Positions 1-64,000 of a DNA stretch of 64,000 nt are shown here, piece by piece (positions within the stretch are counted from its first letter, which is position 1; the number at the start of each line of letters is the position of its first letter). The notes beneath the pieces were generated by a model. The model did not search any database. It saw nothing but the letters and a program-made list of their open reading frames with translations, and was not told the DNA's origin. The translations under genes were made by a program, and so were the position numbers. This stretch comes from Brachybacterium tyrofermentans (GTDB lineage: Bacteria; Actinomycetota; Actinomycetes; Actinomycetales; Dermabacteraceae): assembly GCF_014897585.1 (NCBI RefSeq), contig NZ_JABUXW010000001.1, positions 186,001-250,000 on the forward strand, in the 5' to 3' direction.

Positions 1-230
1 CCGTGCTCGAGCGGGAGGCGATCCCCGAGGCACGTGGGACCGACGCCCGCTTCGCGCACGAGTTCACGGCCGGGGCGTGCGATGCGACCTGGACCGGGAT
101 CGAGAACACGGGCAGCGGCCCGCAGAACGATCTGGTGCTGGACAACCTGCGCGTCGAGGATCTCGGCGAGGCCGACGGCGCGGCTGCCGCCCCCGAGTGC
201 ACCGAGGTGGAGGAGACGCCGGCGGAGTGA
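1..230 (+). CDS. C-terminal end of a probable secreted/surface protein (5' truncated)
   Basis: This reading frame is open at the left window edge (codons in phase with base 3) and stops at 228-230, so only about 76 C-terminal residues are visible. They contain a beta-rich stretch ending NDLVLDNLRVEDL. This resembles the end of jelly-roll or choice-of-anchor type domains in extracellular bacterial proteins, where a DNVxV-like strand closes the fold. It is followed by a short acidic, Ala-rich tail. I cannot see the N terminus, so neither export signal nor catalytic domain can be checked. The family assignment is inference from this short motif. Confidence 0.4.
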   Translation, partial: VLEREAIPEARGTDARFAHEFTAGACDATWTGIENTGSGPQNDLVLDNLRVEDLGEADGAAAAPECTEVEETPAE

Positions 231-332
231 TGAGCGGCCCGTGATCCCGCCGTCGGCCCTCGGCCGGACAGGGCCCGATCGGGACCGCGATGGGGCGTCC
301 ACCGCCAGCACGGCAGTGGGCGCCTCGGTCGA

Positions 333-1655
333 TCAGGCCGTCTCGGCAGGCGCCTCCGTCGTCGGCGCATCGCGCACCAGGCGCACCCGCTGCACGCGGC
401 GCTCGTCGACCTCCACCACGTCGAGGCGGCCGCCGTCGACCAGCACCACATCCCCGGCCACGGGGATCCGGCCCAGGCTCGCCATGATGAAACCGCCGAC
501 GGTCTCGTAGCCGCCCGTGTCCGGCAGCTCGATCTCCGTGGCCGCTTCGAACTCCTGCAGGATCAGCCCGCCGTCGAGAGTGCCGTCGCCCTCGACGATC
601 CGGTCGAGCCCGCCGGGTTCCGGCCACGACTCGAGGTCGAACTCGTCGTAGATCTCGCCCACCAGCTCCTCCAGCAGGTCCTCGAGGGTGACGATGCCGT
701 CGGTGCCGCCGTACTCGTCGACCACCACGGCGATCTGGTCGGCATGGGCGCGCATCCTGTTCAGCGCCTGGAGCACCTCGACGGTTCCGGGGATGTGCTC
801 GATCGGACGCGCGAGATCCGCCATCCGGGTGGCCGTGAGGTCGTCGACCAGCAGCAGGTCGCGCACGTGGACGAAGCCGAGGATGTCGTCGACGTCCTCA
901 CCGGTGACGGGATAGCGGGAGTAGCCGGTGTCGCGGATCTCGGCGCGCACCTCGGCCACGGTGTCGGTTCCCGCGAGGAAGTGCACCTGATGCCGGGGGC
1001 GCATGACCTCCACGACCGTGCGCTCGGAGGCGTCGAAGACGTCGGCCAGCACGCGGGACTCCGCATGGTCGAGCGCCTCGGAGCTGCGCACCATCGACCG
1101 GATCTCCTCGGCGGAGACGGACTCGCGGTTCGCGTGCGGATCACCGCCCAGCAGGCGCACCACCACATTGGTGGAGGTGGACAGCAGCCAGATCACCGGG
1201 CGCATGGCCGTGCCGAACAGGCTCAGCGGCGGGCCCACGACCTTGGCCACGCCCATCGCGTTCTGCATGGCCAGACGCTTGGGGGCGAGCTCGCCCAGCA
1301 CCAGCGAGAGGTACGCGATCACCAGGGTCATCCCGATCAGGGCAGCGGTGCTCGCCGTCGATTCCGGCAGGCCGAAGCCCACCAGGACCGGGGCCAGGGA
1401 GGGGGCGATCGTGGAGGCGCCGTACGCGGAGGAGAAGAAGCCCGCGACCGTCACGCCGATCTGCACGGCCGAGAGGAACTGGTTGGGATCGCGCACCAGC
1501 GTCGCGGTGCGCTCGCCGCGGGGCCCCTCCTCCTCGAGCTGCTTGATCTGCGATTCCCGCAGGTTGACGATCGCCATCTCGGTGCCCGCGAACACGCCGC
1601 CGATGAGCACGAAGAGCAGCACGAGGGCGACGTTCAGCAGAACGGAAGGATCCAT
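333..1655 (-). CDS. CNNM/CorC-HlyC family transmembrane CBS-domain protein
   Basis: A 440-residue membrane protein of the hemolysin-C/CorC family, whose members act in Mg2+/Co2+ homeostasis or efflux. Residues about 1-190 form the CNNM transmembrane domain: the N-terminal helix leads into GTEMAIVNLRESQ, with further hydrophobic helices to about 165. A CBS pair follows (about 200-330, with the typical YSRYPV and VVVDEYGGTDGIVTLEDLLEE signatures). The C-terminal CorC/HlyC domain (about 350-425) carries TVGGFIMASLGRIP. Length and domain order are normal for actinobacterial members. It is monocistronic here; its stop lies about 100 bp from the preceding gene on the opposite strand. The transported ion cannot be read from sequence. 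Confidence 0.9.
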   Translation of the reverse strand: MDPSVLLNVALVLLFVLIGGVFAGTEMAIVNLRESQIKQLEEEGPRGERTATLVRDPNQFLSAVQIGVTVAGFFSSAYGASTIAPSLAPVLVGFGLPESTASTAALIGMTLVIAYLSLVLGELAPKRLAMQNAMGVAKVVGPPLSLFGTAMRPVIWLLSTSTNVVVRLLGGDPHANRESVSAEEIRSMVRSSEALDHAESRVLADVFDASERTVVEVMRPRHQVHFLAGTDTVAEVRAEIRDTGYSRYPVTGEDVDDILGFVHVRDLLLVDDLTATRMADLARPIEHIPGTVEVLQALNRMRAHADQIAVVVDEYGGTDGIVTLEDLLEELVGEIYDEFDLESWPEPGGLDRIVEGDGTLDGGLILQEFEAATEIELPDTGGYETVGGFIMASLGRIPVAGDVVLVDGGRLDVVEVDERRVQRVRLVRDAPTTEAPAETA

Positions 1656-1781
1656 GGGGCAAAACTACCGGTAGCACCTGCATGACACCCCCGGCCCCGC
1701 AGGCTCAGCAGTTCCGCCGACGCGGGGACCGACAGTTCGTACAGCGCGACGGCCGGCGGAACGCAGCAGGCGACCCGCGCC

Positions 1782-2810
1782 TCAGAGCAGGGGCAGCAGG
1801 TCCTGCCAGACGGCGCGCATGATCTCCGCGGCACCCCGGCCCTCCAGGTGCGAGGTGATCGTGATGACGGCGTCCTGCTGCGGGAGCACGAGGATCAGCT
1901 GGCCGTAGGCGCCGTCGGCCCGCCAGGCACCGTCGGGCGTGGACTGCCAGGTCCCGTAGCCGTAGTGGACGCTCTCGGGCTCGGCGTCCCCGGTGGTGAC
2001 CCAGGCGTCGTCGGCGTGCATCGCGTCGATCCACGCCGCCGGAACGAGCTGAGCACCGTCGTGCTCGCCGCGCTGCAGCAGCACTCGGCCGATCCGCGCC
2101 AGCTGCCAGCTCTTGAGGTGCAGGCCCGTCGCGCCCCAGCTGTGCCCGTCGCGAGTGGTGTGCCACTGCGGGTTGGGCAGGCCCAGCGGCTCGAACAGCC
2201 GCGGCATCAGCCAGTCGCGCATGCTCTGCCCCGTGCGTTCGCTGATGACGCGGGAGAGCAGGAAGATCGAACCGTTGGAGTACTCCCAGCGCTCCCCCGG
2301 TTCCGCGATCAGGTCGGTCCCGAGGAACAGGGCGGTGAGGTCCTCGTGGTCGCGGTGCTCGTCGAGGAAGCCGAGGATCGGGGAGCCGGAGGTCATCGTC
2401 AGCAGATGCCGAAGGCGCACCTGGTCCATGCCGCGGCCGTAGCCGCCTGCCGGGGCGGGGAGGTGGTCCACCACGAGGTCCTCGACGTCGAGCAGCCCCT
2501 CGCCGGCGGCGATGCCCACGGCGAGCGCGGTGACCGTCTTGGAGCAGGAGTAGATGTTCTCGACCGTGTCGTCCATGAAGCGGTGCGAGACGTCCTCGCG
2601 GCCGGCGCGGTGCACGTGGATCGCCCGCACGCCGAGGTCCCGTTCGAGAATCCGCTGGCGCAGCGGGAGCAGCAGCAGCTCATCGCCGATCCCCGAGGAC
2701 TTCGCCCTCTGCGCGGCGGGAGCTGCGGGGGCAGCCCCTGCCGATGTGGTCGCCGCGGGGGTGGTCTCTGCAGGCGTGGTCTCTGGGCTGGCGGCATCGG
2801 CGGGGCTCAT
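1782..2810 (-). CDS. Beta-lactamase-family serine hydrolase
   Basis: A 342-residue enzyme of the serine beta-lactamase/penicillin-binding-protein/esterase fold (class C type). The nucleophile motif SxxK is at Ser88-Lys91 (YSCSKT) and the second motif YSN is in WEYSNGS near residue 182. No classical signal peptide is seen: the first 35 residues are a low-complexity Ala/Pro/Thr stretch, so translation may start further in. The substrate is unknown; family members hydrolyse beta-lactams, D-amino peptides or esters. It is divergent from the exporter operon at 3006, with about 195 bp between them. Confidence 0.85.
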   Translation of the reverse strand: MSPADAASPETTPAETTPAATTSAGAAPAAPAAQRAKSSGIGDELLLLPLRQRILERDLGVRAIHVHRAGREDVSHRFMDDTVENIYSCSKTVTALAVGIAAGEGLLDVEDLVVDHLPAPAGGYGRGMDQVRLRHLLTMTSGSPILGFLDEHRDHEDLTALFLGTDLIAEPGERWEYSNGSIFLLSRVISERTGQSMRDWLMPRLFEPLGLPNPQWHTTRDGHSWGATGLHLKSWQLARIGRVLLQRGEHDGAQLVPAAWIDAMHADDAWVTTGDAEPESVHYGYGTWQSTPDGAWRADGAYGQLILVLPQQDAVITITSHLEGRGAAEIMRAVWQDLLPLL

Positions 2811-3005
2811 GCGTCGACCCTATGGCTCGCGGCGCGCGCCGTCATCGGCAGTCCAGGATCTGCAGTTCGGCGGCGGAAACCTACCTGAGTCGGATACGTG
2901 GATCACGAAATCAGGCAAGAATAGGAAAAGTCGTCGGCCCAGCTGGCAGCTCACCTTCCCCGAACCCCCTCTCGGCGCTGTCGCCGACCAGAACGAAAGG
3001 CGCCC

Positions 3006-4121
3006 ATGGACGCCCTCCGTCGCTATGTCTTCCCCCTGATCTGGATGCTGATCCTCGCGGTCATCGCCCTGTCCCTCGCCCGCATGGCGTTCTTCCCCGC
3101 CGATGCCTCGGGCGCCGCGGAGGACCCCGACGTCCCCGCCGCCGAGTTCGACCAGTACGCGGTGGTGCCCGTCGAGACGTCGGACATCGCCTCGGAGCTG
3201 ACTCTCCCCGCCACGGTGCAGCCCGATGAGGGCACCGAGCTGAAGGCGACCGACGAGGGCGAGATCAACAAGATCTGGGCCCGCGAGGGTGACACCGTCG
3301 AGAAGGGACAGCGCATCCTGCAGGTGCGCGTCCCCGAGGAGCCTGCGCCGGTCGACATCCCGCCCGAGATGCCCGCGGAGGGGACGACCGACGGTGCGAC
3401 CGCCGGGGACGGAACCGACGAGGGAGGCGCGGGCGCGGAGCCCGTCGAGCAGCCAGCACCGCAACCGGAGGAGACCGAGCAGCAGTACAGGTACCTCACA
3501 CTCTATGCCAACGCGCCCGGGAAGATCTCGGGCCTCACCCTCGCCGAGTGGGAGTCGGTCGCCACCGGCGATGTCGTGGCCACCATCTCTCCCGGGACCT
3601 ACTCGATCGTCGCCGAGCTGACCCCGGAGCAGCAGCTCTCTCTGCTCGACGTGGACATCGACGCCTCCGCGATCCTCCCCACCGCCACCGATCCGGTGCA
3701 CTGCAAGGCCCCCGGCATCACCGAGGACGCCGAGGTCGCCAAGCCCGAAGCTCCCCAGATCGACCCGATGACCGGCGAGGAGACCACCTCGAGCGTCTCC
3801 GCCGCCCAGCTGGAGTGCGCGGTTCCTGCGGGGACGAAGATCGTCCCCGGTCTGAGCGTCGAGGTGACCGTGAAGCTCGGCTCCGCGACCGGCGTGCTCA
3901 CCGTTCCCACCACCGCCGCCGAGGGCACGGGAGAGACCGGCACGGTGTACATGCTCGACGAGGCCACCGGCGAGCCGACCCCCGTCGAGGTCACCCTCGG
4001 CCTGCGCGGCGACGGGGTCGTCGAGATCACCGAGGGCCTCGAGGAGGGCCAGGAGATCCTCCAGTTCGTGCCCGGCGTGGACAACCCCGATGACGGCATG
4101 GGCGGCGGTGAGATGTGGTGA
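3006..4121 (+). CDS. Membrane-fusion (HlyD/MacA-like) subunit of an ABC exporter
   Basis: A 371-residue periplasmic-adaptor-like protein. An N-terminal anchor helix (about residues 7-28) is followed by a lipoyl/barrel-sandwich half (LPATVQPDEGTELKATDEGEI), an acidic Pro/Thr/Gly-rich insertion (about 115-160) and the second half (YANAPGKISGL). A beta-barrel region with GLSVEVTVKLGS leads to the C-terminal segment GEPTPVEVTLGLRGDGVVEI. In a Gram-positive cell such proteins work outside the membrane with a MacB-type transporter. A GAAAGG-like Shine-Dalgarno precedes the ATG at 3006. The stop overlaps the start of the ATPase gene, so it is the first gene of a three-gene operon. Confidence 0.88.
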   Translation: MDALRRYVFPLIWMLILAVIALSLARMAFFPADASGAAEDPDVPAAEFDQYAVVPVETSDIASELTLPATVQPDEGTELKATDEGEINKIWAREGDTVEKGQRILQVRVPEEPAPVDIPPEMPAEGTTDGATAGDGTDEGGAGAEPVEQPAPQPEETEQQYRYLTLYANAPGKISGLTLAEWESVATGDVVATISPGTYSIVAELTPEQQLSLLDVDIDASAILPTATDPVHCKAPGITEDAEVAKPEAPQIDPMTGEETTSSVSAAQLECAVPAGTKIVPGLSVEVTVKLGSATGVLTVPTTAAEGTGETGTVYMLDEATGEPTPVEVTLGLRGDGVVEITEGLEEGQEILQFVPGVDNPDDGMGGGEMW

Positions 4122-4912
4122 GCACGCCAGCTCCCCTGCTCGAGCTGCGCGAGCTGCGCCGCTCGGTGCGCCTGCCCAGCCGGGAGGACCTCCACATCCT
4201 GCGCGGCATCGACCTGACGGTGCATGCCGGTGACCACGTCGCCGTCGTCGGCCGCTCCGGATCGGGCAAGTCCACCCTGCTGAACCTGCTGGGCCTGATC
4301 GACCGTCAGACCAGCGGCGAGCTGCTGTTCGACGGCGCCGACGTGTCCCGCCTCGGCGACCGCCGACGGGCCCGCCTGCGGGGAGCCTCCATCGGCTTCG
4401 TGTTCCAGCAGTTCAACCTGCTGGATCGCCGCACCGCCCTGGAGAACGTGATGATGCCGCTGATGTACGGCAGCGCCGGGCAGTTCTGGCGTCGGGAGCG
4501 CCTCGCCCGGGAGATGCTCGACCGGGTGGGTCTGGCCGACCGCGCGGACCAGCAGCCCAGCCGCCTCTCCGGCGGTGAGCAGCAGCGGGTCGCCGTGGCC
4601 CGCGCCCTGGTGCGCAGGCCGCGGCTGATCCTCGCCGACGAGCCCACCGGGGCCCTCGACGTCACCACGGGCGAGGCCGTCATGGCGCTGCTGGACGAGA
4701 TCGCGCGGGAGTCCGACGCCGCGCTCGTGACCATCACCCACGACCTCCAGGTCGCCGCCCTCTCGCGGCGCTCCTACCTGCTGGACGAGGGGGTGCTGAA
4801 CGACGTCGGCAGCACCGGGGCGCAGGATGCGCTCTCGGCGACCGTCGGCATCCGCGCCGGGCGCGAGGCGGTCGCCGCTGCCGGCGCCTCCCACCAGGAG
4901 GTCCAGGCATGA
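4115..4912 (+). CDS. ABC transporter ATP-binding protein (MacB/LolD type)
   Basis: A 265-residue nucleotide-binding subunit. Walker A is GRSGSGKST (about residues 49-57), the Q-loop VFQQFNLL, the signature LSGGEQQR, Walker B LILADEP and the H-loop THD. It starts with GTG at 4115 (a second in-frame GTG at 4118), inside the last codons of the adaptor gene, and its stop overlaps the permease start by ATGA. This ATPase would energise the FtsX-type permease encoded next. The set resembles MacAB or antimicrobial-peptide/lipoprotein-type exporters; the cargo is unknown. The C-terminal 30 residues after the last helix are Ala-rich and not conserved. Confidence 0.92.
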   Translation: MVSTPAPLLELRELRRSVRLPSREDLHILRGIDLTVHAGDHVAVVGRSGSGKSTLLNLLGLIDRQTSGELLFDGADVSRLGDRRRARLRGASIGFVFQQFNLLDRRTALENVMMPLMYGSAGQFWRRERLAREMLDRVGLADRADQQPSRLSGGEQQRVAVARALVRRPRLILADEPTGALDVTTGEAVMALLDEIARESDAALVTITHDLQVAALSRRSYLLDEGVLNDVGSTGAQDALSATVGIRAGREAVAAAGASHQEVQA

Positions 4913-6174
4913 CCGGGTTCCTCGCCTCGATCGTCGAGGCCTATGGCGAACTGCGCGTGAACAAGGGCCGCATCCTGCTGTCCCTCATCGGTGTGGCCTT
5001 CTCCGTGTTCGCCCTGACGACGGTGATGGGGGCCGGCGGGATGCTCGGTGGCGCCCTGCAGCAGTCGATGGAGAAGAGCGGCGGTCGCGATACCGTGCTC
5101 TCGATCCAGTCGATGGGCGATATGACGTACGAGGTCGACGAGTTCGGCACCGAGAACATCACGTCCTCCGGCCCGCAGGACGAGGTCACCGGAGCCGAGC
5201 TCGACGCACTCGTGTTCGACCAGATCGACCGGCTCGGCATCGATCACCGCAGTCGGCAGGTCTACGCGGACATGCGGGTCCAGACCTCACAAGGGGTGCG
5301 CACGACCTCCCTGTCGGGCGTGGACCCCTCCTTCGCCACGATGTACCGCCTGCAGGTCGCGCAGGGCCGCTGGATCGCGGACTCCGACCAGCACCGCCTG
5401 GCCCCCGCCCTCGTGGTGAACCAGCCGTTGTACGACGCGCTGGGAAGTCCTGACCTCGGCACTGAGACGGTCACCCTCTACGGGCAGACCGGCACCCAGG
5501 AGTCGGAGCAGGCGATCGTGATCGGTGTGCTGCCGCCGGATCCGGCGACGGACTGGACCATGCAGGCGTACATGGCCACGGAGGGCCTGGCCGCGGTGCC
5601 CGGCCTGGACGCGAGCACGACCGCCGCGTCGGAGTACCTGGTGTGGGTGCCCCCGGAGCAGGCCGATGCCGTGCGCAGTCAGCTGGCCAGTGCCCTCTCG
5701 AGCAGTGGTGCCGGCAGCTTCGACGTGTACCCGGCCTCGTTCGGCCTCGAGGAGATGTCGATCTACACGGTCTTCGGCTACGCGATCGCCGGAGTCGCCG
5801 TGGTGATCCTGCTGCTGGGCGCGATGGGACTGGTGAACATCTCGCTGGTCACCGTGCGCTACCGGGTGCGGGAGATCGGGATCCGTCGGTCCTACGGTGC
5901 CACCGGCGGACGCATCTTCTTCGGGGTGCTCATGGAGTCGGTGGTCGCCACCGTCCTGGCGGGTGCCGTCGGCGTGGGAGCAGCGGTCGCCCTGGTCAAA
6001 GCACCCTTCGTGACGGACTTCTTCCGGGAGCAGGGGCTCGTGGACATCCCGCCGTTCCCGGTGGACGCCGTGGTCGTGGGCCTGTTGGCCGCGACTGCCG
6101 TAGGGGTTCTCGCTGGCGCCCTGCCGGCGATCATCGCCACCCGCATCAAGGTGATCGACGCGATCCGGAGCTGA
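4909..6174 (+). CDS. ABC transporter permease, MacB/FtsX type
   Basis: A 421-residue permease with the MacB topology. One N-terminal transmembrane helix (GRILLSLIGVAFSVFAL, about 22-40) precedes a large extracytoplasmic MacB-PCD-like domain (about 45-285). Three C-terminal helices form the FtsX domain, with the conserved cytoplasmic loop VRYRVREIGIRRSYGAT between the second and third helices. It overlaps the ATPase gene by 4 nt and is the last gene of the operon; a long imperfect hairpin follows. The substrate is unknown. Confidence 0.9.
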   Translation: MTGFLASIVEAYGELRVNKGRILLSLIGVAFSVFALTTVMGAGGMLGGALQQSMEKSGGRDTVLSIQSMGDMTYEVDEFGTENITSSGPQDEVTGAELDALVFDQIDRLGIDHRSRQVYADMRVQTSQGVRTTSLSGVDPSFATMYRLQVAQGRWIADSDQHRLAPALVVNQPLYDALGSPDLGTETVTLYGQTGTQESEQAIVIGVLPPDPATDWTMQAYMATEGLAAVPGLDASTTAASEYLVWVPPEQADAVRSQLASALSSSGAGSFDVYPASFGLEEMSIYTVFGYAIAGVAVVILLLGAMGLVNISLVTVRYRVREIGIRRSYGATGGRIFFGVLMESVVATVLAGAVGVGAAVALVKAPFVTDFFREQGLVDIPPFPVDAVVVGLLAATAVGVLAGALPAIIATRIKVIDAIRS

Positions 6175-6182
6175 GCGCGGGG

Positions 6183-6241
6183 ACGGGACGCCTTCGTGGG
6201 AGGTCGGCCTCGATGGCGACGACTCCACGACGACGTCCCGT
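6183..6241. terminator. Long imperfect hairpin between convergent genes
   Basis: Outer arms ACGGGACG (6183-6190) and CGTCCCGT (6234-6241) are perfect complements. Inner arms CGTGGGAG and CTCCACG continue the stem. It lies between the stops of the convergent exporter operon and the DUF1059 gene, so it could act as a bidirectional terminator. There is no U-tract, as is common in high-G+C actinobacteria. Confidence 0.5.
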
Positions 6242-6262
6242 TCTCGGGCCATACACGGCAGG

Positions 6263-6499
6263 TCAGTCCTCGGGCAGGGCCGCGAAGGCCGCCTTCATGT
6301 CGTTGTACCAGCCCAGCGGCTGCTTGGGGTGCAGCCAGCGGAACTTCATCTCCTTGCGGGCCGCCTGATGGCTCTCGTCGCCGGCCTTGACGACCTCCTT
6401 GAGGTGCTTGTCCTGGGCGCTGATGACGTCATCCGCGCTCTCGCCGCGATGGGCGAGGTCGCAGGGGCCGCCGAGCTGCTGGCAGGTCATGGTCTTCAT
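6263..6499 (-). CDS. DUF1059 family small protein
   Basis: A 78-residue soluble protein that begins MKTMTCQQLGGPCDLAHRG, matching the start of DUF1059 proteins (KTMTCxxLGGxCD). The two N-terminal cysteines and the following helix (SADDVISAQDKHLKEVV) are typical. The C terminus has extra residues, including WLHPKQPLGWYNDM, that short family members often lack. Function is unknown; family members are small, Cys-containing and often near stress genes. It stands alone between a convergent exporter operon and a sigma factor gene. Confidence 0.8.
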   Translation of the reverse strand: MKTMTCQQLGGPCDLAHRGESADDVISAQDKHLKEVVKAGDESHQAARKEMKFRWLHPKQPLGWYNDMKAAFAALPED

Positions 6500-6617
6500 C
6501 GTCGTGTCCTTCTCTCCGGGGTCGGCAGGCGGTGGATACCGCTGCCGGAACTGCTCTCATGGTGTTGACGTGCGGCGTACCGGGAGTGTGACCGGTCCCG
6601 GCGATCTCCGGTGGGGA

Positions 6618-7577
6618 TCACCGTGGATCGGCGCCGTCGCGGCGCACCACGCGCCCGATGACGGCGGGATCCGCGCGGAAGTCGATGCGGGCGACCTGCC
6701 CGCCGACGATGGTGAAGTCGAACAGCACCATCGCCTGACCCCCGTGGTACCAGGCCGAGCCTGCGCGCCCGTCGATGCTGGCCGGCAGCGCGGCGTGGGC
6801 GGAACCGTTGAAGAAGCTCGCCACCTCGTCGCGCCCGTCGATCGCGGCCGGGGTGCCGGTCTCGATCGCCTGCTCGTCGCCGCGCACCACGGCGTCCGGC
6901 GCCAGAAGCTGCACGAGACGGGTGAAGTCACCCTCCCGGGCGGCGGCCATGAAGGCGTCGACCACCTCCCAGTCGGCGAGCGCGTCCTCTGCGGGGGGCT
7001 GGGTGACCTTGGCACGGGCGCGCGAGGCGAGCTTGCGGGCCGCCTGCGGCGTCGTGTCCAGGGCTGCGGCGATCGTGGTGAACTCGAAGCCGAAGCTGTC
7101 GTGCATCACGAAGGCGACGCGCTCGTTCGGGCTCAGCCGGTCCAGGACCAGCTGCAGCGCGATCCCGACGGTGTCGGCGAGCGCCACGTCCTCGGCAGGA
7201 TCCGGGGCGGACTCGGGCAGCTCGATCTCCTCCTCGGGCACCGGGGTGCGGCGGCGCAGGCGGTCCAGGCACAGCCGGGTGGTGACGGTGGTCAGCCAGG
7301 CGGGCAGGTTGTCGATGTCCTGGGCGGTGCGATCCAGCCGCAGCCACGCCTGCTGGACGATGTCCTGCGCCTCGTTCGCGTCGCCGATCACCCTGCTCGC
7401 GAGGGCGACCAGACGTGATCGCTCGTGCTCGAAGCGCTGCGCGAGCTCGTCGGAGCGGGCGCCGGCACCCGCCTGTGCGTTGCTGCCCGCTGCGTCGGCA
7501 GGTGCGCCGGAGTCCGTGTCGTCGCCGTTCTCGCCGCGGCGCCGGGCGTCCGCGGGCTCAGTCCTGTTCGGGTCCAT
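6618..7577 (-). CDS. ECF sigma factor with C-terminal SnoaL-like domain (SigJ/ECF41-like)
   Basis: A 319-residue RNA polymerase sigma factor. After a 45-residue low-complexity N-terminal extension come sigma region 2 (LVALASRVIGDANEAQDIVQQAWLRL) and region 4 (LDRLSPNERVAFVMHDSFGFEFTTIA). The C-terminal NTF2/SnoaL-like domain starts at FMAAAREGDFTRLVQLLAPDAVVRGD. In this class the C-terminal domain replaces a separate anti-sigma factor and modulates activity. The NPDKL-type C-terminal motif known for ECF41 is not evident (RADPAVIGRV is at that place). A GGAAGG Shine-Dalgarno supports the ATG at 7577. No anti-sigma gene is adjacent; regulated targets are unknown. Confidence 0.88.
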   Translation of the reverse strand: MDPNRTEPADARRRGENGDDTDSGAPADAAGSNAQAGAGARSDELAQRFEHERSRLVALASRVIGDANEAQDIVQQAWLRLDRTAQDIDNLPAWLTTVTTRLCLDRLRRRTPVPEEEIELPESAPDPAEDVALADTVGIALQLVLDRLSPNERVAFVMHDSFGFEFTTIAAALDTTPQAARKLASRARAKVTQPPAEDALADWEVVDAFMAAAREGDFTRLVQLLAPDAVVRGDEQAIETGTPAAIDGRDEVASFFNGSAHAALPASIDGRAGSAWYHGGQAMVLFDFTIVGGQVARIDFRADPAVIGRVVRRDGADPR

Positions 7578-7722
7578 GACCCCATCCTTCCGTGTGCGCC
7601 ACCGGCCGTGCCGCCGAAGGCTCCTGCTCCGTCGACGCGTCGGGGGCGACGAGTGTGACGGGCACCGGCCCGAGATCGGGCCGGTGCCCGTGGAGTCCGG
7701 GAAAGAAGGGGCGACGGCCCGA

Positions 7723-7765
7723 CAGCCCAGCAGCCCAGCAGCCCAGCAGCCCAGCAGCCCAGCAG
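7723..7765. repeat. 8-bp tandem repeat (CAGCCCAG, five copies)
   Basis: Five perfect head-to-tail copies of CAGCCCAG (7723-7762) plus a partial sixth lie in the 210-bp gap between the sigma factor start and the GH43 stop. It is a simple-sequence tract likely to vary in copy number by slippage. Confidence 0.9.
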
Positions 7766-7787
7766 AGCATCCCGGGCTAGCGCCGGA

Positions 7788-8804
7788 TCAGGGTCGGTAG
7801 TCGGTCCTGGGGCGCTGCGGGTTGCTGATCGAGGGACCCTCGATGCTCACGCCGCCGCCGTCGAAGCGCACCTTCGAGATCCAGATCTGGCGGCCGGGAT
7901 CCTGGCCGATGTGGTCGGGGTGCCATGCGTGGTAGACGTACCAGATGCCATCGACCGTGCGCACCGGCATGCCGTGCCCTGGCCCCGCGGCGACGTCGTT
8001 GGCGGAGAGCACGGGCTGGTCGGAGAGCTTCGTCCACGGTCCGTCGATCGCGTCGGCGACCGCCACACCCACTCCGTAGGTCTCGTTCCAGTACTCGCCG
8101 GCGGAGTAGAAGAGGTAGTAGCGGCCCTCGTGCGTGATGATCGCGGGCCCCTCGATCGTGTAGATCTCCCAGGCCTGGTCGCGCTCGAGGATGCGGGTGC
8201 GCTCACCCTCCAGCGAGAGTCCGTCGTCCGCGAGTCGCTGGGCGAACAGGAACGAATCCTGATCCGCGGCGTTGCCGTCGTTCTTCCACAGCAGCCACAG
8301 CGAGCCGCCCTCGTCCCGGAACGGGGAGGCGTCGATGCACCCGCCCTCCTCAGGGTTGGACAGCAGCGGCGCGGACGCCGAGTCGACGAAGGGTCCCTCG
8401 GGCCGTGCCGCCACGGCGACCCCGATCGCCTGCCGGTCCGTGGCCCGCTCCCAGGCGGTGTAGTACGCGTGGTAGCTGCCCTCCACCTCGATGACCTCCG
8501 GAGCCCAGTGCCTGCCGCTGTTCGCCCACGCGGCGATGACCGGCTGTCCGTCGCCCACGCGGCGCCAGTGCACGAGATCCGGGGACCTCAGCACCGGCAT
8601 GTTCCCGGCCGAGCCGGCCGTCGAGTACAGGTAATACCCCTGGTCGACGCGCAGGATGCCGGGGTCGGGCTGATTGGTGTCGATCACGGGGTTGGTGTAT
8701 CCGGACGCGGCACCGGCGGAGGGGAGGCCTGCCCCGACAGCGGTCACCGTGAGGGTTCCGGTGGCCAGGAGGGTGCGGCGGGAGAAGCGGGCGAGGGGCG
8801 TCAT
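7788..8804 (-). CDS. Tat-exported glycoside hydrolase family 43 enzyme
   Basis: A 338-residue secreted glycosidase. The chosen ATG at 8804 gives a twin-arginine signal peptide (FSRRTLLATG, then a hydrophobic stretch and an Ala-Gly-Ala cleavage region near residue 30); the frame is open further upstream but that part looks non-coding. The GH43 five-bladed propeller residues are visible: the catalytic-base Asp in NQPDPGIL, the pKa-modulating Asp in GGCIDASPF, and the general-acid Glu in YTIEGPA. GH43 enzymes act on arabinan, xylan or related beta-linked side chains; the exact substrate is not predictable. No sugar transporter or regulator is adjacent. Confidence 0.87.
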   Translation of the reverse strand: MTPLARFSRRTLLATGTLTVTAVGAGLPSAGAASGYTNPVIDTNQPDPGILRVDQGYYLYSTAGSAGNMPVLRSPDLVHWRRVGDGQPVIAAWANSGRHWAPEVIEVEGSYHAYYTAWERATDRQAIGVAVAARPEGPFVDSASAPLLSNPEEGGCIDASPFRDEGGSLWLLWKNDGNAADQDSFLFAQRLADDGLSLEGERTRILERDQAWEIYTIEGPAIITHEGRYYLFYSAGEYWNETYGVGVAVADAIDGPWTKLSDQPVLSANDVAAGPGHGMPVRTVDGIWYVYHAWHPDHIGQDPGRQIWISKVRFDGGGVSIEGPSISNPQRPRTDYRP

Positions 8805-9068
8805 CGTCGTCGTGATTTGTGGAGTTGCGGCCGTGCGGCGGTGCCCGGCCACCAGCATTCCTACGTGAGAATTCCTGCGGTGTCCAGGTTTCGCGGACGA
8901 TCCGGCCCCTCGAGAGCCCTCCACAGGGCCTGCGTCCGGCCCACCCCAGCCTTCGCCCCCGCCCCACACACGTACGGGGCTTATGCGTGGGACGTCCGCC
9001 CATATCGCATCGGCTCCACGAAGAAGTCCCGTACTCGAGTTGGATCCCGAGCCGACGGCAGGCTCACG

Positions 9069-10160
9069 TCAGATCAGCACGGGGTCCGGGATCGGCTCGT
9101 CGGCCGCGCGACCGACGGGCTCGAGCAGGCGCAGGCCCTCGCGTCGGCTGACCACCACGACGATCACGGCAGTGATGACCAGCAGGGCGACTGCCGCGGC
9201 GATGCCCCCGGCCAGGGCGGCGCCGGCGTGGGCCGGTCCGGCCTCGGTGCTCGCGAGCGCTGCGGCGGAGGTGCCGGGAGCGGCGACGGCCGCACCGAGC
9301 GCCGCCACCCCGGCTCCGGCGTCGCTCCCGGCGGTGAACGCGGAGACGACGAGCGCGATGCCCGTGGTGGTGGCGGTGAGCAGGATCGGGAGCTCGAGCC
9401 CGCCTGTCTTCCACGCGAGCACCGCGGCGGCGAGCGCGACCGCGAGGGCGGGGATCATCACCGCGGCGGTGGCCTCCCGGCCGATGCATGCGATCGCGGC
9501 GACGACGAGGACCCCGATCGCGGGGCTGCGCAGCCACGTGCCGACGGCCTGGAGCACGAGCCCCCGCAGCGCCAGCTCGAGGCCGAGGGCCTGCAGCGGG
9601 ACCAGGACCAGCACGAGCAGCACCACCAGGAGCAGCTGGAGGACCGACGCTCCCCCGCCGGCCGCAGAAGATCCGGCCCCGGCCGACGCACCGTCGGCCC
9701 CCGCTCCCGCCAGGCCCCCGGCGAGCGCCGCGGCCGCGACCACCACGAGGGCGGCGAGCACGGCGAGCAGGCCGGTCGAGCGCAGGAGTTCTCGCCGCAG
9801 CCGCGCAGCGACGGACCAGGTCGGGCCGAGCGGACGCCAGCCGCCGATCCTCACGCCGACCACTCCGGCGGGCCACCACAGGGCTCCCATCGCCAGGGCG
9901 ATGCCGACGTCCAGAGGGCTGGTGGGGTCGCCGCTGGTCACCCCGATCGCGACGTTCACGCCGGGGGCGAGGGCGAGCACGAGGATCGTGAGCACCAGCA
10001 GCACGGACGCCAGGACGACGTACGCGATGACGGCGGCGACGACGGTCAGCAGCGGCCGGCCCCACGCGGACCACGCCGGGCGCAGCGTCGCCAGCCGGTG
10101 ATAGGGCGTGGGCCGCGCATCGAGGTCGGGCGTGCCGCCGACCGGAGCGACGGCGCTCAT
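9069..10160 (-). CDS. CPBP-family membrane protein with degenerate protease site
   Basis: A 363-residue multi-spanning protein that aligns without gaps, from about residue 187 to 266, with the intact CPBP protease encoded at 12511-13581 (PLQ, GTWLR and LAWKTGGLE blocks coincide). The protease motif residues are mostly lost: the paired Glu motif reads LELALR (first Glu replaced by Leu, second Glu and Arg kept), the FxxxH histidine is Arg228, and HxxxN has become TxxxT. It is therefore probably not a functional CAAX-type protease. It has about eight hydrophobic segments and Ala/Gly-rich loops. Its ATG overlaps the stop of the amidotransferase gene by 4 nt, implying coupled translation. Confidence 0.75.
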   Translation of the reverse strand: MSAVAPVGGTPDLDARPTPYHRLATLRPAWSAWGRPLLTVVAAVIAYVVLASVLLVLTILVLALAPGVNVAIGVTSGDPTSPLDVGIALAMGALWWPAGVVGVRIGGWRPLGPTWSVAARLRRELLRSTGLLAVLAALVVVAAAALAGGLAGAGADGASAGAGSSAAGGGASVLQLLLVVLLVLVLVPLQALGLELALRGLVLQAVGTWLRSPAIGVLVVAAIACIGREATAAVMIPALAVALAAAVLAWKTGGLELPILLTATTTGIALVVSAFTAGSDAGAGVAALGAAVAAPGTSAAALASTEAGPAHAGAALAGGIAAAVALLVITAVIVVVVSRREGLRLLEPVGRAADEPIPDPVLI

Positions 10161-11119
10161 GCGGCGTGCTCCGCGGTGTCGTCGCGGTCAGCGGAGACGG
10201 CACCCGTCTCCGTGATCTGCCGGCGCCGGTCCTGCTGGGCGCGGACCTGCGCCGCATGCGCCTGGGAGGCCGCGGCCGACAGGCCGAGATCCTCGATGCT
10301 GAGCGCCTGGGCGAGCGGGCCGAAGGGATGCTCGCTGGTCAATGAGCCGTCAGCGGTGAGGTGCACGAGCTCGCCGGAGTCCAGGAGGCGCCAGGCGGGG
10401 TCGTCGTCCAGGGGCTCGCTCGCGATGACGACAGAGCTCGCGCCGCGCGGGTCCTCGCTGCGGGCGCGAACGGCGAGCGAGTCCGAGGACTGCTCGAAGC
10501 CGTCGCGCGGAGAATCCACGGCGGCGGGGCGCTCGAGGATCCACAGCTCATTGGTCGCCGGCAGACGCACCGCGATGAGCTCCTCCCCCTTCATGACCAG
10601 GACGTTCACGGAGTACACGGGGACATGGGCGGCGATCCAGCTCAGCGCGGCGGCCACCCCGTCGCGCAGATCGCCGCCGTGGGCGGCCACCTCGCCGGTG
10701 ATCAGCGCGGCCATCCACTCGCTGTCGGTGGAGCCCAGGACGTGGTGGGCGGCGCCGAGCTCCGCGACCCGCTGCCGCATCTCCTCGGTGACCTCCAGGA
10801 CCCCGTTGTGGGCGCTGATGATGCCGTCCTGCAGGAACGGATGGGTGTTCTCGTCGCAGTGCCCGGAGCCGGAGGAGAGTCGCAGGTGGGCGAGCATCGA
10901 ACGGGAGCGGAGCGTGGTCGCGAAGTCGGTGAACGCCTCGGACTCGTACGCGGCGACGGGGCGCTTGCGGATCTGCGGTCGCCCGTCCCTATCGACCCAC
11001 CCCAGCCCGGTGCCGTCGGCGTTGAACCGCGACTGGTTCAGCAGGGAGTAGGGCGCATCGAGCAGCCAGAGATCGGCGGTGACGGGGTGGTCGGAATGAA
11101 GAGCGAAGAGTCGGCACAT
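10157..11119 (-). CDS. Class II glutamine amidotransferase (YafJ/EgtC-like)
   Basis: A 320-residue Ntn-type amidotransferase. Starting at the ATG at 11119 places Cys2 (MCRLFALHS) as the catalytic N-terminal nucleophile after Met removal, which decides the start. Other family signatures are NADGTGLGW (about 33-41), AHLR (77-80), NTHPF (91-95) and ISAHNGVL (about 101-108). The closest known groups are YafJ-type proteins and EgtC of ergothioneine synthesis, but no other egt gene is present, so the substrate is unknown. The C-terminal 40 residues are an Ala/Gln/Arg-rich tail. It is co-transcribed with the degenerate CPBP protein. Confidence 0.85.
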   Translation of the reverse strand: MCRLFALHSDHPVTADLWLLDAPYSLLNQSRFNADGTGLGWVDRDGRPQIRKRPVAAYESEAFTDFATTLRSRSMLAHLRLSSGSGHCDENTHPFLQDGIISAHNGVLEVTEEMRQRVAELGAAHHVLGSTDSEWMAALITGEVAAHGGDLRDGVAAALSWIAAHVPVYSVNVLVMKGEELIAVRLPATNELWILERPAAVDSPRDGFEQSSDSLAVRARSEDPRGASSVVIASEPLDDDPAWRLLDSGELVHLTADGSLTSEHPFGPLAQALSIEDLGLSAAASQAHAAQVRAQQDRRRQITETGAVSADRDDTAEHAA

Positions 11120-11335
11120 GGCCTGTCCACTGTAGAACTCCCTGGCTGGGGACGCAGTGAGGGCGACCACGAGAACGGCGTGCCACCCGCCTCGTCCGCC
11201 TCGCGGAGGTTCCCGCACTCACCTCTTCCCCGGTCAGGAGCATTCGTCCGTCCGAGCCATTCCGTCCGTCGGCCCCCGGTGGCACGATGACCCGCACGAG
11301 GGATCGCACCGCGGTCCCGACCCTGAGGAGGAACC

Positions 11336-11758
11336 ATGCCCCGTTCCACGCCCTACATCACGTTCCCCGGCAACGCCGCCGAGGCCATGGCGTATTACAA
11401 GGAGGTCTTCGGCGGCACCCTCGACGTCATGACCTACGGCGACAACCCCATGGAGGGCATGCCCTTCACTCCTCCGCCGGAATCCGTCGCCCACGCCCAG
11501 CTGGAGGGCGGCCTGCTCACCCTTGCCGGGGGTGACGACATCGAGGAGGACCCGCAGCCGCTGGACGGCTCGGCCTACTCCCTGATGGTGATGCCAGAGT
11601 CGGTGGCGGGCGCCGAGGCCCTCATCTCTACGCTCACCTCGACCGGGGCGAGCGTCGAGATGCCGTTCGAGCTGGCTCCCTGGGGTGATCACTACGGGCA
11701 GGTCAAGGACCGCTTCGGCGTGCTCTGGCAGATCGACGTGCCCGGTACGCAGGGCTGA
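11336..11758 (+). CDS. VOC superfamily protein, PhnB-like
   Basis: A 140-residue glyoxalase/bleomycin-resistance-fold protein of the PhnB-like type. It shows two beta-alpha-beta-beta-beta modules: PYITFPGNAAEAMAYYKEVFGG, then the C-terminal module with ELAPWGDHYGQVKDRFGVLWQI, the classic PhnB ending. Members are often uncharacterised metal-dependent enzymes or binding proteins. A GAGGAGGAA Shine-Dalgarno lies just before the ATG. It is not obviously in an operon with its neighbours. Confidence 0.87.
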   Translation: MPRSTPYITFPGNAAEAMAYYKEVFGGTLDVMTYGDNPMEGMPFTPPPESVAHAQLEGGLLTLAGGDDIEEDPQPLDGSAYSLMVMPESVAGAEALISTLTSTGASVEMPFELAPWGDHYGQVKDRFGVLWQIDVPGTQG

Positions 11759-11860
11759 CGTTCTCGCAGCGCCTCCGGCTGGCAGGCGGCGGCGCGGACG
11801 GCGGGCGCGAAACCGGTCACGTCCGGGAAGACCTCGCCGACCCTCCGCGTTGCCTCCGCC

Positions 11861-12610
11861 ATGAGCTCTTCTCTCCATCGCACCCTCGGGATCCTCGGGG
11901 CCGGCAAGGTCGGCACTGTGCTGGCCCGCCTCTCCGTCGCCGCCGGGCACGACGTGCTGATCTCGGGCTCCGGTGATCCCGAGAAGATCGAGCTGATCAC
12001 CCAGATCCTCGCCCCCGGGGCGCAGGCGGTGACCAGCCGGGAGGCCGCCGAGCGGGCCGACCTGGTGATCCTCGCGCTGCCGCTGGGCAAGCACGCTTCG
12101 ATCCCGGCCGACGCTCTGGCCGGCAAGATCGTCGTCGATGCCATGAACTACTGGTGGGAGACCGACGGGCACCTCGAGCAGTTCTCCCACGCAGGGGCGT
12201 CGACCAGCGAGTTCGTGCAGCAGCAGCTGCCTGGCGTCACCGTCGTGAAGGCCTTCAACCACATGGGGTACCACGACCTCGAGGACCTCGCCCGCCGCGT
12301 CGCCCATAAAGATCCGAGTCCGCGCGCCGCCATCGCGATCGCCGGACCCGCCCCGGCGGCGGGCGTCGTCGCCGAGCTGGTCGACGAACTGGGCTTCGAC
12401 CCGGTGGTGATCGGCTCCCTCGCCGAGGGGGTGCGTCTGCAGCCTTTCGCGGAGGCCTTCGGTGCGGGCGTCGATGCTGACGCGCTGCGGGAGATCGTGG
12501 ACCGCTTCCCTCAGACCGACAGGGGACGCGAGGTGCTCGCGGCGCTCGGCGAGGGCGCCTCCACAGGCGCCGACGGGCCGTCCGACAAGCTGACCGATGA
12601 GAGGGTCTGA
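11861..12610 (+). CDS. NAD(P)-binding F420-reductase-like Rossmann protein
   Basis: A 249-residue oxidoreductase-like protein. The N-terminal Rossmann motif is [15 protein letters not shown] and the later signature [15 protein letters not shown] is typical of NADPH-dependent F420 reductase-like proteins (pfam F420_oxidored). It is homologous to the C-terminal third of the FAD fusion protein at 26613-29189 (VVKALNHIGYHEVED there). No F420 biosynthesis gene is in the window, so the cofactor partner is unknown. Its last 100 bp overlap antisense with the 3' end of the CPBP gene on the other strand. Confidence 0.8.
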
Positions 12611-13581
12611 ACCCGGCCGCGCTGCGGCTCCCACAGCCCCAGGCCCGCTCGCCTGGAGTACCACCACCAGATCCCGGCACTCAGCCCGAGCATCGGCACC
12701 AGCGCGAGGGCGAGGCCCAGGAAGCCCACCTCGCCCTGTTCGGTGAATCCGGGGATCAGCGGGGAGATCGCGAACAGGGTCCAGTTGTTGGCGGTGTGCA
12801 GCAGGATCGGGATCTCGAGGCCGCCTGTCTTCCAGGCCAGCAGGCCCATCACGATCGCGAAGAGGGCGATGTCGATCTGGCCCACCCAGTTGTAGCCGTG
12901 GCCCAGCACGAACAGCGGCACGGGCACGAGGATCCCGATCAGCGGCCAGCGCAGCCAGGTGCCGAAGACCTGCATCGGCAGCGCCCGGAAGGCGAACTCC
13001 TCACCCGCGCACTGCAGCGGGGCGAGCACGAGCACGACCAGCCAGGCCAGGATCACGCCCGGTCCGAACTCGGGCACCACGATCGCCTCGCGCTCCAGGA
13101 CCAGGTTCAGCACCGTGTTGATCAGCAGATAGACGGGAACCACGATGAGCGCCGCGCGTCCCATCAGCGCCCAGCGGAAACGCCCCAGCACAGAGAGCGC
13201 GATCCCGGCACGGCCGTAGCCCGCCAGCGATCCCACCAGCACCGCGGGGACCAGCAGCGCGAGCATGCCCAGGCCCAGGAACTGATCGACGGGATTCAAC
13301 GGGTCCATCAGGGAGGGACTGGTGGCGGCCGCCGGCCAGATCTCGCCGAGGATCATCAACGGTGTCATGACCTGCAGGTTCATGACGATCCACACGAATC
13401 CCGCCACGGCGACCGCGACCAGCGGGCGCCACCAGTAGCCGCGATGCGGGATCGCTCGGGCGGCGCGATGGTAGGGCTCTGTCGGCGACGGGGACACGGG
13501 CAGGGACGGGGATGACAGAGCCGTCGTCGGCGCCGACTCGGCATGGAGCGGAGGCTGGGGAAGGGGGTGGTGCGAGGTCAT
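12511..13581 (-). CDS. CPBP-family intramembrane metalloprotease
   Basis: A 356-residue membrane protease of the CAAX/Rce1-like CPBP family. All motifs are intact: EExxxR at Glu194-Glu195-Arg199 (GEEFAFR), FxxxH at Phe224-His228, and HxxxN at His262-Asn266. Eight or so transmembrane helices run from about residue 50 to 320; both ends are low-complexity and cytoplasmic-looking. In actinobacteria such proteins may process membrane proteins or peptides; the target is unknown. The C-terminal 33 codons overlap antisense with the convergent Rossmann-protein gene. A degenerate paralog is at 9069-10160. Confidence 0.88.
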
Positions 13582-13744
13582 GACCCGATCCTCTCGTCCC
13601 TCCGGGCTGCGGGCATCCGCCGTCCGTCCCCGTCCACGCTCCGCAGGTCCCCCATTCGGACCTGTCGTTCGGCTGATGGAACGGCGCTGATCATCAGCCG
13701 CGTGGCCGATCCGTCGGCCGCAGATCGATCTCTACGCTGGTGCC

Positions 13745-15028
13745 ATGACCGTCACCGCGCCCCCTGCTCCCGCCGCGCCGTCCGTGCGCAGCGTGCGCCA
13801 GTGGGCGATCGCGATCGCGCAGTCCCTGGCGTGCACGGCGCTGGGCTTCCTGTTCTTCCTCATCAACTTCGGCATGCTGCTCGAGGAATTCTCCGACAAC
13901 CCTCCCGAGGGTCTGCTGGCGATGTACGGCGTCGACGCTCTGGTGGGCGTGGCGGCGACGCTCGCGATCGGTCCCTTGCGCTTCGTGCCTCCCGGCCCGT
14001 GGCACAGCGTGGTGCACCTGCTGGTGGCCGCCGCTGCCGGGATCAGCGGCTGGGCGTGGGTGGCCGCGGCGATCGGGCTGTACCGCCTGGGGGTCCGGCG
14101 CCGTCTGCTGCTCGACGGCGTGGCGGTGCTGCTGGTCGCCGGGATGTCGCTGACCGCGATGGTCCTCGACGCCCGGACCCGCGGGATCGAGCCGGGAATG
14201 CTCGAGCTCACCACCATGGGCATCATCGTGGTCCTCGTCCTGATCCCGCTGCTGATGGGTCACGTGGTCGGCACCCGCGCCGAGCTCCTGACCTCCCTGC
14301 GCGAGCACGCCGCCTCCGCGGACAGGGAGCGGGAGGCCGCGCAGCACGCACGCGAGGCCGCCGAGCGCGAGGCCGCCGCACTGGTGCGCGAGCGCGATGC
14401 GGACGACGCGCGGGTGCGCGCCGAGGAGCGCTCCGCCCTGGCCCGCGACATGCACGACAGCATCTCCCACCACCTGGCCACGATCGCGATGCACGCCGGG
14501 GCCATGTCCTACCGCGACGACCTCCCCGTCGCCGAGCTGCGCCGCAGCGCCGGCACGGTGCGCGACGCCGCCCAGCAGGCCAACCGCGAGCTGCGCACCG
14601 TGCTGATGACCCTGCGCACCAGCGGCGGCGACACTCCGCTCGCCACCGTCCCCACTCTCACCGACATCGTGGAGCGGTGCCGCGAGGAGGGCCAGGACGT
14701 GGAGCTGACCTGGGACGGGCTCACTCCGGAGGACCTCGAGGGGGCCGATCGCAGCACGGTGGTGACGCTCGCCCGGATCCTCGCCGAGATCACGACGAAC
14801 GCCGCCAAGCACGCCCCGGGCGCTCCGCTGCGGGTCATGCTCTCGCGCACCGGCGACTCCGTGCAGCTGAACTCCCGCAACCCGTTGCCGGAGAACGCCT
14901 CCCGCGCGCCGACCTCCACCGGCCACGGGCTGCTCGGCGTCCAGGAACGGGCCCGTCTGCTGGGCGGCGACGCGGAGCACCACGTGCGGGAGGACTCCTT
15001 CGAGGTGGAAGCATGGACGCCATGGTGA
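13745..15028 (+). CDS. Sensor histidine kinase (NarL-partner type)
   Basis: A 427-residue two-component sensor. About five transmembrane helices (residues 20-175) precede a coiled-coil rich in Arg/Glu/Ala (180-225). The HisKA_3 dimerisation domain carries the phospho-acceptor His237 in RDMHDSISHH. The C-terminal HATPase domain has the N box (ITTNAAKHAPG) and the G box (GHGLLGVQERARLLGG). No extracellular sensor domain is visible, so it probably senses within the membrane. The stop codon lies within the response regulator gene, a translationally coupled pair. Confidence 0.92.
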   Translation: MTVTAPPAPAAPSVRSVRQWAIAIAQSLACTALGFLFFLINFGMLLEEFSDNPPEGLLAMYGVDALVGVAATLAIGPLRFVPPGPWHSVVHLLVAAAAGISGWAWVAAAIGLYRLGVRRRLLLDGVAVLLVAGMSLTAMVLDARTRGIEPGMLELTTMGIIVVLVLIPLLMGHVVGTRAELLTSLREHAASADREREAAQHAREAAEREAAALVRERDADDARVRAEERSALARDMHDSISHHLATIAMHAGAMSYRDDLPVAELRRSAGTVRDAAQQANRELRTVLMTLRTSGGDTPLATVPTLTDIVERCREEGQDVELTWDGLTPEDLEGADRSTVVTLARILAEITTNAAKHAPGAPLRVMLSRTGDSVQLNSRNPLPENASRAPTSTGHGLLGVQERARLLGGDAEHHVREDSFEVEAWTPW

Positions 15029-15789
15029 ACGAGACGGAATCAGAGACCACAGGGATGGGCTCGGTACGGGTGCTGCTGGTGGACGACGAGGCGCTGATGC
15101 GTGCCGGTCTGCGGCTGATGATCCACGGCACACACGGCATCGACGTGATCGGCGAGGCGGCCGACGGGAACACGGCGCTGGAGCAGATCGATGCCCTGGA
15201 CCCGGACGTGGTGCTGATGGATATCCGCATGCCCCGCATGACGGGTCTCGAGGCCCTGCGCACCTTGCGCGCCCAGGGCAGCGCGACGCGCGTCGTCATG
15301 CTCACCGCGTTCGACACCGACGAGTTCCTGCTGGAGGCGCTGCGTGCCGGCGCGGTCTCGTTCCTGCTCAAGGACTCCCCGCCCGACGAGGTCGTGCAAG
15401 CGGTGCTCGATGCGGCCGGGGACCGCCCGCGCTTCTCACCCGATGTGCTCACCCGCCTGGTGCGACTCGCGTCCGACGTCCCGGTCGACACCGAGAGTGC
15501 CGACGCCGCCGGGGCATCCGGAGCAGCCGGAGCTGTGGGTACTGGCGGCGCTGGCGGTTCTGGCGCCGGTGGGGCGACCAGCGCTGCCGCGGCGGCCCCC
15601 TCCGGGATCACGGACCGCGAGTGGGAGGTGGGTCGGCTCGTCGCGCAGGGACTCGCGAACCCGGAGGTCGGCGAGGCGCTGTTCATGTCCGTCGCGACGG
15701 TGAAGACCCACCTGGGCAGGCTTTATCACAAGCTGCAGGTCACGAACCGGGTGCAGCTCGCGATCCGGGTGCTCGAGCTGGGCGGCTGA
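15013..15789 (+). CDS. NarL/FixJ-family response regulator
   Basis: A 258-residue response regulator. The receiver domain (about 17-135) has the acidic pair VDDE, phospho-acceptor Asp70 (VLMDIRMP), the conserved Thr in MLTAFD and Lys in LLKD. The LuxR-type helix-turn-helix (about 196-255) has TDREWEVGRLVAQGLANPEVGEALFMS. Between them is a long Gly/Ala-rich linker (about 155-195). I placed the start at the ATG at 15013; the ATG at 15022, overlapping the kinase stop as ATGGTGA, is an equally good alternative. It should be phosphorylated by the kinase encoded just upstream. Confidence 0.92.
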   Translation: MDAMVNETESETTGMGSVRVLLVDDEALMRAGLRLMIHGTHGIDVIGEAADGNTALEQIDALDPDVVLMDIRMPRMTGLEALRTLRAQGSATRVVMLTAFDTDEFLLEALRAGAVSFLLKDSPPDEVVQAVLDAAGDRPRFSPDVLTRLVRLASDVPVDTESADAAGASGAAGAVGTGGAGGSGAGGATSAAAAAPSGITDREWEVGRLVAQGLANPEVGEALFMSVATVKTHLGRLYHKLQVTNRVQLAIRVLELGG

Positions 15790-15899
15790 GGCTGGGCGGC
15801 TGAGCCTGGCCGAGTACGCCTGGCCGAGTGACCTCGAGGGCCAGATCGTCGAGGTGGCTGCCTGACGGACTGGACGTGCGGCTCGTCAGGACCGAGGCG

Positions 15900-16334
15900 T
15901 CACTTCTTGAGGGACCGCCGCACTGCTTTCACGACGGGCGTGAGCACGATAACCACGATGAACAGTCCAAAGACCAGGCCCATCGGGGTGAACGGCAGGG
16001 AGTCGAGCAGGCCTCCGCCGGAGTCATCCGTGGAGCCGGCGAAATCCGCACCGATCTCGGCACGCTGGCGGGAGATGAACAGCCAGGTACCGCCTATGAA
16101 GGCCACGACCACGAGGAAGAACACGGCCTTCCCGATGCTGCGCACGAGGTTGGCCCGATCACCCGTGGCCGTCTCGTGCTCGGACACGGTGGCGTCGAAG
16201 TCCGCGTTCCACTGCGTGTCCCCGTCACGGTCCTCGCGGAACGGCAGCGCGGAGTGCGAGCCCTGGTCGTGCCGTGCCGGGTCCTGGTCGAAGGGGCCCT
16301 GGGGCATCCCGTCCGGTCCGGTGCTGTTCGCCAT
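15900..16334 (-). CDS. Hypothetical membrane protein
   Basis: A 144-residue protein of unknown function, starting at the ATG at 16334 (MANSTGPDG). The first 70 residues are hydrophilic and Asp/Gln/His-rich. Two transmembrane segments follow: AVFFLVVVAFIGGTWLF (about 75-91) and MGLVFGLFIVVIVLTPVV (about 118-135). The end is a short basic tail (RRSLKK). The two-helix, acidic-cytoplasmic-domain layout is similar to the protein at 21033-21524, but sequence similarity is low. No domain is recognised. Confidence 0.65.
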   Translation of the reverse strand: MANSTGPDGMPQGPFDQDPARHDQGSHSALPFREDRDGDTQWNADFDATVSEHETATGDRANLVRSIGKAVFFLVVVAFIGGTWLFISRQRAEIGADFAGSTDDSGGGLLDSLPFTPMGLVFGLFIVVIVLTPVVKAVRRSLKK

Positions 16335-16502
16335 CGCGGTCGCTCCTGTGTCGCGGCGCCGTAGCGCTCCCCCTGCGACGGCCACCCCCGCGGCCGCGCT
16401 CTGCTGCGTCAGAGGATACGGCACCCCTCGTGGCTCGGCGTCACGCGCCTGGACATGGCCTTGCCGCGTCGGGCCCTGGTGGTGCAGGTCGGGCCGGACA
16501 TC

Positions 16503-16679
16503 TCAGAAGAAGGTGAGCACGGCGGCGGTCGCGACCACGAGACAAGCACCTCCGAGGGCGAAGATCCAGCGGGGGATGTCCTTGTTCCTGGCTGTCACGC
16601 AGGAGAGGTGGATGGAGATCACCGTGGCCAGGAACAGGATGCCCGCGAGGGCCGCGAGCAGAAGCGCGAGGGTGCTCAT
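16503..16679 (-). CDS. 58-residue two-helix membrane protein (paralog of 17597-17773)
   Basis: A tiny protein with two transmembrane segments (LALLLAALAGILFLATVISI and WIFALGGACLVVATAAVLTF) joined by a basic loop CVTARNKDIPRW. It is exactly as long as the protein at 17597-17773 and shares VIS, VTAR, IPRW and AAVL at the same positions. A GGAGGG Shine-Dalgarno 6 bases before the ATG at 16679 supports translation. The paralog shows that the frame is under selection. Function is unknown; a small membrane-regulator role is only a guess. Confidence 0.7.
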   Translation of the reverse strand: MSTLALLLAALAGILFLATVISIHLSCVTARNKDIPRWIFALGGACLVVATAAVLTFF

Positions 16680-16881
16680 CGGGTCCCTCCGACAACGGAG
16701 GGTCGTGACGGCTCCATCTGTGCTCCTTCTCGGGTTCCTGGCGTCTGCGCTGGGGCGGCAATCGATCCGTCGGCGATCCAGGTGGCGGCGTGAGCGGCCA
16801 GGGCGTCGACCGGACTGACTCTGACGGCGAAGCCAGCAGAATACCCGCTGCCGAGGCCCTGAAGTCGGCCGACGGAGCACG

Positions 16882-17496
16882 GTGATCACCATGCCCCGGC
16901 ATCATGGTCACCATGCGCCGCTCCGACCTCGACCTCCCCTCCCCTCCCCTGCCGTGCTCGTGCTGATCGCCGGTCCGATCGCCGCCGGGAAGAGTGCCGT
17001 GTCCCGGCGCCTGGCCGAGGACCTTCGCCGCGAGGGCCGACAGATCGCGCTGGTCGAGCTCGATGCCCTCGCTGACATGGCACGGCCGACGTTGCCCGAC
17101 TGGGCGGATGCGCACCGGATCTTCGCCCTCGTCACCGGGCAGTGGCTGCGGGCGGGCCTGGACACGGTGATCGCCGAATCTGTCAGCAGTCGCCAGGAGC
17201 TGGATCAGGTGCTCCTGGACGTTCCCGCGGGAACGCCTGTGCTGACCGTCGTCGTCGAGTGCCCCGCGGACATCGCGCTCGAACGGGCGCTGGCGGACCC
17301 CACCCGCGGCATCTCCCGGGACCCCGAGTTCCTGCGCGAGGCCCACGCGCGATGGGCTCGCGAGAGCGAGATGATCAGCGCCGATGTCGAGCTGGAGACC
17401 GGGGCGACGAGCCTCGAGGAGAGCGTGTCGCGAATCCATGCAGCCCTCTCGGAGATCCTGGCGGAGGCCTCGACCCGGCCCCGCGCCGAGGGCTGA
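16882..17496 (+). CDS. P-loop nucleotide kinase-like ATPase
   Basis: A 204-residue protein with a Walker A motif GPIAAGKSAVSRRLAEDL (about residues 31-48), followed by VELDALADMARPTLPDW. The rest has the layout of small AAA_33/zeta-toxin/shikimate-kinase-like kinases: VIAESVSS as a Walker-B-like strand, then a helical lid with Arg-rich segments. Substrate is unknown. The start is uncertain: the GTG at 16882 or the ATG at 16891 both give a His-rich, poorly conserved N terminus before the P-loop. It is flanked on the other strand by the two 58-residue membrane protein paralogs. Confidence 0.75.
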   Translation: MITMPRHHGHHAPLRPRPPLPSPAVLVLIAGPIAAGKSAVSRRLAEDLRREGRQIALVELDALADMARPTLPDWADAHRIFALVTGQWLRAGLDTVIAESVSSRQELDQVLLDVPAGTPVLTVVVECPADIALERALADPTRGISRDPEFLREAHARWARESEMISADVELETGATSLEESVSRIHAALSEILAEASTRPRAEG

Positions 17497-17596
17497 GCCA
17501 CCGAGCTGCACTCCTGCTGGACAGCAGTGCCGCCGACCTGCTGGCTTGCTGACGTGCTGCGCCGGAGCGCCAGAGAGCCGGAGCGACAACCTGCGG

Positions 17597-17773
17597 TCAG
17601 AAGGTGGACAGCACCGCGGCGATCGAGACGCCGAGGGCGACGCACCCCAGGACGACCACCCAGCGTGGGATCGCCCCGGGCCGAGCGGTCACGTTCGTGA
17701 GGTACACGGAGATGACCGCCGCGAACCACAGCAGGCCCGCGGCGATGGTCAGGGCGAGGGTGAGGCCGCTCAC
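17597..17773 (-). CDS. 58-residue two-helix membrane protein (paralog of 16503-16679)
   Basis: Two transmembrane helices (LTLALTIAAGLLWFAAVISV and WVVVLGCVALGVSIAAVLST) flank the loop NVTARPGAIPRW. Aligned with the paralog, the GTG at 17773 gives the same 58-residue length, which is why I chose it over an upstream ATG at 17914 that would add 47 unrelated residues. No strong Shine-Dalgarno is visible. Function is unknown. Confidence 0.65.
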   Translation of the reverse strand: MSGLTLALTIAAGLLWFAAVISVYLTNVTARPGAIPRWVVVLGCVALGVSIAAVLSTF

Positions 17774-18023
17774 GCGGCGGCCCCGTCCGTCGTGGGTGTG
17801 AAGGGCACCTGCTGTCCTCTCCCTCGGCACTGCGTTGGCGGCGGCGTGATCGCTTCCCGGAGCGGGCTCGGTCACTATGTCTCGTGAAGTAGCATCATAG
17901 CCGGTCAGCGGCACAAAAGCGGTTCAGAGGCAGGCTCCTTCCAAGCAGCACGCGGCGACCTCGCGACGAGGTGTCGAGGAGCTGAGGGGCGCTCGCGAAG
18001 AGCGTCCTGGAGATCTGCTCGGC

Positions 18024-18473
18024 TCAGCGGATGCGGCCCGTGCGAACGCACCAGAGGTAGACGACCACGAGCGTGGTGACCCCCGGGACCACACCGTGGA
18101 AGGGATGGATCGCGAGCACCACCGCCCAGCCCAGCAGGGCGCTGACCGGCGCGACCCCCGTGAGCACGTCGGCCCAGCCGGGCGCCGAGAGGGCCAGCAG
18201 CACGGCGAGCAGGACGACCGGGACGAACACGCGCATGCGGCGCGCGAACCGCTCCGCCGCCAGCAGGATCACCGCCCAGAGCAGGATGGCGACCGCCCCG
18301 ATCGCGCCGATCCCGGCCACGAAGGTCAGGAGCATGCCCACGAGCGCAGCGACGATGATCAGGATCGGGGCGAGGAGCTGGGCCCGGGCTCCGCGCGGGG
18401 TGCCGTAGCGAGCACGGAGCAGCTCCGCCCGCCGGGCCTCCCCCGCTGCGCGGTTCACGCCGTGGTTCTCCAT
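18024..18473 (-). CDS. Hypothetical four-helix membrane protein
   Basis: A 149-residue integral membrane protein. A basic cytoplasmic N terminus (residues 1-30, Arg/Ala-rich) is followed by about four hydrophobic segments: LLAPILIIVAALVGMLLTF, IGAVAILLWAVILLAA, VFVPVVLLAVLLAL and the C-terminal pair around AVVLAIHPFHGVVPG and LVVVYLWCV. No catalytic motif or known family is recognised. It is monocistronic and divergent from the methyltransferase gene, whose start is 40 bp away. Confidence 0.65.
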   Translation of the reverse strand: MENHGVNRAAGEARRAELLRARYGTPRGARAQLLAPILIIVAALVGMLLTFVAGIGAIGAVAILLWAVILLAAERFARRMRVFVPVVLLAVLLALSAPGWADVLTGVAPVSALLGWAVVLAIHPFHGVVPGVTTLVVVYLWCVRTGRIR

Positions 18474-18513
18474 ACGGTTAATCTATCGACGCTTTCGGGA
18501 CGACCCCGGCACC

Positions 18514-19278
18514 ATGGTCCCTATGAGCACTGCCGAGACGCTGATCGCCCAGGCCATGCGGGCCGATGTGGACGGCTGGGGCTTCGCCCCGCTGGAGGGC
18601 CGGGCCACCGAGGAGCGCCCGGCCTGGGGTTATGCCGGCCTCCTCGCTGACGCCGTGGCCACGGTGGAGGTGGCGATCGATCTGGACACCGGCGGCGGTG
18701 AGGTGCTCGGCCAGTGCCCGCGCCTCGCCGCGCAGCAGCACGTGACCGAGAGCTGGCCACCGAATGCTGCGCAGGCCAGGGCTCTGCTGCTCCCCCGCGG
18801 GGTGGAGGTGCATGAGACCGCATCCGGTGCCCCGATCCCCCTGCCCGACGGTGCCGCGGACCTCGTCACGTCCCGGCACCCGGTCCGACCGGACTGGCCG
18901 GAGATCGCCCGCGTGCTGACCCCGGGCGGCCGCTACCTCGCCCAGCACGTCGGCCCGAGCTCGGCCTTCGAGCTGATCGAGTTCTTCGTGGGTCCCACCA
19001 CCGCGCAGCAGCGCCGCGGCCGCCACCCCGACGACGAGGTGGGGGCCGCGGAGGCCGCCGGCCTCGAGGTCCTGGACCTGCGCACGGCCCGGCTGCGCAT
19101 GGAGTTCTTCGACGTGGGTGCGGTGGTGTGGATCCTGCGCAAGTGCGTGTGGTGGGTGCCGGACTTCGACGTCGACCGCTACCGCGACCGGCTGCTCACG
19201 ATGGACGAGATCATCCGGCGCGACGGCTCCTTCGTGGCCCACTCGACGCGGCACCTGATCCGGGCACGGCGCCGCTGA
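18514..19278 (+). CDS. SAM-dependent methyltransferase
   Basis: A 254-residue class I methyltransferase. Motif I reads DLDTGGGEVL (about residues 56-65), the post-I acidic region falls near EVHE, and the motif IV-like segment is LPDGAADLVTSRH (about 108-120), followed by VLTPGGRYLAQHVG, the usual motif after beta-5. The substrate is unknown. Starts at 18514 (MVPM) and 18523 (MSTAET) are both possible; the second has the more typical N terminus. A 24-bp perfect palindrome follows the stop. Confidence 0.85.
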   Translation: MVPMSTAETLIAQAMRADVDGWGFAPLEGRATEERPAWGYAGLLADAVATVEVAIDLDTGGGEVLGQCPRLAAQQHVTESWPPNAAQARALLLPRGVEVHETASGAPIPLPDGAADLVTSRHPVRPDWPEIARVLTPGGRYLAQHVGPSSAFELIEFFVGPTTAQQRRGRHPDDEVGAAEAAGLEVLDLRTARLRMEFFDVGAVVWILRKCVWWVPDFDVDRYRDRLLTMDEIIRRDGSFVAHSTRHLIRARRR

Positions 19279-19307
19279 CCCCAGCTCCCGTGCGCAGATC
19301 GTGCCCG

Positions 19308-19331
19308 GAGACGTTCCCGCGGGAACGTCTC
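19308..19331. terminator. 24-bp perfect palindrome between convergent genes
   Basis: Arms GAGACGTTCCCG and CGGGAACGTCTC abut directly. It lies between the convergent methyltransferase and aldo/keto reductase stops and could form a bidirectional terminator hairpin, with the central bases as loop. The inner 18 bp (GACGTTCCC/GCGGGAACG) recur at 17218-17235 inside the kinase gene. Confidence 0.5.
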
Positions 19332-19361
19332 TGCGCGCCACAGGTCTCTAGGCACCATGGG

Positions 19362-20342
19362 TCACTGGGCGCCGACGACCTCGTGGGGGACGTACGGGGC
19401 CTCGAGGGTCGCGATCTCGTCGCTGGTCAGATCCAGGTCCAGAGCACCGAGTGCACCGTCGAGGTGGCTGGTCTTCGTGGCGCCGATGATCGGCGAGACC
19501 ACCGGACTCTTCGCGAGCAGCCAGGCCAGCGCGACATGGACCCGACCCACGCCGCGCTCGTCCGCGATCGTCGCGACCTGCTCCACGATCGCCCGGTCGG
19601 TCGCCTGCGTGGAGTCGTACTTCGTCTTCGCGGTGGCATCGGTGCGGGCGCGATCGGTATCCGCGTCCCAGTCACGGGTCAGGCGCCCGGCGGCGAGCGG
19701 GCTGTACGGCGTGGAGGCGACGCCGAGCTCGCGCAGCAGCGGCATCATCTCCCGCTCCTCCTCGCGGTACAGGAGGTTGTAGTGGTTCTGCATGGAGATG
19801 AACTTCGTCCACCCGTTCACCTCGGCGACGTGCTGGGCCTGCAGGAACTGCCACGCGAACATCGCGGAGGCCCCGATGTGGCGGACCTTCCCGGAGCGCA
19901 CCACGTCGTCCAGCGCCCGCATCGTCTCCTCGATCGGGACCGTGTAGTCCCAGCGATGGATGATGTACAGATCGATGTAGTCCGTGCCCAGCCGCTCGAG
20001 GCTCTTGTCGACCTCGGAAAGGATCGCCTTCCGGGAGAGCCCTTGTCCGTTCGGTCCCTCATGCATGCGTCCGTTCACCTTCGTGGCCAGCACGATCTCG
20101 TCCCGGTTCGCAAAGTCGACCAGCGCCTTGCCGAGGATCTCCTCGCTGCGCCCGATCGAGTAGACGTTCGCGGTGTCGAAGAAGTTGATGCCGGCGTCCA
20201 GCGCGTGCTGGATGACGGGGCGGGCGGCGTCCTCCCCGAGGACCCAGGGGTGGATCCAGCGTTCGGGATCGCCAAAGCCCATCGTGCCCAGGCACAGGCG
20301 CGAGACATCCAGCCCGGTATTGCCCAGCTTCACGTAGTCCAT
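19362..20342 (-). CDS. Aldo/keto reductase
   Basis: A 326-residue NADPH-dependent aldo/keto reductase with a (beta/alpha)8 barrel. The catalytic tetrad is visible: Asp56 and Tyr61 (FFDTANVYSIG), Lys88 (VLATKVN) and His129 (YIIHRWD). The C-terminal NADPH-binding segment includes SPVVSPIIGATKTSHL. It resembles the YajO/PdxI-like actinobacterial group that acts on small aldehydes; the physiological substrate is unknown. It is divergent from the DUF2087 gene, with about 160 bp of intergenic DNA. Confidence 0.92.
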   Translation of the reverse strand: MDYVKLGNTGLDVSRLCLGTMGFGDPERWIHPWVLGEDAARPVIQHALDAGINFFDTANVYSIGRSEEILGKALVDFANRDEIVLATKVNGRMHEGPNGQGLSRKAILSEVDKSLERLGTDYIDLYIIHRWDYTVPIEETMRALDDVVRSGKVRHIGASAMFAWQFLQAQHVAEVNGWTKFISMQNHYNLLYREEEREMMPLLRELGVASTPYSPLAAGRLTRDWDADTDRARTDATAKTKYDSTQATDRAIVEQVATIADERGVGRVHVALAWLLAKSPVVSPIIGATKTSHLDGALGALDLDLTSDEIATLEAPYVPHEVVGAQ

Positions 20343-20503
20343 GAGGTGCTCCTTCTGTGGTCGACTCCGGGCTGCGTCGCCCGTCGAGATCCATCATCCC
20401 CGCCGTACCAGAGGCGTGGGAGTGACTGCCGGTGCACCCCTCGGGACCTGCGCCGCTGCCCCATGGCATGCTGAGCGCGACGCCCGCCCTCTCGATGGAG
20501 ACG

Positions 20504-21019
20504 ATGACCACCATGCCTGCAGCCCGTGACCTCCAGACCCCGTTGGGCCGAGCCCGCATGCTCTTCTCGCTGCTCGCGACCCCGAAGCTGCGCGTCGGTC
20601 TGGGCGCGAGGCTCTCGGGCGCCGCGGCATCGGCCACCGTGGCATCCGAGGGCCCGAGCGTGAGCGGGCCGTTGTCCCGCATCGACTGGCTGGATGCGCA
20701 GGGCGAGGTCGATCTCGCCGCGGTCCGCGAGGTGGCCGACGCCCTCACCCTGATGCGGTCCGATCGGGCGATCCTCGAGGTCCCGCCTCTGGACGGCATC
20801 CCGGTGAAGACCGAGGAGAGCCGTGAGGTCAGCGGGCGGATCGCGCAACTGGTCTTCGAGCGCGTCGGCCGCGACCGCGTGCTGAGCGAGTCCGAGCTCA
20901 ACGCCGCGATCGCGATGTTCGTGAGCGACGTCGCGCTGGTGCGGCGAGACGCAGTGGATTCCGGGGTGCTAACCCGCACGGCGGATGGTGCCAGCTACCG
21001 CCTCGCCGAGAGCACCTGA
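20504..21019 (+). CDS. DUF2087 domain protein
   Basis: A 171-residue protein. The C-terminal 75 residues (RDRVLSESELNAAIAMFVSDVALVRRDAVDSGVLTR) match the DUF2087 pattern, a small domain often found after a winged-helix DNA-binding domain. Here the N-terminal part (about 10-100) is not an evident helix-turn-helix: TPLGRARMLFSLLATPKLRVGLGARL may be a divergent one. It is possibly a transcription regulator. The start could be 20495, 20504 or 20513; a GGAG lies at 20497-20500. The stop is only 14 bp from the convergent next gene. Confidence 0.7.
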   Translation: MTTMPAARDLQTPLGRARMLFSLLATPKLRVGLGARLSGAAASATVASEGPSVSGPLSRIDWLDAQGEVDLAAVREVADALTLMRSDRAILEVPPLDGIPVKTEESREVSGRIAQLVFERVGRDRVLSESELNAAIAMFVSDVALVRRDAVDSGVLTRTADGASYRLAEST

Positions 21020-21032
21020 CCGCTGGGTGACG

Positions 21033-21524
21033 TCAGTTCCGGTTATTCCTCCGCAGCAGCCGGGCCACGCGACTGATGAGCGGAATCCCGATGAACAGCA
21101 CGGCCCACCAGATGTCCATGCCCATCCGGTAGGCGATGACGGCGAAGATCACCACGCCCACCAGGGAAGCCAGCCCTCCGAGCAGCATCGGCAGGAATGA
21201 CTTCTGCGAGCCGGAGCCGCTGCGTCCGGACCCGTTCGCGCCCGTGAAGCTCGAGGCCCAGCCTGATCCGTCGCCCTCAGGCCTGCTCGAGCCGTCCTGG
21301 CCCGATCTATCCCCGAACTCGGGTCCCTGATAGGTGGGCGGCTCGGACCCCTGCCCGCCCTCGCCGAAGTCCGATGACCATCCATCCTCCGAGGATCCAG
21401 CGCCGTTCCGGGCTCCCGAACGGTTCTGACCCAGAGCATCCCCCTGCCCGCCGCGATCCCCACCGCCGAGCCAGGACTGGTCTTCGCCGGGCCCTTGATC
21501 GTTGTTCCCCCATGCAGTATTCAT
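21033..21524 (-). CDS. Hypothetical protein with Gly/Ser/Asp-rich tail and two membrane helices
   Basis: A 163-residue protein. The first 105 residues are low-complexity, rich in Gly, Ser, Asp, Gln and Asn, and likely disordered. Two hydrophobic segments follow (FLPMLLGGLASLVGVVIFAVIAY and IWWAVLFIGIPLISRV), ending in a basic RRNNRN tail. The layout (disordered cytoplasmic part, helical hairpin anchor) recalls 15900-16334, without clear sequence identity. Function is unknown. Confidence 0.65.
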   Translation of the reverse strand: MNTAWGNNDQGPGEDQSWLGGGDRGGQGDALGQNRSGARNGAGSSEDGWSSDFGEGGQGSEPPTYQGPEFGDRSGQDGSSRPEGDGSGWASSFTGANGSGRSGSGSQKSFLPMLLGGLASLVGVVIFAVIAYRMGMDIWWAVLFIGIPLISRVARLLRRNNRN

Positions 21525-21628
21525 GCCTCCACCCTAGAGGGACCCGCCGGGCGTACGTGCCGGATCATCGCCGCGGCACCACGGCCCAGTGGCCTGCCCC
21601 GCCGCTGCGCTGCGACTACCGTGCAGGC

Positions 21629-22525
21629 ATGCTCCATCTCAGCGATGACCAGGTCCGCGACCTCCTGCCCGATCCCGTCCGCGCCGTCGAGCTGATGCGG
21701 GAGACCCTCCTGGCGCTGGCCGACGGCGCCGCCTCGGTGACCCCGAAGAGCCAGGTCGTGCACGAGGAGGGCGGGTTCGCCAATGCCATGCCGGCGGCGT
21801 GGCCGGAGCGCGGCCTGCTGGGCATGAAGTGGGTGACCCTCACGCCCTCGAACCGCGATCACGGCCTGCCGATGATCGGCGGGCTCATGGTGCTCTCGGG
21901 GGCCGACGGCACGACGCGCGCCACGATGGACGCCGCCGAGCTCACCGCCCAGCGCACGGCCGCCGTCACCGGCGCATCGCTCGCCCTGGACGACCGCCCC
22001 GTGACGTTCTTCGGCACCGGGGTCCAGGCTCGGTCGCACGCCCGGGTGATCGAGGCGCTGGGCCGGGGCCCGCTGACGGTATGGGGTAGGCGCCGCGACG
22101 CCCTCGACGAGCTCGCGGCCTGGTGCGCGCGGCACACCCCTGACCTGGAGCTGCACCTGACCACGGACCGCGCCGGGGCACTTGCCGGCACGGGGGTGGT
22201 GATCAGCGGACTGCCCATCGGCCTCACCGGCTCGGAGCTGCCTCGGCGCGAGATCCGTTCCGACGTGACGCTCCTCCCCCTGGACTACGCCTCGGTGGCC
22301 GGCGCTGAGCTCTCCCGCACCGGCACCGTGGTGGCCGATGATCCCGTGCAGTTCGAAGCGCTGCGCGTCCTCAAGCACGGCGCGGACTACCCGCTCGCGA
22401 GCGGCAGCACCGGTGACCTGCTGCGCACAGGCCGTCCGGAGGGCCTGCTCGTGGTGCAGAACATCGGTTCGGGCCTCGGCGACGTGGTGCTCGCCGACGT
22501 CGTCGCCCGGGCGGCCGGGGCCTGA
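21629..22525 (+). CDS. Ornithine cyclodeaminase/mu-crystallin family protein
   Basis: A 298-residue NAD(P)-binding enzyme. The family N-terminal half is present (MKWVTLTPSNRDHGLPMIGGLMVLSGADGTTRATMDAAELTAQRTAA). The Rossmann motif FFGTGVQARSHARVIEAL is at about 128-145, and the C-terminal NIGSGLGDVVLADVVA is typical. Members reduce cyclic imines, deaminate ornithine or act as alanine dehydrogenases; the sequence does not decide. It starts at the ATG at 21629 because upstream codons have no similarity to the family. Confidence 0.88.
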   Translation: MLHLSDDQVRDLLPDPVRAVELMRETLLALADGAASVTPKSQVVHEEGGFANAMPAAWPERGLLGMKWVTLTPSNRDHGLPMIGGLMVLSGADGTTRATMDAAELTAQRTAAVTGASLALDDRPVTFFGTGVQARSHARVIEALGRGPLTVWGRRRDALDELAAWCARHTPDLELHLTTDRAGALAGTGVVISGLPIGLTGSELPRREIRSDVTLLPLDYASVAGAELSRTGTVVADDPVQFEALRVLKHGADYPLASGSTGDLLRTGRPEGLLVVQNIGSGLGDVVLADVVARAAGA

Positions 22526-22642
22526 GCAGGGCATCGGCCGACGGCTCAGACTCCGAGGCGCCGGCCCTGGCACGCCCGATCCGTCGGCCTCTTTCGCGGC
22601 CGCCGCTGCGGGCGTAGCCTGGATCACACAGCGTCGGGCGGA

Positions 22643-23140
22643 ATGTCCGCTTCGCAGCCGTGCACGTCGGTGTCTTCACCCCTGACACGGGCGAACGACG
22701 ACCCCGCACGCGCTCCCGTGCGATGGGCCGCGATCATGTGCAGGATCTTCTTCCTCATGATCGGCTTCGCCGGCTTCGTCCCAGCTATGACATGGAATCT
22801 GCACACCATCGAGATGGGCTACGGCTCCGAGGCGATGGTGCTGGGCATCTTCCAGGTGTCCGTGCTGCACAACATCATCCATCTGCTCGCCGGCCTGGCC
22901 GGTCTCTCCCTGTCGAGGTTCTCGGACTCGGCGCGCTGGTACCTGCGGGTCGGCGGTGGTGTCGCTGTGGTGCTGTGGATCTTCGGCCTGCTCGTCGACC
23001 GGGATTCGTACTCCAACTTCCTGCCGCTGAACACCGTCGACGACTGGGCGTACTTCGTCATCGCTCTCGTCATGGTCGGGCTGTCGTTCCTCTCTCGAGA
23101 TGTCACTCCCGCGGCGACGACGGCCCACCGGCCCTCCTGA
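22643..23140 (+). CDS. DUF4383 membrane protein
   Basis: A 165-residue protein with four transmembrane helices. It carries the DUF4383 pattern: IFFLMIGFAGFVP, then GIFQVSVLHNIIHLLAGLAGLSLS, the family hallmark, and a helix after DDWAYFVIALVMVGLSFLS. Function is unknown; homologs are common in actinobacteria. The start is not certain because the Shine-Dalgarno is weak. It is upstream of but not clearly co-transcribed with the ArsR-SulP pair. Confidence 0.8.
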   Translation: MSASQPCTSVSSPLTRANDDPARAPVRWAAIMCRIFFLMIGFAGFVPAMTWNLHTIEMGYGSEAMVLGIFQVSVLHNIIHLLAGLAGLSLSRFSDSARWYLRVGGGVAVVLWIFGLLVDRDSYSNFLPLNTVDDWAYFVIALVMVGLSFLSRDVTPAATTAHRPS

Positions 23141-23260
23141 GCGTCGTTCGTGAGCCGTTGCGCGGACGCCGACGGCACCTCCGGCGACGCAGCGCGCGTC
23201 GCCGGGACATCGTGATATCGCCGTGCCCACAGAGGGGTGCGGCCCCCGATGACATCCCAT

Positions 23261-23276
23261 ATGATGATTTCATCAT
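23261..23276. promoter_or_regulatory. Perfect inverted repeat overlapping the arsR-like start codon
   Basis: ATGATGA (23261-23267), TT, TCATCAT (23270-23276) form a perfect 7-2-7 palindrome in locally AT-rich DNA. The start codon of the regulator gene (23275-23277) falls inside the right arm. This is the expected position and shape for an autoregulatory ArsR-family operator; binding is inferred. Confidence 0.6.
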
Positions 23277-23643
23277 GCCGTTCAGCCAGTCGCAGCGCCC
23301 CCTCTACGAGGTGAAGGCCAACCTCTTCAAGGGCCTCGCCCACCCGTTCCGGATCCGCATCCTCGAGCTGCTCTCCGCCGCCGACGAGGTCAGCGTCACC
23401 GCGCTGCAGCAGGAGACGGGTCTCGAGGCGTCCCACCTCTCCCAGCACCTGTCCGTGCTGCGTCGCCACCACCTGGTGGTCTCCGAGCGACGGGCGAGCC
23501 ACGTCTACTACCGCCTCGCCGACCCCAGCACCGCGGAGCTGCTCGCCGTGGCGCGCGCGCTGCTGCTGGGCATCCTCGCCGCGGACAGCGACCGGCTCAG
23601 CGACGCCGAGGGGCTCCCCGCCCTGCCCGGCGCGGGACGCTGA
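23275..23643 (+). CDS. ArsR/SmtB-family transcription regulator
   Basis: A 122-residue winged-helix repressor. The wHTH runs from FKGLAHPFRIRILELL to VYYRLADP, with recognition helix ASHLSQHLSVLRRHH. It has no cysteine at all and lacks the ELCVCDL metal site, so it is unlikely to be a thiol-based metal sensor. The SulP transporter gene begins 7 bp after its stop, so the two are almost surely co-transcribed; the palindrome at its start suggests autoregulation of the pair. The ATG at 23275 aligns with family N termini. Confidence 0.88.
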   Translation: MPFSQSQRPLYEVKANLFKGLAHPFRIRILELLSAADEVSVTALQQETGLEASHLSQHLSVLRRHHLVVSERRASHVYYRLADPSTAELLAVARALLLGILAADSDRLSDAEGLPALPGAGR

Positions 23644-23650
23644 CCGGCCG

Positions 23651-25447
23651 ATGACCAGCTCTGCGCGGATCCCCGCTCCCCCACGCACTCAGGCCGAGAA
23701 CGCCCCTGCCGCCCCGTCGGCCCGCTGGCGCACGTCGCTGCGACGTGCGACGTCGCTGCTGCCCGGCCCGTCGGACTACCGCGGCCTCCGTCGCACCTGG
23801 AAGGGCGACCTGCTGGCGGGCGTCACGGTGGGCATCGTGGCCCTCCCGCTCGCCCTCGGCTTCGGGGTCAGCTCCGGGCTCACCGCCGAGCAGGGCCTCA
23901 TCACCGCGATCATCGCGGGCCTGCTGGCGGCCGTCTTCGGCGGGTCGAACGTGCAGGTCTCCGGCCCCACCGGGGCGATGGTCGTGGTGCTCGTGCCGAT
24001 CGTCGCGAGCTACGGCGCAGCCGCCGTCGCGTCCGTGACCCTGCTGGCCGGCCTGCTCGTGCTGGCCGCCGGGGTGCTGCGCCTGGGCCGGGTCGTCGGG
24101 ATCATCCCCTGGCCCGTCATCGAGGGGTTCACCCTCGGCATCGCCTGCATCATCTTCATGCAGCAGATCCCCCTGGTGACCTCGCCCGTGCAGGCGGCCC
24201 CCGGCGAGCACAGCTCGAACGCCCTGGTCGCCGCTGCCCAGGCCCTCTCCGCAGCCGATCCCGGATACCTGCTCCAGGCTCTCGGTGCGGTCGCCGTGGT
24301 CGTGGCCTGCATGCTGATCGCCCCGCGAATCCACCCCTCGGTCCCGGGCTCCCTGATCGGCATCGCCCTGGTGACCGTGCTGTGCGCCGTGCTGCCCGGT
24401 CCGCTGGCACGGATCGGGACGATCCCCGCGACGCTCCCCTCCCCGTCCCTGCCCGCCCTGGATCCGGCGCTGCTCCAGGTGCTGCTGCCTGCTGCGGCGA
24501 CGGTCGCGGCGCTGGCCGCCATCGAATCGCTGCTCTCGGCGCGGGTGGCTGCCGGGCTCGCCGACACCGGCGTGTACGACCCGGATCGGGAGCTGGTGGG
24601 GCAGGGCGTCGCCTCGGTCGGCGCCTCCCTGTTCGGCGGCATGCCGGCCACCGGCGCGATCGCCCGCACCTCGGTGAACGTGCGGGCCGGTGCGCGGAGC
24701 CGCCTGGCTTCGGTGGTGCATGCGCTCGTGCTGCTCGCCGTGGTCTATGCGGCGTCCGGCCCGGTGGGGGCGATCCCGCTGGCGGCGCTCGCGGGCGTGC
24801 TGTTCATGACGGCGGTGCGCATGGTCCATCTGGCGACGGTGCGCACGATCCTGCGCTCGACCCGGGCGGATTCCCTCACCTTCGTCGTCACCGCTCTGAT
24901 CACGGTCTCCTTCGACCTCATCGCGGCCGTGCTGATCGGTGTGACGCTCGCGGCGATCTTCGCCCTGCGCGGGATCTCCCGTTCCAGCGGGGTCACCCTC
25001 GAGCCGATCCGTTCCGCCCAGCCGCAGGAGGGCGACGAGGAGATCCTCGCAGTGCGCTTCGACGGGCAGCTGTTCTTCGTCTCCGCGGAGCGGGTGTTCG
25101 ACACCGTGATGGCGGTGGGGCCCGTGAGCGTGGTGATCCTGCGGATGTCCGCCCTCGAGGCGGTGGACGCCTCCGGTGCGAAGATCCTCTCGGAGATCGT
25201 GCGCGGGCTCGAGCGGCGCGGGATCACCGTGCTCCTCAAGGGTGTGCAGGATGACCACTCCGCGCTGTTCCGCAAGGTCGGGGTGCTGCGGGCGCTGCGC
25301 CACCAGAAGCATCTGTTCGTGCAGTTCGACGCCGCTCTCGAGCACGCCCGCTCGCACGTGCGGCGCGATCGTGCGGCCCGGCAGCTGACGGAGCCGCAGG
25401 CGGCGCCCACCTCCGAGGAGCCGACGGCTCGGACCGAGCGCCGCTGA
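23651..25447 (+). CDS. SulP-family anion transporter with STAS domain
   Basis: A 598-residue membrane transporter. The transmembrane domain (about 50-440) contains the SulP opening GDLLAGVTVGIVALPLALGFG and the motif GGMPATGAIARTSVNVRAGA. The C-terminal STAS domain (about 455-560) includes VILRMSALEAVDASGAKILSEI, the usual nucleotide/regulatory-loop strand-helix. SulP proteins move sulfate, bicarbonate or dicarboxylates; no carbonic anhydrase or sulfate-assimilation gene is adjacent to settle it. The transporter follows the ArsR-like regulator by 7 bp. The C-terminal tail is hydrophilic. Confidence 0.92.
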   Translation: MTSSARIPAPPRTQAENAPAAPSARWRTSLRRATSLLPGPSDYRGLRRTWKGDLLAGVTVGIVALPLALGFGVSSGLTAEQGLITAIIAGLLAAVFGGSNVQVSGPTGAMVVVLVPIVASYGAAAVASVTLLAGLLVLAAGVLRLGRVVGIIPWPVIEGFTLGIACIIFMQQIPLVTSPVQAAPGEHSSNALVAAAQALSAADPGYLLQALGAVAVVVACMLIAPRIHPSVPGSLIGIALVTVLCAVLPGPLARIGTIPATLPSPSLPALDPALLQVLLPAAATVAALAAIESLLSARVAAGLADTGVYDPDRELVGQGVASVGASLFGGMPATGAIARTSVNVRAGARSRLASVVHALVLLAVVYAASGPVGAIPLAALAGVLFMTAVRMVHLATVRTILRSTRADSLTFVVTALITVSFDLIAAVLIGVTLAAIFALRGISRSSGVTLEPIRSAQPQEGDEEILAVRFDGQLFFVSAERVFDTVMAVGPVSVVILRMSALEAVDASGAKILSEIVRGLERRGITVLLKGVQDDHSALFRKVGVLRALRHQKHLFVQFDAALEHARSHVRRDRAARQLTEPQAAPTSEEPTARTERR

Positions 25448-25514
25448 CCCCGTCGGACCCGATGCGGAGCTCGGGTTCCGGAGCAGGGCCCCGGGGCCGA
25501 CGGGATCAGCAGGG

Positions 25515-25544
25515 CGGTCGACGAGCGGAGCAGCCCGTCGACCG
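25515..25544. terminator. Hairpin between convergent sulP and ohr genes
   Basis: Perfect 9-bp arms CGGTCGACG (25515-25523) and CGTCGACCG (25536-25544) enclose a 12-nt loop, between two converging stops. No U-tract is present. It is a likely bidirectional terminator. Confidence 0.55.
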
Positions 25545-25552
25545 GCAGGCGA

Positions 25553-25975
25553 TCAGTCGTCCGAGACGGAGACCGTGACCTCGATGTTGCCGCGGGTGGC
25601 GTTGGAGTACGGGCACACCTGGTGGGCGGTGTCGGCGAGCTCCTGCGCCTGCTCGTGGGGCAGGTTCGGGATGACGACCTCGAGCTCGACGGCGAGCTGG
25701 AAGCCGCCGTTCTCGTCGGGGCCGATGTGCACGCGGGCGCCGACGGTGGAGTCGGTGACGTCAGCCTTGGCCCTGCCGGCCACCAGGGTCAGCGCCGAGT
25801 GGAAGCAGGCGGCGTAGCCGGCGGCGAACAGCTGCTCGGGATTCGCGCCCTTGCCGGAGCCGCCCATCGCGGTCGGGGTCGCCATGTCGAGGTCGACGGC
25901 ACCCTCGACGGTGCGCACATGGCCGTCGCGACCCGAGCCGGTGGACAGGGATTCTGCGGTGTAGAGAGTCTTCAT
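25553..25975 (-). CDS. ohr: Organic hydroperoxide resistance protein (Ohr/OsmC)
   Basis: A 140-residue thiol peroxidase that reduces organic and fatty-acid hydroperoxides. It has the Ohr features: Cys57 (YAACFHSAL) as peroxidatic and Cys121 (HQVCPYSNA) as resolving cysteine, plus ANPEQLFAAGYAA and the C-terminal NATRGNIEV. The length is standard. Its ATG overlaps the ohrR stop by 4 nt, so regulator and enzyme form one operon. Confidence 0.95.
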   Translation of the reverse strand: MKTLYTAESLSTGSGRDGHVRTVEGAVDLDMATPTAMGGSGKGANPEQLFAAGYAACFHSALTLVAGRAKADVTDSTVGARVHIGPDENGGFQLAVELEVVIPNLPHEQAQELADTAHQVCPYSNATRGNIEVTVSVSDD

Positions 25976-26472
25976 GGTGCCTTCTCCTCTGGTGCCGATG
26001 CGGGTCGGCGGATGGTCCCGGCGGGTGCGCCGGGCAGCTGGGGCGGGACGACGTCGTGGATCGACCGGGTGAGGTCCTGCAGCGTGGAGATCAGCGCCTG
26101 CGCCTCCTGGAGGCTGCCGATCCCGGTGCCCTCGGCGATGCAGGCGGGGACGTGGGAGAGCTGATCGCGCAGGACCTCGCCGTGTTCGGTGAGGGACACG
26201 GTGACCACTCGCTCATCGGGGCCGCCGCGGCGGCGCGTGACCACCCCGGCCTTCTCCATGCGTCGCAGCATCGGCGAGAGGGTCCCGGAGTCCAGCTGGA
26301 GCGCCTCGCCGAGCGCCGAGACGCTCTGCTCGCCCTCGGACCACAGCACCACCAGCACGAGGTACTGGCCGTAGGTGAGGCCCCAGGGCTCGAGCAGTGC
26401 CCGATAGGCCTGGGTGGTGGCGCGCGAGGCCGCGTAGAGAGCGAAGCACACCATCTCGTCCGTCGTCGTCAT
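25972..26472 (-). CDS. ohrR: OhrR, MarR-family organic-peroxide sensor
   Basis: A 166-residue winged-helix repressor. The peroxide-sensing cysteine is Cys9 in MVCFALYAASRA, the OhrR hallmark. The wHTH includes LTYGQYLVLVVLWSEGEQSVSALGEALQLDSGTLSPMLRRME. The ATG at 26472 gives the usual OhrR N terminus; an ATG at 26505 would run into the palindromic operator. Oxidation of Cys9 should release it from DNA and induce ohrR-ohr. A Cys at about residue 119 could take part in disulfide formation, but that is not certain. Confidence 0.93.
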   Translation of the reverse strand: MTTTDEMVCFALYAASRATTQAYRALLEPWGLTYGQYLVLVVLWSEGEQSVSALGEALQLDSGTLSPMLRRMEKAGVVTRRRGGPDERVVTVSLTEHGEVLRDQLSHVPACIAEGTGIGSLQEAQALISTLQDLTRSIHDVVPPQLPGAPAGTIRRPASAPEEKAP

Positions 26473-26496
26473 GCGCCCATCGTGGCACCACATCAG

Positions 26497-26523
26497 GTTG
26501 TGCACAACTCAGTTGCGCACACA
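26497..26523. promoter_or_regulatory. Probable OhrR operator upstream of ohrR
   Basis: GTTGTGCACAAC (26497-26508) is a perfect 12-bp palindrome. A second imperfect copy, GTTGCGCACACA (26512-26523), begins 15 bp later. They lie 25-50 bp upstream of the ohrR ATG on the minus strand, where an autoregulatory operator is expected. Binding by OhrR is inferred. Confidence 0.6.
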
Positions 26524-26612
26524 TCACATGGGCCGAGCGTCACGAGAGTCGTCGCCCGGACGTGCCGGACCAGCGCTGTGCGCTGCCGGGCAAGCCAGCC
26601 GGGGCTGCTTCC

Positions 26613-29189
26613 TCAGGCCACGCGCACCTGCTCGCGGTGGCGACGATGCAGCTCGTCCCGGGTGCTCCAGCCGCTGAACAGCCCGGCTCCGGGCTCGAGG
26701 TGGCGCCCGGCGGCGAGGGCGCCGAGCGCGACCCCGTCGTAGCCCAGGCGGTTCAGCAGAGCGGCGACCACGTCGGCCGCGCGGGAGTCATCCGCGGCGA
26801 CCGCGATCGCCCGGCGTCGCGGATGCCCGGATTCCCTGCCCTGATCCTCGACTTCGTGATAGCCGATGTGGTTCAGCGCCTTCACGACGCGGGAGCCGGT
26901 CAGGTGGGTGGCGAGCAGCTCGCTCGTCGAGAGCTCGTCGCGCAGGTCGCCGGCCCCGAGGCGAGCTGCGGCCACCGCGAGGGCGTCGGCCTCGCCCCAG
27001 GGGTTGGTGGCGTCGATGACGATCGCGCCGCGCAGCACCTCCGGATCGATCGCCAGGGCCACATGCAAAGGCACCGTGAGCGCCACGACGTCGCAGGTCA
27101 TCGCGAGGGCTTCGGCGTCCACGGGGAGCGCGCCGGGGAGCTTCGCGGCGATCGCCGGGGCCGCGGCGCGGCCCGCGACCTGGACCTCGAGGCCGCCGCG
27201 CAGGGCGGTGCGGGCCAGGGCCGTGCCGATCTTGCCGGGACCGAGGATCCCCAGGCGCGGCGCCGTCAGGGCACGGGGCAGCGGGTCGCTCAGGGCAGGG
27301 TCGCTCAGCGCCGGGCCGCCCGGAGCGGCTCGCCCCGCGCGGCTCGGGGCAGCGGGCACCGCGCCGGGCCGCGCGGTCCGCCCGGACAGGGCGAGCGCCG
27401 CGTCCAGGATCTCCCGGGCCAGGGCATCGTTGCGGCGATGGCAGGGCGCGTTGGTGCGGGGGCGGGCAAAGGCGCCGATCGGCAGCTCGGAGGTCCAGGG
27501 GCCCACTGCCCAGAGCCCCTCGTGCGCGGTGCCGTCGGGCGCGATGACCCGGTATCGCGCGTCGACCTCGAGCTTGCCGGCCGCCGCGGCGGATTCGCGC
27601 CCCACAGCGCTCTCCCCCGCGACCAGATCCCGCAGCAGAGGGTTCGTGGACTCCACGAGCGACGGCTCGGGCAGGAATGCATCGACCAGGGCGGTGGCGG
27701 AGACCTGCACGCCGGCGCCGCCGCGTGCCACGAAGCGCCCGGTGACGTCGTCCGCGCAGACGCGGGTGCGCGGGCCGAGGAACCGGACGACGCCTGCGCA
27801 CTCGAGGGCGAGCAGCTGGCGGAGGCGGTGCGGGGGCGGGCCGGAGTCCACGAAGCTGAACAGCGAGTGCCACCAGTGCGGATAGACGCCGCGCGAGGAC
27901 TCCCGCAATCGGCTGGCGGGCAGCTGGTCTACGAGCACTCCGTGCAGGCGCAGCAGCAGCTGGAACAGCGCCCGGGCGGAGCTCACGTCGCCCTGGGTGC
28001 GGGAGCGCAGGTCGTGCTCGATGTGGCGGACCACGGCGTCGCGGGCGGCCCGACCCGAGGCATCCGCACCGAGCCAGGCCAGCGGATCATCGAGCCAGGC
28101 CAGGGGCTCCTCCCTCGGCTGGGCGCGCGGGGCATCGGGCACCCATCGCGCCACCTCGGCGGCGATCAGGGGCACCACGTCGGCCCGGAAGTCGAGGCGC
28201 CCCTGGGCGTCCTCCCGCTCCCGGAGCTTCTCGGCGGTGACGTGCACGAGGTCGCCGGGCCCGGCAGGATCGCCCTCGCCGCGCACCTTCGAGTGATACG
28301 GCACGCCGCGACGCGAGCCGACCCAGAGCCGGGGCTCACCACCGGAGGGCCGGTACTCCACGCGATCCGGGTCCTGCGGCAGCGGGGAGGGCTCGAACCG
28401 GCCGCCGCGACCCTCGGTGAGCAGCGCCATGAGGTCGATGAAGCCCTGGCCCATGCCGCGCACGATCGTCTCCTGCCCGGCGGCGAGCTGGTCGAGATGG
28501 GCATCGCCGGCCTGCGAGGGTGCCAGATAGGCGCCGCCGTGGCGACGGGCGAAGGCGGCCAGCTCGTGGCGTGCGGCCGACGGGCGGGAGTCGGTGTGGC
28601 CGGCGGCGAGCACGAGCAGGTCGGCAGGCAGCGGATCGCGCTCCTCGAGCTCGACGCTCCAGCTCGCCGGCCCGCGTCGGCGCACGGCGGTCGCGGTGGT
28701 GCGGTGCACCGCGACCGTGACGGTCGCCGGCAGGGCCGAGAGCACCTGCCCGAAGAACCACTCGAGGTACAGCGCCTGCACGCGGCGGCTGGCGAAGCTG
28801 GTGGTCTCGAGCGCGTGGATCTCCGCGAGGCGATCCGTGCCGGCGGTGGGCGCGGCGATCGTGCCGCGACGGATCCCGTCGGCCCACTGGGCCAGCGAGG
28901 GCCCTGCGACGATCGGACCGTCGCAGTCCACGGTGTCGTCGGTGAAGATCGAGACGTCGGCCGCGCGCGAGTTCATCAGCAGCAGCGGGCTCTCGGTGGC
29001 GCGCCAGATGCGCCCAGCGCCGGGCATGTGCGGATCCACGATGTCCACGTGCAGCCCGGTGCGCGCCAGCTGCGCGGCCTGCTCGGGCAGCGCAGCGCTC
29101 GCGCCGAGGCGTTCGAGCACGCCGATCGCTCGCGGTCCGCCGCCGACGATCACGAGCCGGGTGCTCGCCGCGCTGATCCGAGAGGTCAT
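26613..29189 (-). CDS. FAD/NAD(P)-binding protein fused to an F420-reductase-like Rossmann domain
   Basis: An 858-residue two-part protein. Residues about 1-640 form an FAD/NAD(P)-binding flavoprotein (pfam NAD_binding_9 type) with the dinucleotide motif VIVGGGPRAIGVLERL near the N terminus, MNSRAADVSIFTDD, LLVLAAGHTDSRP, IVRGMGQGFIDLM and VGPWTSELPIGAFARPRTNAPCHRRND. After an Ala/Pro-rich linker, residues about 660-850 repeat the protein at 11861-12610 (LGILGPGKIGTALA, VVKALNHIGYHEVED). The ATG at 29189 has a good GGAAGGG Shine-Dalgarno. It is divergent from the transporter/monooxygenase operon at 29335, and the shared 145-bp region suggests co-regulation. It might recycle flavin or oxidise the imported substrate; the reaction is not known. 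Confidence 0.82.
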   Translation of the reverse strand: MTSRISAASTRLVIVGGGPRAIGVLERLGASAALPEQAAQLARTGLHVDIVDPHMPGAGRIWRATESPLLLMNSRAADVSIFTDDTVDCDGPIVAGPSLAQWADGIRRGTIAAPTAGTDRLAEIHALETTSFASRRVQALYLEWFFGQVLSALPATVTVAVHRTTATAVRRRGPASWSVELEERDPLPADLLVLAAGHTDSRPSAARHELAAFARRHGGAYLAPSQAGDAHLDQLAAGQETIVRGMGQGFIDLMALLTEGRGGRFEPSPLPQDPDRVEYRPSGGEPRLWVGSRRGVPYHSKVRGEGDPAGPGDLVHVTAEKLREREDAQGRLDFRADVVPLIAAEVARWVPDAPRAQPREEPLAWLDDPLAWLGADASGRAARDAVVRHIEHDLRSRTQGDVSSARALFQLLLRLHGVLVDQLPASRLRESSRGVYPHWWHSLFSFVDSGPPPHRLRQLLALECAGVVRFLGPRTRVCADDVTGRFVARGGAGVQVSATALVDAFLPEPSLVESTNPLLRDLVAGESAVGRESAAAAGKLEVDARYRVIAPDGTAHEGLWAVGPWTSELPIGAFARPRTNAPCHRRNDALAREILDAALALSGRTARPGAVPAAPSRAGRAAPGGPALSDPALSDPLPRALTAPRLGILGPGKIGTALARTALRGGLEVQVAGRAAAPAIAAKLPGALPVDAEALAMTCDVVALTVPLHVALAIDPEVLRGAIVIDATNPWGEADALAVAAARLGAGDLRDELSTSELLATHLTGSRVVKALNHIGYHEVEDQGRESGHPRRRAIAVAADDSRAADVVAALLNRLGYDGVALGALAAGRHLEPGAGLFSGWSTRDELHRRHREQVRVA

Positions 29190-29247
29190 CTGGAGATCCC
29201 TTCCGAGGTGATTCTGTGTCGCACTGTGACGACCCATAGCCGCCGCC

Positions 29248-29275
29248 TTGCATGTCCATTAGGTTCGCTTATACC
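29248..29275 (+). promoter_or_regulatory. Putative promoter of the transporter/monooxygenase operon
   Basis: A -35-like TTGCAT (29248-29253) and a -10-like TATACC (29270-29275) are 16 bp apart in the intergenic region between the divergent FAD fusion gene and the operon. The predicted transcript would start about 50 bp before the ATG at 29335, which has a GGAAGG Shine-Dalgarno. Confidence 0.45.
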
Positions 29276-29334
29276 GTCGGGCAGTGCAAGCCATGTCCGC
29301 CCTCGCGTTCATGCATCGTCACGGAAGGCACACC

Positions 29335-30375
29335 ATGACCTCCTCCGCCGTCTCCGAAGAGACCGCACGCCACGTCCCCCAGGCAGCGGCTCCCGCCGTC
29401 TCCGGGCACGCCTCGGCGACCGGAGCCGAGTCCATGCCGTGCCAGCCCTCGCCGGTCCCTGCCGAGGACCTCTCGCACCTGCGTGTGGTGCCGGCCCGCC
29501 ATCCGGGCCGTGTGGTCCTCGCGGTCGTCGTCGGCCTCCTGGTCGCCCTCGTCGCGTACTCCTTCGTGACCAATCCGCGCTGGGAATGGGGTGTGGTCGC
29601 CCAGTGGTTCCTCGCCGAATCGATCCTCCGCGGCCTGCTGGAGACCCTGAAGCTCACGGTCCTCGCCGGCGCGGTCGGGTTCACCCTGGGGCTCGTGCTC
29701 GCCCTCATGCGCCTGTCCCCCTCCGGGCTGATCTCCGGGGTGGCCTGGACGTTCTCGTGGATCTTCCGGTCGACGCCGCTGCTGGTGCAGCTGCTGCTCT
29801 GGTACAACCTCGGCTATCTCTACGAGCGCGTGACGCTGGGCATCCCGCTCACGGACATCACGCTCGTCGACGCCCGCACCAGCGACCTCATGACCCCGAT
29901 GCTCGCCGCGATCCTGGGGCTCGGACTGCACCAGGCCGCCTATGCGGCGGAGCTCATCCGCGGCGGGATCCTCTCCGTGGACCAGGGGCAGCTCGAGGCG
30001 GCGAGCGCGCTCGGCATCCCGGCCCGCGACCGCTCCCTGCGGATCGTGCTGCCCCAGGCGATGCGGGCGATCCTGCCCACGGCGTTCAACGAGATCATCG
30101 GCCTGGTCAAGGGCACCTCGATCGTCTACGTGCTGGCCCATGCCGAGCTGTTCTTCACCATCCAGCTGATCTACGGACGCACCCAGGAGGTGCTGCCGAT
30201 GCTGCTGGTCGCGACGCTCTGGTACGTGGTGATCACCTCGCTGCTCTCGATCGGGCAGTACTACATCGAGCGCCACTACGCGAAGGGCGCCGTGCGGAAC
30301 CTGCCGCCGACGCCGCTGCAGAGCCTGCGCGCCCGGTTCGCCCGCCGTTCCACCCCGACGGGAGCCGTCGCATGA
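29335..30375 (+). CDS. Amino-acid-type ABC transporter permease
   Basis: A 346-residue permease of the HisM/TcyL family. A 60-residue soluble N terminus precedes six or so transmembrane helices. The conserved cytoplasmic loop for contact with the ATPase is QLEAASALGIPARDRSLRIVLPQAMRAILPT. RSTPLLVQLLLWY is a family signature. Such permeases import polar amino acids and related thiol or thioether compounds. It is the first gene of a six-gene operon; its stop overlaps the ATPase ATG by 4 nt. Confidence 0.9.
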   Translation: MTSSAVSEETARHVPQAAAPAVSGHASATGAESMPCQPSPVPAEDLSHLRVVPARHPGRVVLAVVVGLLVALVAYSFVTNPRWEWGVVAQWFLAESILRGLLETLKLTVLAGAVGFTLGLVLALMRLSPSGLISGVAWTFSWIFRSTPLLVQLLLWYNLGYLYERVTLGIPLTDITLVDARTSDLMTPMLAAILGLGLHQAAYAAELIRGGILSVDQGQLEAASALGIPARDRSLRIVLPQAMRAILPTAFNEIIGLVKGTSIVYVLAHAELFFTIQLIYGRTQEVLPMLLVATLWYVVITSLLSIGQYYIERHYAKGAVRNLPPTPLQSLRARFARRSTPTGAVA

Positions 30376-31496
30376 GCATCCTCGACCGCCTGCGGGGGCG
30401 CGGCATCTCGCGCCCTCACCTCATCCCGGAGATCGGATCCGATTCCGAACCGGCCCTCCGCTTCGCCGAGGCGGATCGGCACGCCCCGGAGCCTCCTGCT
30501 CACGCACCCTCCGCGCGCCCTGCCGCCCGCTCGCGCGGCGGGCTCGTCGAGATCCGCGGCGTGCACAAGTCCTTCGGGGACCTCGAGGTGCTGCGCGGCA
30601 TCGACCTGCAGATCGCTCCCGGGTCGGTCACGGCGGTGCTGGGCCCCTCCGGTTCCGGCAAGTCGACCCTGCTGCGCACGATCAACCACCTCGAGACCCT
30701 GGATCAGGGCCTGATCAGCGTGGACGGCGAGGTCATCGGGTACCGCCGTGAGGGCGACCTGCTGCACGAGCTGCCCGAGCGCGAGGTGCTCCATCAGCGC
30801 ACCGCGATCGGCATGGTGTTCCAGAGCTTCAACCTGTTCGCCCACATGACGGCGCTGCAGAACGTCACCGAGGCTCCGCGTCGGGCGCTCGGCGTGCCTG
30901 CCCGTCAGGCCGAGGCGCGGGCCCGCGAGCTCCTCGCCCTGGTGGGGCTCTCGGACAAGGCGGACGTGTATCCGCGCCAGCTCTCCGGCGGCCAGCAGCA
31001 GCGGGTGGCGATCGCCCGGGCCCTGGCCCTGGAGCCGAAGGTGCTGCTGTTCGACGAGCCCACCAGCGCGCTGGACCCCGAGCTGGTCGAGGAGGTGCTC
31101 GCGGTGATCCGGTCCCTCGCTCGGGCAGGAACCACGCTTGTGATCGTCACCCACGAGATCTCCTTCGCCCGGGACGTGGCGGACACGGTCGTGTTCATGG
31201 ATCAGGGGCTGGTCGTCGAGCAGGGGCCCCCGTCCCGCGTGATCGACCATCCCGCCCACGAACGCACCCGGTCCTTCCTGCAGCGCGTGCGCACCGGCAC
31301 GGAGGATCCGGACCCCCGCCCGGCACCGGCCCCGGCGTCCCCCGTGCGGCAGCCCGTCTCCGGTGCCGCTCCCGAGCGGACAGCCCCGCCCGGTGATCTC
31401 GCCGGCGTCGGCTCCTCCCATCCCCCCGTCATCGGCGCGGACCAGGCCACCAGCCGCACCCCGCTCCCCCGTCATCACTCCGAGGACCACTCATGA
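30372..31496 (+). CDS. Amino-acid-type ABC transporter ATP-binding protein
   Basis: A 374-residue importer ATPase. A 55-residue variable N terminus precedes the nucleotide-binding domain: Walker A GPSGSGKST, Q-loop VFQSFNLF, signature LSGGQQQR, Walker B VLLFDEP and H-loop VTHE. It has the features of polar amino-acid ATPases (GlnQ/TcyN type). The C-terminal 65 residues after HPAHERTRSFLQRV are Pro/Ala-rich and unusual in length for the family. It overlaps both neighbours by ATGA. Confidence 0.92.
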   Translation: MSILDRLRGRGISRPHLIPEIGSDSEPALRFAEADRHAPEPPAHAPSARPAARSRGGLVEIRGVHKSFGDLEVLRGIDLQIAPGSVTAVLGPSGSGKSTLLRTINHLETLDQGLISVDGEVIGYRREGDLLHELPEREVLHQRTAIGMVFQSFNLFAHMTALQNVTEAPRRALGVPARQAEARARELLALVGLSDKADVYPRQLSGGQQQRVAIARALALEPKVLLFDEPTSALDPELVEEVLAVIRSLARAGTTLVIVTHEISFARDVADTVVFMDQGLVVEQGPPSRVIDHPAHERTRSFLQRVRTGTEDPDPRPAPAPASPVRQPVSGAAPERTAPPGDLAGVGSSHPPVIGADQATSRTPLPRHHSEDHS

Positions 31497-32509
31497 CCCG
31501 TTCCCGCTTCCTCTCAGGCCTCCCGTCCCGTCGCGCCGTCACGGCCGCGGGCCTGCTACTGCCCGTCGGCCTGCTCGCCGCCTGCTCCGATCCGGTGCCC
31601 ACCGCGTCCGCCGGGGGCACCGCCTCCGACGGCGGCTCCGGGGCGTCCGACGGGGGCGGCTCGGGCGCCGGTCCCATCGACACCTCGGGCAGCCAGGAGC
31701 TGATCCGGGCTTCTGCCGACGCGGAGGCCGCCGCCCTGCTGCCCGCCGAGATCGCCGACTCCGGTGTGCTGCGCGTGGGGATCAACGGCACCAGCGCCGC
31801 CCCGCTGTCGTTCCTGGCCGACGACAACAAGACCTACATCGGCTCCGAGATCGACATCGCCCGGATCGTCGCCGACAAGCTCGGCCTCGAGTTCGAGCTG
31901 AAGCTGACCACCTGGGAGAACTGGCCGCTCAAGCTCGAGGCCGGGGAGTTCGACGTGGTGCACGCCAACATCGGCATCAACGCCGAGCGGCTGCAGAAGT
32001 TCGACTTCGCCTCCTACCGGGCGGCGTACATGTCCTTCCTCGCGAAGAAGGGCGCCGACTTCTGGCTCGAGGATGCCGACTCCCTCAGCGGACGCATCAT
32101 CGCCGTGGGCAATGCGACCAACCAGGAGCGGATCCTCACCGAATGGAACGCGGAGCTCGAGGCCGCCGGCAAGGAGCCGGCCGAGCTGAAGAACTATTCG
32201 ACCGACGCCGACACCCTGCTGGCCCTCGGCTCCGGCCGGGTCGACGGCTATCTCTCCCCCTTCGCCTCGCTCTCCTTCGTGGCCTCGCGTCGCGACGACA
32301 TGGAGCTGCAGGGCAAGATCAACGCCGGCTGGCCCGACGAGACGCTGGTCGCGGGCACCTTCCCCGCCGGCAGCGGACTCGCCGAGCCCTATGCGGCCGC
32401 GCTGAACGCCCTCATCGAGGACGGCACCTACGCCCAGGTGCTCGAGCGCTGGCAGCTGACCGAGGAAGCCGTGACCACGTCCCGCGCCCACACCCAGGGG
32501 AACCCGTGA
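31493..32509 (+). CDS. ABC transporter substrate-binding lipoprotein 1
   Basis: A 338-residue extracellular solute-binding protein of the amino-acid (SBP_bac_3) family. It has a lipoprotein signal: twin-Arg-like SRRAVTAAG, a hydrophobic stretch and lipobox LLAAC with Cys31. The mature protein begins with a Gly/Ser/Asp-rich spacer (to about 65), then the binding domain (GVLRVGINGTSAAPLSFLADDNKTYIGSEIDIARIVADKLG). It is about two-thirds identical by eye to the next gene product, so the pair is a tandem duplication. Two binding proteins with one permease/ATPase suggests two related ligands. Confidence 0.9.
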   Translation: MTRSRFLSGLPSRRAVTAAGLLLPVGLLAACSDPVPTASAGGTASDGGSGASDGGGSGAGPIDTSGSQELIRASADAEAAALLPAEIADSGVLRVGINGTSAAPLSFLADDNKTYIGSEIDIARIVADKLGLEFELKLTTWENWPLKLEAGEFDVVHANIGINAERLQKFDFASYRAAYMSFLAKKGADFWLEDADSLSGRIIAVGNATNQERILTEWNAELEAAGKEPAELKNYSTDADTLLALGSGRVDGYLSPFASLSFVASRRDDMELQGKINAGWPDETLVAGTFPAGSGLAEPYAAALNALIEDGTYAQVLERWQLTEEAVTTSRAHTQGNP

Positions 32510-33525
32510 GCGCGCTCCTCTCCCGGCGCACCATCGCGAGTGCCGGGCTGCTGCTGCCCGCAGGTCTGCTCGCGGCCTGCTCCGATCCGCTCCCCGAGGC
32601 GCAGGCCGGGGGTGCGGGCTCCGATTCCGGCTCCGCCGCCGGTTCCGACTCCGGGGCGTCCGACGGCGGAGGCGCCACGGCGACCGGACAGATCGACACC
32701 TCGGGCACGCAGGAGCTCATCCGCTCCACCGCTGATGCCTCGATCGCCGCGCTCCTGCCGCCCGAGATCGCCGAGTCCGGCGTGCTCCGGGTGGGCATCG
32801 GGAGCGAGAGCTTCGCCCCGCTCTCCTTCCTCGCGGACGACAACGAGACCTACATCGGATCGGAGGTGGACACCGCCCGGCTGGTCGCGGACACGCTCGG
32901 CCTCGAGCTCGAGATCGCGCTGACCAGCTGGGACAACTGGCCGCTCAAGCTCGAGTCCGGCGAGTTCGACGTGGTCCACTTCAACATCGGCGTGAACGCC
33001 GAGCGCCTGGCGAAGTTCGACTTCGCCTCGTATCGCGCGGCGTACGTCGCCTTCCTCGTGCAGAAGGGCGCGGATCTCCGCCTCGAGGATGCCGACTCGA
33101 TCAGCGGGAGGATCATCGCCGTCGGCGGCGCGACCAACCAGGAGCGGATCCTCATCGATTGGAACGCCGAGCTCGAGGCCGCGGGGAAGGCGCCTGCGAC
33201 CTTGAAGAACTACTCGTCCGGCGCCGACACCCTGCTCGCCCTCGGCTCGGGCCGGGTGGACGCCTCGTTCGCCCCCTATGCGACCCAGACCTTCATCGCC
33301 TCCCGCCGCGACGACGTCGAGGTGCAGGGCCGGGTCGAGGAGGGCTGGCCGGACAAGACACTCATCGCGGCGACGTTCGATCGCGGCAGCGGGCTCGCCG
33401 AACCGTATGCCGCAGCGCTCAACGCCGTGATCGCCGACGGCACCTACGCCCAGGTGCTCGAGCGCTGGAACCTCGCCGACGTGGGGCTCCCCGAAGCACG
33501 CGTCCACACGAAGGAGAAGCCATGA
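32506..33525 (+). CDS. ABC transporter substrate-binding lipoprotein 2
   Basis: A 339-residue paralog of the preceding binding protein. It starts with GTG at 32506 in a GTGA overlap, carries the lipobox LLAAC with Cys25, a Gly/Ser/Asp-rich spacer and the SBP_bac_3 fold (GVLRVGIGSESFAPLSFLADDNETYIGSEVDTARLV). The main differences from the first copy are in likely ligand loops: NGTSAAPLS against GSESFAPLS, and ENWPLKLEAGEFDVVHANIG against DNWPLKLESGEFDVVHFNIG. The ligand is unknown. Confidence 0.9.
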   Translation: MSALLSRRTIASAGLLLPAGLLAACSDPLPEAQAGGAGSDSGSAAGSDSGASDGGGATATGQIDTSGTQELIRSTADASIAALLPPEIAESGVLRVGIGSESFAPLSFLADDNETYIGSEVDTARLVADTLGLELEIALTSWDNWPLKLESGEFDVVHFNIGVNAERLAKFDFASYRAAYVAFLVQKGADLRLEDADSISGRIIAVGGATNQERILIDWNAELEAAGKAPATLKNYSSGADTLLALGSGRVDASFAPYATQTFIASRRDDVEVQGRVEEGWPDKTLIAATFDRGSGLAEPYAAALNAVIADGTYAQVLERWNLADVGLPEARVHTKEKP

Positions 33526-34520
33526 CCACCACTGCCTCCCACCTCGGCGCCCACAGCGCCGACACCCCGAGCGCCGATACCTTGAGCGCCCAGGAACAGC
33601 GCCCGGGCCTGCCGGTCCTCGCCGTGGACCTCGTCAGCGATCCCGCCCTGCTGGGCTCGTTCGCCGCTCTGGCCCACGATCTCGAGCGCGCGGGCATCGG
33701 CGCCCTCACGATCAGCGACGGCGGGCTCCACCCGATCCATGTCGCCTCCTACCTGGCTCCGCTCACCGACGCCATCGCGCTGCTGCCGCGCACCGATGCC
33801 GTCTACGTGGAGCCGTTCCACCTGGCCACGCAGCTGATGAGCCTGGACCACATCAGCCACGGTCGTGCCGGGTGGCTGCTCACGGCGGAGACCGATCCGA
33901 CGGTGGCCGCGACCGTCGGCCGCACCACGCTGGGCCTGGAGGACACGGCGCGTGAGGCGGCCGACGTGCTCGAGGCCTCGCGACTGGTGTGGGACTCCTG
34001 GGCTGAGGACGCCGTGGTGCGCGATACCGCATCGGGCGTGTACGTGGACGCCGCGCGCCTGCAGTACGCCGATTTCGAGGGCGAGTCCTTCGCGGTGCGC
34101 GGGCCGGCGATCACCCCGCGCTCCCCGCAGGGCCTGCTCCCGGTGCTGATCGCCGATGCGGACCGCGCCGCCGTCGGCGGGCGCGTCGCGACCGAGCTGG
34201 CCGATGGCCGCGTGCTCGACCTCGACGTGTCCACGGGCGCCCGCCCCGATGCCGTCGTCGACACTGTCGAGCGGGCGCTGGCCGAGGATGCCGGTCCCGC
34301 CGTGCGCCTGGTGCGCCTGGTGGGTCTGGACCTGGAGGCCGATCCGCTGGGCACCGTGGCCGAGCTCTCCGCCGCCCTGCGGGAGCGCGGGCTGCTCGCC
34401 GCGGCCCCGTCGGCCGGGCAGAGCCTGCGTGACCAGCTGGGCCTGCCCGTCGCGGCCCGTGCCGCCGATCCTGCGCGTCGCTCCGACCGCGCCCGTCTGA
34501 ACTCCGAGGACCTCGCATGA
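33522..34520 (+). CDS. LLM-class flavin-dependent oxidoreductase (short form)
   Basis: A 332-residue member of the bacterial luciferase-like monooxygenase superfamily. After a 28-residue Ala/Ser/Thr-rich N terminus it shows LPVLAVDLVSDPALLGSFAALAHDLERAGIGALTISDGG and the flavin-barrel signature VEPFHLATQLMSLDHISHGRAGWLLTAE. It is shorter than most members and lacks part of the C-terminal insertion region. It is followed by a second, full-length monooxygenase with a 4-nt overlap, so both probably act on the same imported compound or its product. Confidence 0.82.
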   Translation: MTTTASHLGAHSADTPSADTLSAQEQRPGLPVLAVDLVSDPALLGSFAALAHDLERAGIGALTISDGGLHPIHVASYLAPLTDAIALLPRTDAVYVEPFHLATQLMSLDHISHGRAGWLLTAETDPTVAATVGRTTLGLEDTAREAADVLEASRLVWDSWAEDAVVRDTASGVYVDAARLQYADFEGESFAVRGPAITPRSPQGLLPVLIADADRAAVGGRVATELADGRVLDLDVSTGARPDAVVDTVERALAEDAGPAVRLVRLVGLDLEADPLGTVAELSAALRERGLLAAAPSAGQSLRDQLGLPVAARAADPARRSDRARLNSEDLA

Positions 34521-35896
34521 GCACCACCGCCCCGCTCCGCCCCGCCGCCGACACCGAGCTGTCCGCCGAGGCCGCCGCCCTGGCCACCGGCCCCGCCGAG
34601 CACCCGATCCATCCTGCGCACACCCCCACCGGGCAGCTGTCCTTCGGGGCGTTCTTCCAGGGCGTGAACTCCTCGACCATCTGGCGACTGCCCCAGAGCG
34701 GCGAGCAGGTGGCCTGGGAGTCCTTCGAGGCGCTGGTCCGCACCGCCGAGCGTGGGAAGTTCGCGGCGTTCTTCCTGGGTGAGGGGCTGCGGCTGCGCGA
34801 GCACCGCGGCGTGCCCCTGGAGTTCGACGTGGCCGGGCGTCCCGATGCGCAGGCCCTGCTCGCGGCGCTGGCGGCGGTCACGGACCAGATCGGTCTCGTC
34901 GCCACCCAGAACACGACCTACAACGACCCCGTGGACCTCGCCCGTCGGTTCCAGACCCTCGATCTGCTCTCGGGCGGCCGGGCCGGCTGGAACGTCGTGA
35001 CCACGGACAACGCCTGGACCGGGGAGAACTTCCGCCGCGGCGGCTATCTCGACCACGAGGACCGGTACGTGCACGCGGAGGCGTTCGTGGAGGTCGCCCA
35101 GCAGTTCTGGCGCGGCGAGCAGATCGAGCACGACGGTGCGCACTACTCGGTGCGCGCCCAGGGCGATCTGCCCCGCTCCGCCCAGGGCAGCCCGGTGCTG
35201 TTCCAGGCCGGGGCCTCCCCCGCCGGGCAGGACTTCGCCGCCCGCACGGCGGACGTCATCTTCTCCCCGCACGGCACCCTCGAGGCGGCGGTCGACTTCC
35301 GCCGAAGCATTGTCGAGCGCACCGTGGCCGCCGGTCGCGACGCGAGCAGTGTGAAGATCCTGCCGGGCGCGGAGGTGGTGCTCGCGCCCACCGAGAAGGA
35401 GGCCGACGAGAAGATCCGCTGGGTGCGCGATCTGCAGGTGGGCCCCGAGCAGGCGATCGCCCTGCTCGAGCAGTACTGGGGCCGGGACCTGTCGGACTTC
35501 GATCCCGAGGGGCCTCTTCCCGACGTCGAACCGGAGGTGGTCGAGTCCGGCGTGACCCGCGGGGCCGGCTTCCAGTTCGCCAAGGCCCAGGAGCTCACGC
35601 AGCAGTGGCGCGAGGAAGCCGCGGAGAAGGGTCAGTCGATCCTCGAGTTCGCCCGGGTCAAGGCCGGATCTCGACGCGGCACCTTCAGCGGCAGCTACGA
35701 CGCGGTCGCCGATCGTCTCGTGGAGTTCGCGCGGCTCGGTGCGATCGACGGTCTGAACATCACCCCGTGGCTGATCCCCTCGGGCCTGGACGACATCGTG
35801 GACCACCTCATCCCCCGCCTGCAGGAACGCGGCGTGTACCCGACCGACTACGCCGGCTCGACGCTGCGGGAGAACCTGGGGCTGCCGCCGGTCTGA
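34517..35896 (+). CDS. NtaA/SnaA/DmoA-type FMN-dependent monooxygenase
   Basis: A 459-residue flavin-dependent monooxygenase of the family that includes nitrilotriacetate monooxygenase NtaA, dimethylsulfide monooxygenase DmoA and B. subtilis CmoJ. Visible features: TLDLLSGGRAGWNVVTTDNAWTGENFRR, RYVHAEAFVEVAQQFW, FQAGASPAGQDFAARTADVIFS and GSYDAVADRLVEFARLGAIDGLNI. Members cleave C-N or C-S bonds using FMNH2 supplied by a reductase; no dedicated reductase is obvious, and the divergent FAD protein is a candidate. It is the last gene of the operon; a 19-bp inverted repeat follows. Confidence 0.9.
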   Translation: MSTTAPLRPAADTELSAEAAALATGPAEHPIHPAHTPTGQLSFGAFFQGVNSSTIWRLPQSGEQVAWESFEALVRTAERGKFAAFFLGEGLRLREHRGVPLEFDVAGRPDAQALLAALAAVTDQIGLVATQNTTYNDPVDLARRFQTLDLLSGGRAGWNVVTTDNAWTGENFRRGGYLDHEDRYVHAEAFVEVAQQFWRGEQIEHDGAHYSVRAQGDLPRSAQGSPVLFQAGASPAGQDFAARTADVIFSPHGTLEAAVDFRRSIVERTVAAGRDASSVKILPGAEVVLAPTEKEADEKIRWVRDLQVGPEQAIALLEQYWGRDLSDFDPEGPLPDVEPEVVESGVTRGAGFQFAKAQELTQQWREEAAEKGQSILEFARVKAGSRRGTFSGSYDAVADRLVEFARLGAIDGLNITPWLIPSGLDDIVDHLIPRLQERGVYPTDYAGSTLRENLGLPPV

Positions 35897-35969
35897 GTCG
35901 CCGCGTGCGCAGGGTAGGCGTAGGCAAGCGAGGGCTCCGTGGGCAGCTCCAGCCTTCGGGCTAGCCCTG

Positions 35970-36021
35970 TCTGTCCGCCTGCGACTCAGGAGGGATCGAC
36001 CATGAGTCGCAGGCGGACAGA
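35970..36021. repeat. Perfect 19-bp inverted repeat (14-nt spacer)
   Basis: Left arm TCTGTCCGCCTGCGACTCA (35970-35988) and right arm TGAGTCGCAGGCGGACAGA (36003-36021) are exact complements. The 301-bp gap (35897-36197) has no other gene I can support. The hairpin could end the monooxygenase operon, but the loop also holds a perfect GGAGG Shine-Dalgarno 8 nt before an ATG at 36002. It could equally be a mobile-element or insertion scar. No T-rich tail follows. Confidence 0.85.
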
Positions 36022-36214
36022 ACGCGCGCCGGATGCGCCCAAGCTCGCTACCGCGCATCCTGCAGCACAACGAACCGATCACGATTCCCCATCCCTCGCC
36101 CGCGTTTCGCCCTTTCGCACAACGTTTGTCGGCGCTGCGGAGCACACTCAAGAAGATGAGGCGACGCCGAGCCGCCCCCGAGCTTCCGGAGTACAGAATG
36201 ACGAACGATATTGA
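36002..36214 (+). CDS. Possible short ORF starting in the inverted-repeat hairpin
   Basis: The ATG at 36002 follows GGAGG (35989-35993) at ideal spacing and opens a 70-codon frame (MSRRRTERAPDAPK start), ending at 36214 and overlapping the start of the next gene by 17 bp. The product is Arg/Ser/Pro/Ala-rich without recognisable domains. It could be a leader ORF translationally coupled to the 439-residue gene, or merely a chance frame. Only the spacing and overlap support it. Confidence 0.3.
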   Translation: MSRRRTERAPDAPKLATAHPAAQRTDHDSPSLARVSPFRTTFVGAAEHTQEDEATPSRPRASGVQNDERY

Positions 36215-37517
36215 CGTGATCAGCGACGAAGATGGACTCGCCGTGCTGGGCGCACCCGGAGACGACGAAGATGGACTCGCCGTGCTGGGCGCACCCGGAG
36301 ACGTCGACGCGTTTCTGACGTCGTTCGGCTTCGAGTCGACCGAGCTCGAGCTCCACCGACTCGGCCCGTCGTACAAGGCCTCAGCGGGCGTGCTCAACGC
36401 CGGTGCGGGAATCATGGCGAACTCCGGCCGCTGGATGAAGCTCACGTCGGAATCGTTCGCCGCATCGAAGGCTCTGCCGCTGGTCAAGAACGCGGCCACA
36501 GGGAACTTCCACGCCACTCTTCGCGCCTCCGGGGGCCAGTTCGCCAAGAATATGCAGTTCGTCGCGGGGCCGACGGCCCTGCTCAACCCTGCGGTACTCG
36601 CCGGAGCTTCGGCGATCATGGCGCAGATGGCCATGCAGGAGGCGATCGAGGAAGTCGGCGAGTACCTCGCAGTCATCGACGAGAAGGTCGACGACATCCT
36701 GCGTGCGCAGAAGGACTCGGTGCTCGCCGACATGATCGGCGTGGACCTCATGGTCGAGGAGGCAATGACCGTCCGCGACGAGGTCGGGCGAGTTTCGGAA
36801 GTGACCTGGTCCAAGATTCAGACCTCAGGGCTGACGATCGCGACCACCGAGGCCTATGCGCTGCGGCAGATCAACGGACAAGCGGAGAAGGTCGAGAAGG
36901 CGAGCGTCTCCGAGCTGGCCGCGACGGCGAAGGTCGCCGAGACCACAGTGCGCGAGTGGCTCGCTGTACTCGCGCGATGCGTCCAGCTGCAGGATGCGCT
37001 GTCCGTCCTCGAGCTCGACCGCGTACTCGACAGCTCGCCGGGCGACCTCGACCGGCACCGTCTTGGTCTCCGTGCGGCACGGGCGAAGCGTCTCGCGTTG
37101 ATCCACCGCACCACGGAAGAGCTGCTCGATCGCATGAACACGACCATTCGACGGGCAAACACGAAGGTCCTGCTGTCCCCTCGACCGGCTCGCGCCGCAG
37201 TCAACTCCAGCAACCTCGTCGTCGGCCGTGTGCTGGACTTCCAGACTGCCCTGGAGATCGAGGACGGTCACGACTCTGCTGAGGCGAAGCGCTGGCGGGC
37301 GGCCGCCGGGGAGATGCGCGACAAGGTCGTCAAGACCGGGGCGGACAGTGCTGGCGCAGCATTCCAGTTCGGCGGCGACACTGCAGGCCGTGTCCGTTCC
37401 GGGGCCGGCAGGCTGTCGAATGGCGCGCGCGCGTTCCGCGAAGCAGTCCGTCACGAGGGGACCAGACCGGCCGATGAGGCGTCAGGCGAGCAGGCAACGG
37501 AGGAGAAGACTCAGTAG
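36198..37517 (+). CDS. Orphan 439-residue helical protein of unknown function
   Basis: I do not recognise a characterised family. I start it at the ATG at 36198, which has GGAG 6 nt upstream; the frame is open to 36033. Residues about 10-35 contain a perfect 13-residue duplication (DEDGLAVLGAPGD twice). The middle is largely alpha-helical, with a hydrophobic stretch (AGPTALLNPAVLAGASAIMAQ, about 124-144) followed by amphipathic helices (EEVGEYLAVIDEKVDDILRAQKDSVL) and a helical C-terminal half with a charged tail. Two lines I counted are 63-65 % G+C, below the neighbours. It separates the monooxygenase operon from a LysR regulator and may be acquired DNA. Similar uncharacterised proteins occur in other Micrococcales, as far as I recall. 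Confidence 0.7.
   Translation: MTNDIDVISDEDGLAVLGAPGDDEDGLAVLGAPGDVDAFLTSFGFESTELELHRLGPSYKASAGVLNAGAGIMANSGRWMKLTSESFAASKALPLVKNAATGNFHATLRASGGQFAKNMQFVAGPTALLNPAVLAGASAIMAQMAMQEAIEEVGEYLAVIDEKVDDILRAQKDSVLADMIGVDLMVEEAMTVRDEVGRVSEVTWSKIQTSGLTIATTEAYALRQINGQAEKVEKASVSELAATAKVAETTVREWLAVLARCVQLQDALSVLELDRVLDSSPGDLDRHRLGLRAARAKRLALIHRTTEELLDRMNTTIRRANTKVLLSPRPARAAVNSSNLVVGRVLDFQTALEIEDGHDSAEAKRWRAAAGEMRDKVVKTGADSAGAAFQFGGDTAGRVRSGAGRLSNGARAFREAVRHEGTRPADEASGEQATEEKTQ
36225..36302. repeat. Perfect 39-bp tandem duplication inside the orphan gene
   Basis: Two identical 39-bp units (36225-36263 and 36264-36302) encode DEDGLAVLGAPGD twice in a row. The absence of a single mismatch, even at third positions, indicates a recent in-frame duplication. 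Confidence 0.95.
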
Positions 37518-37632
37518 TTCGACCTGCCGCCTGTGCAGCCTGCACGCAACGGGAATATCCGGGGCACCGCAGGCCTGAGCGGTGTGCCTCAACCCATAAG
37601 CAGGGCTTGCTACCCGGGCCTACCATGGAGGG

Positions 37633-38550
37633 ATGGATCCTCGTCGCCTGCTCATCTTCCGCACCGTCGTGCGCAACGGCTCGATCGGTGCCGGCGCGCG
37701 CGAGCTGGGCTGGACCCAGCCCGCCGTCTCCCAGCACCTCGCGGCGCTCGAGAAGGAGGTGGGCACCCAGCTGCTGCTGCGCTCCTCCTCCGGGATCACG
37801 CCCACCGAGGCCGGCGGCAGGCTCGCCGCGCACGCCGAGGCGATCGCGGCCCAGCTGCACGCCGCCGAGGAGGAGCTCGCGGACATCACGGCGCTGCGCC
37901 GCGGCACCGTGAAGTTCGGGACGTTCCCGTCGGCCGCCGCCGTGCTGCTTCCGCCGGTGCTGGCGCACCTGGCGGCGACCGCCCCGGATCTCGAGGTCAC
38001 CTTCTCCGAGCTGGAGCCGCCGGACGCGATCCCGGCCGTGCGCGAGGGCGCTCTCGACCTCGCCCTGGTGTTCCGCTACCCGTGCAGCGACATCGACGAC
38101 GAGGGCACCCTGGAGTGGACCCCGCTCCTGGAGGACCGCGTGATGGCCGTGCTGCCGCGCGAGCATCCCCGAGCCGAGGATCCGGACCTGACCCTGGCGG
38201 ACCTGGCCGAGGATCCGTGGATCGCGGGCTGCGAACGCTGCCGGGCGAACCTGCTCAGCAGCGCCCGTCGGGCGGGCTTCGTGCCGAAGATCCGCCACTC
38301 CACCGACGATTCGATCGTGGTGCAACGCCTGGTCGTGCACGGCGGCGGCGTCGCGCTGATGCCGGAGACCGCGCTCGAGGCCGCTCCCCCGGCCGACGAC
38401 GTCGTGGTGCGCCACCTGCCGGACCTCGATGACCGCATGATCGGCCTGATCAACCGTCGCGGGGCCCTGTCGATCCCCGCCGTCGGCGCCCTGCGCGATG
38501 CGCTCGTGGCCGAGACCAACACCCGGCTGTCGACCGCCGCGATGATCTGA
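37633..38550 (+). CDS. LysR-family transcription regulator
   Basis: A 305-residue LysR-type regulator. The winged helix-turn-helix is at the N terminus (RTVVRNGSIGAGARELGWTQPAVSQHLAALEKEVGTQLLLR) and the effector-binding domain follows (about 90-295). A CxxC pair (GCERCRANLL, about 200) lies in the effector domain, a motif seen in several actinobacterial LysRs. LysR regulators often control sulfur-scavenging operons (YtlI/AscR in B. subtilis), so it may regulate the operon upstream despite the intervening orphan gene. That link is inference. It starts at the ATG at 37633. Confidence 0.9.
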   Translation: MDPRRLLIFRTVVRNGSIGAGARELGWTQPAVSQHLAALEKEVGTQLLLRSSSGITPTEAGGRLAAHAEAIAAQLHAAEEELADITALRRGTVKFGTFPSAAAVLLPPVLAHLAATAPDLEVTFSELEPPDAIPAVREGALDLALVFRYPCSDIDDEGTLEWTPLLEDRVMAVLPREHPRAEDPDLTLADLAEDPWIAGCERCRANLLSSARRAGFVPKIRHSTDDSIVVQRLVVHGGGVALMPETALEAAPPADDVVVRHLPDLDDRMIGLINRRGALSIPAVGALRDALVAETNTRLSTAAMI

Positions 38551-38643
38551 GCGTCCGGCCCGCGCAACGCACCCGGTGCATCGTGAGCTTCCGGTGCACC
38601 CGGCGCATCTGCCGCGCCCAGCGAGCACCTCTACCCTGGACCC

Positions 38644-39168
38644 ATGACCAGCCCTGATACTTCCGGCCCTGCGCCAGTGACCCGCTCCCGCGCCCCGCTC
38701 TCGGCGTGGCTGCGGCCGGCTCTGCTGCTGGTGGGCGGGCTGATCGCGGCCGGGCTGCTTCTGCTGGTTCAGCAGCGGATCGCCGCCGTGGCGGTCGTGC
38801 TGTTCTCGCTGTTCATGGCGTACTGGACGAGCCCGCTGCATGCCGGGCCGCACACGCCGCTGGCCACCGCGCTGCGCCGTCGCGCCAACGACGTGACGAT
38901 CGTGCTCTGGGCACCCGGAAATCCTCTCTCCGCCCGGCTGCAGACCGCGATCCGCAACCCGCGGGAGGACGTGATCTGGGTGAACGTCTACCAGGATCCC
39001 GCCGCTCAGCAGTTCCTCGCGGAGCACGGCGGGGCCGACGCCGTGCCGCTCGTGATCGTCGGGGACGAGGTCACTCCCGCGGCGAGCGTCGTGCAGCTGC
39101 TGGACGCCCAGGCCGAGGGCCGGGAGCGTGCTCAGAACGGGGATCAGCCCGGGGGCAACACACCGTAA
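38644..39168 (+). CDS. Membrane-anchored glutaredoxin-like protein lacking the CxxC site
   Basis: A 174-residue protein. Two transmembrane helices (about 22-40 and 44-62) precede a 90-residue thioredoxin/glutaredoxin-like fold: VTIVLWAPGNPLSARL, then DVIWVNVYQDPAAQQFLAEHGGADAVPLVIVGDEV. The cis-Pro loop (AVPLVIVGD) matches mycoredoxins, but the WCxxC active site is replaced by WAPGN, so it has no redox cysteine and no Cys at all. It may bind rather than reduce substrates. It has no clear operon partner. Confidence 0.6.
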   Translation: MTSPDTSGPAPVTRSRAPLSAWLRPALLLVGGLIAAGLLLLVQQRIAAVAVVLFSLFMAYWTSPLHAGPHTPLATALRRRANDVTIVLWAPGNPLSARLQTAIRNPREDVIWVNVYQDPAAQQFLAEHGGADAVPLVIVGDEVTPAASVVQLLDAQAEGRERAQNGDQPGGNTP

Positions 39169-39222
39169 CGCCGGTCCCCGTCGCGACCGTTGGATCCACT
39201 CGCGAACGCCGCATCCAGTGGC

Positions 39223-39237
39223 GCCTGGCGTCCAGGC
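39223..39237. terminator. Hairpin between convergent genes
   Basis: GCCTGG, loop CGT, CCAGGC forms a tight stem (39223-39237) between the glutaredoxin-like gene and the YciI gene. A second pair, GGATCCACT (39192-39200) and AGTGGATCC (39273-39281), can form an outer stem around it. It is probably a bidirectional terminator. Confidence 0.4.
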
Positions 39238-39338
39238 TGCCCGTATAGAGGGGAGGCTGCACACCACTCACCAGTGGATCCGACCGCCGGAACAGCACCT
39301 GATGCGCCGCGGTGACCGACGCCGGGCCGGCCCTCGCC

Positions 39339-39623
39339 TCAGGCTCCGGGCAGCTCGCCGATCGAGACGGTCCACTCGCGGGCGCTGCGCTCGATGATCA
39401 CGCCCTCGCGCAGGAAGGGGTCGCCGTCGAGGGCGGCCAGCGCACCCTCCTCGGAGTCGGCGCGCACGACCAGCAGACCGCCGGGGGTGCCGGTGAACGG
39501 CCCTGCCAGCAGCAGGGTTCCAGCGGCGAGGAGCTCGCGCAGGTGATCGCGATGCTCCGGCCGCACGGCCTGCGTCTTCTCGGCGTCGTCGGTGTAGGTG
39601 TACTGCACGGCGAAGAGGGCCAT
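39339..39623 (-). CDS. YciI family protein
   Basis: A 94-residue protein with the YciI alpha/beta ferredoxin-like fold: MALFAVQYTYTDDAEKTQAVRPEHRDHLRELLAAGTLLLAGPFTGTPGGLLVVRADSEEGA is too long to quote whole but shows the YTYTDD start, the conserved RPEHRDHL with His, and DPFLREGVIIERSAREW near the end. The ATG at 39623 gives the usual length. Family members may be muconolactone-isomerase-like enzymes; the substrate is unknown. Confidence 0.88.
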   Translation of the reverse strand: MALFAVQYTYTDDAEKTQAVRPEHRDHLRELLAAGTLLLAGPFTGTPGGLLVVRADSEEGALAALDGDPFLREGVIIERSAREWTVSIGELPGA

Positions 39624-39811
39624 GGTCGCTCCTGAGGTCGAGGGTGCGGCCGACGACGGACGACATCGGCGCAGATCTGTTCGACATCGTGCCGCATGCA
39701 GGCGCCGCGCGGCGCACACGTCCATGTCTCCTCCATGCCTCCGAGACCGACTCTTTACTTTTCCGGATTTACGGATAATCTGAAGGAGTCGTCGTACCGG
39801 ACAGGGGCACC

Positions 39812-40387
39812 ATGGCTCAGGACTCACCTGCCGATCCGTTGCTCGCCCGCCTCGAGGCGCTCGAGATGCGGGTGCACGAGCTCGAGGACCGCGCCCCGAG
39901 CACTCCCCCGTCGGCCCCGACCTCCGCACCGGAAGGCGCCGAGAGCAGCAGAGCCAGCGACGCCGTCGGATCCACCGACGTCGCGGATCCGTTCTGGGCC
40001 CTGACCGCCCTCAAGGAGCACGAACCCTCCCCCGGCGCCGTGGTGTTCGCGGGCGCCATCGACGTCGGGCTCGGACACCTCGAGTACCAATGGGGCCGGC
40101 CCGTCGAGCACCTGCTGGCCGCCGACTGGGCGGAGCACGCCGAGCCCGTCGCGGCGCTCGGTCATCCGCTGCGCCTGGCGATCCTGCGCCGCCTCCTGGA
40201 CGGCGAGCACACCGTCGCGCAGATCGTCGACGAGCTCGAGCTGGGCTCCACCGGCGTCGCCTACCACCACCTCTCCGCCCTGCAGAGCGGCGGCTGGGCG
40301 ACGTCCCCGCGCCGCGGCAGCTGGAGCATCCCCGCCTCCCGGGTTGTCCCGTTGCTGGCGATCATCACCGCCCTCGAGAAAGGATGA
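39812..40387 (+). CDS. ArsR-like winged-helix regulator
   Basis: A 191-residue DNA-binding protein. The C-terminal 90 residues are an ArsR-type winged helix (PVAALGHPLRLAILRRLLDGEHTVAQIVDELELGSTGVAYHHLSALQ). The N terminus has a short heptad-like segment (LARLEALEMRVHELEDR, 10-26) and a Pro/Ser/Ala-rich linker. No metal-binding cysteines occur. It is first in a three-gene operon with a serine hydrolase and a membrane protein (4-nt overlaps), so it likely controls them. An unusually AT-rich stretch (39751-39780) just upstream probably holds the promoter. Confidence 0.85.
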   Translation: MAQDSPADPLLARLEALEMRVHELEDRAPSTPPSAPTSAPEGAESSRASDAVGSTDVADPFWALTALKEHEPSPGAVVFAGAIDVGLGHLEYQWGRPVEHLLAADWAEHAEPVAALGHPLRLAILRRLLDGEHTVAQIVDELELGSTGVAYHHLSALQSGGWATSPRRGSWSIPASRVVPLLAIITALEKG

Positions 40388-41541
40388 CCATGAGCTCACC
40401 GCTCGACGACCAGCCGTCAGACCCTCACCTCGCCGATCCTGCGCCGACGACGACCCCGCCGTCCCGGGCCACCACGCGCCGCACCGCACTCGCCGGCGCC
40501 GCCGGAGCAGGCGCGATCCTCGCCCTCACCGGGCTCGCCGCGGGCCCTCGCCCGGCCCGACTCGGAGACGTCCACGGCGACGCGGAGCTCGCCGCTGCGC
40601 TGCGCCCGCACCTCGGCGGCCATCGCCACGTCTCCGCCGTCGTCACCGACGGCGACCAGCAGCGGTTCGCCGGATTCGGGGCCGACGAGACCACGGAGTT
40701 CGAGATCGGCTCCGTCACCAAGACCTTCACCGGCGCGCTCCTGATGGACGCCGTCGACCGCGGCGAGGTCTCCCTGGAGACCACGGTCGCCGAGATCCTC
40801 GGCGAGCGCGCCGCAGGCTCCGAGGCGTCCGACGTGACCCTCGCCGAGATCGCCTCGCAGTCCTCGGGGCTGCCGCGGCTGCCTCTGACGAGAGTGCTTG
40901 CCAGTTTGCCGATCAACTTTCTGCGCAAGGACCCCTACTCCGGCTCCTCGGTCGACGGGGTGATCGACGCCGCTCTGGATGCGTCGCTCTCCGATCGCGG
41001 GGAGTACGCCTACTCGAATCTCGGGGTCGCCTTCCTCGGCCAGCTGCTCGCCACGCAGACCGGCGTCAGCTGGCAGGAACTCCTGCGCTCCCGCCTGCTC
41101 GACCCGCTGGGGATGACGTCGACGAGGGCCCCGTTCCGCCTCGACGAGATCGGGACCGACGCCCCGCGGGGCCATGGCCGATCGGGGCTCTCCGCCGGCG
41201 CCTGGACCATGCACGGCTACGGCCCGGCGGGCGGGATCCGCTCCACCGGGCACGACATGGCGCTCTACCTCGCGTCGATGCAGGACGGCTCCAATCCGGG
41301 GTCCGCGGGCCTGGAACCCCTGGTCGAGCGCGGCGAGGACAGCGCGGTCGGGATCGTGTGGAGCCTGCGCACCACCGACGCCGGGGAGTCCCTCGTCCAG
41401 CACAACGGCATGACCGGTGGATTCGCAGCGTTCTGCGGGTTCAACCAGGACTCCGGCCGCGGGGTGGTGCTGATGACGGATTCCGCGCTCTCCCCGGACG
41501 AGCTCGGGGCCGGGATCCTCGACGGGAGCGTTTCGCTGTGA
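40384..41541 (+). CDS. Exported beta-lactamase-family serine hydrolase
   Basis: A 385-residue enzyme of the class-C beta-lactamase/PBP4*-esterase fold. The N terminus carries a twin-arginine-like export signal (TTRRTALAGAAGAGAILALTG). The catalytic motifs are SxxK in GSVTKTF, YSN in YAYSNLG, and HNG in VQHNGMTGG. It likely acts on peptidoglycan-derived or ester substrates outside the cell. The gene starts in an ATGA overlap with the regulator and ends in a GTGA overlap with the next gene. Neighbouring regulator and membrane protein suggest an inducible defence or wall function. Confidence 0.88.
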   Translation: MTMSSPLDDQPSDPHLADPAPTTTPPSRATTRRTALAGAAGAGAILALTGLAAGPRPARLGDVHGDAELAAALRPHLGGHRHVSAVVTDGDQQRFAGFGADETTEFEIGSVTKTFTGALLMDAVDRGEVSLETTVAEILGERAAGSEASDVTLAEIASQSSGLPRLPLTRVLASLPINFLRKDPYSGSSVDGVIDAALDASLSDRGEYAYSNLGVAFLGQLLATQTGVSWQELLRSRLLDPLGMTSTRAPFRLDEIGTDAPRGHGRSGLSAGAWTMHGYGPAGGIRSTGHDMALYLASMQDGSNPGSAGLEPLVERGEDSAVGIVWSLRTTDAGESLVQHNGMTGGFAAFCGFNQDSGRGVVLMTDSALSPDELGAGILDGSVSL

Positions 41542-41915
41542 ACCTGCTCCTCACCCTTGTCGTCCCCCTGTTCCTCCTGGTGATGATGGTCCCCGCGGCC
41601 GTCGCCCAGCTGCGGCATTGGACGCATCCGGGCCGGGTGGTGCTCGAGGCGTGCGGCGCGGGAGTGCTGCTCATCGTCGCCTCGCTGGTGCTCCCGATCA
41701 CGGGGTGGATGGCGATCGTCTGGTGGGCGGTGCTGACGCTGTGCGCCGCCGGCGCGGGGGTGGCGACGTGGCGCACCTGGCACCGTCCGGCTCCGGCGGC
41801 CGACGGCCTGACCGGGCGGGCCGCGGTCAACGCCCATCCGGTCGGCGCCCGATCCCTCGTCGCCAATGTGGCGATATGGCTGGTCGCCGCTCTCGTCGCC
41901 CTCGTCGGCGGCTGA
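41538..41915 (+). CDS. Small membrane protein, third gene of the serine-hydrolase operon
   Basis: A 125-residue protein starting with GTG at 41538 within the hydrolase stop. Four hydrophobic segments: LLLTLVVPLFLLVMMVPAAV, VVLEACGAGVLLIVASLVLP, GWMAIVWWAVLTLCAAGAGV and LVANVAIWLVAALVALVGG. No domain is recognised. The tight coupling with the hydrolase suggests they act together at the membrane. Confidence 0.7.
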   Translation: MNLLLTLVVPLFLLVMMVPAAVAQLRHWTHPGRVVLEACGAGVLLIVASLVLPITGWMAIVWWAVLTLCAAGAGVATWRTWHRPAPAADGLTGRAAVNAHPVGARSLVANVAIWLVAALVALVGG

Positions 41916-41991
41916 GCGTCGAGCCGGGGGATGCCGCCGGCGCCCGGATCGCGTGCCGGGATGCCCACGCGGGTCCGTCTACTCTGACCGC

Positions 41992-42543
41992 ATGTCGAAT
42001 CCCCCCGCGCCCGGAGCCTCGCAGGACCCCGCGTACTCGTCCGACGCCTCCCAGCAGGTCGGGCCGGTGCCGCCGCAGGCCTGGGCGGTGCACCCCGCGG
42101 CCCACGAGATGCGCCCGGAGCACTTCCCGACCACCGTCGGCCGGGACGGGCGGATCGCCTGGTCGCTCGGGCTCCTCGGACTGCTGGGGATCCCTGGGCT
42201 CTCGATCCTCGCCCCCTCGCTCGCGATGCTGATCACCGGGCTGCTCCAGCGGAGGAAGAACCCGGTTGCGCGGTCGGTGGGCACCCGTGCGGCGATCTTC
42301 GCAGCAGTCTCCCTGCTCGCGACGATCCTGTTCTTCACCTTCCTGTTCGGCATCCTCCTGCCGCTGGTCGAGGCAGGTGTCGTCGCCGACAATGCCCTGT
42401 GGCCGGCGTTCATCATGGTCCCGCTCGGCGTGTGGGTGGTGATCGCCGGACCGATCACCTGCCTCGTGATGGGCATCGTCGGCCTCGCGAAGCCGGTGAG
42501 CCGGGAGAAGGCGCAGCGGCTGTACGCCCGCGCCGGGCGCTGA
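41992..42543 (+). CDS. Hypothetical DUF4190-like membrane protein
   Basis: A 183-residue protein starting at the ATG at 41992. A 55-residue Pro/Ala/Gln-rich N terminus precedes three transmembrane regions: IAWSLGLLGLLGIPGLSILAPSLAMLITGLL, AAIFAAVSLLATILFFTFLFGILLPLV and LGVWVVIAGPITCLVMGIVGLA. The layout is similar to small DUF4190-like proteins, though I do not claim membership. Function is unknown. Confidence 0.65.
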   Translation: MSNPPAPGASQDPAYSSDASQQVGPVPPQAWAVHPAAHEMRPEHFPTTVGRDGRIAWSLGLLGLLGIPGLSILAPSLAMLITGLLQRRKNPVARSVGTRAAIFAAVSLLATILFFTFLFGILLPLVEAGVVADNALWPAFIMVPLGVWVVIAGPITCLVMGIVGLAKPVSREKAQRLYARAGR

Positions 42544-42625
42544 GCGCGTACAGCCGAGCCGGGCGCTGAGCCTGACCCTGACCCTGCCCCGCACTGAATC
42601 TCAGCTCGCGCGGGGCCCGGTCCTC

Positions 42626-43402
42626 TCACCCGCGGATCGGCAGCCAGTCCAGGACATCCTGGATGCCCTGGTCCCAGAACTCCCAGGCGTGGTCGCCGGG
42701 GCGCAGTCGCGAGGTGAGGTCCACGCTGTGCTGCTCGGCGGTGTCGATGAAGCGCCGGTTCCGCTCGAGCAGGCCGTCCTCGGTGCCGCAGTCCAGGAAC
42801 AGCGCGGGCAGCGACTGCGGGTCGACGGAGCCGACCAGGCCGAGCAGGTCATCGGCGGTGCCCGCGAGATCGCGATCTCCCCAGATGCGCGGAGCCAAGG
42901 CCGCATCACGGGCGCTGAGGTCCATCGAGAGCAGGTCGATCGCGCCGGAGAGGCTCGCGGCGGCGGCGAAGCGATCCGGATGGTTCAGAGCCAGCTTGAA
43001 CGCGCCGAACCCTCCCATGGACAGGCCCGCCACGAAGGTGTCCTCGCGGGCGGTGGAGACGTGGAAGGTGCGGGCGATCAGCTCCGGGAGCTCCTCGGAG
43101 ACGTAGGTCCAGTACTTCTCCCCCGCCTCCTCGTCGCAGTAGAAGGAGCGCCGCACCTCCGGCATCACCACGGCGATGCCCTTCTCGGTCGCGTAGCGCT
43201 CGATCGAGGTGCGGCGCTCCCAGATCGTGCAGTCGTCGCTGAGTCCGTGCAGGAGATACAGCACCGGCACGCCGTCCCCCGGAGCCTGGCTCCCGTCGGC
43301 CCCCTCCATGCCGATCCCGGAGGCGGCCTGCGGCATCAGCACCACCATCGAGGTGCCCATGCCGAGAGATTCGGAGAAGAAGTCGGTGCGCATGCGGATC
43401 AT
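42626..43402 (-). CDS. Alpha/beta-hydrolase esterase (tributyrin esterase/S-formylglutathione-hydrolase-like)
   Basis: A 258-residue putative esterase. It begins RTDFFSESLGMGTSMVVLMP, typical of this family, has the oxyanion region LLHGLSDD, the nucleophile elbow GLSMGG with Ser128, the acid in LDCGTEDGLL and the His in GDHAWEFW near residue 240. I chose the ATG at 43402 because GGAG lies about 9 nt upstream; 43393 is an alternative. It is divergent from the GH13 amylase gene 85 bp away. It has no signal peptide and is likely cytoplasmic. Confidence 0.87.
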   Translation of the reverse strand: MIRMRTDFFSESLGMGTSMVVLMPQAASGIGMEGADGSQAPGDGVPVLYLLHGLSDDCTIWERRTSIERYATEKGIAVVMPEVRRSFYCDEEAGEKYWTYVSEELPELIARTFHVSTAREDTFVAGLSMGGFGAFKLALNHPDRFAAAASLSGAIDLLSMDLSARDAALAPRIWGDRDLAGTADDLLGLVGSVDPQSLPALFLDCGTEDGLLERNRRFIDTAEQHSVDLTSRLRPGDHAWEFWDQGIQDVLDWLPIRG

Positions 43403-43486
43403 CGGTGATCGCTCCAGGGGTCGAGGGGCGCCGCGAGAGGGAACCGGCGCAGTGCCCATTCAACACGTCCCGCCTACGATGGGCGC

Positions 43487-44905
43487 ATGAACACGACTGC
43501 GCCGTCCGCACCGAGCTGGATCCGCGACGCGATCTGCTGGCAGGTCTACCCGCTGGGCTTCTGCGGCGCGCCCCAGCACCGCGAGGACCTGGGCGGGGAG
43601 GGCTACGGCGGCGCCGACGGCGAGAACGTCGTGCACCGGCTGCGACGCCTGACCGGGTGGCTCGACCATCTCGTGGGCCTCGGCGCGAACGTGCTGGTCC
43701 TCAACCCGATCTTCGACTCCGTCTCCCACGGCTACGACACCCTCGATCATCGCCGCCTCGATCCGCGCCTGGGGAACGACGCGGACTTCGAGGCGCTGAT
43801 CGCGGGCTGCCGGGAACGGGGCATCCGCCTCGTGCTCGACGGCGTGTTCAACCATGTCTCCGATCAGCATCCGATGGCGCGTCGGGCGATATCCACCGGC
43901 CCGGGCAGCCCCGAGGGCGCCCATATTCGCTGGTCCGGGGACCAGCCCTACGGGTTCGAGGGCAACGCCGACCTGGTGGAGCTGGAGCTCGGTGACTCCG
44001 TGGTGCAGGACGCGATCGTGGACGTCATGTGCCTGTGGCTGGACCGCGGGGTCGACGGCTGGCGGCTGGATGCGATGTACGCCGCGGGGGCCGACGCCTG
44101 GGCGACGATCATCGAGCGCGTGCGCGCCGCGCACCCCGACGCATGGATCCTCGGCGAGGTCATCCACGGCGACTATCCCGCGTTCGCCGCGGCCTCCGGC
44201 GCGGACTCGGTCACCCAGTACGAGCTGTGGAAGGCGATCTGGTCCGCGCTGCGCGACGAGAACCTCTTCGAGCTCGCCCACGCGCTGGGTCGCCACCAGG
44301 AGTTCCTCGAGGCTGACGGGGGCGCGCACCCGCTGACCTTCGTGGGCAACCACGACACCACCCGCATCGCCTCCCAGCTCACCGACGGCCGAGACCTCGC
44401 CGCCGCCTATGCACTGCTGGCCCTGCTGCCCGGCATCCCTGCTGTCTACGCGGGGGACGAGTTCGGGGCCACCGGGATCAAGGAGGAGCGCGCCGGCGGC
44501 GACGACGCGGTGCGCCCGTCGTTCCCCGAGGACCCTGCCGAGTCCGCCGCCGGAACCCATCCTGCAGTGCTGCGCCCCGAGGCGTCCCCGAGGATCCTCG
44601 AGGTGCACCAGCGACTCCTCTCGCTGCGCCGGCGCGAGCCATGGCTCGCCGAGGCGAACGTCGCGGTGCGCGAGGAGACCCTCGAGAACACCTACGCCGA
44701 GATCGTGCTGAGCCCCCGTGGCGACGAGGACAGCGCCGACGGCGGCGAGCGTTCCGCACTCACCCTCGTGCTGAACCTCGGCGACGAGGACCGGCCCGCT
44801 CCCGGCGAGGTGGTCGAGTCCGTCAGCGGCGCCGACATGCTCGACGGCGTGGGCCCGGCGGCATCGGGCGTGGTGCCCGCGCACGGCATCGCCGTGGTGC
44901 GGTGA
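43487..44905 (+). CDS. Alpha-amylase family glycoside hydrolase (GH13)
   Basis: A 472-residue GH13 enzyme without a signal peptide, so intracellular. Conserved regions: DGVFNH (118-123), GWRLDAM with nucleophile Asp195, GEVIHG with acid/base Glu224, and FVGNHD with Asp290. The C-terminal beta domain is short. The acarviose-transferase/neopullulanase/cyclomaltodextrinase-like type is plausible given the start WIRDAICWQVYPLGFCG. The substrate would be maltodextrin or related alpha-glucosides. No sugar transporter is adjacent; a divergent esterase gene shares its upstream region. Confidence 0.92.
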   Translation: MNTTAPSAPSWIRDAICWQVYPLGFCGAPQHREDLGGEGYGGADGENVVHRLRRLTGWLDHLVGLGANVLVLNPIFDSVSHGYDTLDHRRLDPRLGNDADFEALIAGCRERGIRLVLDGVFNHVSDQHPMARRAISTGPGSPEGAHIRWSGDQPYGFEGNADLVELELGDSVVQDAIVDVMCLWLDRGVDGWRLDAMYAAGADAWATIIERVRAAHPDAWILGEVIHGDYPAFAAASGADSVTQYELWKAIWSALRDENLFELAHALGRHQEFLEADGGAHPLTFVGNHDTTRIASQLTDGRDLAAAYALLALLPGIPAVYAGDEFGATGIKEERAGGDDAVRPSFPEDPAESAAGTHPAVLRPEASPRILEVHQRLLSLRRREPWLAEANVAVREETLENTYAEIVLSPRGDEDSADGGERSALTLVLNLGDEDRPAPGEVVESVSGADMLDGVGPAASGVVPAHGIAVVR

Positions 44906-44957
44906 CGGGCTGCGCTGCTTCAGAGACCGCACACCAACCCGGCGTAGGCTCCCGGCC

Positions 44958-45317
44958 ATGAGCATCACGATCAAGCCTGCCGAATCCGTCAACACCGCCT
45001 CCGTCGTCACCGCCGGACTGATCGGCGGCTGGCTGACTGCCCGCGAGACCGGGATCCGTCCGCTGGGCGGCGTGGTGCTCGCCGCCGCCGGGATCTACGC
45101 GGGGCGCACCTGGCTGGCCCGTCGCGGACCCGGGACCACGGCCGTGCTCGGCGCGACCTACGTGCTCGGCTTCGGCCTCTCGCACCCGCTCGCGAAGAGG
45201 ATCGGCTCCTGGCCCGCCGTGCTCACGGTGACCGCGGCCGCTGCGGGCGCGTCCGCGGTGCTCTCCGACGCCGCCTACAGCGAGTGGAGTCCAGTCGAGC
45301 CGGCCGACGAGACCTGA
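44958..45317 (+). CDS. Hypothetical small membrane protein
   Basis: A 119-residue Ala/Gly-rich protein with about four weakly hydrophobic segments (SVVTAGLIGGWLTAR, GGVVLAAAGIYAG, TTAVLGATYVLGFGLS, AVLTVTAAAAGASAVL) and an acidic C terminus. It follows the GH13 gene by 52 bp. No domain is recognised. It may be co-transcribed with the amylase, but there is no functional hint. Confidence 0.65.
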   Translation: MSITIKPAESVNTASVVTAGLIGGWLTARETGIRPLGGVVLAAAGIYAGRTWLARRGPGTTAVLGATYVLGFGLSHPLAKRIGSWPAVLTVTAAAAGASAVLSDAAYSEWSPVEPADET

Positions 45318-45523
45318 GAACGGAGCGAAGCCTCCAACAGGTGACGACCCGCCCGCGCCGTGATCGCCATGAACGAGGCCGGGGCGACGTGCAGGGCTGC
45401 GGTGGAATCGGTGATCGACGCACAACGCGCCCGTAATGCGCTATCGATCGTCGGGATAGTTGACTAGGCTAAGACTTCGTCCCGACCGCCGGGACAGCGC
45501 AATCCCTGAGGACTCCTTTCCCC

Positions 45524-47536
45524 ATGCTCGGCACCATGAGCCGCCTCTGGCAGACGGTCCGCCCTATCCGATTCCGCCTCTACCTGGGCCTGCTCAGCGC
45601 CCTCACCGCGTCCCTCGTGGCGCTGATGATCCCGCAGGTCCTCGAATACCTCGTCGACCAGCTCGCGACCGACGCCGTCGCCGCCACCATCTGGACCGGT
45701 GGCGCGATCGTGCTCGGCCTCGGCGTCGTCGAAGCCGCCCTGATCTGGATGCGCCGCACCTTCGCCGTCTCGCCGTCGACCACAGTCGAGAAGCTCATCC
45801 GCGTGGACTTCTATCGCAAGGTCCAGAACATGCCGGTCTCCTTCCATGACGCCTGGGGATCCGGCCAGCTGCTCTCGCGCATGCTCACCGACATCAACCA
45901 GATCCGCCGCTGGATCGCCTTCGGCATGATCATGGCGGTGACCAGCGCCGTCACCATTGTCGTCGGCATGATCCTGCTGTGGCGCTCCTCCGCGATCCTG
46001 GCCATCATCTTCTTCCTGGCCGCGGTGCCGGTCTCCGTGATCGCCTACCGCTTCAATCGCAACTTCTCGATCCTCTCGCGCCGCTCGCAGGACCAGAACG
46101 GCGACCTGGCCACCACGATCGAGCAGTCCGTCCAGGGCATTCGCGTGCTCAAGGCCTTCGGGCGCGGTCCCACCGCCCTGGACGGCTTCACCGAGCAGGC
46201 CGAAGAACTGCGGATGACCGAGGTGCGCAAGGCAACCGCCATCGCGCGCTTCGACATGTTCATGTTCACGCTGCCCGAGCTCGCCCTCGGCGTGGCCCTG
46301 CTCGTCGGGCTGTATCAGACCGCGAACGGGGCGATCAGCACCGGTCAGCTCGCCTCCTACTTCGCGACTGCCACCCTCGTCGTGGGCCCGGTGCGTCAGC
46401 TTGGCATGCTGCTGGGCCAGGCCGTCAACGCCACCACCGCGCTCGATCGTCACTACGAGGTGATGGACGAGACGAACCGGATCACCTCCCCGGAGCATCC
46501 GGTCGAGGTGGATACGGCCCACGCCACCGGCGCCGTGCGCCTGCAGGGCGTCCATTTCCGCTTCGAGGACGCTCCGGACCACGTGTCCGACGTGCTCGAC
46601 GAGGTGGATCTCGAGATCCGTCCCGGCGAGACCATGGCCTTGGTGGGCGTGACCGGCAGCGGCAAGTCCACCCTGTTGCAGCTGATTCCGCGCCTGTATG
46701 ACGTCACCGCCGGGACGATCACGATCGACGGGGTCGAGATCCGCGACATGGACCTGCGGGACCTGCGCACCCTCACCGCCTTCGCCTTCGAGGACGCCAC
46801 CTTGTTCTCCGACTCAGTGCGGGTCAACGTGCTGATCGGTGCGGACCAGTCGCTGTCCGAGGACGAGCGGGAGGAGCTGCTCGAACTTGCGCTGCGCACG
46901 GCCGACGCCAGCTTCGCCTTCGACCTGCCCGAGGGCGTCGACACCCCCATCGGCGAAGAGGGCATGAGCCTGTCCGGTGGCCAGCGCCAGCGGCTCGCGC
47001 TCGCCCGCGCGATCGCCGCTCGCCCGGCGGTGCTGCTGCTAGACGACCCGCTGTCGGCCCTTGATACCAAGACGGAGGAGACCGTCACCTCCCGCCTGCG
47101 CGAAGTGCTCGACGGGACGACGACCCTGATCGTCGCCCACCGCACCTCGACCGTGGCCCTCGCCGATCGCGTCGCCCTGCTGGACCGTGGCCGCCTGGTC
47201 GCCGTCGGCACTCACAAGGAGATGATGGAGACCTCGGCCCGCTACCGCTGGGTGATCGCGAACCAGGAGGAAGAGGTCCGCCGCGACCAGGACATCGTGA
47301 CCCTGACCGGGGAGCTCGACCTGCGCGCGATCCAGGACGCTGGTGGTACTGACGACGAAACTCCGGGCACGCCGCCTGGCCCAGACAGACCAGCCGGATC
47401 TGACGGCCCCAACGGCCCGGGGGACGCAGACAATCCGCGACGCCACGAGCCGACTGTGACCGCAGGGATTCCGTCCGTCGGCGGCCAATCGTCAGAGCAG
47501 ACCTCAGAGCAGACCAGTGGGGAGGAGGGCCGATGA
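45524..47536 (+). CDS. Heterodimeric ABC exporter subunit A (degenerate Walker B)
   Basis: A 670-residue fused permease-ATPase. Six transmembrane helices (about 20-310) are followed by the nucleotide-binding domain: Walker A GVTGSGKST, signature LSGGQRQR, then LLLDDPLSALD where the catalytic Glu after Walker B is replaced by Asp. About 70 C-terminal residues are low-complexity (Gly/Pro/Asp, then repeated SEQTSEQTS). This subunit carries the degenerate Walker B but the intact LSGGQ, as in TM287/288- and LmrCD-type heterodimers. A GAGGA sequence precedes the ATG at 45524. It overlaps the next subunit by ATGA. The substrate is unknown (lipid, peptide or drug). Confidence 0.92.
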   Translation: MLGTMSRLWQTVRPIRFRLYLGLLSALTASLVALMIPQVLEYLVDQLATDAVAATIWTGGAIVLGLGVVEAALIWMRRTFAVSPSTTVEKLIRVDFYRKVQNMPVSFHDAWGSGQLLSRMLTDINQIRRWIAFGMIMAVTSAVTIVVGMILLWRSSAILAIIFFLAAVPVSVIAYRFNRNFSILSRRSQDQNGDLATTIEQSVQGIRVLKAFGRGPTALDGFTEQAEELRMTEVRKATAIARFDMFMFTLPELALGVALLVGLYQTANGAISTGQLASYFATATLVVGPVRQLGMLLGQAVNATTALDRHYEVMDETNRITSPEHPVEVDTAHATGAVRLQGVHFRFEDAPDHVSDVLDEVDLEIRPGETMALVGVTGSGKSTLLQLIPRLYDVTAGTITIDGVEIRDMDLRDLRTLTAFAFEDATLFSDSVRVNVLIGADQSLSEDEREELLELALRTADASFAFDLPEGVDTPIGEEGMSLSGGQRQRLALARAIAARPAVLLLDDPLSALDTKTEETVTSRLREVLDGTTTLIVAHRTSTVALADRVALLDRGRLVAVGTHKEMMETSARYRWVIANQEEEVRRDQDIVTLTGELDLRAIQDAGGTDDETPGTPPGPDRPAGSDGPNGPGDADNPRRHEPTVTAGIPSVGGQSSEQTSEQTSGEEGR

Positions 47537-49344
47537 GCACGACGACCGTTGATCAGAACGACGACGAGCAGCAGACACCTACCGACGCACAGGAGACCGC
47601 TACCCGGAACCGCTCCTTCGCGCTCCTGGGTGAGCTCGTCTCACCGGTGAAGGGCCAGTTCGCGGTGATGGCGCTCATGGTCGTCGTCGCACAGCTCGCG
47701 GTGGTCGCGGGCCCCGCGATCATCGCCTGGGGCATCAACGTCGGCCTGCCCGAACTGATCGCCGGCAATCCGACCCCGGCCATCCAGGCCGCCGCGCTCA
47801 CCATCGGCGCAGCGATCGTCGGCGGCATCCTGACCTTCGGGTACGTACGCCAATCCGTCGTCGTCGGCCAGAAGATGCTGCTGGCGCTGCGGCGGCGCGT
47901 CTTCCGCTTCACCCAGCGCCAGGACCTCGAATTCCACGAGTCGTACACCTCCGGCCGCATCGTCTCGCGGCAGACCTCCGATATGGAGGCGCTGCGCGAG
48001 CTGCTCGACTCGGGCGTGAACGTGATGGTCGGCGCCTCGCTGGCCATGGTGTTCACGATCGTGCTGATCGTGAAGATGGACTGGGTCACCGGCGTGGTCA
48101 TGCTGTTGATGCTGATCCCCTGCGTCCTGCTGACGATGTGGTTCCAGAAGCGCTCGCGCATCGAATACCGCGCGATCCGCACCCACTCCGCACGGCTGAT
48201 CGTCCACTTCGTCGAGGCCATGGCCGGTATCCGCGCTGTGAAGGCCTTCCGCAAGGAGGACCGCAACCAGAAAGAGTTCGACACCCTCGCCCAGGACTAC
48301 CGCGACGCCTCGATGCGCTCGATCCGGGTGTTCGGCATCTACCAGCCGGCGCTGCGCATCCTCGCCAACGTGACCATCGCCGCCGTGCTGGTCGTCGGCG
48401 GCTTCCGAGTTCTGTCCGGCGACCTCGGGGTCGGGACCCTGGTCGCGCTCGTGCTGTACTCGCGGCGCTTCTTCCAGCCGGTCGACGAGATCGCGAACTT
48501 CTACAACGCCTTCCAGTCCGCGGTGGCCGCGCTCGAGAAGATCGCGAACCTGCTCGCGGTGCAGCCTCACGTCAAGGAGTCCGGGAACCCCACCCCCCTG
48601 CTCGCCGCGAGCGGCCAGGTGGACTTCGAGGACGTCGCCTTCCGGTACAGCGAGGACGCCCCGCTGGTCCTGCAGCCGATGGACCTGCACATCCCGGCCG
48701 GGCAGACCGTCGCTCTGGTGGGCCAGACCGGCGCCGGCAAGTCCACCGTCGCGAAGCTGATCTCCCGCTTCTACGATGCGACCGAGGGCAGCGTACGGCT
48801 GGACGGGGTGGACCTGCGGGACATCTCCATGGAGGACCTGACGCGCAACATCGTCATGGTCACCCAGGAGGCGTACCTGTTCTCCGGGACCGTCGCGGAC
48901 AACATCGCCCTGGGCAAGCCCGGGGCGAGCCGCGATGAGATCGAGGGGGCCGCCCGGGCCATCGGGGCGGATTCCTTCATCGAGCAGCTGCCCTACGGCT
49001 ACGACACCGACGTGAACAAGCGCGGCGGGCGTGTCAGCGCGGGGCAGCGTCAGTTGATCTCCTTCGCACGCGCCTTCCTCGCGGATCCCCGCGTGCTGAT
49101 CCTCGACGAGGCCACCAGCTCGCTGGACATCCCGTCGGAGCGCATGGTGCAGGAGGGGCTCACGAAGCTCCTCGGGCACCGCACCTCGCTGATCATCGCC
49201 CACCGCCTGACCACGGTGATGATTGCCGACCGGGTGCTCGTGGTGCACGGCGGCGAGGTCGTCGAGGACGGTTCACCCACCGAGCTCGTCGCCGAGGGCG
49301 GGCGCTTCGCCGCGCTCTACCAGGCCTGGCAGGACTCGATGTGA
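47533..49344 (+). CDS. Heterodimeric ABC exporter subunit B (canonical Walker B)
   Basis: A 603-residue partner of the preceding subunit. Six transmembrane helices (about 35-330) and a nucleotide-binding domain: Walker A GQTGAGKST, LILDEATSSLD with the catalytic Glu, but a non-canonical signature VSAGQRQL. Thus its Walker A/B pairs with the LSGGQ of subunit A to make the active site, while its VSAGQ completes the degenerate site. This complementary pattern strongly supports a functional heterodimer. A GC-rich hairpin terminator follows. Confidence 0.92.
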   Translation: MSTTTVDQNDDEQQTPTDAQETATRNRSFALLGELVSPVKGQFAVMALMVVVAQLAVVAGPAIIAWGINVGLPELIAGNPTPAIQAAALTIGAAIVGGILTFGYVRQSVVVGQKMLLALRRRVFRFTQRQDLEFHESYTSGRIVSRQTSDMEALRELLDSGVNVMVGASLAMVFTIVLIVKMDWVTGVVMLLMLIPCVLLTMWFQKRSRIEYRAIRTHSARLIVHFVEAMAGIRAVKAFRKEDRNQKEFDTLAQDYRDASMRSIRVFGIYQPALRILANVTIAAVLVVGGFRVLSGDLGVGTLVALVLYSRRFFQPVDEIANFYNAFQSAVAALEKIANLLAVQPHVKESGNPTPLLAASGQVDFEDVAFRYSEDAPLVLQPMDLHIPAGQTVALVGQTGAGKSTVAKLISRFYDATEGSVRLDGVDLRDISMEDLTRNIVMVTQEAYLFSGTVADNIALGKPGASRDEIEGAARAIGADSFIEQLPYGYDTDVNKRGGRVSAGQRQLISFARAFLADPRVLILDEATSSLDIPSERMVQEGLTKLLGHRTSLIIAHRLTTVMIADRVLVVHGGEVVEDGSPTELVAEGGRFAALYQAWQDSM

Positions 49345-49347
49345 GAC

Positions 49348-49376
49348 GCCGGGCGGCGGAGCCTCCGCCGCCCGGC
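49348..49376 (+). terminator. Hairpin terminator after the ABC exporter operon
   Basis: GCCGGGCGGCGG and CCGCCGCCCGGC form a 12-bp perfect stem around a 5-nt loop (AGCCT), starting 4 bp after the stop of the second exporter gene. No U-tract. Confidence 0.65.
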
Positions 49377-49535
49377 TATGACGCTCGGCACAACGCGTGC
49401 CAACCGGGTCCGGTGCGGCCCCCGGCTTGCTAGATTCCGCTCATCCGCCGGTCCTTCCGACGCTGCGGGCCATTGCTGTCCCCCTCTGTCGTTCGCCCGA
49501 CGCGATTGCGTAGGCCGCTCCCCTTGGAGTCCCCT

Positions 49536-50048
49536 GTGCTCACTGCCTTCTCCGGCCGCGCCCGGAATCTTCCCGTCCTCCTCGCCGTCGCCGCGCTGCT
49601 GCTGACGCTGTTCGCCGCGGCCCCTTCCGCTGAGGCCGCGACGGTGAAGCCCCTGGACATCACCACCATGCACTACGACCCGGCGGGGTCCGACAAGGCC
49701 AACAACACCGGGTACAACAAGGAGTACATCGTCCTGAAGAACACCGGGACGAAGACCCTCACCCTCACCGGCTACACGCTGCGGGACAACGGGCCCCAGA
49801 AGTTCGCCTTCCCCAAGGGCACGAAGATCGCTCCCGGCAAGACCCTGACGATCAGGTCCGGGAAGGGGAAGAACTCCGCGTCGACCCTGTACTGGAACAA
49901 GGCCTCGTACATCTGGAACAACACCGGCGACACCGCGCGCACCTACGACGCGAAGGGCCGCCTGCTGGAGTCCTGCACCTACAAGGGAGGCGTGCGCAAG
50001 GCGACGAAGACCGCGGCCCGCACCACCGCCACCACCGCGTACTGCTGA
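49536..50048 (+). CDS. Secreted lamin-tail-domain protein
   Basis: A 170-residue exported protein. The GTG at 49536 is chosen because GGAG lies 6 nt upstream and the product then has a clean Sec signal peptide (basic RARN, hydrophobic VLLAVAALLLTLFAA, cleavage after AEA near residue 34). The mature part is a single lamin-tail (LTD) immunoglobulin-like domain: EYIVLKNTGTKTLTLTGYTLRDNG, FPKGTKIAPGKTLTIRSG, YIWNNTGDTARTYDAKG. Such domains bind surfaces or DNA in secreted nucleases; here it stands alone. Two Cys (in ESCTYKG and the final residue) could form a disulfide. Confidence 0.82.
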   Translation: MLTAFSGRARNLPVLLAVAALLLTLFAAAPSAEAATVKPLDITTMHYDPAGSDKANNTGYNKEYIVLKNTGTKTLTLTGYTLRDNGPQKFAFPKGTKIAPGKTLTIRSGKGKNSASTLYWNKASYIWNNTGDTARTYDAKGRLLESCTYKGGVRKATKTAARTTATTAYC

Positions 50049-50079
50049 GCCCTCGCGGCGCGGTGGGCGCAGCACTCAC

Positions 50080-50097
50080 CGCTCCGCGTGCGGAGCG
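50080..50097. terminator. Hairpin between convergent lamin-tail and GNAT genes
   Basis: CGCTCCGC (50080-50087) and GCGGAGCG (50090-50097) are perfect arms with a minimal GT spacer; the outer seven pairs can form with a four-base loop. It is placed between converging stops. Confidence 0.45.
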
Positions 50098-50135
50098 CTC
50101 TGGGGCGTGGTCCTCGCCTCGCGGGGGCCGACGCC

Positions 50136-50792
50136 TCAGGCGCCGAGCAGTGCTCGCAGCTCTGCGGTGACTCCTGCGACCTCCACCGGCACGCCCGGCC
50201 GACGGAAGGTCTCGGGGGTCACCAGGAACCGCTGCTCCTCCACGACCGGGCCCGGCAGCGTGGACATTTGGGTGCCGTTGTCGACATAGCCGCAGCTGCG
50301 GGAGACGCCGAAGGACTCGTCGTTCCCGATCGCCGCCGAGGATTCGGCCCGCAGCGCCCCGAGGTGGTCGAAGGCGAGCACCAGCATCGCCTGGCGCATC
50401 AGCTTCCCGTACCCCTTGCCGTGGGCATCGAGGGTGAGCCAGGAGCCGGAGGTGACGGTGCGCCGCTCGGCGAAGCGGACCGCCGAGATGTCCTGGCAGC
50501 CGATCAGGCGACCGTCCGCCCAGATTCCGAGCGGCAGGGTCCAGCCCTCCGGGGAGATCTCGCTGCGCAGGCGCCACTGGAAGCTGAGGGCGTTGCGCAC
50601 GCGCACCTCGGGCTCTGCCCGGTACCACCAGAACATCGCCGGGGACTGCGGGTCCGCGAAGATCGGCCGACGCAGCAGCTCGGCGTACTCCGCGAGGTCG
50701 GCGTCCTTGAGCGGGCGCAGCGTGAGGTCCCCGGCGCGCAGGGTGAGGGCGAAGGGCGGATGGAGGACCTCGAGGCGCTGCGCTGAGCTCAT
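50136..50792 (-). CDS. GNAT-family N-acetyltransferase
   Basis: A 218-residue acetyltransferase of the RimJ/RimL-like group. It has DLTLRPLKDADLAEYAELLRRP at the N terminus, the acceptor-site strand LGIWADGRLIGCQDI, a GSWL motif and the acetyl-CoA pyrophosphate loop in AHGKGYGKLMRQAML. The tail (EEQRFLVTPETFRRP) is typical of the group. The acceptor substrate is unknown. Confidence 0.87.
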   Translation of the reverse strand: MSSAQRLEVLHPPFALTLRAGDLTLRPLKDADLAEYAELLRRPIFADPQSPAMFWWYRAEPEVRVRNALSFQWRLRSEISPEGWTLPLGIWADGRLIGCQDISAVRFAERRTVTSGSWLTLDAHGKGYGKLMRQAMLVLAFDHLGALRAESSAAIGNDESFGVSRSCGYVDNGTQMSTLPGPVVEEQRFLVTPETFRRPGVPVEVAGVTAELRALLGA

Positions 50793-50926
50793 CGGAAGAT
50801 CCTAGCGCCGCCAGCAGGGCCGATCGCGCGATCAGCAGGGCCTTTCACCGGCATCTGCGGTGCCGGTCGCCGGATTCGGCAGGGCCGATCGCGGCAGCGC
50901 CCGGCCGCCCCGCCTACGCTGTCACC

Positions 50927-51556
50927 ATGACCATCGACGTGCTGCTCTCCGGCTTCTCCCCCTTCGACGGAGCGGCGACGAACGAGTCCTGGGAGGCGGT
51001 CTCCGTCGCGGCGCCGCAGCTGCGCGAGCGCGGGGTCACGGCGGTGGAGCTCGAGCTGCCGGTCGAGTTCGGCCGGGCCGGGGAGCTGCTCGCCGCCGCC
51101 GTCCGTGAGCATCGGCCGCGCCTCGTGCTCGCCACAGGTCTCGCGGCAGGTCGCTCGGGCATCACGCCGGAGCGGGTGGCGGTCAACGTGCGCGATGCCC
51201 GGATCCCCGACAACGCCGGAGCCGCCCCGATCGACGTGCCGGTGGTGCCGGGCGGACCGGTCGGCTACTTCAGCACGCTGCCGATCAAGGCGATGGCGGC
51301 CTCCCTGGCGGCCGACGGCATCCCGGGCGCGGTCTCGCAGACCGCGGGCACCTACGTGTGCAACGACGTCTTCTACCTGCTCCAGCACCTGCTCGCCGAG
51401 GATCCCGAGCTCGCAGGGATCCGTGGCGGCTTCGTCCACGTCCCCCCGGCCGACGCAGTCGACGTCCCCACCGCAGGGCGAGCGCTGGCAGGGATGGCCG
51501 AGGTGGCGCTGCGCACCGACGTGGATGTCTCCCTCACGGGCGGCGCCGAGCACTGA
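50927..51556 (+). CDS. pcp: Pyroglutamyl-peptidase I
   Basis: A 209-residue cytoplasmic cysteine peptidase (family C15) that removes N-terminal pyroglutamate. The catalytic triad aligns: Glu82 (TPERVAVN), Cys145 (TYVCNDVFY) and His171 (GFVHVPP). GLAAGRSGITPERVAVNVRDARIPDN and GPVGYFSTLPI are family blocks. Length is normal. It stands at the edge of the gene-free DnaA-box region; a GGGGCTC tandem repeat begins 12 bp after its stop. Confidence 0.93.
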   Translation: MTIDVLLSGFSPFDGAATNESWEAVSVAAPQLRERGVTAVELELPVEFGRAGELLAAAVREHRPRLVLATGLAAGRSGITPERVAVNVRDARIPDNAGAAPIDVPVVPGGPVGYFSTLPIKAMAASLAADGIPGAVSQTAGTYVCNDVFYLLQHLLAEDPELAGIRGGFVHVPPADAVDVPTAGRALAGMAEVALRTDVDVSLTGGAEH

Positions 51557-51567
51557 GGCATTTGAGG

Positions 51568-51620
51568 CTCGGGGTCGGGGTCGGGGGCTCGGGGCTCGGG
51601 GCTCGGGGCTCGGGGCTCGG
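51568..51620. repeat. G-rich tandem repeat (GGGGCTC, five copies)
   Basis: Five perfect 7-bp GGGGCTC units (51584-51618), preceded by two related CGGGGT units, make a strongly G-rich strand just after pcp. With eight or so runs of four or more G it could form a G-quadruplex. Copy number is likely variable. Confidence 0.9.
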
Positions 51621-51940
51621 AACAGCAGTGCAGCCGCTGCGTCAACCACCCCGGCCGGATCGGGACGATTCTGCTTCGCGCGGTGTGCATACCCGGCTCT
51701 TCAGGGTTGAGCGTGGACGCGCCGGTGGTGCGGGGTAGCAGGGGATGGACGTCGAGGTTCCCGATGATGGTCGGCCGCCGCATCGCCCGAGGATCACGGA
51801 ACGTCGAGCACTACCGCCTCCGAATGCGCCTCATCACCGGCGGGCTCGACGCCCCCCACTCAACTCTGAAGAGCCGCATATCCGGTGCAACAGCGGTCCG
51901 AACGCACGAGAAACCACCCTCTCCCCCTCCCCAGAGAAAG

Positions 51941-52337
51941 TTGTCCACAGAGTTATCCACAGTCGTGGACGAATGACAGACATGTAGTTCCGCAGGTACA
52001 GCGGATAACCCGGGCGTGTCGCGCCCGGCGCCGAGGCGGTCGGAGGGTCCGTCGGCCCGGGGTTGAACAACTCCCCCAATAACCCCGACGCAATCACATA
52101 CAGCCAGGTCACATAGTTATTGCCGAACGGTAGCTTTCTGCCTCCGGTGATGACTCCGGACGTTTCCGCAGGCCGCACGGCAGCGTTCCGGGCGGTGACC
52201 ATGCGCACTCCGTGGGTCCGCCGCGCAAGCTGTCCCCACTGTCCGTCCACAGCGGATCCCCGGTTTTCCACAGCGAGAGGCGGTCATCCCCAACCATCCG
52301 CCGAGTTATCCCCAATTTCGTCCACAGCTGGGGAAAA
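51941..52337. other. Cluster of DnaA-box-like sites: candidate origin or DnaA-binding locus
   Basis: The 969-bp gap from 51557 to 52525 has no gene I can support. It contains TTGTCCACA (51941-51949) and TTATCCACA (51953-51961), both consensus DnaA boxes, 3 bp apart. Variants follow: CCGTCCACA (52243), TTTTCCACA (52264), TTATCCCCA (52306), TCGTCCACA (52318) and, on the other strand, TTTTCCCCA (52329-52337). Between the two groups lies a relatively AT-rich stretch (about 52062-52140). This is origin-like architecture. No dnaA or dnaN is in the window, so it may instead be a DnaA-titration or regulatory locus. Confidence 0.5.
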
Positions 52338-52525
52338 CCACACGTGTGTAGTTCGCAGATCACGGAGGAGGCGGCGGAGGAACCGTGCTACAGGGAGTTG
52401 CCGACGGTCGGCCCGGCGACGCAGAAGGGCCGGAGCGGCCCTCTCGCCGCCCCGGCCCTCCCAGTGCTCCGGCCCTCCCGGTGCTCCCTGCAACGCCCGT
52501 CGCCGGCGGCAGAGCCGCTCCGCTG

Positions 52526-53443
52526 CTACAGCGCGAGCGCCGACAGAGTCTTCACCACGATCAGCACCACGCACAGCACCACGGCGCCCGCCACCACCGC
52601 GGAATGCAGGGCCGCGGAGCGTCGGGCCAGAGCCTGCCGGTCCGCTCCCGGGGTGGCCTTGGGGCGCAGCGCGAACATCCCCGCCGTCACCGCGGCGCCG
52701 AGCACCAGTCCGCCCAGGTGGCCCTGCCAGGAGATGTTGGGGATCGTGAAGGTGATGACGAGGTTCAGGCCGATCAGCACCAGGATCTGGGCGGTCTGCC
52801 CGCCCAGGTGCCGGTTCACGATGAACATCGCGGCGAACAGGCCGAACACGCCGCCGCTGGCCCCGAGGGTGCCGGTGTACCAGGCCTGCCCGAGGGGGTC
52901 GGCGAGCAGATAGACGGCGGTGTGCCCGCCCAGCACCGAGACCAGGTAGACCGCGGAGTAGCGGACGTGACCGAGGGTCTGCTCGAGGTACTGCCCCACC
53001 ATCCACAGCGCGTACATGTTCAGCGCCAGGTGCATGATCCCGCCGTGCAGGAAGCCGGCGGTGAAGAAGGTCCACGGCATGGCCAGCGCTCGGAAGGGGG
53101 CGAAGAGCCCCAGCTGCTCCACGATGTGCGGGGCGACCATCTGCCCGAGATACGCGAGGACGCACAGGGCGATCAGCGTGTAGGTGACGTACGGGGTGCG
53201 CTTGCCGATTCCGGCGCCCATCGCATTGCGGGGCCGGGTGGAGGCCTGCTGCCGGGAGAGCTCCCGCTCGCAGTCCACGCAGAGCACGCCCACAGCGGTG
53301 GGCCGCTGGCAGTCCGGGCAGGCCGGGCGGTCGCAGCGCTTGCAGCGCACGTAGCTCACCCGGTCGGGATGACGAGGACAGACCGGCTGATCCTGGGATT
53401 CCGGGGTGTCCTCGGCGCTGTAGCCGTAGCTGGGTCTCTCCAT
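52526..53443 (-). CDS. Rhomboid-family intramembrane serine protease with B-box-like zinc finger
   Basis: A 305-residue protein. An N-terminal zinc-binding module (about 22-58) has Cys/His at CPRHPDRVSYVRCKRC, CPDC and CVDC, a B-box pattern seen in actinobacterial rhomboids. Six transmembrane helices follow, with the catalytic dyad Ser196 (GASGGVFGL) and His242 (QGHLGGL), plus HLALNMYALW. It cleaves membrane proteins within the bilayer; the substrate is unknown. In many actinobacteria this gene is near the cyclophilin gene and oriC; here the two are 6 kb apart. Confidence 0.92.
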   Translation of the reverse strand: MERPSYGYSAEDTPESQDQPVCPRHPDRVSYVRCKRCDRPACPDCQRPTAVGVLCVDCERELSRQQASTRPRNAMGAGIGKRTPYVTYTLIALCVLAYLGQMVAPHIVEQLGLFAPFRALAMPWTFFTAGFLHGGIMHLALNMYALWMVGQYLEQTLGHVRYSAVYLVSVLGGHTAVYLLADPLGQAWYTGTLGASGGVFGLFAAMFIVNRHLGGQTAQILVLIGLNLVITFTIPNISWQGHLGGLVLGAAVTAGMFALRPKATPGADRQALARRSAALHSAVVAGAVVLCVVLIVVKTLSALAL

Positions 53444-53597
53444 GGGGTCATTCCATCACGCGGGCCTGGGTCGGCCCCGAATGGAAGGCGGCGCGGAGGG
53501 CACGGCGCCGTCGAGCCGGCAGCCTGACCGCGCCGAGCCGACTGCACCGCCGGAGAGCGGCGACGTCGGAGAGCTGCGATGTCGGAGAGCTGCGCCG

Positions 53598-54752
53598 TCA
53601 GGCCGAGGTGTACGGGAACGCCGTGAAGAGCGACTCGAACCGGCGCAGCTGCGTCGCGCTCACCGGCCGCACCTCCTGGAGCACGAGCTTCCGCTTCCCG
53701 GCCGGCCCCTTGCGGCTCCACACGCCCACCACCTCGCCCCGACGCACCGCCGCGCGCTTGAACACCCCGTTGTTGCCGGGGACCAGGGCGTGGTGGCGTT
53801 CCTTGTCCATCAGGAACAGCCGATCGCGGTAGCCGAGCACGAGCTCGTCGAAGCCCGGCAGCAGCAGCTCCTGCATCGTCTCCCGCTCGCCGGCCGCGTA
53901 CTCCTCGGCGAGACCCGGCCGCCACCACAGCCGGTCGCCGTCGCCTCCGCGCGCCGCATCGGCGGTGGCGTGCAAGAGCCCCTGCCGGTCGGCGAACCCG
54001 CTCTCGAGCTGTCCGTCCAGCAGCGGCATCGCAGCCCGGATCTTCCCCAGCGGCAGCTTCGTCCACCAGGCGAGGTCCCGTTCCCCTGCAGGCCCGTGGG
54101 TGGTGAAGTAGCGCCGGGCGAGCTCGGCGACGGCCGCGACCTCGTCGCCATTGAAAGCGCCCTCGAGATCACTGCCGGCGGGCAGCCAGCTCTTCGCCAG
54201 CACCACGGCCGTCTCCCCGTCTCGCCAGGGCCCGTAGGCGACGATCCCGAAGGAGATCAGCTCGCTGAGCAGGTGGTATCCGCGACCCTGGGCGGTGCTG
54301 ATGCCGGCGGCCTCCCACGCCTCCAGCAGCTCCTTGCGCAGCACTCCCCGGCCGCTGCCCGGCGTCGAGTGCTCCCCGGCGATCTCCTCGAGCACGGACT
54401 GGGCCCCGTCGACATGGTGGTCCTCGAGCTCGAGCTGCCCGCGCCTCAAGATCGCCGCCCGCAGCGGACCGCCGGCGCAGAGCTCGGTGAGCCAGGCCAG
54501 GGTGTCCGCGGCGACGGCGAAGACGGTGCCGCGCATCGGATAGCCGCGCACGATCTCGCCGCGGTCGAAGGCGGCGAGCACGTCGGCGAGCTCGCCGCGG
54601 CTGCGCAGCGCGAGGGAGGCCATCACTCCGGCCAGGTCCTGCCCCTGATGGGCGCCGAAGGCACGGGCCACCTCGACGGGCCCCTCCCAGCGGGGCTCCC
54701 CCGCGAGGCCCTGGGCGAGGATGCGGGCTCCGGCGAGGTGTCGCTGCGTCAT
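53598..54752 (-). CDS. AlkZ-like winged-helix DNA glycosylase (HTH_42)
   Basis: A 384-residue protein of the HTH_42/AlkZ family, whose characterised members unhook interstrand DNA crosslinks or excise alkylated bases. The catalytic QxQ motif is Gln36-Gly-Gln38 (AHQGQDL), the same spacing and position as Q37/Q39 of Streptomyces sahachiroi AlkZ. Other blocks: PMRGTVFAVAADTLAWL, the C-terminal LLLPGFDELVLGYRDR and NNGVFKRAAVRRGEVVGVW. It starts at the ATG at 54752. A family member near a toxin cluster protects the producer; none is here, so a housekeeping repair role is likely. Confidence 0.85.
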   Translation of the reverse strand: MTQRHLAGARILAQGLAGEPRWEGPVEVARAFGAHQGQDLAGVMASLALRSRGELADVLAAFDRGEIVRGYPMRGTVFAVAADTLAWLTELCAGGPLRAAILRRGQLELEDHHVDGAQSVLEEIAGEHSTPGSGRGVLRKELLEAWEAAGISTAQGRGYHLLSELISFGIVAYGPWRDGETAVVLAKSWLPAGSDLEGAFNGDEVAAVAELARRYFTTHGPAGERDLAWWTKLPLGKIRAAMPLLDGQLESGFADRQGLLHATADAARGGDGDRLWWRPGLAEEYAAGERETMQELLLPGFDELVLGYRDRLFLMDKERHHALVPGNNGVFKRAAVRRGEVVGVWSRKGPAGKRKLVLQEVRPVSATQLRRFESLFTAFPYTSA

Positions 54753-54964
54753 GGGGCGAGCGTAATGGCCGGGAAGCGGCAGGGAGGCAATGGGAAAGCA
54801 ACCCTGAAGCACGGAGAAGCGCAGAGAAGCGACCGGGAGACGGCGGGCCGGAGGATCCATCGAACGGTTGATCCGCTCGCTCGCCGGTCTCCATAGCGTG
54901 GAAGCACCCGACCACGGGACAGCCTCCAGGCTGCCACCAGCGGTCTCCACCCGAAGGAACCACA

Positions 54965-57163
54965 GTGCCTGCATCCACGCCCGTCACCCATCGCCCGGCC
55001 GGCGATCCCGCCGTCGCCGGGGACACCACCGGCAGCGCCGCCCCGTCGGGTGCGGCCGACGCCCCCACCGGCCGCGTCGGCCGCGTCGCCGACCGGATCG
55101 CCTCCACCCTCACCGGCCGCCGCTCCGCCTGGGCGGTGCTCGCGATCTCCGTGGTGGTGCTGCTGGCCATCATGGGCGGCATGCGCGGCTCCGGGCCCGC
55201 CGCCGGCATGGACGCGCTGCCGGAGACCTCCGAGTCCTCCCGCGCCGCCGCGATCGCCGACACCATGGAGGGCAACCGCTACCAGCCCGTGTTCGCCGTG
55301 ATCACCCGGGCCGACGGCGGCGCGCTCACCGCGCAGGACACCGCCGCGGTCGAGACTCTGCGCGCCGACCTCGCCGAGGTGTCCGGCCGCGAGGCGATCG
55401 GGCCCATGCCCGCCGAGGACGGCGAGGCCGATCTGGTGATGACCACGGTCGACTCCCAGGCGGACAAGGACACGATCGACGCGATGGTCACGGACCTGCG
55501 CGCCGCCGCCGGAAGCTCCGCCCCCGCCGAGCTCACCGTCTCGATCACCGGCGGCCCGGCCGTCGGCTCCGACATCCGCGGCGCGTTCGCGGGCGCGAAC
55601 TTCACGCTGCTCGCGGTCACCATCGCCGTGGTCGCCGTGCTGCTGCTGCTCACCTACCGCTCCCCCGTGCTGTGGCTGGTGCCGCTCGCGGTGGTGACCC
55701 TGGCCGACGGCGCCGCCGGCGCGGTCACCAGCACCCTGGGCGAGCAGTTCTCCCTCGCCTTCGACGCCGGGGTGATCAGCGTGCTGGTCTTCGGCGCCGG
55801 CACCAACTACGCCCTGCTGCTGATCTCCCGCTACCGCGAGGAGCTGCACGCCCACGCCGACCACCGCGCCGCTCTGCGCACCGCCTGGCTCCGCACCGCC
55901 CCCGCGATCATCGCCTCCAATGTCACCGTGGTGCTGGCGCTGATGACCCTGCTGGCGGCCGTCATGCCCGCCACCCGAGGGCTCGGGATCGCCGCCGCGG
56001 CCGGTCTGCTGATCGCCCTGATCGCCGTGCTTTTCCCGCTCACGGCACTGCTGGCCGTCGTGGGCCGCCGCGTGTTCTGGCCCTTCGTGCCGAAACCGGA
56101 GACCACTGAGACCACTGAGACCACAGCCACCCGTGGCGACGACGCCGAGCACGGCCCCTTCGCGGCCGTGGCCCGCACCGTCACCCGCCGCCCCGCCGTG
56201 GCCGCCGTGGTCTCCGTGCTGCTGATGGCGGTGCTGGCCACCGGTCTGCTGGGCACTCGCGTGGGCCTCGCGCAGGACGAGCAGTTCGCCTCCGCCAATG
56301 AGTCCTCCACCGGCTTCGCCGCAATGGCCGAGCACTACGGCGCCGGCGAGAGCGCACCGCACCAGATCGTGGTGCGCGAGGCCGCCGCCGAAACCGCCGT
56401 GGAGACCGCCGAGGAGGTGCCCGGCATCGACCGTGCCAGCATCAGCGGCACCACCCCGGACGGCTGGGCCGTGCTCTCCGCCGTCGGCACCGCGCAGCCG
56501 GAATCTCCGGAGGCGATCGACGAGGCCTCCGACCTGCGGGACGCCCTGCACTCCCTCTCCGGGGCCGACGCCCTGGTGGGCGGGACCACGGCGAGCGCCA
56601 TGGACGTGCGCACCGACTCCACCCGCGACCTGCTGGTGGTGGCCCCGATGATCCTCGTGGTCGTGCTGCTGGTGCTGATGGTGCTGCTGCGGGCCGTCAT
56701 CGCCCCGCTGGTGCTGCTCACCGTGAACGTGGCGAGCGCCGTGGCCGCGATCGGGCTGGGCCTGTGGGCCGGGCGCCTGCTCTTCGACATCCCGGCACTG
56801 GATGTGACCGTGCCGCTGCTGGCCTTCCTGTTCCTGGTGGCGCTCGGCGTGGACTACACGATCTTCCTGGTCCACCGGGCCCGTCACGAGGCCGCGACGC
56901 ACGGGACCACGCAGGGCATGGTGCGGGCCGTCGGCTCCACCGGAGTGGTCATCACCAGCGCCGGCGTGGTGCTCGCCGCGGTGTTCGCAGCGCTCGGAGT
57001 GCTGCCGCTGGTGGTGCTGGGGCAGCTGGGCCTGATCGTGGGCCTCGGCGTACTGCTGGACACCCTGCTGGTGCGCACCGTGCTGGTGCCGGCCCTGTTC
57101 GCCCTGATCGGGGACCGCATGTGGTGGCCCACCCGCCCGGCGGCCGCGCAGCTCAGCGTCTGA
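54965..57163 (+). CDS. MMPL-family membrane transporter
   Basis: A 732-residue RND-superfamily (MMPL) exporter, starting with GTG at 54965 after GAAGGAACC. About twelve transmembrane helices arise from two repeats; each half has one helix, an extracytoplasmic domain and five helices. Family blocks: GTNYALLLISRYREEL (the transmembrane proton-relay segment of half one) and GVDYTIFLVHRARHEA (half two). MMPL proteins export lipids or small molecules using the proton gradient. No lipid-synthesis gene is adjacent. It is shorter than mycobacterial MmpL3. A Thr/Glu-rich linker joins the halves. Confidence 0.92.
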   Translation: MPASTPVTHRPAGDPAVAGDTTGSAAPSGAADAPTGRVGRVADRIASTLTGRRSAWAVLAISVVVLLAIMGGMRGSGPAAGMDALPETSESSRAAAIADTMEGNRYQPVFAVITRADGGALTAQDTAAVETLRADLAEVSGREAIGPMPAEDGEADLVMTTVDSQADKDTIDAMVTDLRAAAGSSAPAELTVSITGGPAVGSDIRGAFAGANFTLLAVTIAVVAVLLLLTYRSPVLWLVPLAVVTLADGAAGAVTSTLGEQFSLAFDAGVISVLVFGAGTNYALLLISRYREELHAHADHRAALRTAWLRTAPAIIASNVTVVLALMTLLAAVMPATRGLGIAAAAGLLIALIAVLFPLTALLAVVGRRVFWPFVPKPETTETTETTATRGDDAEHGPFAAVARTVTRRPAVAAVVSVLLMAVLATGLLGTRVGLAQDEQFASANESSTGFAAMAEHYGAGESAPHQIVVREAAAETAVETAEEVPGIDRASISGTTPDGWAVLSAVGTAQPESPEAIDEASDLRDALHSLSGADALVGGTTASAMDVRTDSTRDLLVVAPMILVVVLLVLMVLLRAVIAPLVLLTVNVASAVAAIGLGLWAGRLLFDIPALDVTVPLLAFLFLVALGVDYTIFLVHRARHEAATHGTTQGMVRAVGSTGVVITSAGVVLAAVFAALGVLPLVVLGQLGLIVGLGVLLDTLLVRTVLVPALFALIGDRMWWPTRPAAAQLSV

Positions 57164-57206
57164 GGGCTGGAGCGCTGCAGCGCGGAAGCGCAGAAACACC
57201 TGAAGT

Positions 57207-57241
57207 CGCAGACCCCCGAGGCCCTGGCCCGGGGGTCTGCG
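57207..57241 (+). terminator. Strong GC-rich hairpin after the MMPL gene
   Basis: CGCAGACCCCCG (57207-57218) and CGGGGGTCTGCG (57230-57241) are perfect 12-bp arms with an 11-nt loop, 44 bp after the stop. It separates the MMPL gene from the VIT gene. Confidence 0.7.
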
Positions 57242-57321
57242 GCGTTGCCGGCCCGGCTCGTACGACCCTCATATGGGAAGCCTGCCCTGCCCTCATTTGG
57301 CAAGATCCACCTCTCGTTATT

Positions 57322-57345
57322 GCAGGTCAGCGTAGCCTTACCTTG
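57322..57345. promoter_or_regulatory. Iron-box-like (DtxR/IdeR-type) sequence upstream of the VIT gene
   Basis: Two overlapping 19-bp windows each match the consensus TTAGGTTAGGCTAACCTAA at 13 positions: one on the plus strand (57322-57340) and one on the minus strand (57327-57345). Paired overlapping boxes fit the binding of two DtxR/IdeR dimers. It lies 38-61 bp before the ATG of a predicted iron/manganese transporter. Binding is inferred. Confidence 0.5.
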
Positions 57346-57382
57346 CTTGTTTGGACATAGTCCAGAGAGCTAGAGTGCTGGT

Positions 57383-58252
57383 ATGAGCCTCGTCGACACG
57401 CCTTCCCCCATCGCGACCCAGACCGTCGAGCCCCTGCCCGTGAAGCCCCAGTCAGTCGCGTCTCAGCCAGTCGCGTCCCAGTCCGTCGCGCCTCAGTCCG
57501 TCGAGCCCTCGACCACAACCTCCCCCGCAGCGTCCTCAGCTCTGCGCGGCCCGTCCGCCCAGGAGGAGCAGCGCACCGCGCGCTCCGAGCATGTGAACCG
57601 GCTGCGCGCCGGGGTGCTCGGCGCGAACGACGGCATCGTCTCCGTCGCCGGGCTCGCGGTGGGAGTCGCCGGCGCCACCACTGACACCCGCTGGCTGCTG
57701 ATCGCCGGGCTCGCCGCCCTGATCGCCGGCGCGCTGTCGATGGCGATGGGCGAGTACGTCTCCGTCTCCACCCAGCGCGACACTGATCGCGCCCTGATCG
57801 CTCGCACCCGCGCCGATCTCGCCGCCCAGCCCGAGCGGGAGCACCGCCATCTGGTCGAGGCCCTCACCGAGACGGGGATCCCGCAGGACGTGGTGGGCTC
57901 CGTCGCGGAGTCCCTGGAGCGCCACGATGCGCTCGGGGCGCACACCCGCTTCCGACACAACGTCGAGGACGGCGCCGTGGTCTCGCCCTGGGGCGCGGCG
58001 ATCACCTCCCTGATCTCCTTCTCGATCGGCGGCGCGATCCCGCTGCTGGCGATCCTCGCCTCCCCGGCCGTGCTGCGGCTGCCGGTGACGATGCTCGCGG
58101 TGGTCGTCTCGCTCGCAGCGCTGGGCGTGGTCAGCGCCCGCCTCGGCCAGGCGACTGCCGGCCGGGCCACCCTGCGCACCATCGCCGGAGGCCTGCTCGC
58201 GATCGTGGTCACCTACGGCATCGGCGCCGCGCTCGGGGCGTTCATCGCCTGA
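57383..58252 (+). CDS. VIT1/CCC1-family metal transporter
   Basis: A 289-residue membrane protein of the VIT family, which moves Fe2+ or Mn2+ out of the cytoplasm. After a low-complexity N terminus with imperfect SQxVA repeats (DNA units of about 15 bp), it shows the signature NRLRAGVLGANDGIVSVAGLAVGVAGA and SMAMGEYVSVSTQRD, then the cytoplasmic metal-binding segment with EREHRHLVEALTETGIP and RHDA, and two or three further helices. The iron-box-like sequence upstream supports a role in iron homeostasis. Confidence 0.9.
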   Translation: MSLVDTPSPIATQTVEPLPVKPQSVASQPVASQSVAPQSVEPSTTTSPAASSALRGPSAQEEQRTARSEHVNRLRAGVLGANDGIVSVAGLAVGVAGATTDTRWLLIAGLAALIAGALSMAMGEYVSVSTQRDTDRALIARTRADLAAQPEREHRHLVEALTETGIPQDVVGSVAESLERHDALGAHTRFRHNVEDGAVVSPWGAAITSLISFSIGGAIPLLAILASPAVLRLPVTMLAVVVSLAALGVVSARLGQATAGRATLRTIAGGLLAIVVTYGIGAALGAFIA

Positions 58253-58356
58253 GCACTGCGCGGATGAGGAGCGCATTCACCAGGTGCCAATTTTCTCCAC
58301 AGGCGCGAGAAAGCTACCCTGGCCTGCGACCCCACCCTTGATGAAAGCGCTCCACG

Positions 58357-59559
58357 ATGCCTCGACGCCTGCTCCCTGCCGCCGCTCGCCCCGACACCCT
58401 CGCCCGCCGCGGCGTGCTGCTCTCAGCGCCTGCTCTGCTGCTGGCCGGCTGCGGACTGCTCCCCTCCGACAAGGAGGACGAGGCTCCGCAGGGCGCGGCC
58501 GACGGTGCAGAGGGCGCCGAGGGTACGGGCGGCGACGGCGCGAGCTCCGCGCCGGACCCGGCCACCTCCGCCACCGTGGACCTCACCGCGGTCGAGGTGA
58601 CGGACGAGGTCATCGCCGGCGGGCTGATGACCCGCCTGGAGGACTCCGAGACGCTGCTGCACCCCTACGCGCAGGTCACCGTGACGGCCACAGCCCTGCT
58701 CGACAGCCTCACGGCCGATCAGTACACGGCGCTGACCGGCGAGGAGGCTCCGCTGCCGGATGGCGCCGACCTGTCCGGCGAGGAGTCGCCCGCCACCACC
58801 CTGCTGCCCGGCAAGCTGAAGAAGTTCCTGCTCACGGCCTGGGAGTCGACGGATCCGGGCTGGACCCCGGACCCCTCCAACGCCTCCACGGAGCTGCACC
58901 TCACCGTGGGCGGGAATGAGGAGATCCGGGTGGACAGCACGCGCAAGGGGGATGCGGAGCGCAGCGGCATCGTGCTCGCCGTCGTGGACGCCACACCGGA
59001 GGCGGCCGCCGTGGCCGTCCGCGCCACGACGGGGGACGGCGCCCAGGAGATCTCCCTGATCGACGGGACGATCCTCACCACCCCGGCCCCGCGGATGTAC
59101 GAGCGCGGCCTCGAGGTGCAGATCTCCGAGGCCGGGGCCCTCGAGACCCAGATCCCGGACGGCTTCGGCCAGGACGTCATCACCCTGCGCGGCACCGTCG
59201 AGGAGGCGTACCTGTCCCCCTTCGTCGCTGCGAGCGTGGGCCACGGCGGGGACCTCGGCTGGGCGCAGGAGGATGAGATCCACCTGGTCGTCCCGCTGAG
59301 CTGGGAGAGCGACTACTCCGCGAACGTCGAAGACCGCACCGAGGTGCGCCTGCTCCTGCCCGACGGCACCGAGCTGCACCCCGCACAGAGCCAGGCCACC
59401 ATGTTCTCCAACAGCCATGCCGATACCGTCGCCACCTTCACGATCCCGGCCGCGCTGGACACCGCCACCCTCGAGATCATGCCGCGCTTCGGCCAGGGCT
59501 TGGACCAGGAGTTTGAGCAGGTCGAGGAGACGCTCACCGCGAAGCTCACCTTCGCCTGA
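58357..59559 (+). CDS. Hypothetical lipoprotein
   Basis: A 400-residue predicted lipoprotein with signal RRGVLLSAPALLLAGC, lipobox LAGC with Cys32. The mature protein opens with an acidic Gly/Ala-rich spacer (Asp/Glu-rich, about 40-72). The rest is beta-rich with Thr- and Asp-rich strands, for example TVDLTAVEVTDEVIAGGLMTR and EVRLLLPDGTELHPAQ. No family is recognised; it resembles extracellular actinobacterial proteins of unknown role. It follows the VIT gene by about 105 bp on the same strand. Confidence 0.75.
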   Translation: MPRRLLPAAARPDTLARRGVLLSAPALLLAGCGLLPSDKEDEAPQGAADGAEGAEGTGGDGASSAPDPATSATVDLTAVEVTDEVIAGGLMTRLEDSETLLHPYAQVTVTATALLDSLTADQYTALTGEEAPLPDGADLSGEESPATTLLPGKLKKFLLTAWESTDPGWTPDPSNASTELHLTVGGNEEIRVDSTRKGDAERSGIVLAVVDATPEAAAVAVRATTGDGAQEISLIDGTILTTPAPRMYERGLEVQISEAGALETQIPDGFGQDVITLRGTVEEAYLSPFVAASVGHGGDLGWAQEDEIHLVVPLSWESDYSANVEDRTEVRLLLPDGTELHPAQSQATMFSNSHADTVATFTIPAALDTATLEIMPRFGQGLDQEFEQVEETLTAKLTFA

Positions 59560-59666
59560 GCGCCCGAGGCGCCGGGAATGACGTCGGCGCCGCCGCATCC
59601 GGCCAGAGCCAAGACTGCGACGGCGCCGAGCGCGCGTTGAGCGAGGGAGCGCTGGGAAGCGCTCAT
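59313..59666 (-). CDS. Possible small or truncated lipoprotein downstream of the cyclophilin gene
   Basis: A 117-codon frame whose ATG lies 4 bp after the cyclophilin stop on the same strand. The first 38 residues read as a lipoprotein start: RALGAVAVLALAGCGG with a perfect lipobox (LAGC), with mostly G/C third positions. Beyond about residue 40 the frame runs antisense through the end of the lipoprotein gene at 58357-59559 and looks non-coding. It may be the remnant of a lipoprotein cut off by sequence loss, or a genuine overlapping small gene. Confidence 0.3.
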   Translation of the reverse strand: MSASQRSLAQRALGAVAVLALAGCGGADVIPGASGAQAKVSFAVSVSSTCSNSWSKPWPKRGMISRVAVSSAAGIVKVATVSAWLLENMVAWLCAGCSSVPSGRSRRTSVRSSTFAE

Positions 59667-59670
59667 GGCC

Positions 59671-60207
59671 TCACTTCTCGATGGTCACCGAGTTGATGAC
59701 GACGTCCTCGAGCGGACGGTCACGCATGTCGGTCTTGACGGCCTCGATCGCGTCGACGACCTTCTTGGAGTCCTCGTCGGCCACGACGCCGAACACGGTG
59801 TGCTTGCCCTGCAGGTGCGGGGTGGGACCCACGGTGATGAAGAACTGCGAACCGTTGGTGCCGGAGGGCTGACCGGTGATCGCATTGCGACGCTTGCCGG
59901 CGTTCGCCATGGCCAGCACGTAGGGCTCGTTGAAGTTCTTCTCCGAGATCTCGTCATCGAAGGTGTAGCCGGGGCCGCCGGTGCCGGTGCCCAGCGGGTC
60001 GCCGCCCTGCAGCATGAAGCCGGAGATGATGCGGTGGAAGACGACGCCGTCGTAGAAGGGGCGGGTCACCTTCTCGCCGGACTCGGCGTCGGTGAACTCG
60101 CGGGTGCCCTCGGCGAGGCCCACGAAGTTGTCGACGGTCTTGGGGGCGTGATCGGGGAACAGCTCGAGACGGATGTCCCCGTTGGTGGTGTGAAGAGTTG
60201 CGAACAT
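59671..60207 (-). CDS. ppiA: Cyclophilin-type peptidyl-prolyl cis-trans isomerase
   Basis: A 178-residue cytoplasmic cyclophilin. The ATG at 60207 (MFATLHTTNGDIRLELF) is the family start. Active-site blocks: FHRIISGFMLQGGDP, the SQFFIT strand and HTVFGVV. The enzyme catalyses proline isomerisation during protein folding. Actinobacterial cyclophilins of this type often lie near oriC and a rhomboid gene. A 260-bp gap separates it from the divergent gene at 60468; I see no other gene there. Confidence 0.93.
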   Translation of the reverse strand: MFATLHTTNGDIRLELFPDHAPKTVDNFVGLAEGTREFTDAESGEKVTRPFYDGVVFHRIISGFMLQGGDPLGTGTGGPGYTFDDEISEKNFNEPYVLAMANAGKRRNAITGQPSGTNGSQFFITVGPTPHLQGKHTVFGVVADEDSKKVVDAIEAVKTDMRDRPLEDVVINSVTIEK

Positions 60208-60467
60208 GCGCTCATCTTCCCACAGACCCCGCACCGGGCACCGGGAGCCCGCCCCGGAGCCGCCGTGGGAGCCGTACGCCCTCAGCGGACACCCGCTGTG
60301 CCCTGGCCCGACCGCTCGGCAGGGCGCAAACCTGACCTTTGCCCGAGGACCGCACATACTCGCTCGCGTTAGAGTTGTGCCACACGGGTCATGACGTCCG
60401 CTCGGACGCCTTGGCCCAGGGACCACCGTCGGCCCGACCCGGCGGATTCGACCGAAAGGGGAACCTC

Positions 60468-61256
60468 ATGGCGCTGACCACCAAGCGTGAGTCCAAGAAG
60501 GCCAAGAAGCAGGCCGAGAAGACCGCGGCCGCCGCAGGCTCGACCGCACAGAGGGCCGAGAAGGCCGTGGAGGAGCTCCAGAAGCTCGCCGCGACCGTCG
60601 GCCCGGTCGTGTCCGAGGGCGCTCGCGAGGCCCGCTCGCGCGCCACCGGCCTCGTGGACCAGTACGGCCCGGGCGTCGAGGAGCGCTTCCGCCAGCAGGG
60701 CGAGAAGTTCTCCGAGCTGTCCTCGAACCTCGGCCCGCGCGCCGACAAGTTCAAGCAGGACGTGCAGGACGACTACATCCCGCGCGCCCGCAAGACCGCC
60801 GAGACCACCGGGTCCGTGCTGAAGGCCGCCGTCGACGCGGCCCGTGGCGAGCTCGAGAAGGGCCAGGGCGACATCAGGTCGGCCGCGCTCGCCCCGACGC
60901 CCGCCCCGAAGAAGAACCGCGCCGGCAAGGTGCTGCTCGTCCTCGGGCTGGCCGCCGCCGGCGCCGCTGCGGGCTACATCGCCTGGCAGAAGACGCGTCC
61001 GGTCGAGGACCCGTGGGCACCGCCCGCGGACTTCGCCCGTGCGCACTACCCGGCCTCCGCCTCGAGCGAGGACGACTCCTCGACCGTCTCGGACACCGTC
61101 GGCTCGGCCGACGCCGGCGACGTGGCGCAGGCCCTCAAGGGCGAAGACCGCTCCTCGGACACGACCCCCAAGGAGGTCAAGGTCGATTCCGACCTCGACC
61201 AGAGCAACGGCGCCACGGACGACGAGAAGCGCGGCAACCACCGCAGCGACATCTGA
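60468..61256 (+). CDS. Hypothetical Lys/Ala-rich protein with one membrane helix
   Basis: A 262-residue protein, start chosen at the ATG at 60468 after GAAAGGGG. The first 150 residues are helical and rich in Lys, Ala, Glu and Arg (RESKKAKKQAEKTAAAAG), suggesting a coiled or amphipathic structure. One transmembrane segment (VLLVLGLAAAGAAAGYIAW, about 155-173) is followed by the conserved WAPPADFARAHY-like segment and an acidic Ser/Asp-rich tail. Similar proteins sit near the cyclophilin gene in other actinobacteria, as far as I recall. Function is unknown. Confidence 0.7.
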   Translation: MALTTKRESKKAKKQAEKTAAAAGSTAQRAEKAVEELQKLAATVGPVVSEGAREARSRATGLVDQYGPGVEERFRQQGEKFSELSSNLGPRADKFKQDVQDDYIPRARKTAETTGSVLKAAVDAARGELEKGQGDIRSAALAPTPAPKKNRAGKVLLVLGLAAAGAAAGYIAWQKTRPVEDPWAPPADFARAHYPASASSEDDSSTVSDTVGSADAGDVAQALKGEDRSSDTTPKEVKVDSDLDQSNGATDDEKRGNHRSDI

Positions 61257-61290
61257 GTCCCGGCTCAGCACGCTGACCGCGGAGCATTCC

Positions 61291-61986
61291 GTGCACGGCG
61301 CGGCGACCCCGTCCTTCGACGGTGGTCGTCGCGCCGTTCTGCTGCGCACCGAGCGCCTGCTGCTGGCTCCCGTGGCCGAGAGCGATCTCGAGGAGCTGTT
61401 CGCGCTGCATGCGAACCCTCTCGCCTTCGCCGACGACCTCACCGAGCCGCTCACCGACCGCGAGCAGATGCGCTGGGTGCTGCAGCAGTGGATCCGGGCC
61501 TGGCAGGAGCATGGGACCGGGTATCTCACGGTGCGCCCCACTGCAGTGGGGTCGGTGCGCGGACGCACAGCGGACGACGGCACCGCAGCGGACACGACGA
61601 CCGCCGACACCGCAGCGCGGGCAGCGGCCAGAACAGCGCCCGACAACGCTGCGGCGAGAGCGCTCACCACGCGGGACTCGCTGCTGGGCGTCGTCGGCCT
61701 CACCCCGCTCGCATTCGAGGGCGGGCATGTCCTCAGCGCCTACTGGCGCCTGGACCCCGCAGTGACAGGGTGCGGCATCGCCACCGAGGCGGTGCGCGCC
61801 GTGCTCGCAGACCCCCGGCTCGGCGCTCGAGATCAGAAGGTGATCGCCGTGACCGCTGCGGGCAACCGCCCCTCACTCGCCCTCGCCGCGCGGCTCGGCT
61901 TCCTCCGCTCCGAGCAGGAGGCGCCCGGCGGGCGCACAGGCGATGTGCTGCTCGTTCGTCGGCCGGAGGACGAGGCGGGCACGTAG
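61291..61986 (+). CDS. GNAT-family N-acetyltransferase with low-complexity insertion
   Basis: A 231-residue acetyltransferase. The GTG at 61291 is chosen because GGAG lies 6 nt upstream. The N-terminal half (LLRTERLLLAPVAESDLEELFALHANP) and the C-terminal half (LSAYWRLDPAVTGCGIATEAVRAVL, then NRPSLALAARLGF) form a normal RimJ/RimL-like GNAT fold. Between them, in the strand where substrate specificity lies, is a 40-residue Ala/Thr/Asp-rich insertion (about 85-128). The substrate is unknown. Confidence 0.82.
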   Translation: MHGAATPSFDGGRRAVLLRTERLLLAPVAESDLEELFALHANPLAFADDLTEPLTDREQMRWVLQQWIRAWQEHGTGYLTVRPTAVGSVRGRTADDGTAADTTTADTAARAAARTAPDNAAARALTTRDSLLGVVGLTPLAFEGGHVLSAYWRLDPAVTGCGIATEAVRAVLADPRLGARDQKVIAVTAAGNRPSLALAARLGFLRSEQEAPGGRTGDVLLVRRPEDEAGT

Positions 61987-62024
61987 GGTGCCGGTGACGA
62001 CCCGCGGAGAGGACCCTGCCGCCG

Positions 62025-62390
62025 ATGACGACGGCAGATCGCACAGGGAGAGTGACCAGCATGCGCAGAGACCGTCTCCGCCCCGGTGGCATCCCGTCCC
62101 TGCCCGAGTACTTCCCCGGAGCGAACGAACGGGTCACCGGCATCGAGATCGCCGCGGAGGCCGACTCGACCAGCCTGATGGAGGAGCGCACCGATCCGTC
62201 GTTCCTGGAGACCGGACGGATGGAGATCGTGCTCCCGCCGTCGGGGGGTGATGCCGGGGCCAGCCCCACGGCCGACGAGCACGACCGCAGCTCGGAGCCC
62301 CTCGAGCAAGACAGCAGCCCCACGGCCGACGAGCATGACGGCAGCGCCACTGCCAGCGAACCCGACGGCGAATCGACAGGCCCCGCCTAG
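62025..62390 (+). CDS. Hypothetical acidic protein with a duplicated segment
   Basis: A 121-residue protein. The N-terminal part (RRDRLRPGGIPSLPEYFPG) is basic; the rest is acidic and Ser/Glu/Asp-rich with two copies of SPTADEHD encoded by near-identical DNA starting at about 62261 and 62315 (54-bp spacing). The ATG at 62061 is an alternative start with a GGGAG upstream. It ends 12 bp before the gluQ gene, so they may be co-transcribed. No domain is recognised. Confidence 0.55.
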   Translation: MTTADRTGRVTSMRRDRLRPGGIPSLPEYFPGANERVTGIEIAAEADSTSLMEERTDPSFLETGRMEIVLPPSGGDAGASPTADEHDRSSEPLEQDSSPTADEHDGSATASEPDGESTGPA

Positions 62391-62401
62391 ACTCGGATCC
62401 C

Positions 62402-63340
62402 ATGGATGCCCCGCCGCTGTCGACCTCGTCCCCGACCTCCGGCGCGGGCCGTTACGCCCCCTCCCCCAGCGGTGACCTGCATCTGGGAAATCTGCGGACG
62501 GCGATCCTCGCGTGGGTGCTGGCACGCCGCAGCGGGCGCGCCTTCCGCCTGCGCATCGAGGACCTGGACCGCGTGCGGGAGGGCTCCGAGCAGCGCCAGC
62601 TGGAGGATCTCACCGCGCTCGGACTGGACTGGGACGGCGAGGTGGTGCGGCAGTCCGCGCGCGGCACCGCCTATGACGCGGCGATCGAGCACCTGCGCGC
62701 TCATGACCAGGTGTTCGAGTGCTACTGCACGCGTCGGGAGATCCTCGAGGCGCCGAGTGCGCCGCACGCCCCGCCGGGGGCCTATCCCGGCACCTGCCGG
62801 GACCTCACCGAGGCCGAGCGGGAGGCGGGCCGCGAGCGGATGAGGCAGCTGCGACGCGAGCCCGCCCTGCGTCTGCGCGCCGACGTCACCACCTGGACCG
62901 TGCAGGACCTGTGGGCCGGCGAGGTGCACGGCACGGTGGACGACCTGGTGCTGCGTCGCGGCGACGGGGTGGTGGCGTACAACCTCGCGGTCGTCGTGGA
63001 CGATGCGGCCGCCGGCGTGGACCAGGTGACCCGCGCCGATGACCTCCTCAGCTCCGCACCCCGCCAGGCCCACCTCGCCCGGCTGCTCGGGCTGACAGAG
63101 CCCCGCTATGCGCACGTGCCGCTCGCCGTGAACCCCGCCGGGGCGCGCCTGGCGAAGCGGGACGGTGCCGTGACCCTGCGCGATCGCCTCGAGCTCGGTG
63201 AGAGCACGGCGGACGTCGTCGGACGGATCGGGGAGTCGCTGGGCCTGCCCGGGTGCCGCACCGCGTCCGACGTGCTCGAGCGCTGGGACCCGTCGGCCCT
63301 GCCGCGCGAGCCCTGGATCGTGGACCTGCCCGACCGCTAG
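62402..63340 (+). CDS. gluQ: Glutamyl-Q tRNA(Asp) synthetase
   Basis: A 312-residue GluRS paralog without the anticodon-binding domain. The class I HIGH-like motif is HLGN (about 27-30) after RYAPSPSGD; the KMSKS-like motif is LAKRDG. The zinc-binding cluster CYC with a later Tyr and Cys (YPGTC) is present. The enzyme attaches glutamate to queuosine of tRNA(Asp). The presence of IEDLDR and the truncated length separate it from GluRS itself. A short hairpin (GGTCGC/GCGACC) spans the stop codon. Confidence 0.9.
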   Translation: MDAPPLSTSSPTSGAGRYAPSPSGDLHLGNLRTAILAWVLARRSGRAFRLRIEDLDRVREGSEQRQLEDLTALGLDWDGEVVRQSARGTAYDAAIEHLRAHDQVFECYCTRREILEAPSAPHAPPGAYPGTCRDLTEAEREAGRERMRQLRREPALRLRADVTTWTVQDLWAGEVHGTVDDLVLRRGDGVVAYNLAVVVDDAAAGVDQVTRADDLLSSAPRQAHLARLLGLTEPRYAHVPLAVNPAGARLAKRDGAVTLRDRLELGESTADVVGRIGESLGLPGCRTASDVLERWDPSALPREPWIVDLPDR

Positions 63341-63520
63341 GTCGCCGCCGGCGCGACCCGCGGCCTCGCAGAGGGCCCTGGAGGCCATCTCCCAGCGCGC
63401 TAGGCACCCGCCCCCTCATCGAGCTGGGGGTACACCGTCCGGCAGACGCTGTCGATCCCGAATTCACCAGGCCATGCAGAGGGTCGGCACGTTTTCCACA
63501 CCACACTTCGACGCCGAGTG

Positions 63521-63556
63521 GAGCAAACCTCGATACACGAATGTATCGTGTTGCTC
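63521..63556. promoter_or_regulatory. Nested palindromic operator upstream of the YhgE/Pip gene
   Basis: Inner arms CGATACA (63531-63537) and TGTATCG (63542-63548) flank CGAA. Outer arms GAGCAA (63521-63526) and TTGCTC (63551-63556) are also perfect complements. It ends directly before the GTG/ATG pair at 63557/63560, and no Shine-Dalgarno is visible there. The shape fits a TetR-type operator; YhgE/Pip genes are often next to TetR regulators. Any regulator must be outside the window. Confidence 0.6.
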
Positions 63557-63559
63557 GTG

Positions 63560-64000
63560 ATGGGATTCCTCCGAACGCTACTGACCGCCCTGTCGACCGC
63601 ATTGTCGACCGCGGTCCACGCCATCATCTCCTCGATCGCCTCCGCCGCCCGCTCCCTCGGACGCGGCACCGCCGCGGCCGGACGCGGGGCTGTCGCGCTG
63701 CTGCCCGGGGAGTGGAAGAAGCCGATCGCGGCACTGTTCGTCGTCGGCCTCGCGCTGGTCCCGCTGATCTACTCGGGGAACATGACGTGGTCCTTCCGTG
63801 ATCCCTCGAACTCCCTGAACCAGATCACCGCCGCGGTGGTCAATGAGGACGAGGGCGCGACGATGACACCGCCCGGCGGCGACGAGACCCATCTGGACGT
63901 GGGCGCTGAGTTCACGGACACACTGCTGGACATCGACAAGGAGAACGTCTTCCACTTCGTTGAGGTCTCCCCGGAGGAAGCGCATCGGGGCCTCGAGGAC
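63560..64000 (+). CDS. YhgE/Pip-domain membrane protein (3' truncated)
   Basis: The first 147 codons of a gene that runs past the right edge. After an Ala/Ser-rich amphipathic N terminus (ALSTALSTAVHAIISSIASAA) comes KKPIAALFVVGLALVPLIYSG, then MTWSFRDPSNSLNQITAAVVNEDEGATM, which is the YhgE/Pip N-terminal signature. Full-length members are about 600-700 residues with C-terminal ABC-2-like helices and may be phage-infection or ESX-related proteins. A GTG at 63557 is an in-frame alternative. The clear operator just upstream suggests repression. Confidence 0.8.
   Translation, partial: MGFLRTLLTALSTALSTAVHAIISSIASAARSLGRGTAAAGRGAVALLPGEWKKPIAALFVVGLALVPLIYSGNMTWSFRDPSNSLNQITAAVVNEDEGATMTPPGGDETHLDVGAEFTDTLLDIDKENVFHFVEVSPEEAHRGLED

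Follow-up and report, generated by a model that had tools for sequence, protein, structure and literature searches.

The family gene and its composition

The locus raises two questions: what a protein of 439 residues does between a monooxygenase operon and a LysR-type regulator in Brachybacterium tyrofermentans, and how its gene came to lie there. The window is the whole stretch of DNA analysed, 64,000 nucleotides of contig NZ_JABUXW010000001.1 (positions 186,001 to 250,000), and all coordinates below refer to it unless another locus is named. The gene occupies 36198..37517 on the plus strand and, as judged from its open reading frame, its homologs and dN/dS, encodes a 439-aa member of an uncharacterised actinobacterial family. 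The reading frame stays open in the 5' direction as far as 36006. Homologs share an N-terminal M-x-x-E/D-I motif that aligns with 36198, and GGAG at 36188..36191 (plus strand), the likely ribosome-binding site, lies 6 nt 5' of that codon and is kept in the G058 and G004 sequences of the alignment; 36198 is therefore the likely start. The leader region (36051..36190, plus strand) is 72% identical to that of the same-slot gene in G058, and four leaders were aligned.

The earlier note on this DNA described the gene as lower in G+C than its neighbours. This was confirmed among the 58 window genes of at least 300 nt found by our own gene caller: G+C is 0.660 (third lowest; mean 0.712, sd 0.027) and GC3, at 0.811, is the lowest of all (mean 0.914, sd 0.027). 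Three other copies found in the same slot have a G+C of 0.666-0.670 in host loci of 0.707-0.732. An exact 39-bp tandem duplication (13 residues) at 36224..36301 on the plus strand, which the earlier note did not list, is private to the window copy: it is absent from 24 other aligned members. A pattern search of 63 rows found the N-terminal box twice only in the window copy (20 rows start at the matched stretch and may be missing their N-terminus).

No significant match to the protein was found in Pfam, NCBIfam, PADLOC, PHROGs or PDB sequences, in agreement with the earlier remark that it has no recognised domain. Its best Pfam match (E 0.02) is far under the Pfam cut-off. Against PADLOC-DB 2.0.0 the protein itself matched 0 families up to E 10, and the best value among 29 family members was an E of 0.017 for one member. 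Matches to HTH_65 (E 0.003 or worse), DUF4143 and the like are scattered over single members and were dismissed as chance, as was an orbivirus-family match (4e-4) found in one member.

The protein had also been called an orphan, which is incorrect in the strict sense since it has dozens of homologs. The gene is single-copy in its own genome and, with that genome included in every count, family members are found in 5 of the 38 genomes of the genus; in wider samples the counts are 57 of 396 for the order (E 1e-10), 34 of 394 for the class (E 1e-5) and 12 of 396 for the phylum (by profile). A search of 72,556 plasmid records matched 4 of them, and a distant relative as the query added 5 more; all nine are actinobacterial. 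Five scans of viral contigs found no relative, and a phage collection gave one candidate match, on a 7.7-kb faecal scaffold and covering 23% of the query. Six protein accessions of plasmid homologs are mentioned nowhere in the literature searched, and the family may be described elsewhere.

Residues G31, P131, K163, G197, W204, R295 and W366 are invariant in 29 aligned members. The dN/dS of 0.16-0.25 against three same-slot homologs indicates that the protein is under purifying selection. A 662-aa call in G184 looked like a fusion, but a start at 6840 yields a 407-aa protein of family size, with the longer reading as a possible alternative. In a Streptomyces-like genome (L140, G215), a short stretch near 6984 is >90% identical to relatives while the rest of the frame is unmatched; it looks like a decayed family copy.

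Defence genes near relatives

The neighbourhoods of relatives were searched in two sets. The first set comprises 39 homolog loci outside the slot (35 genomes and 4 plasmids), 6 of which belong to a distant subfamily, with at most 3 genes per side taken from our own gene caller; 209 of 211 references were used. At E 1e-10, PADLOC matches amounted to 105 families in 105 proteins and 227 in 104 (25 families listed for each), against 13 families in 120 proteins from 20 control regions located 300 kb away in 19 of the same genomes, with the caveats that the family counts are redundant and do not give a rate per gene, and that the controls are positional and not matched for other sporadic genes, which may also occupy islands. 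In the control, mad3 matched 5 proteins (lowest E 6e-56); the other matches were to mad8, to several DrmC models (one protein each, lowest E 4e-15) and to single further models. None of the 120 control proteins matched a model for restriction, BREX or CRISPR. Near the relatives, the PADLOC classes are restriction-modification, BREX/Pgl, Hma, Dpd/DISARM-like, type IV restriction and CRISPR.

In addition, 20 neighbour proteins, picked for their large size at 17 of the 39 loci, were scanned singly. A named defence gene was found at 10 of the 39 loci (L107, L115, L116, L122, L127, L128, L137, L138, L141, L144) and a weak RecD-like match at L123. The large neighbours tested at 6 of the 17 loci (L104, L105, L108, L113, L120, L132) had no PADLOC match. 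Singly confirmed were PglX (E 0) together with PglW, a Dpd-like helicase (E 0), HmaA (E 0), type IV restriction (E 0), Orf5 (8e-79), Cas3e (4.5e-105), type I restriction-like helicases at three loci (about 1e-26) and a methylase on a plasmid.

Five loci have the family gene after defence genes on the same strand; two of them, L137 and L138, belong to the distant subfamily (23-29% identity). In L115, L141 and L138 a methylase-motif protein and a restriction-like helicase precede the family gene on one strand (in L115 and L141 the specificity subunit was not called). In L116 the order is helicase, methylase, and then the family gene 74 bp on. In L137 PglW and PglX are followed on one strand by the distant relative, with 1.2 kb between PglX and the chosen start. 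The 669-aa methylases were named by motif and by similarity within the studied loci. PglX/PglW were confirmed beside one of the 17 singly scanned loci, which does not fit a BREX/Pgl component, and when neighbours were clustered no family recurred at more than 3 of 29 non-slot loci, that is, there was no constant partner.

The second set of 20 further loci came from the order search and agrees with the first: its 110 neighbour proteins matched 200 PADLOC families. These include the restriction (3 proteins), methylase (3) and specificity (2) subunits of type I systems, Orf5 (2) and DpdE; mad8 (5) and mad3 (4) are present as well, as in the control. A tblastn library of 15 defence proteins taken from the first set matched 4 of the 20 new loci; of the control regions it matched 1 of the 20 at a distance of 30 kb and none of the 20 at 300 kb (4/20 against 1/40 control regions, one-sided p 0.038). 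The 11 of 39 first-set loci that it matched are not countable because the library came from those loci. At the gene's own locus, the library matched nothing in the window.

The earlier suggestion that this might be a defence gene is thus supported, as guilt by association, by the relatives' neighbourhoods when compared with the control. From these defence-rich neighbourhoods and a patchy, horizontally moving presence (5 of 38 genus genomes, and conflicting trees as detailed below), the family gene is a candidate anti-phage accessory gene, to which we assign a rough probability of 0.55. The proposed role is drawn from the company that relatives keep and not from the gene's own site. The plasmid copies and the purifying selection also speak for it; the variable partners, the library result at the own locus, the loci with no PADLOC match and the weak structure models speak against it. 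The solitary, mobile family would most likely protect the cell from phages or other foreign DNA, often riding beside restriction or BREX-type systems. For comparison, a share of 0.59% of actinobacterial genomes is devoted to known anti-phage defence according to the available part of PMC10482375. If the proposal is true, this would be a fairly common actinobacterial defence gene, given its presence in 57 of 396 order genomes, that is missing from the defence library used, and an example of such a gene that has settled outside defence islands, at a metabolic locus.

It is possible, though we consider it rather unlikely, that the family belongs to plasmids or integrated elements and has another role (maintenance, entry exclusion, anti-restriction or that of a passenger), with defence neighbours acquired via shared mobile DNA. 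Among the plasmid copies, one lies between MobF relaxase and ArdC/TraM-type genes, one adjoins DUF262, NYN and N-6 methylase genes, and one has genes for an EcoRI-type methylase, DUF262 and Fic at a distance of 3-6 kb, with a NACHT NTPase further off. Rhodococcus relatives adjoin transposition genes, an HNH endonuclease or mostly unnamed genes. The relatives found on conjugative plasmids and beside transposition genes speak for such a role, and so does the lack of a fixed defence partner. Against it, restriction or Pgl genes repeatedly stand immediately before members from different branches, on the same strand, only 9 of 72,556 plasmid records matched with the two queries, and the gene has had a long stay at a chromosomal slot under purifying selection.

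Several single loci deserve mention. On the Rhodococcus plasmid pLP1 (L186, 4027-10659) a distant member adjoins TnsA-like, TniQ and ATP-binding genes, a Tn7-like set. In L199 a member (6989-8224) shares its strand with a 1686-aa frame (8241-13301) 16 bp from it, and there is Orf5/DUF262-like similarity close by; this is possibly a multi-gene system. In L200 and L201 genes of 1034 and 417 aa adjoin the member in the same order in both genomes.

The anti-phage reading invites comparison with two published groups. The available part of PMC12839542 describes accessory and back-up effectors carried alongside BREX and restriction-type systems; here, similarly, one relative follows PglX and others follow type I restriction-like genes. 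The effectors named there are nucleases (HNH, PD-(D/E)XK, HEPN and others), whereas no nuclease domain, or any other, is recognised in the present family. The solitary defence genes found from their genome position by a defence-island method in the available part of PMC13092281 are likewise sporadic, small and, in some hosts, set in defence-rich surroundings. The present protein differs from them in having no PADLOC match.

Predicted structure and proposed mechanism

The model of the whole protein has a mean pLDDT of 54 and that of residues 120-420 reaches 69. Both models are weak; in each, a mixed N-terminal part is followed by very long helices. The earlier note had listed a hydrophobic stretch and long amphipathic helices. 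The stretch is present (about 121-146) and long helices are predicted with modest confidence; compared with shuffled sequences, these are not clearly more amphipathic (z 0.4 to 1.4). The best 19-residue segment has a hydropathy of 1.41, a value that lends little to the idea of a membrane-associated effector; values above 1.6 occur in 4 of 25 family members.

The structural comparison proposed earlier was run with these weak models, and the likeness to helical bundles that it returned is within the generic range (best Foldseek E in the PDB search 0.019). Foldseek against PDB and viral models and VIA-align gave no match distinct from generic helical bundles. With VIA-align the whole model reached Z values of up to 13.3 to vinculin or catenin bundles (rmsd of the top row 19.9) and the core model a Z of 12.2 to MukF (rmsd 3.0 over 144 residues), where a Z under about 13 may reflect a common helical-bundle arrangement. 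The sequence-profile search of solved chains found no match. JukB (Jumbo phage killer B, 9jht_B) was row 17 for the core model, with a Z of 10.6 and an rmsd of 3.3 over 159 residues, which is within the helical-bundle background, and the sequence profile found no such chain; the likeness is at most a lead. The ClyA-type alpha-helical pore formers (6mrt_A) similarly have long helices and a moderately hydrophobic segment, but the match is not significant (Foldseek E 0.32, TM-score 0.15-0.20).

The vinculin/catenin and MukF alignments are also what a housekeeping or structural helical protein, a vinculin/talin-like or MukF-like bundle with no role in conflict, would give. We regard this as improbable: Z values under about 13 are common for helical bundles and the top row aligns with an rmsd of 19.9, no solved chain matches in sequence, and the presence of the gene is patchy.

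Within the anti-phage reading, one specific mechanism is preferred, although it is doubtful. A small N-terminal module (box DGxGLAVxG) would hold the long helical bundle, including the partly hydrophobic helix (about 121-146), in a latent state. Infection would free the bundle, which would then act as a back-up effector, arresting the cell or damaging the membrane once the primary system fails. As a tentative generalisation, slightly less doubtful, the family may be a new one of single-gene actinobacterial anti-phage effectors that are kept latent by the N-terminal box, strike when the adjoining restriction, BREX or CRISPR system is overcome, and also spread alone into metabolic loci.

The slot between the monooxygenase and LysR genes

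The position of the gene between a monooxygenase operon and a LysR gene is as earlier described. Upstream lies a luciferase-like monooxygenase (34517..35896, plus strand; Pfam PF00296, 5.1e-39), the last gene of the operon, and downstream a LysR-type regulator (37633..38550, plus strand; PF03466 6.2e-40, PF00126 4.4e-19) that is present in 37 of 38 genus genomes. The LysR regions were fetched from 35 of the 36 other LysR-bearing genomes and 19 of them have the monooxygenase upstream, which together with the own locus makes 20 intervals. The slot itself spans 35897..37632. In the empty-site comparison proposed in the earlier note, 3 intervals hold the family gene, 13 have only 70-413 bp between the operon and LysR, and 4 contain other genes. 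A search of the other monooxygenase-LysR spacers for remnants of the gene gave nothing significant. The interval looks like a variable gene slot, and the gene is a mobile accessory gene in it. The predominance of empty intervals, together with the conflict between gene and LysR trees, supports the idea of accessory DNA. The genus thus supplies natural pairs in which the same slot is filled or empty.

A fourth slot copy (G004) is near LysR, with no monooxygenase operon in the 8 kb fetched, and the fifth genus copy (G002) is located elsewhere in its genome and on another branch of the tree. The other slot genes appear by eye to be RidA-like (L069), AraC-like plus VOC-like (L075 and L084) and VOC-like alone (L080), and in L082 a VOC-like gene shares the slot with the family gene; these names, and that of the G027 succinate dehydrogenase below, are readings of the sequences and not library results. 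The right edge of the slot, the stretch 5' of LysR (37574..37631, plus strand), is alike in most relatives with or without the gene (blastn of spacers). It contains ATAAGC..GCTTG, is kept whatever the slot content, and may be the regulator's own site.

That the gene is a functional partner of the operon or a LysR target is very improbable: it is on the same strand and between the two in 3 of 20 intervals, and beside LysR in a fourth genome, but 13 of 20 intervals lack it despite having both operon and LysR, so that it is not conserved with the operon, the G004 copy has no such operon in the fetched 8 kb, and homologs outside the genus slot are found in unrelated settings.

The inverted repeat

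A 19-bp inverted repeat was earlier reported immediately upstream of the gene. It exists (35970..36021; arms 35970-35988 and 36003-36021, 19 of 19 pairs, 14 nt spacer), but "immediately" is loose: it starts 73 nt past the monooxygenase stop and ends 176 nt short of the start codon. Its predicted RNA fold has an energy of -49.3 kcal/mol (z -5.3), and 0 of 200 shuffles were equally good. The terminator scan, which permits 3-8 nt loops and requires a T-run, did not list it.

The repeat had been taken as a sign of insertion, and this is not supported. A pattern search for the arm found no second exact match in the own genome. Of the 38 genus genomes, three match the query 35897-36190 (own, G058 and G027). 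G058 has the same-slot gene and matches in the leader only, without the inverted repeat, and in G027 (L148, near 1500-1553) a similar palindrome lies 3' of another gene, read as succinate dehydrogenase iron-sulfur subunit. For these reasons the repeat is read not as the trace of an insertion but as a putative operon-end hairpin that follows the monooxygenase gene.

Movement between species

In a protein tree of 15 rows the four slot copies form one clade (support 100/100) with a G000+G058 group nested inside it (100/100). On the LysR tree the slot copies are scattered, with 4 changes needed. LysR data reject G000+G058 (p-AU 5e-10) and reject all four slot copies as a clade (p-AU 1e-56). Gene data reject G058+G004 (p-AU 2e-6), a pair that the LysR tree places within a larger clade and not as sisters. 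Because the trees conflict this strongly, either the gene or LysR moved between species.

The simplest reading of the trees is one slot entry followed by exchange between species, and transfer of LysR itself is a possible alternative source of the conflict. Under one slot entry, a single lineage of the family would have entered the monooxygenase-LysR slot in Brachybacterium and later spread into it between species, probably by recombination through the conserved flanks. At synonymous sites the gene has diverged by 0.66-0.99, no less than the flanking monooxygenase and LysR genes (0.38-0.56), so nothing suggests recent exchange. The gene's weaker codon bias may contribute to its higher divergence.
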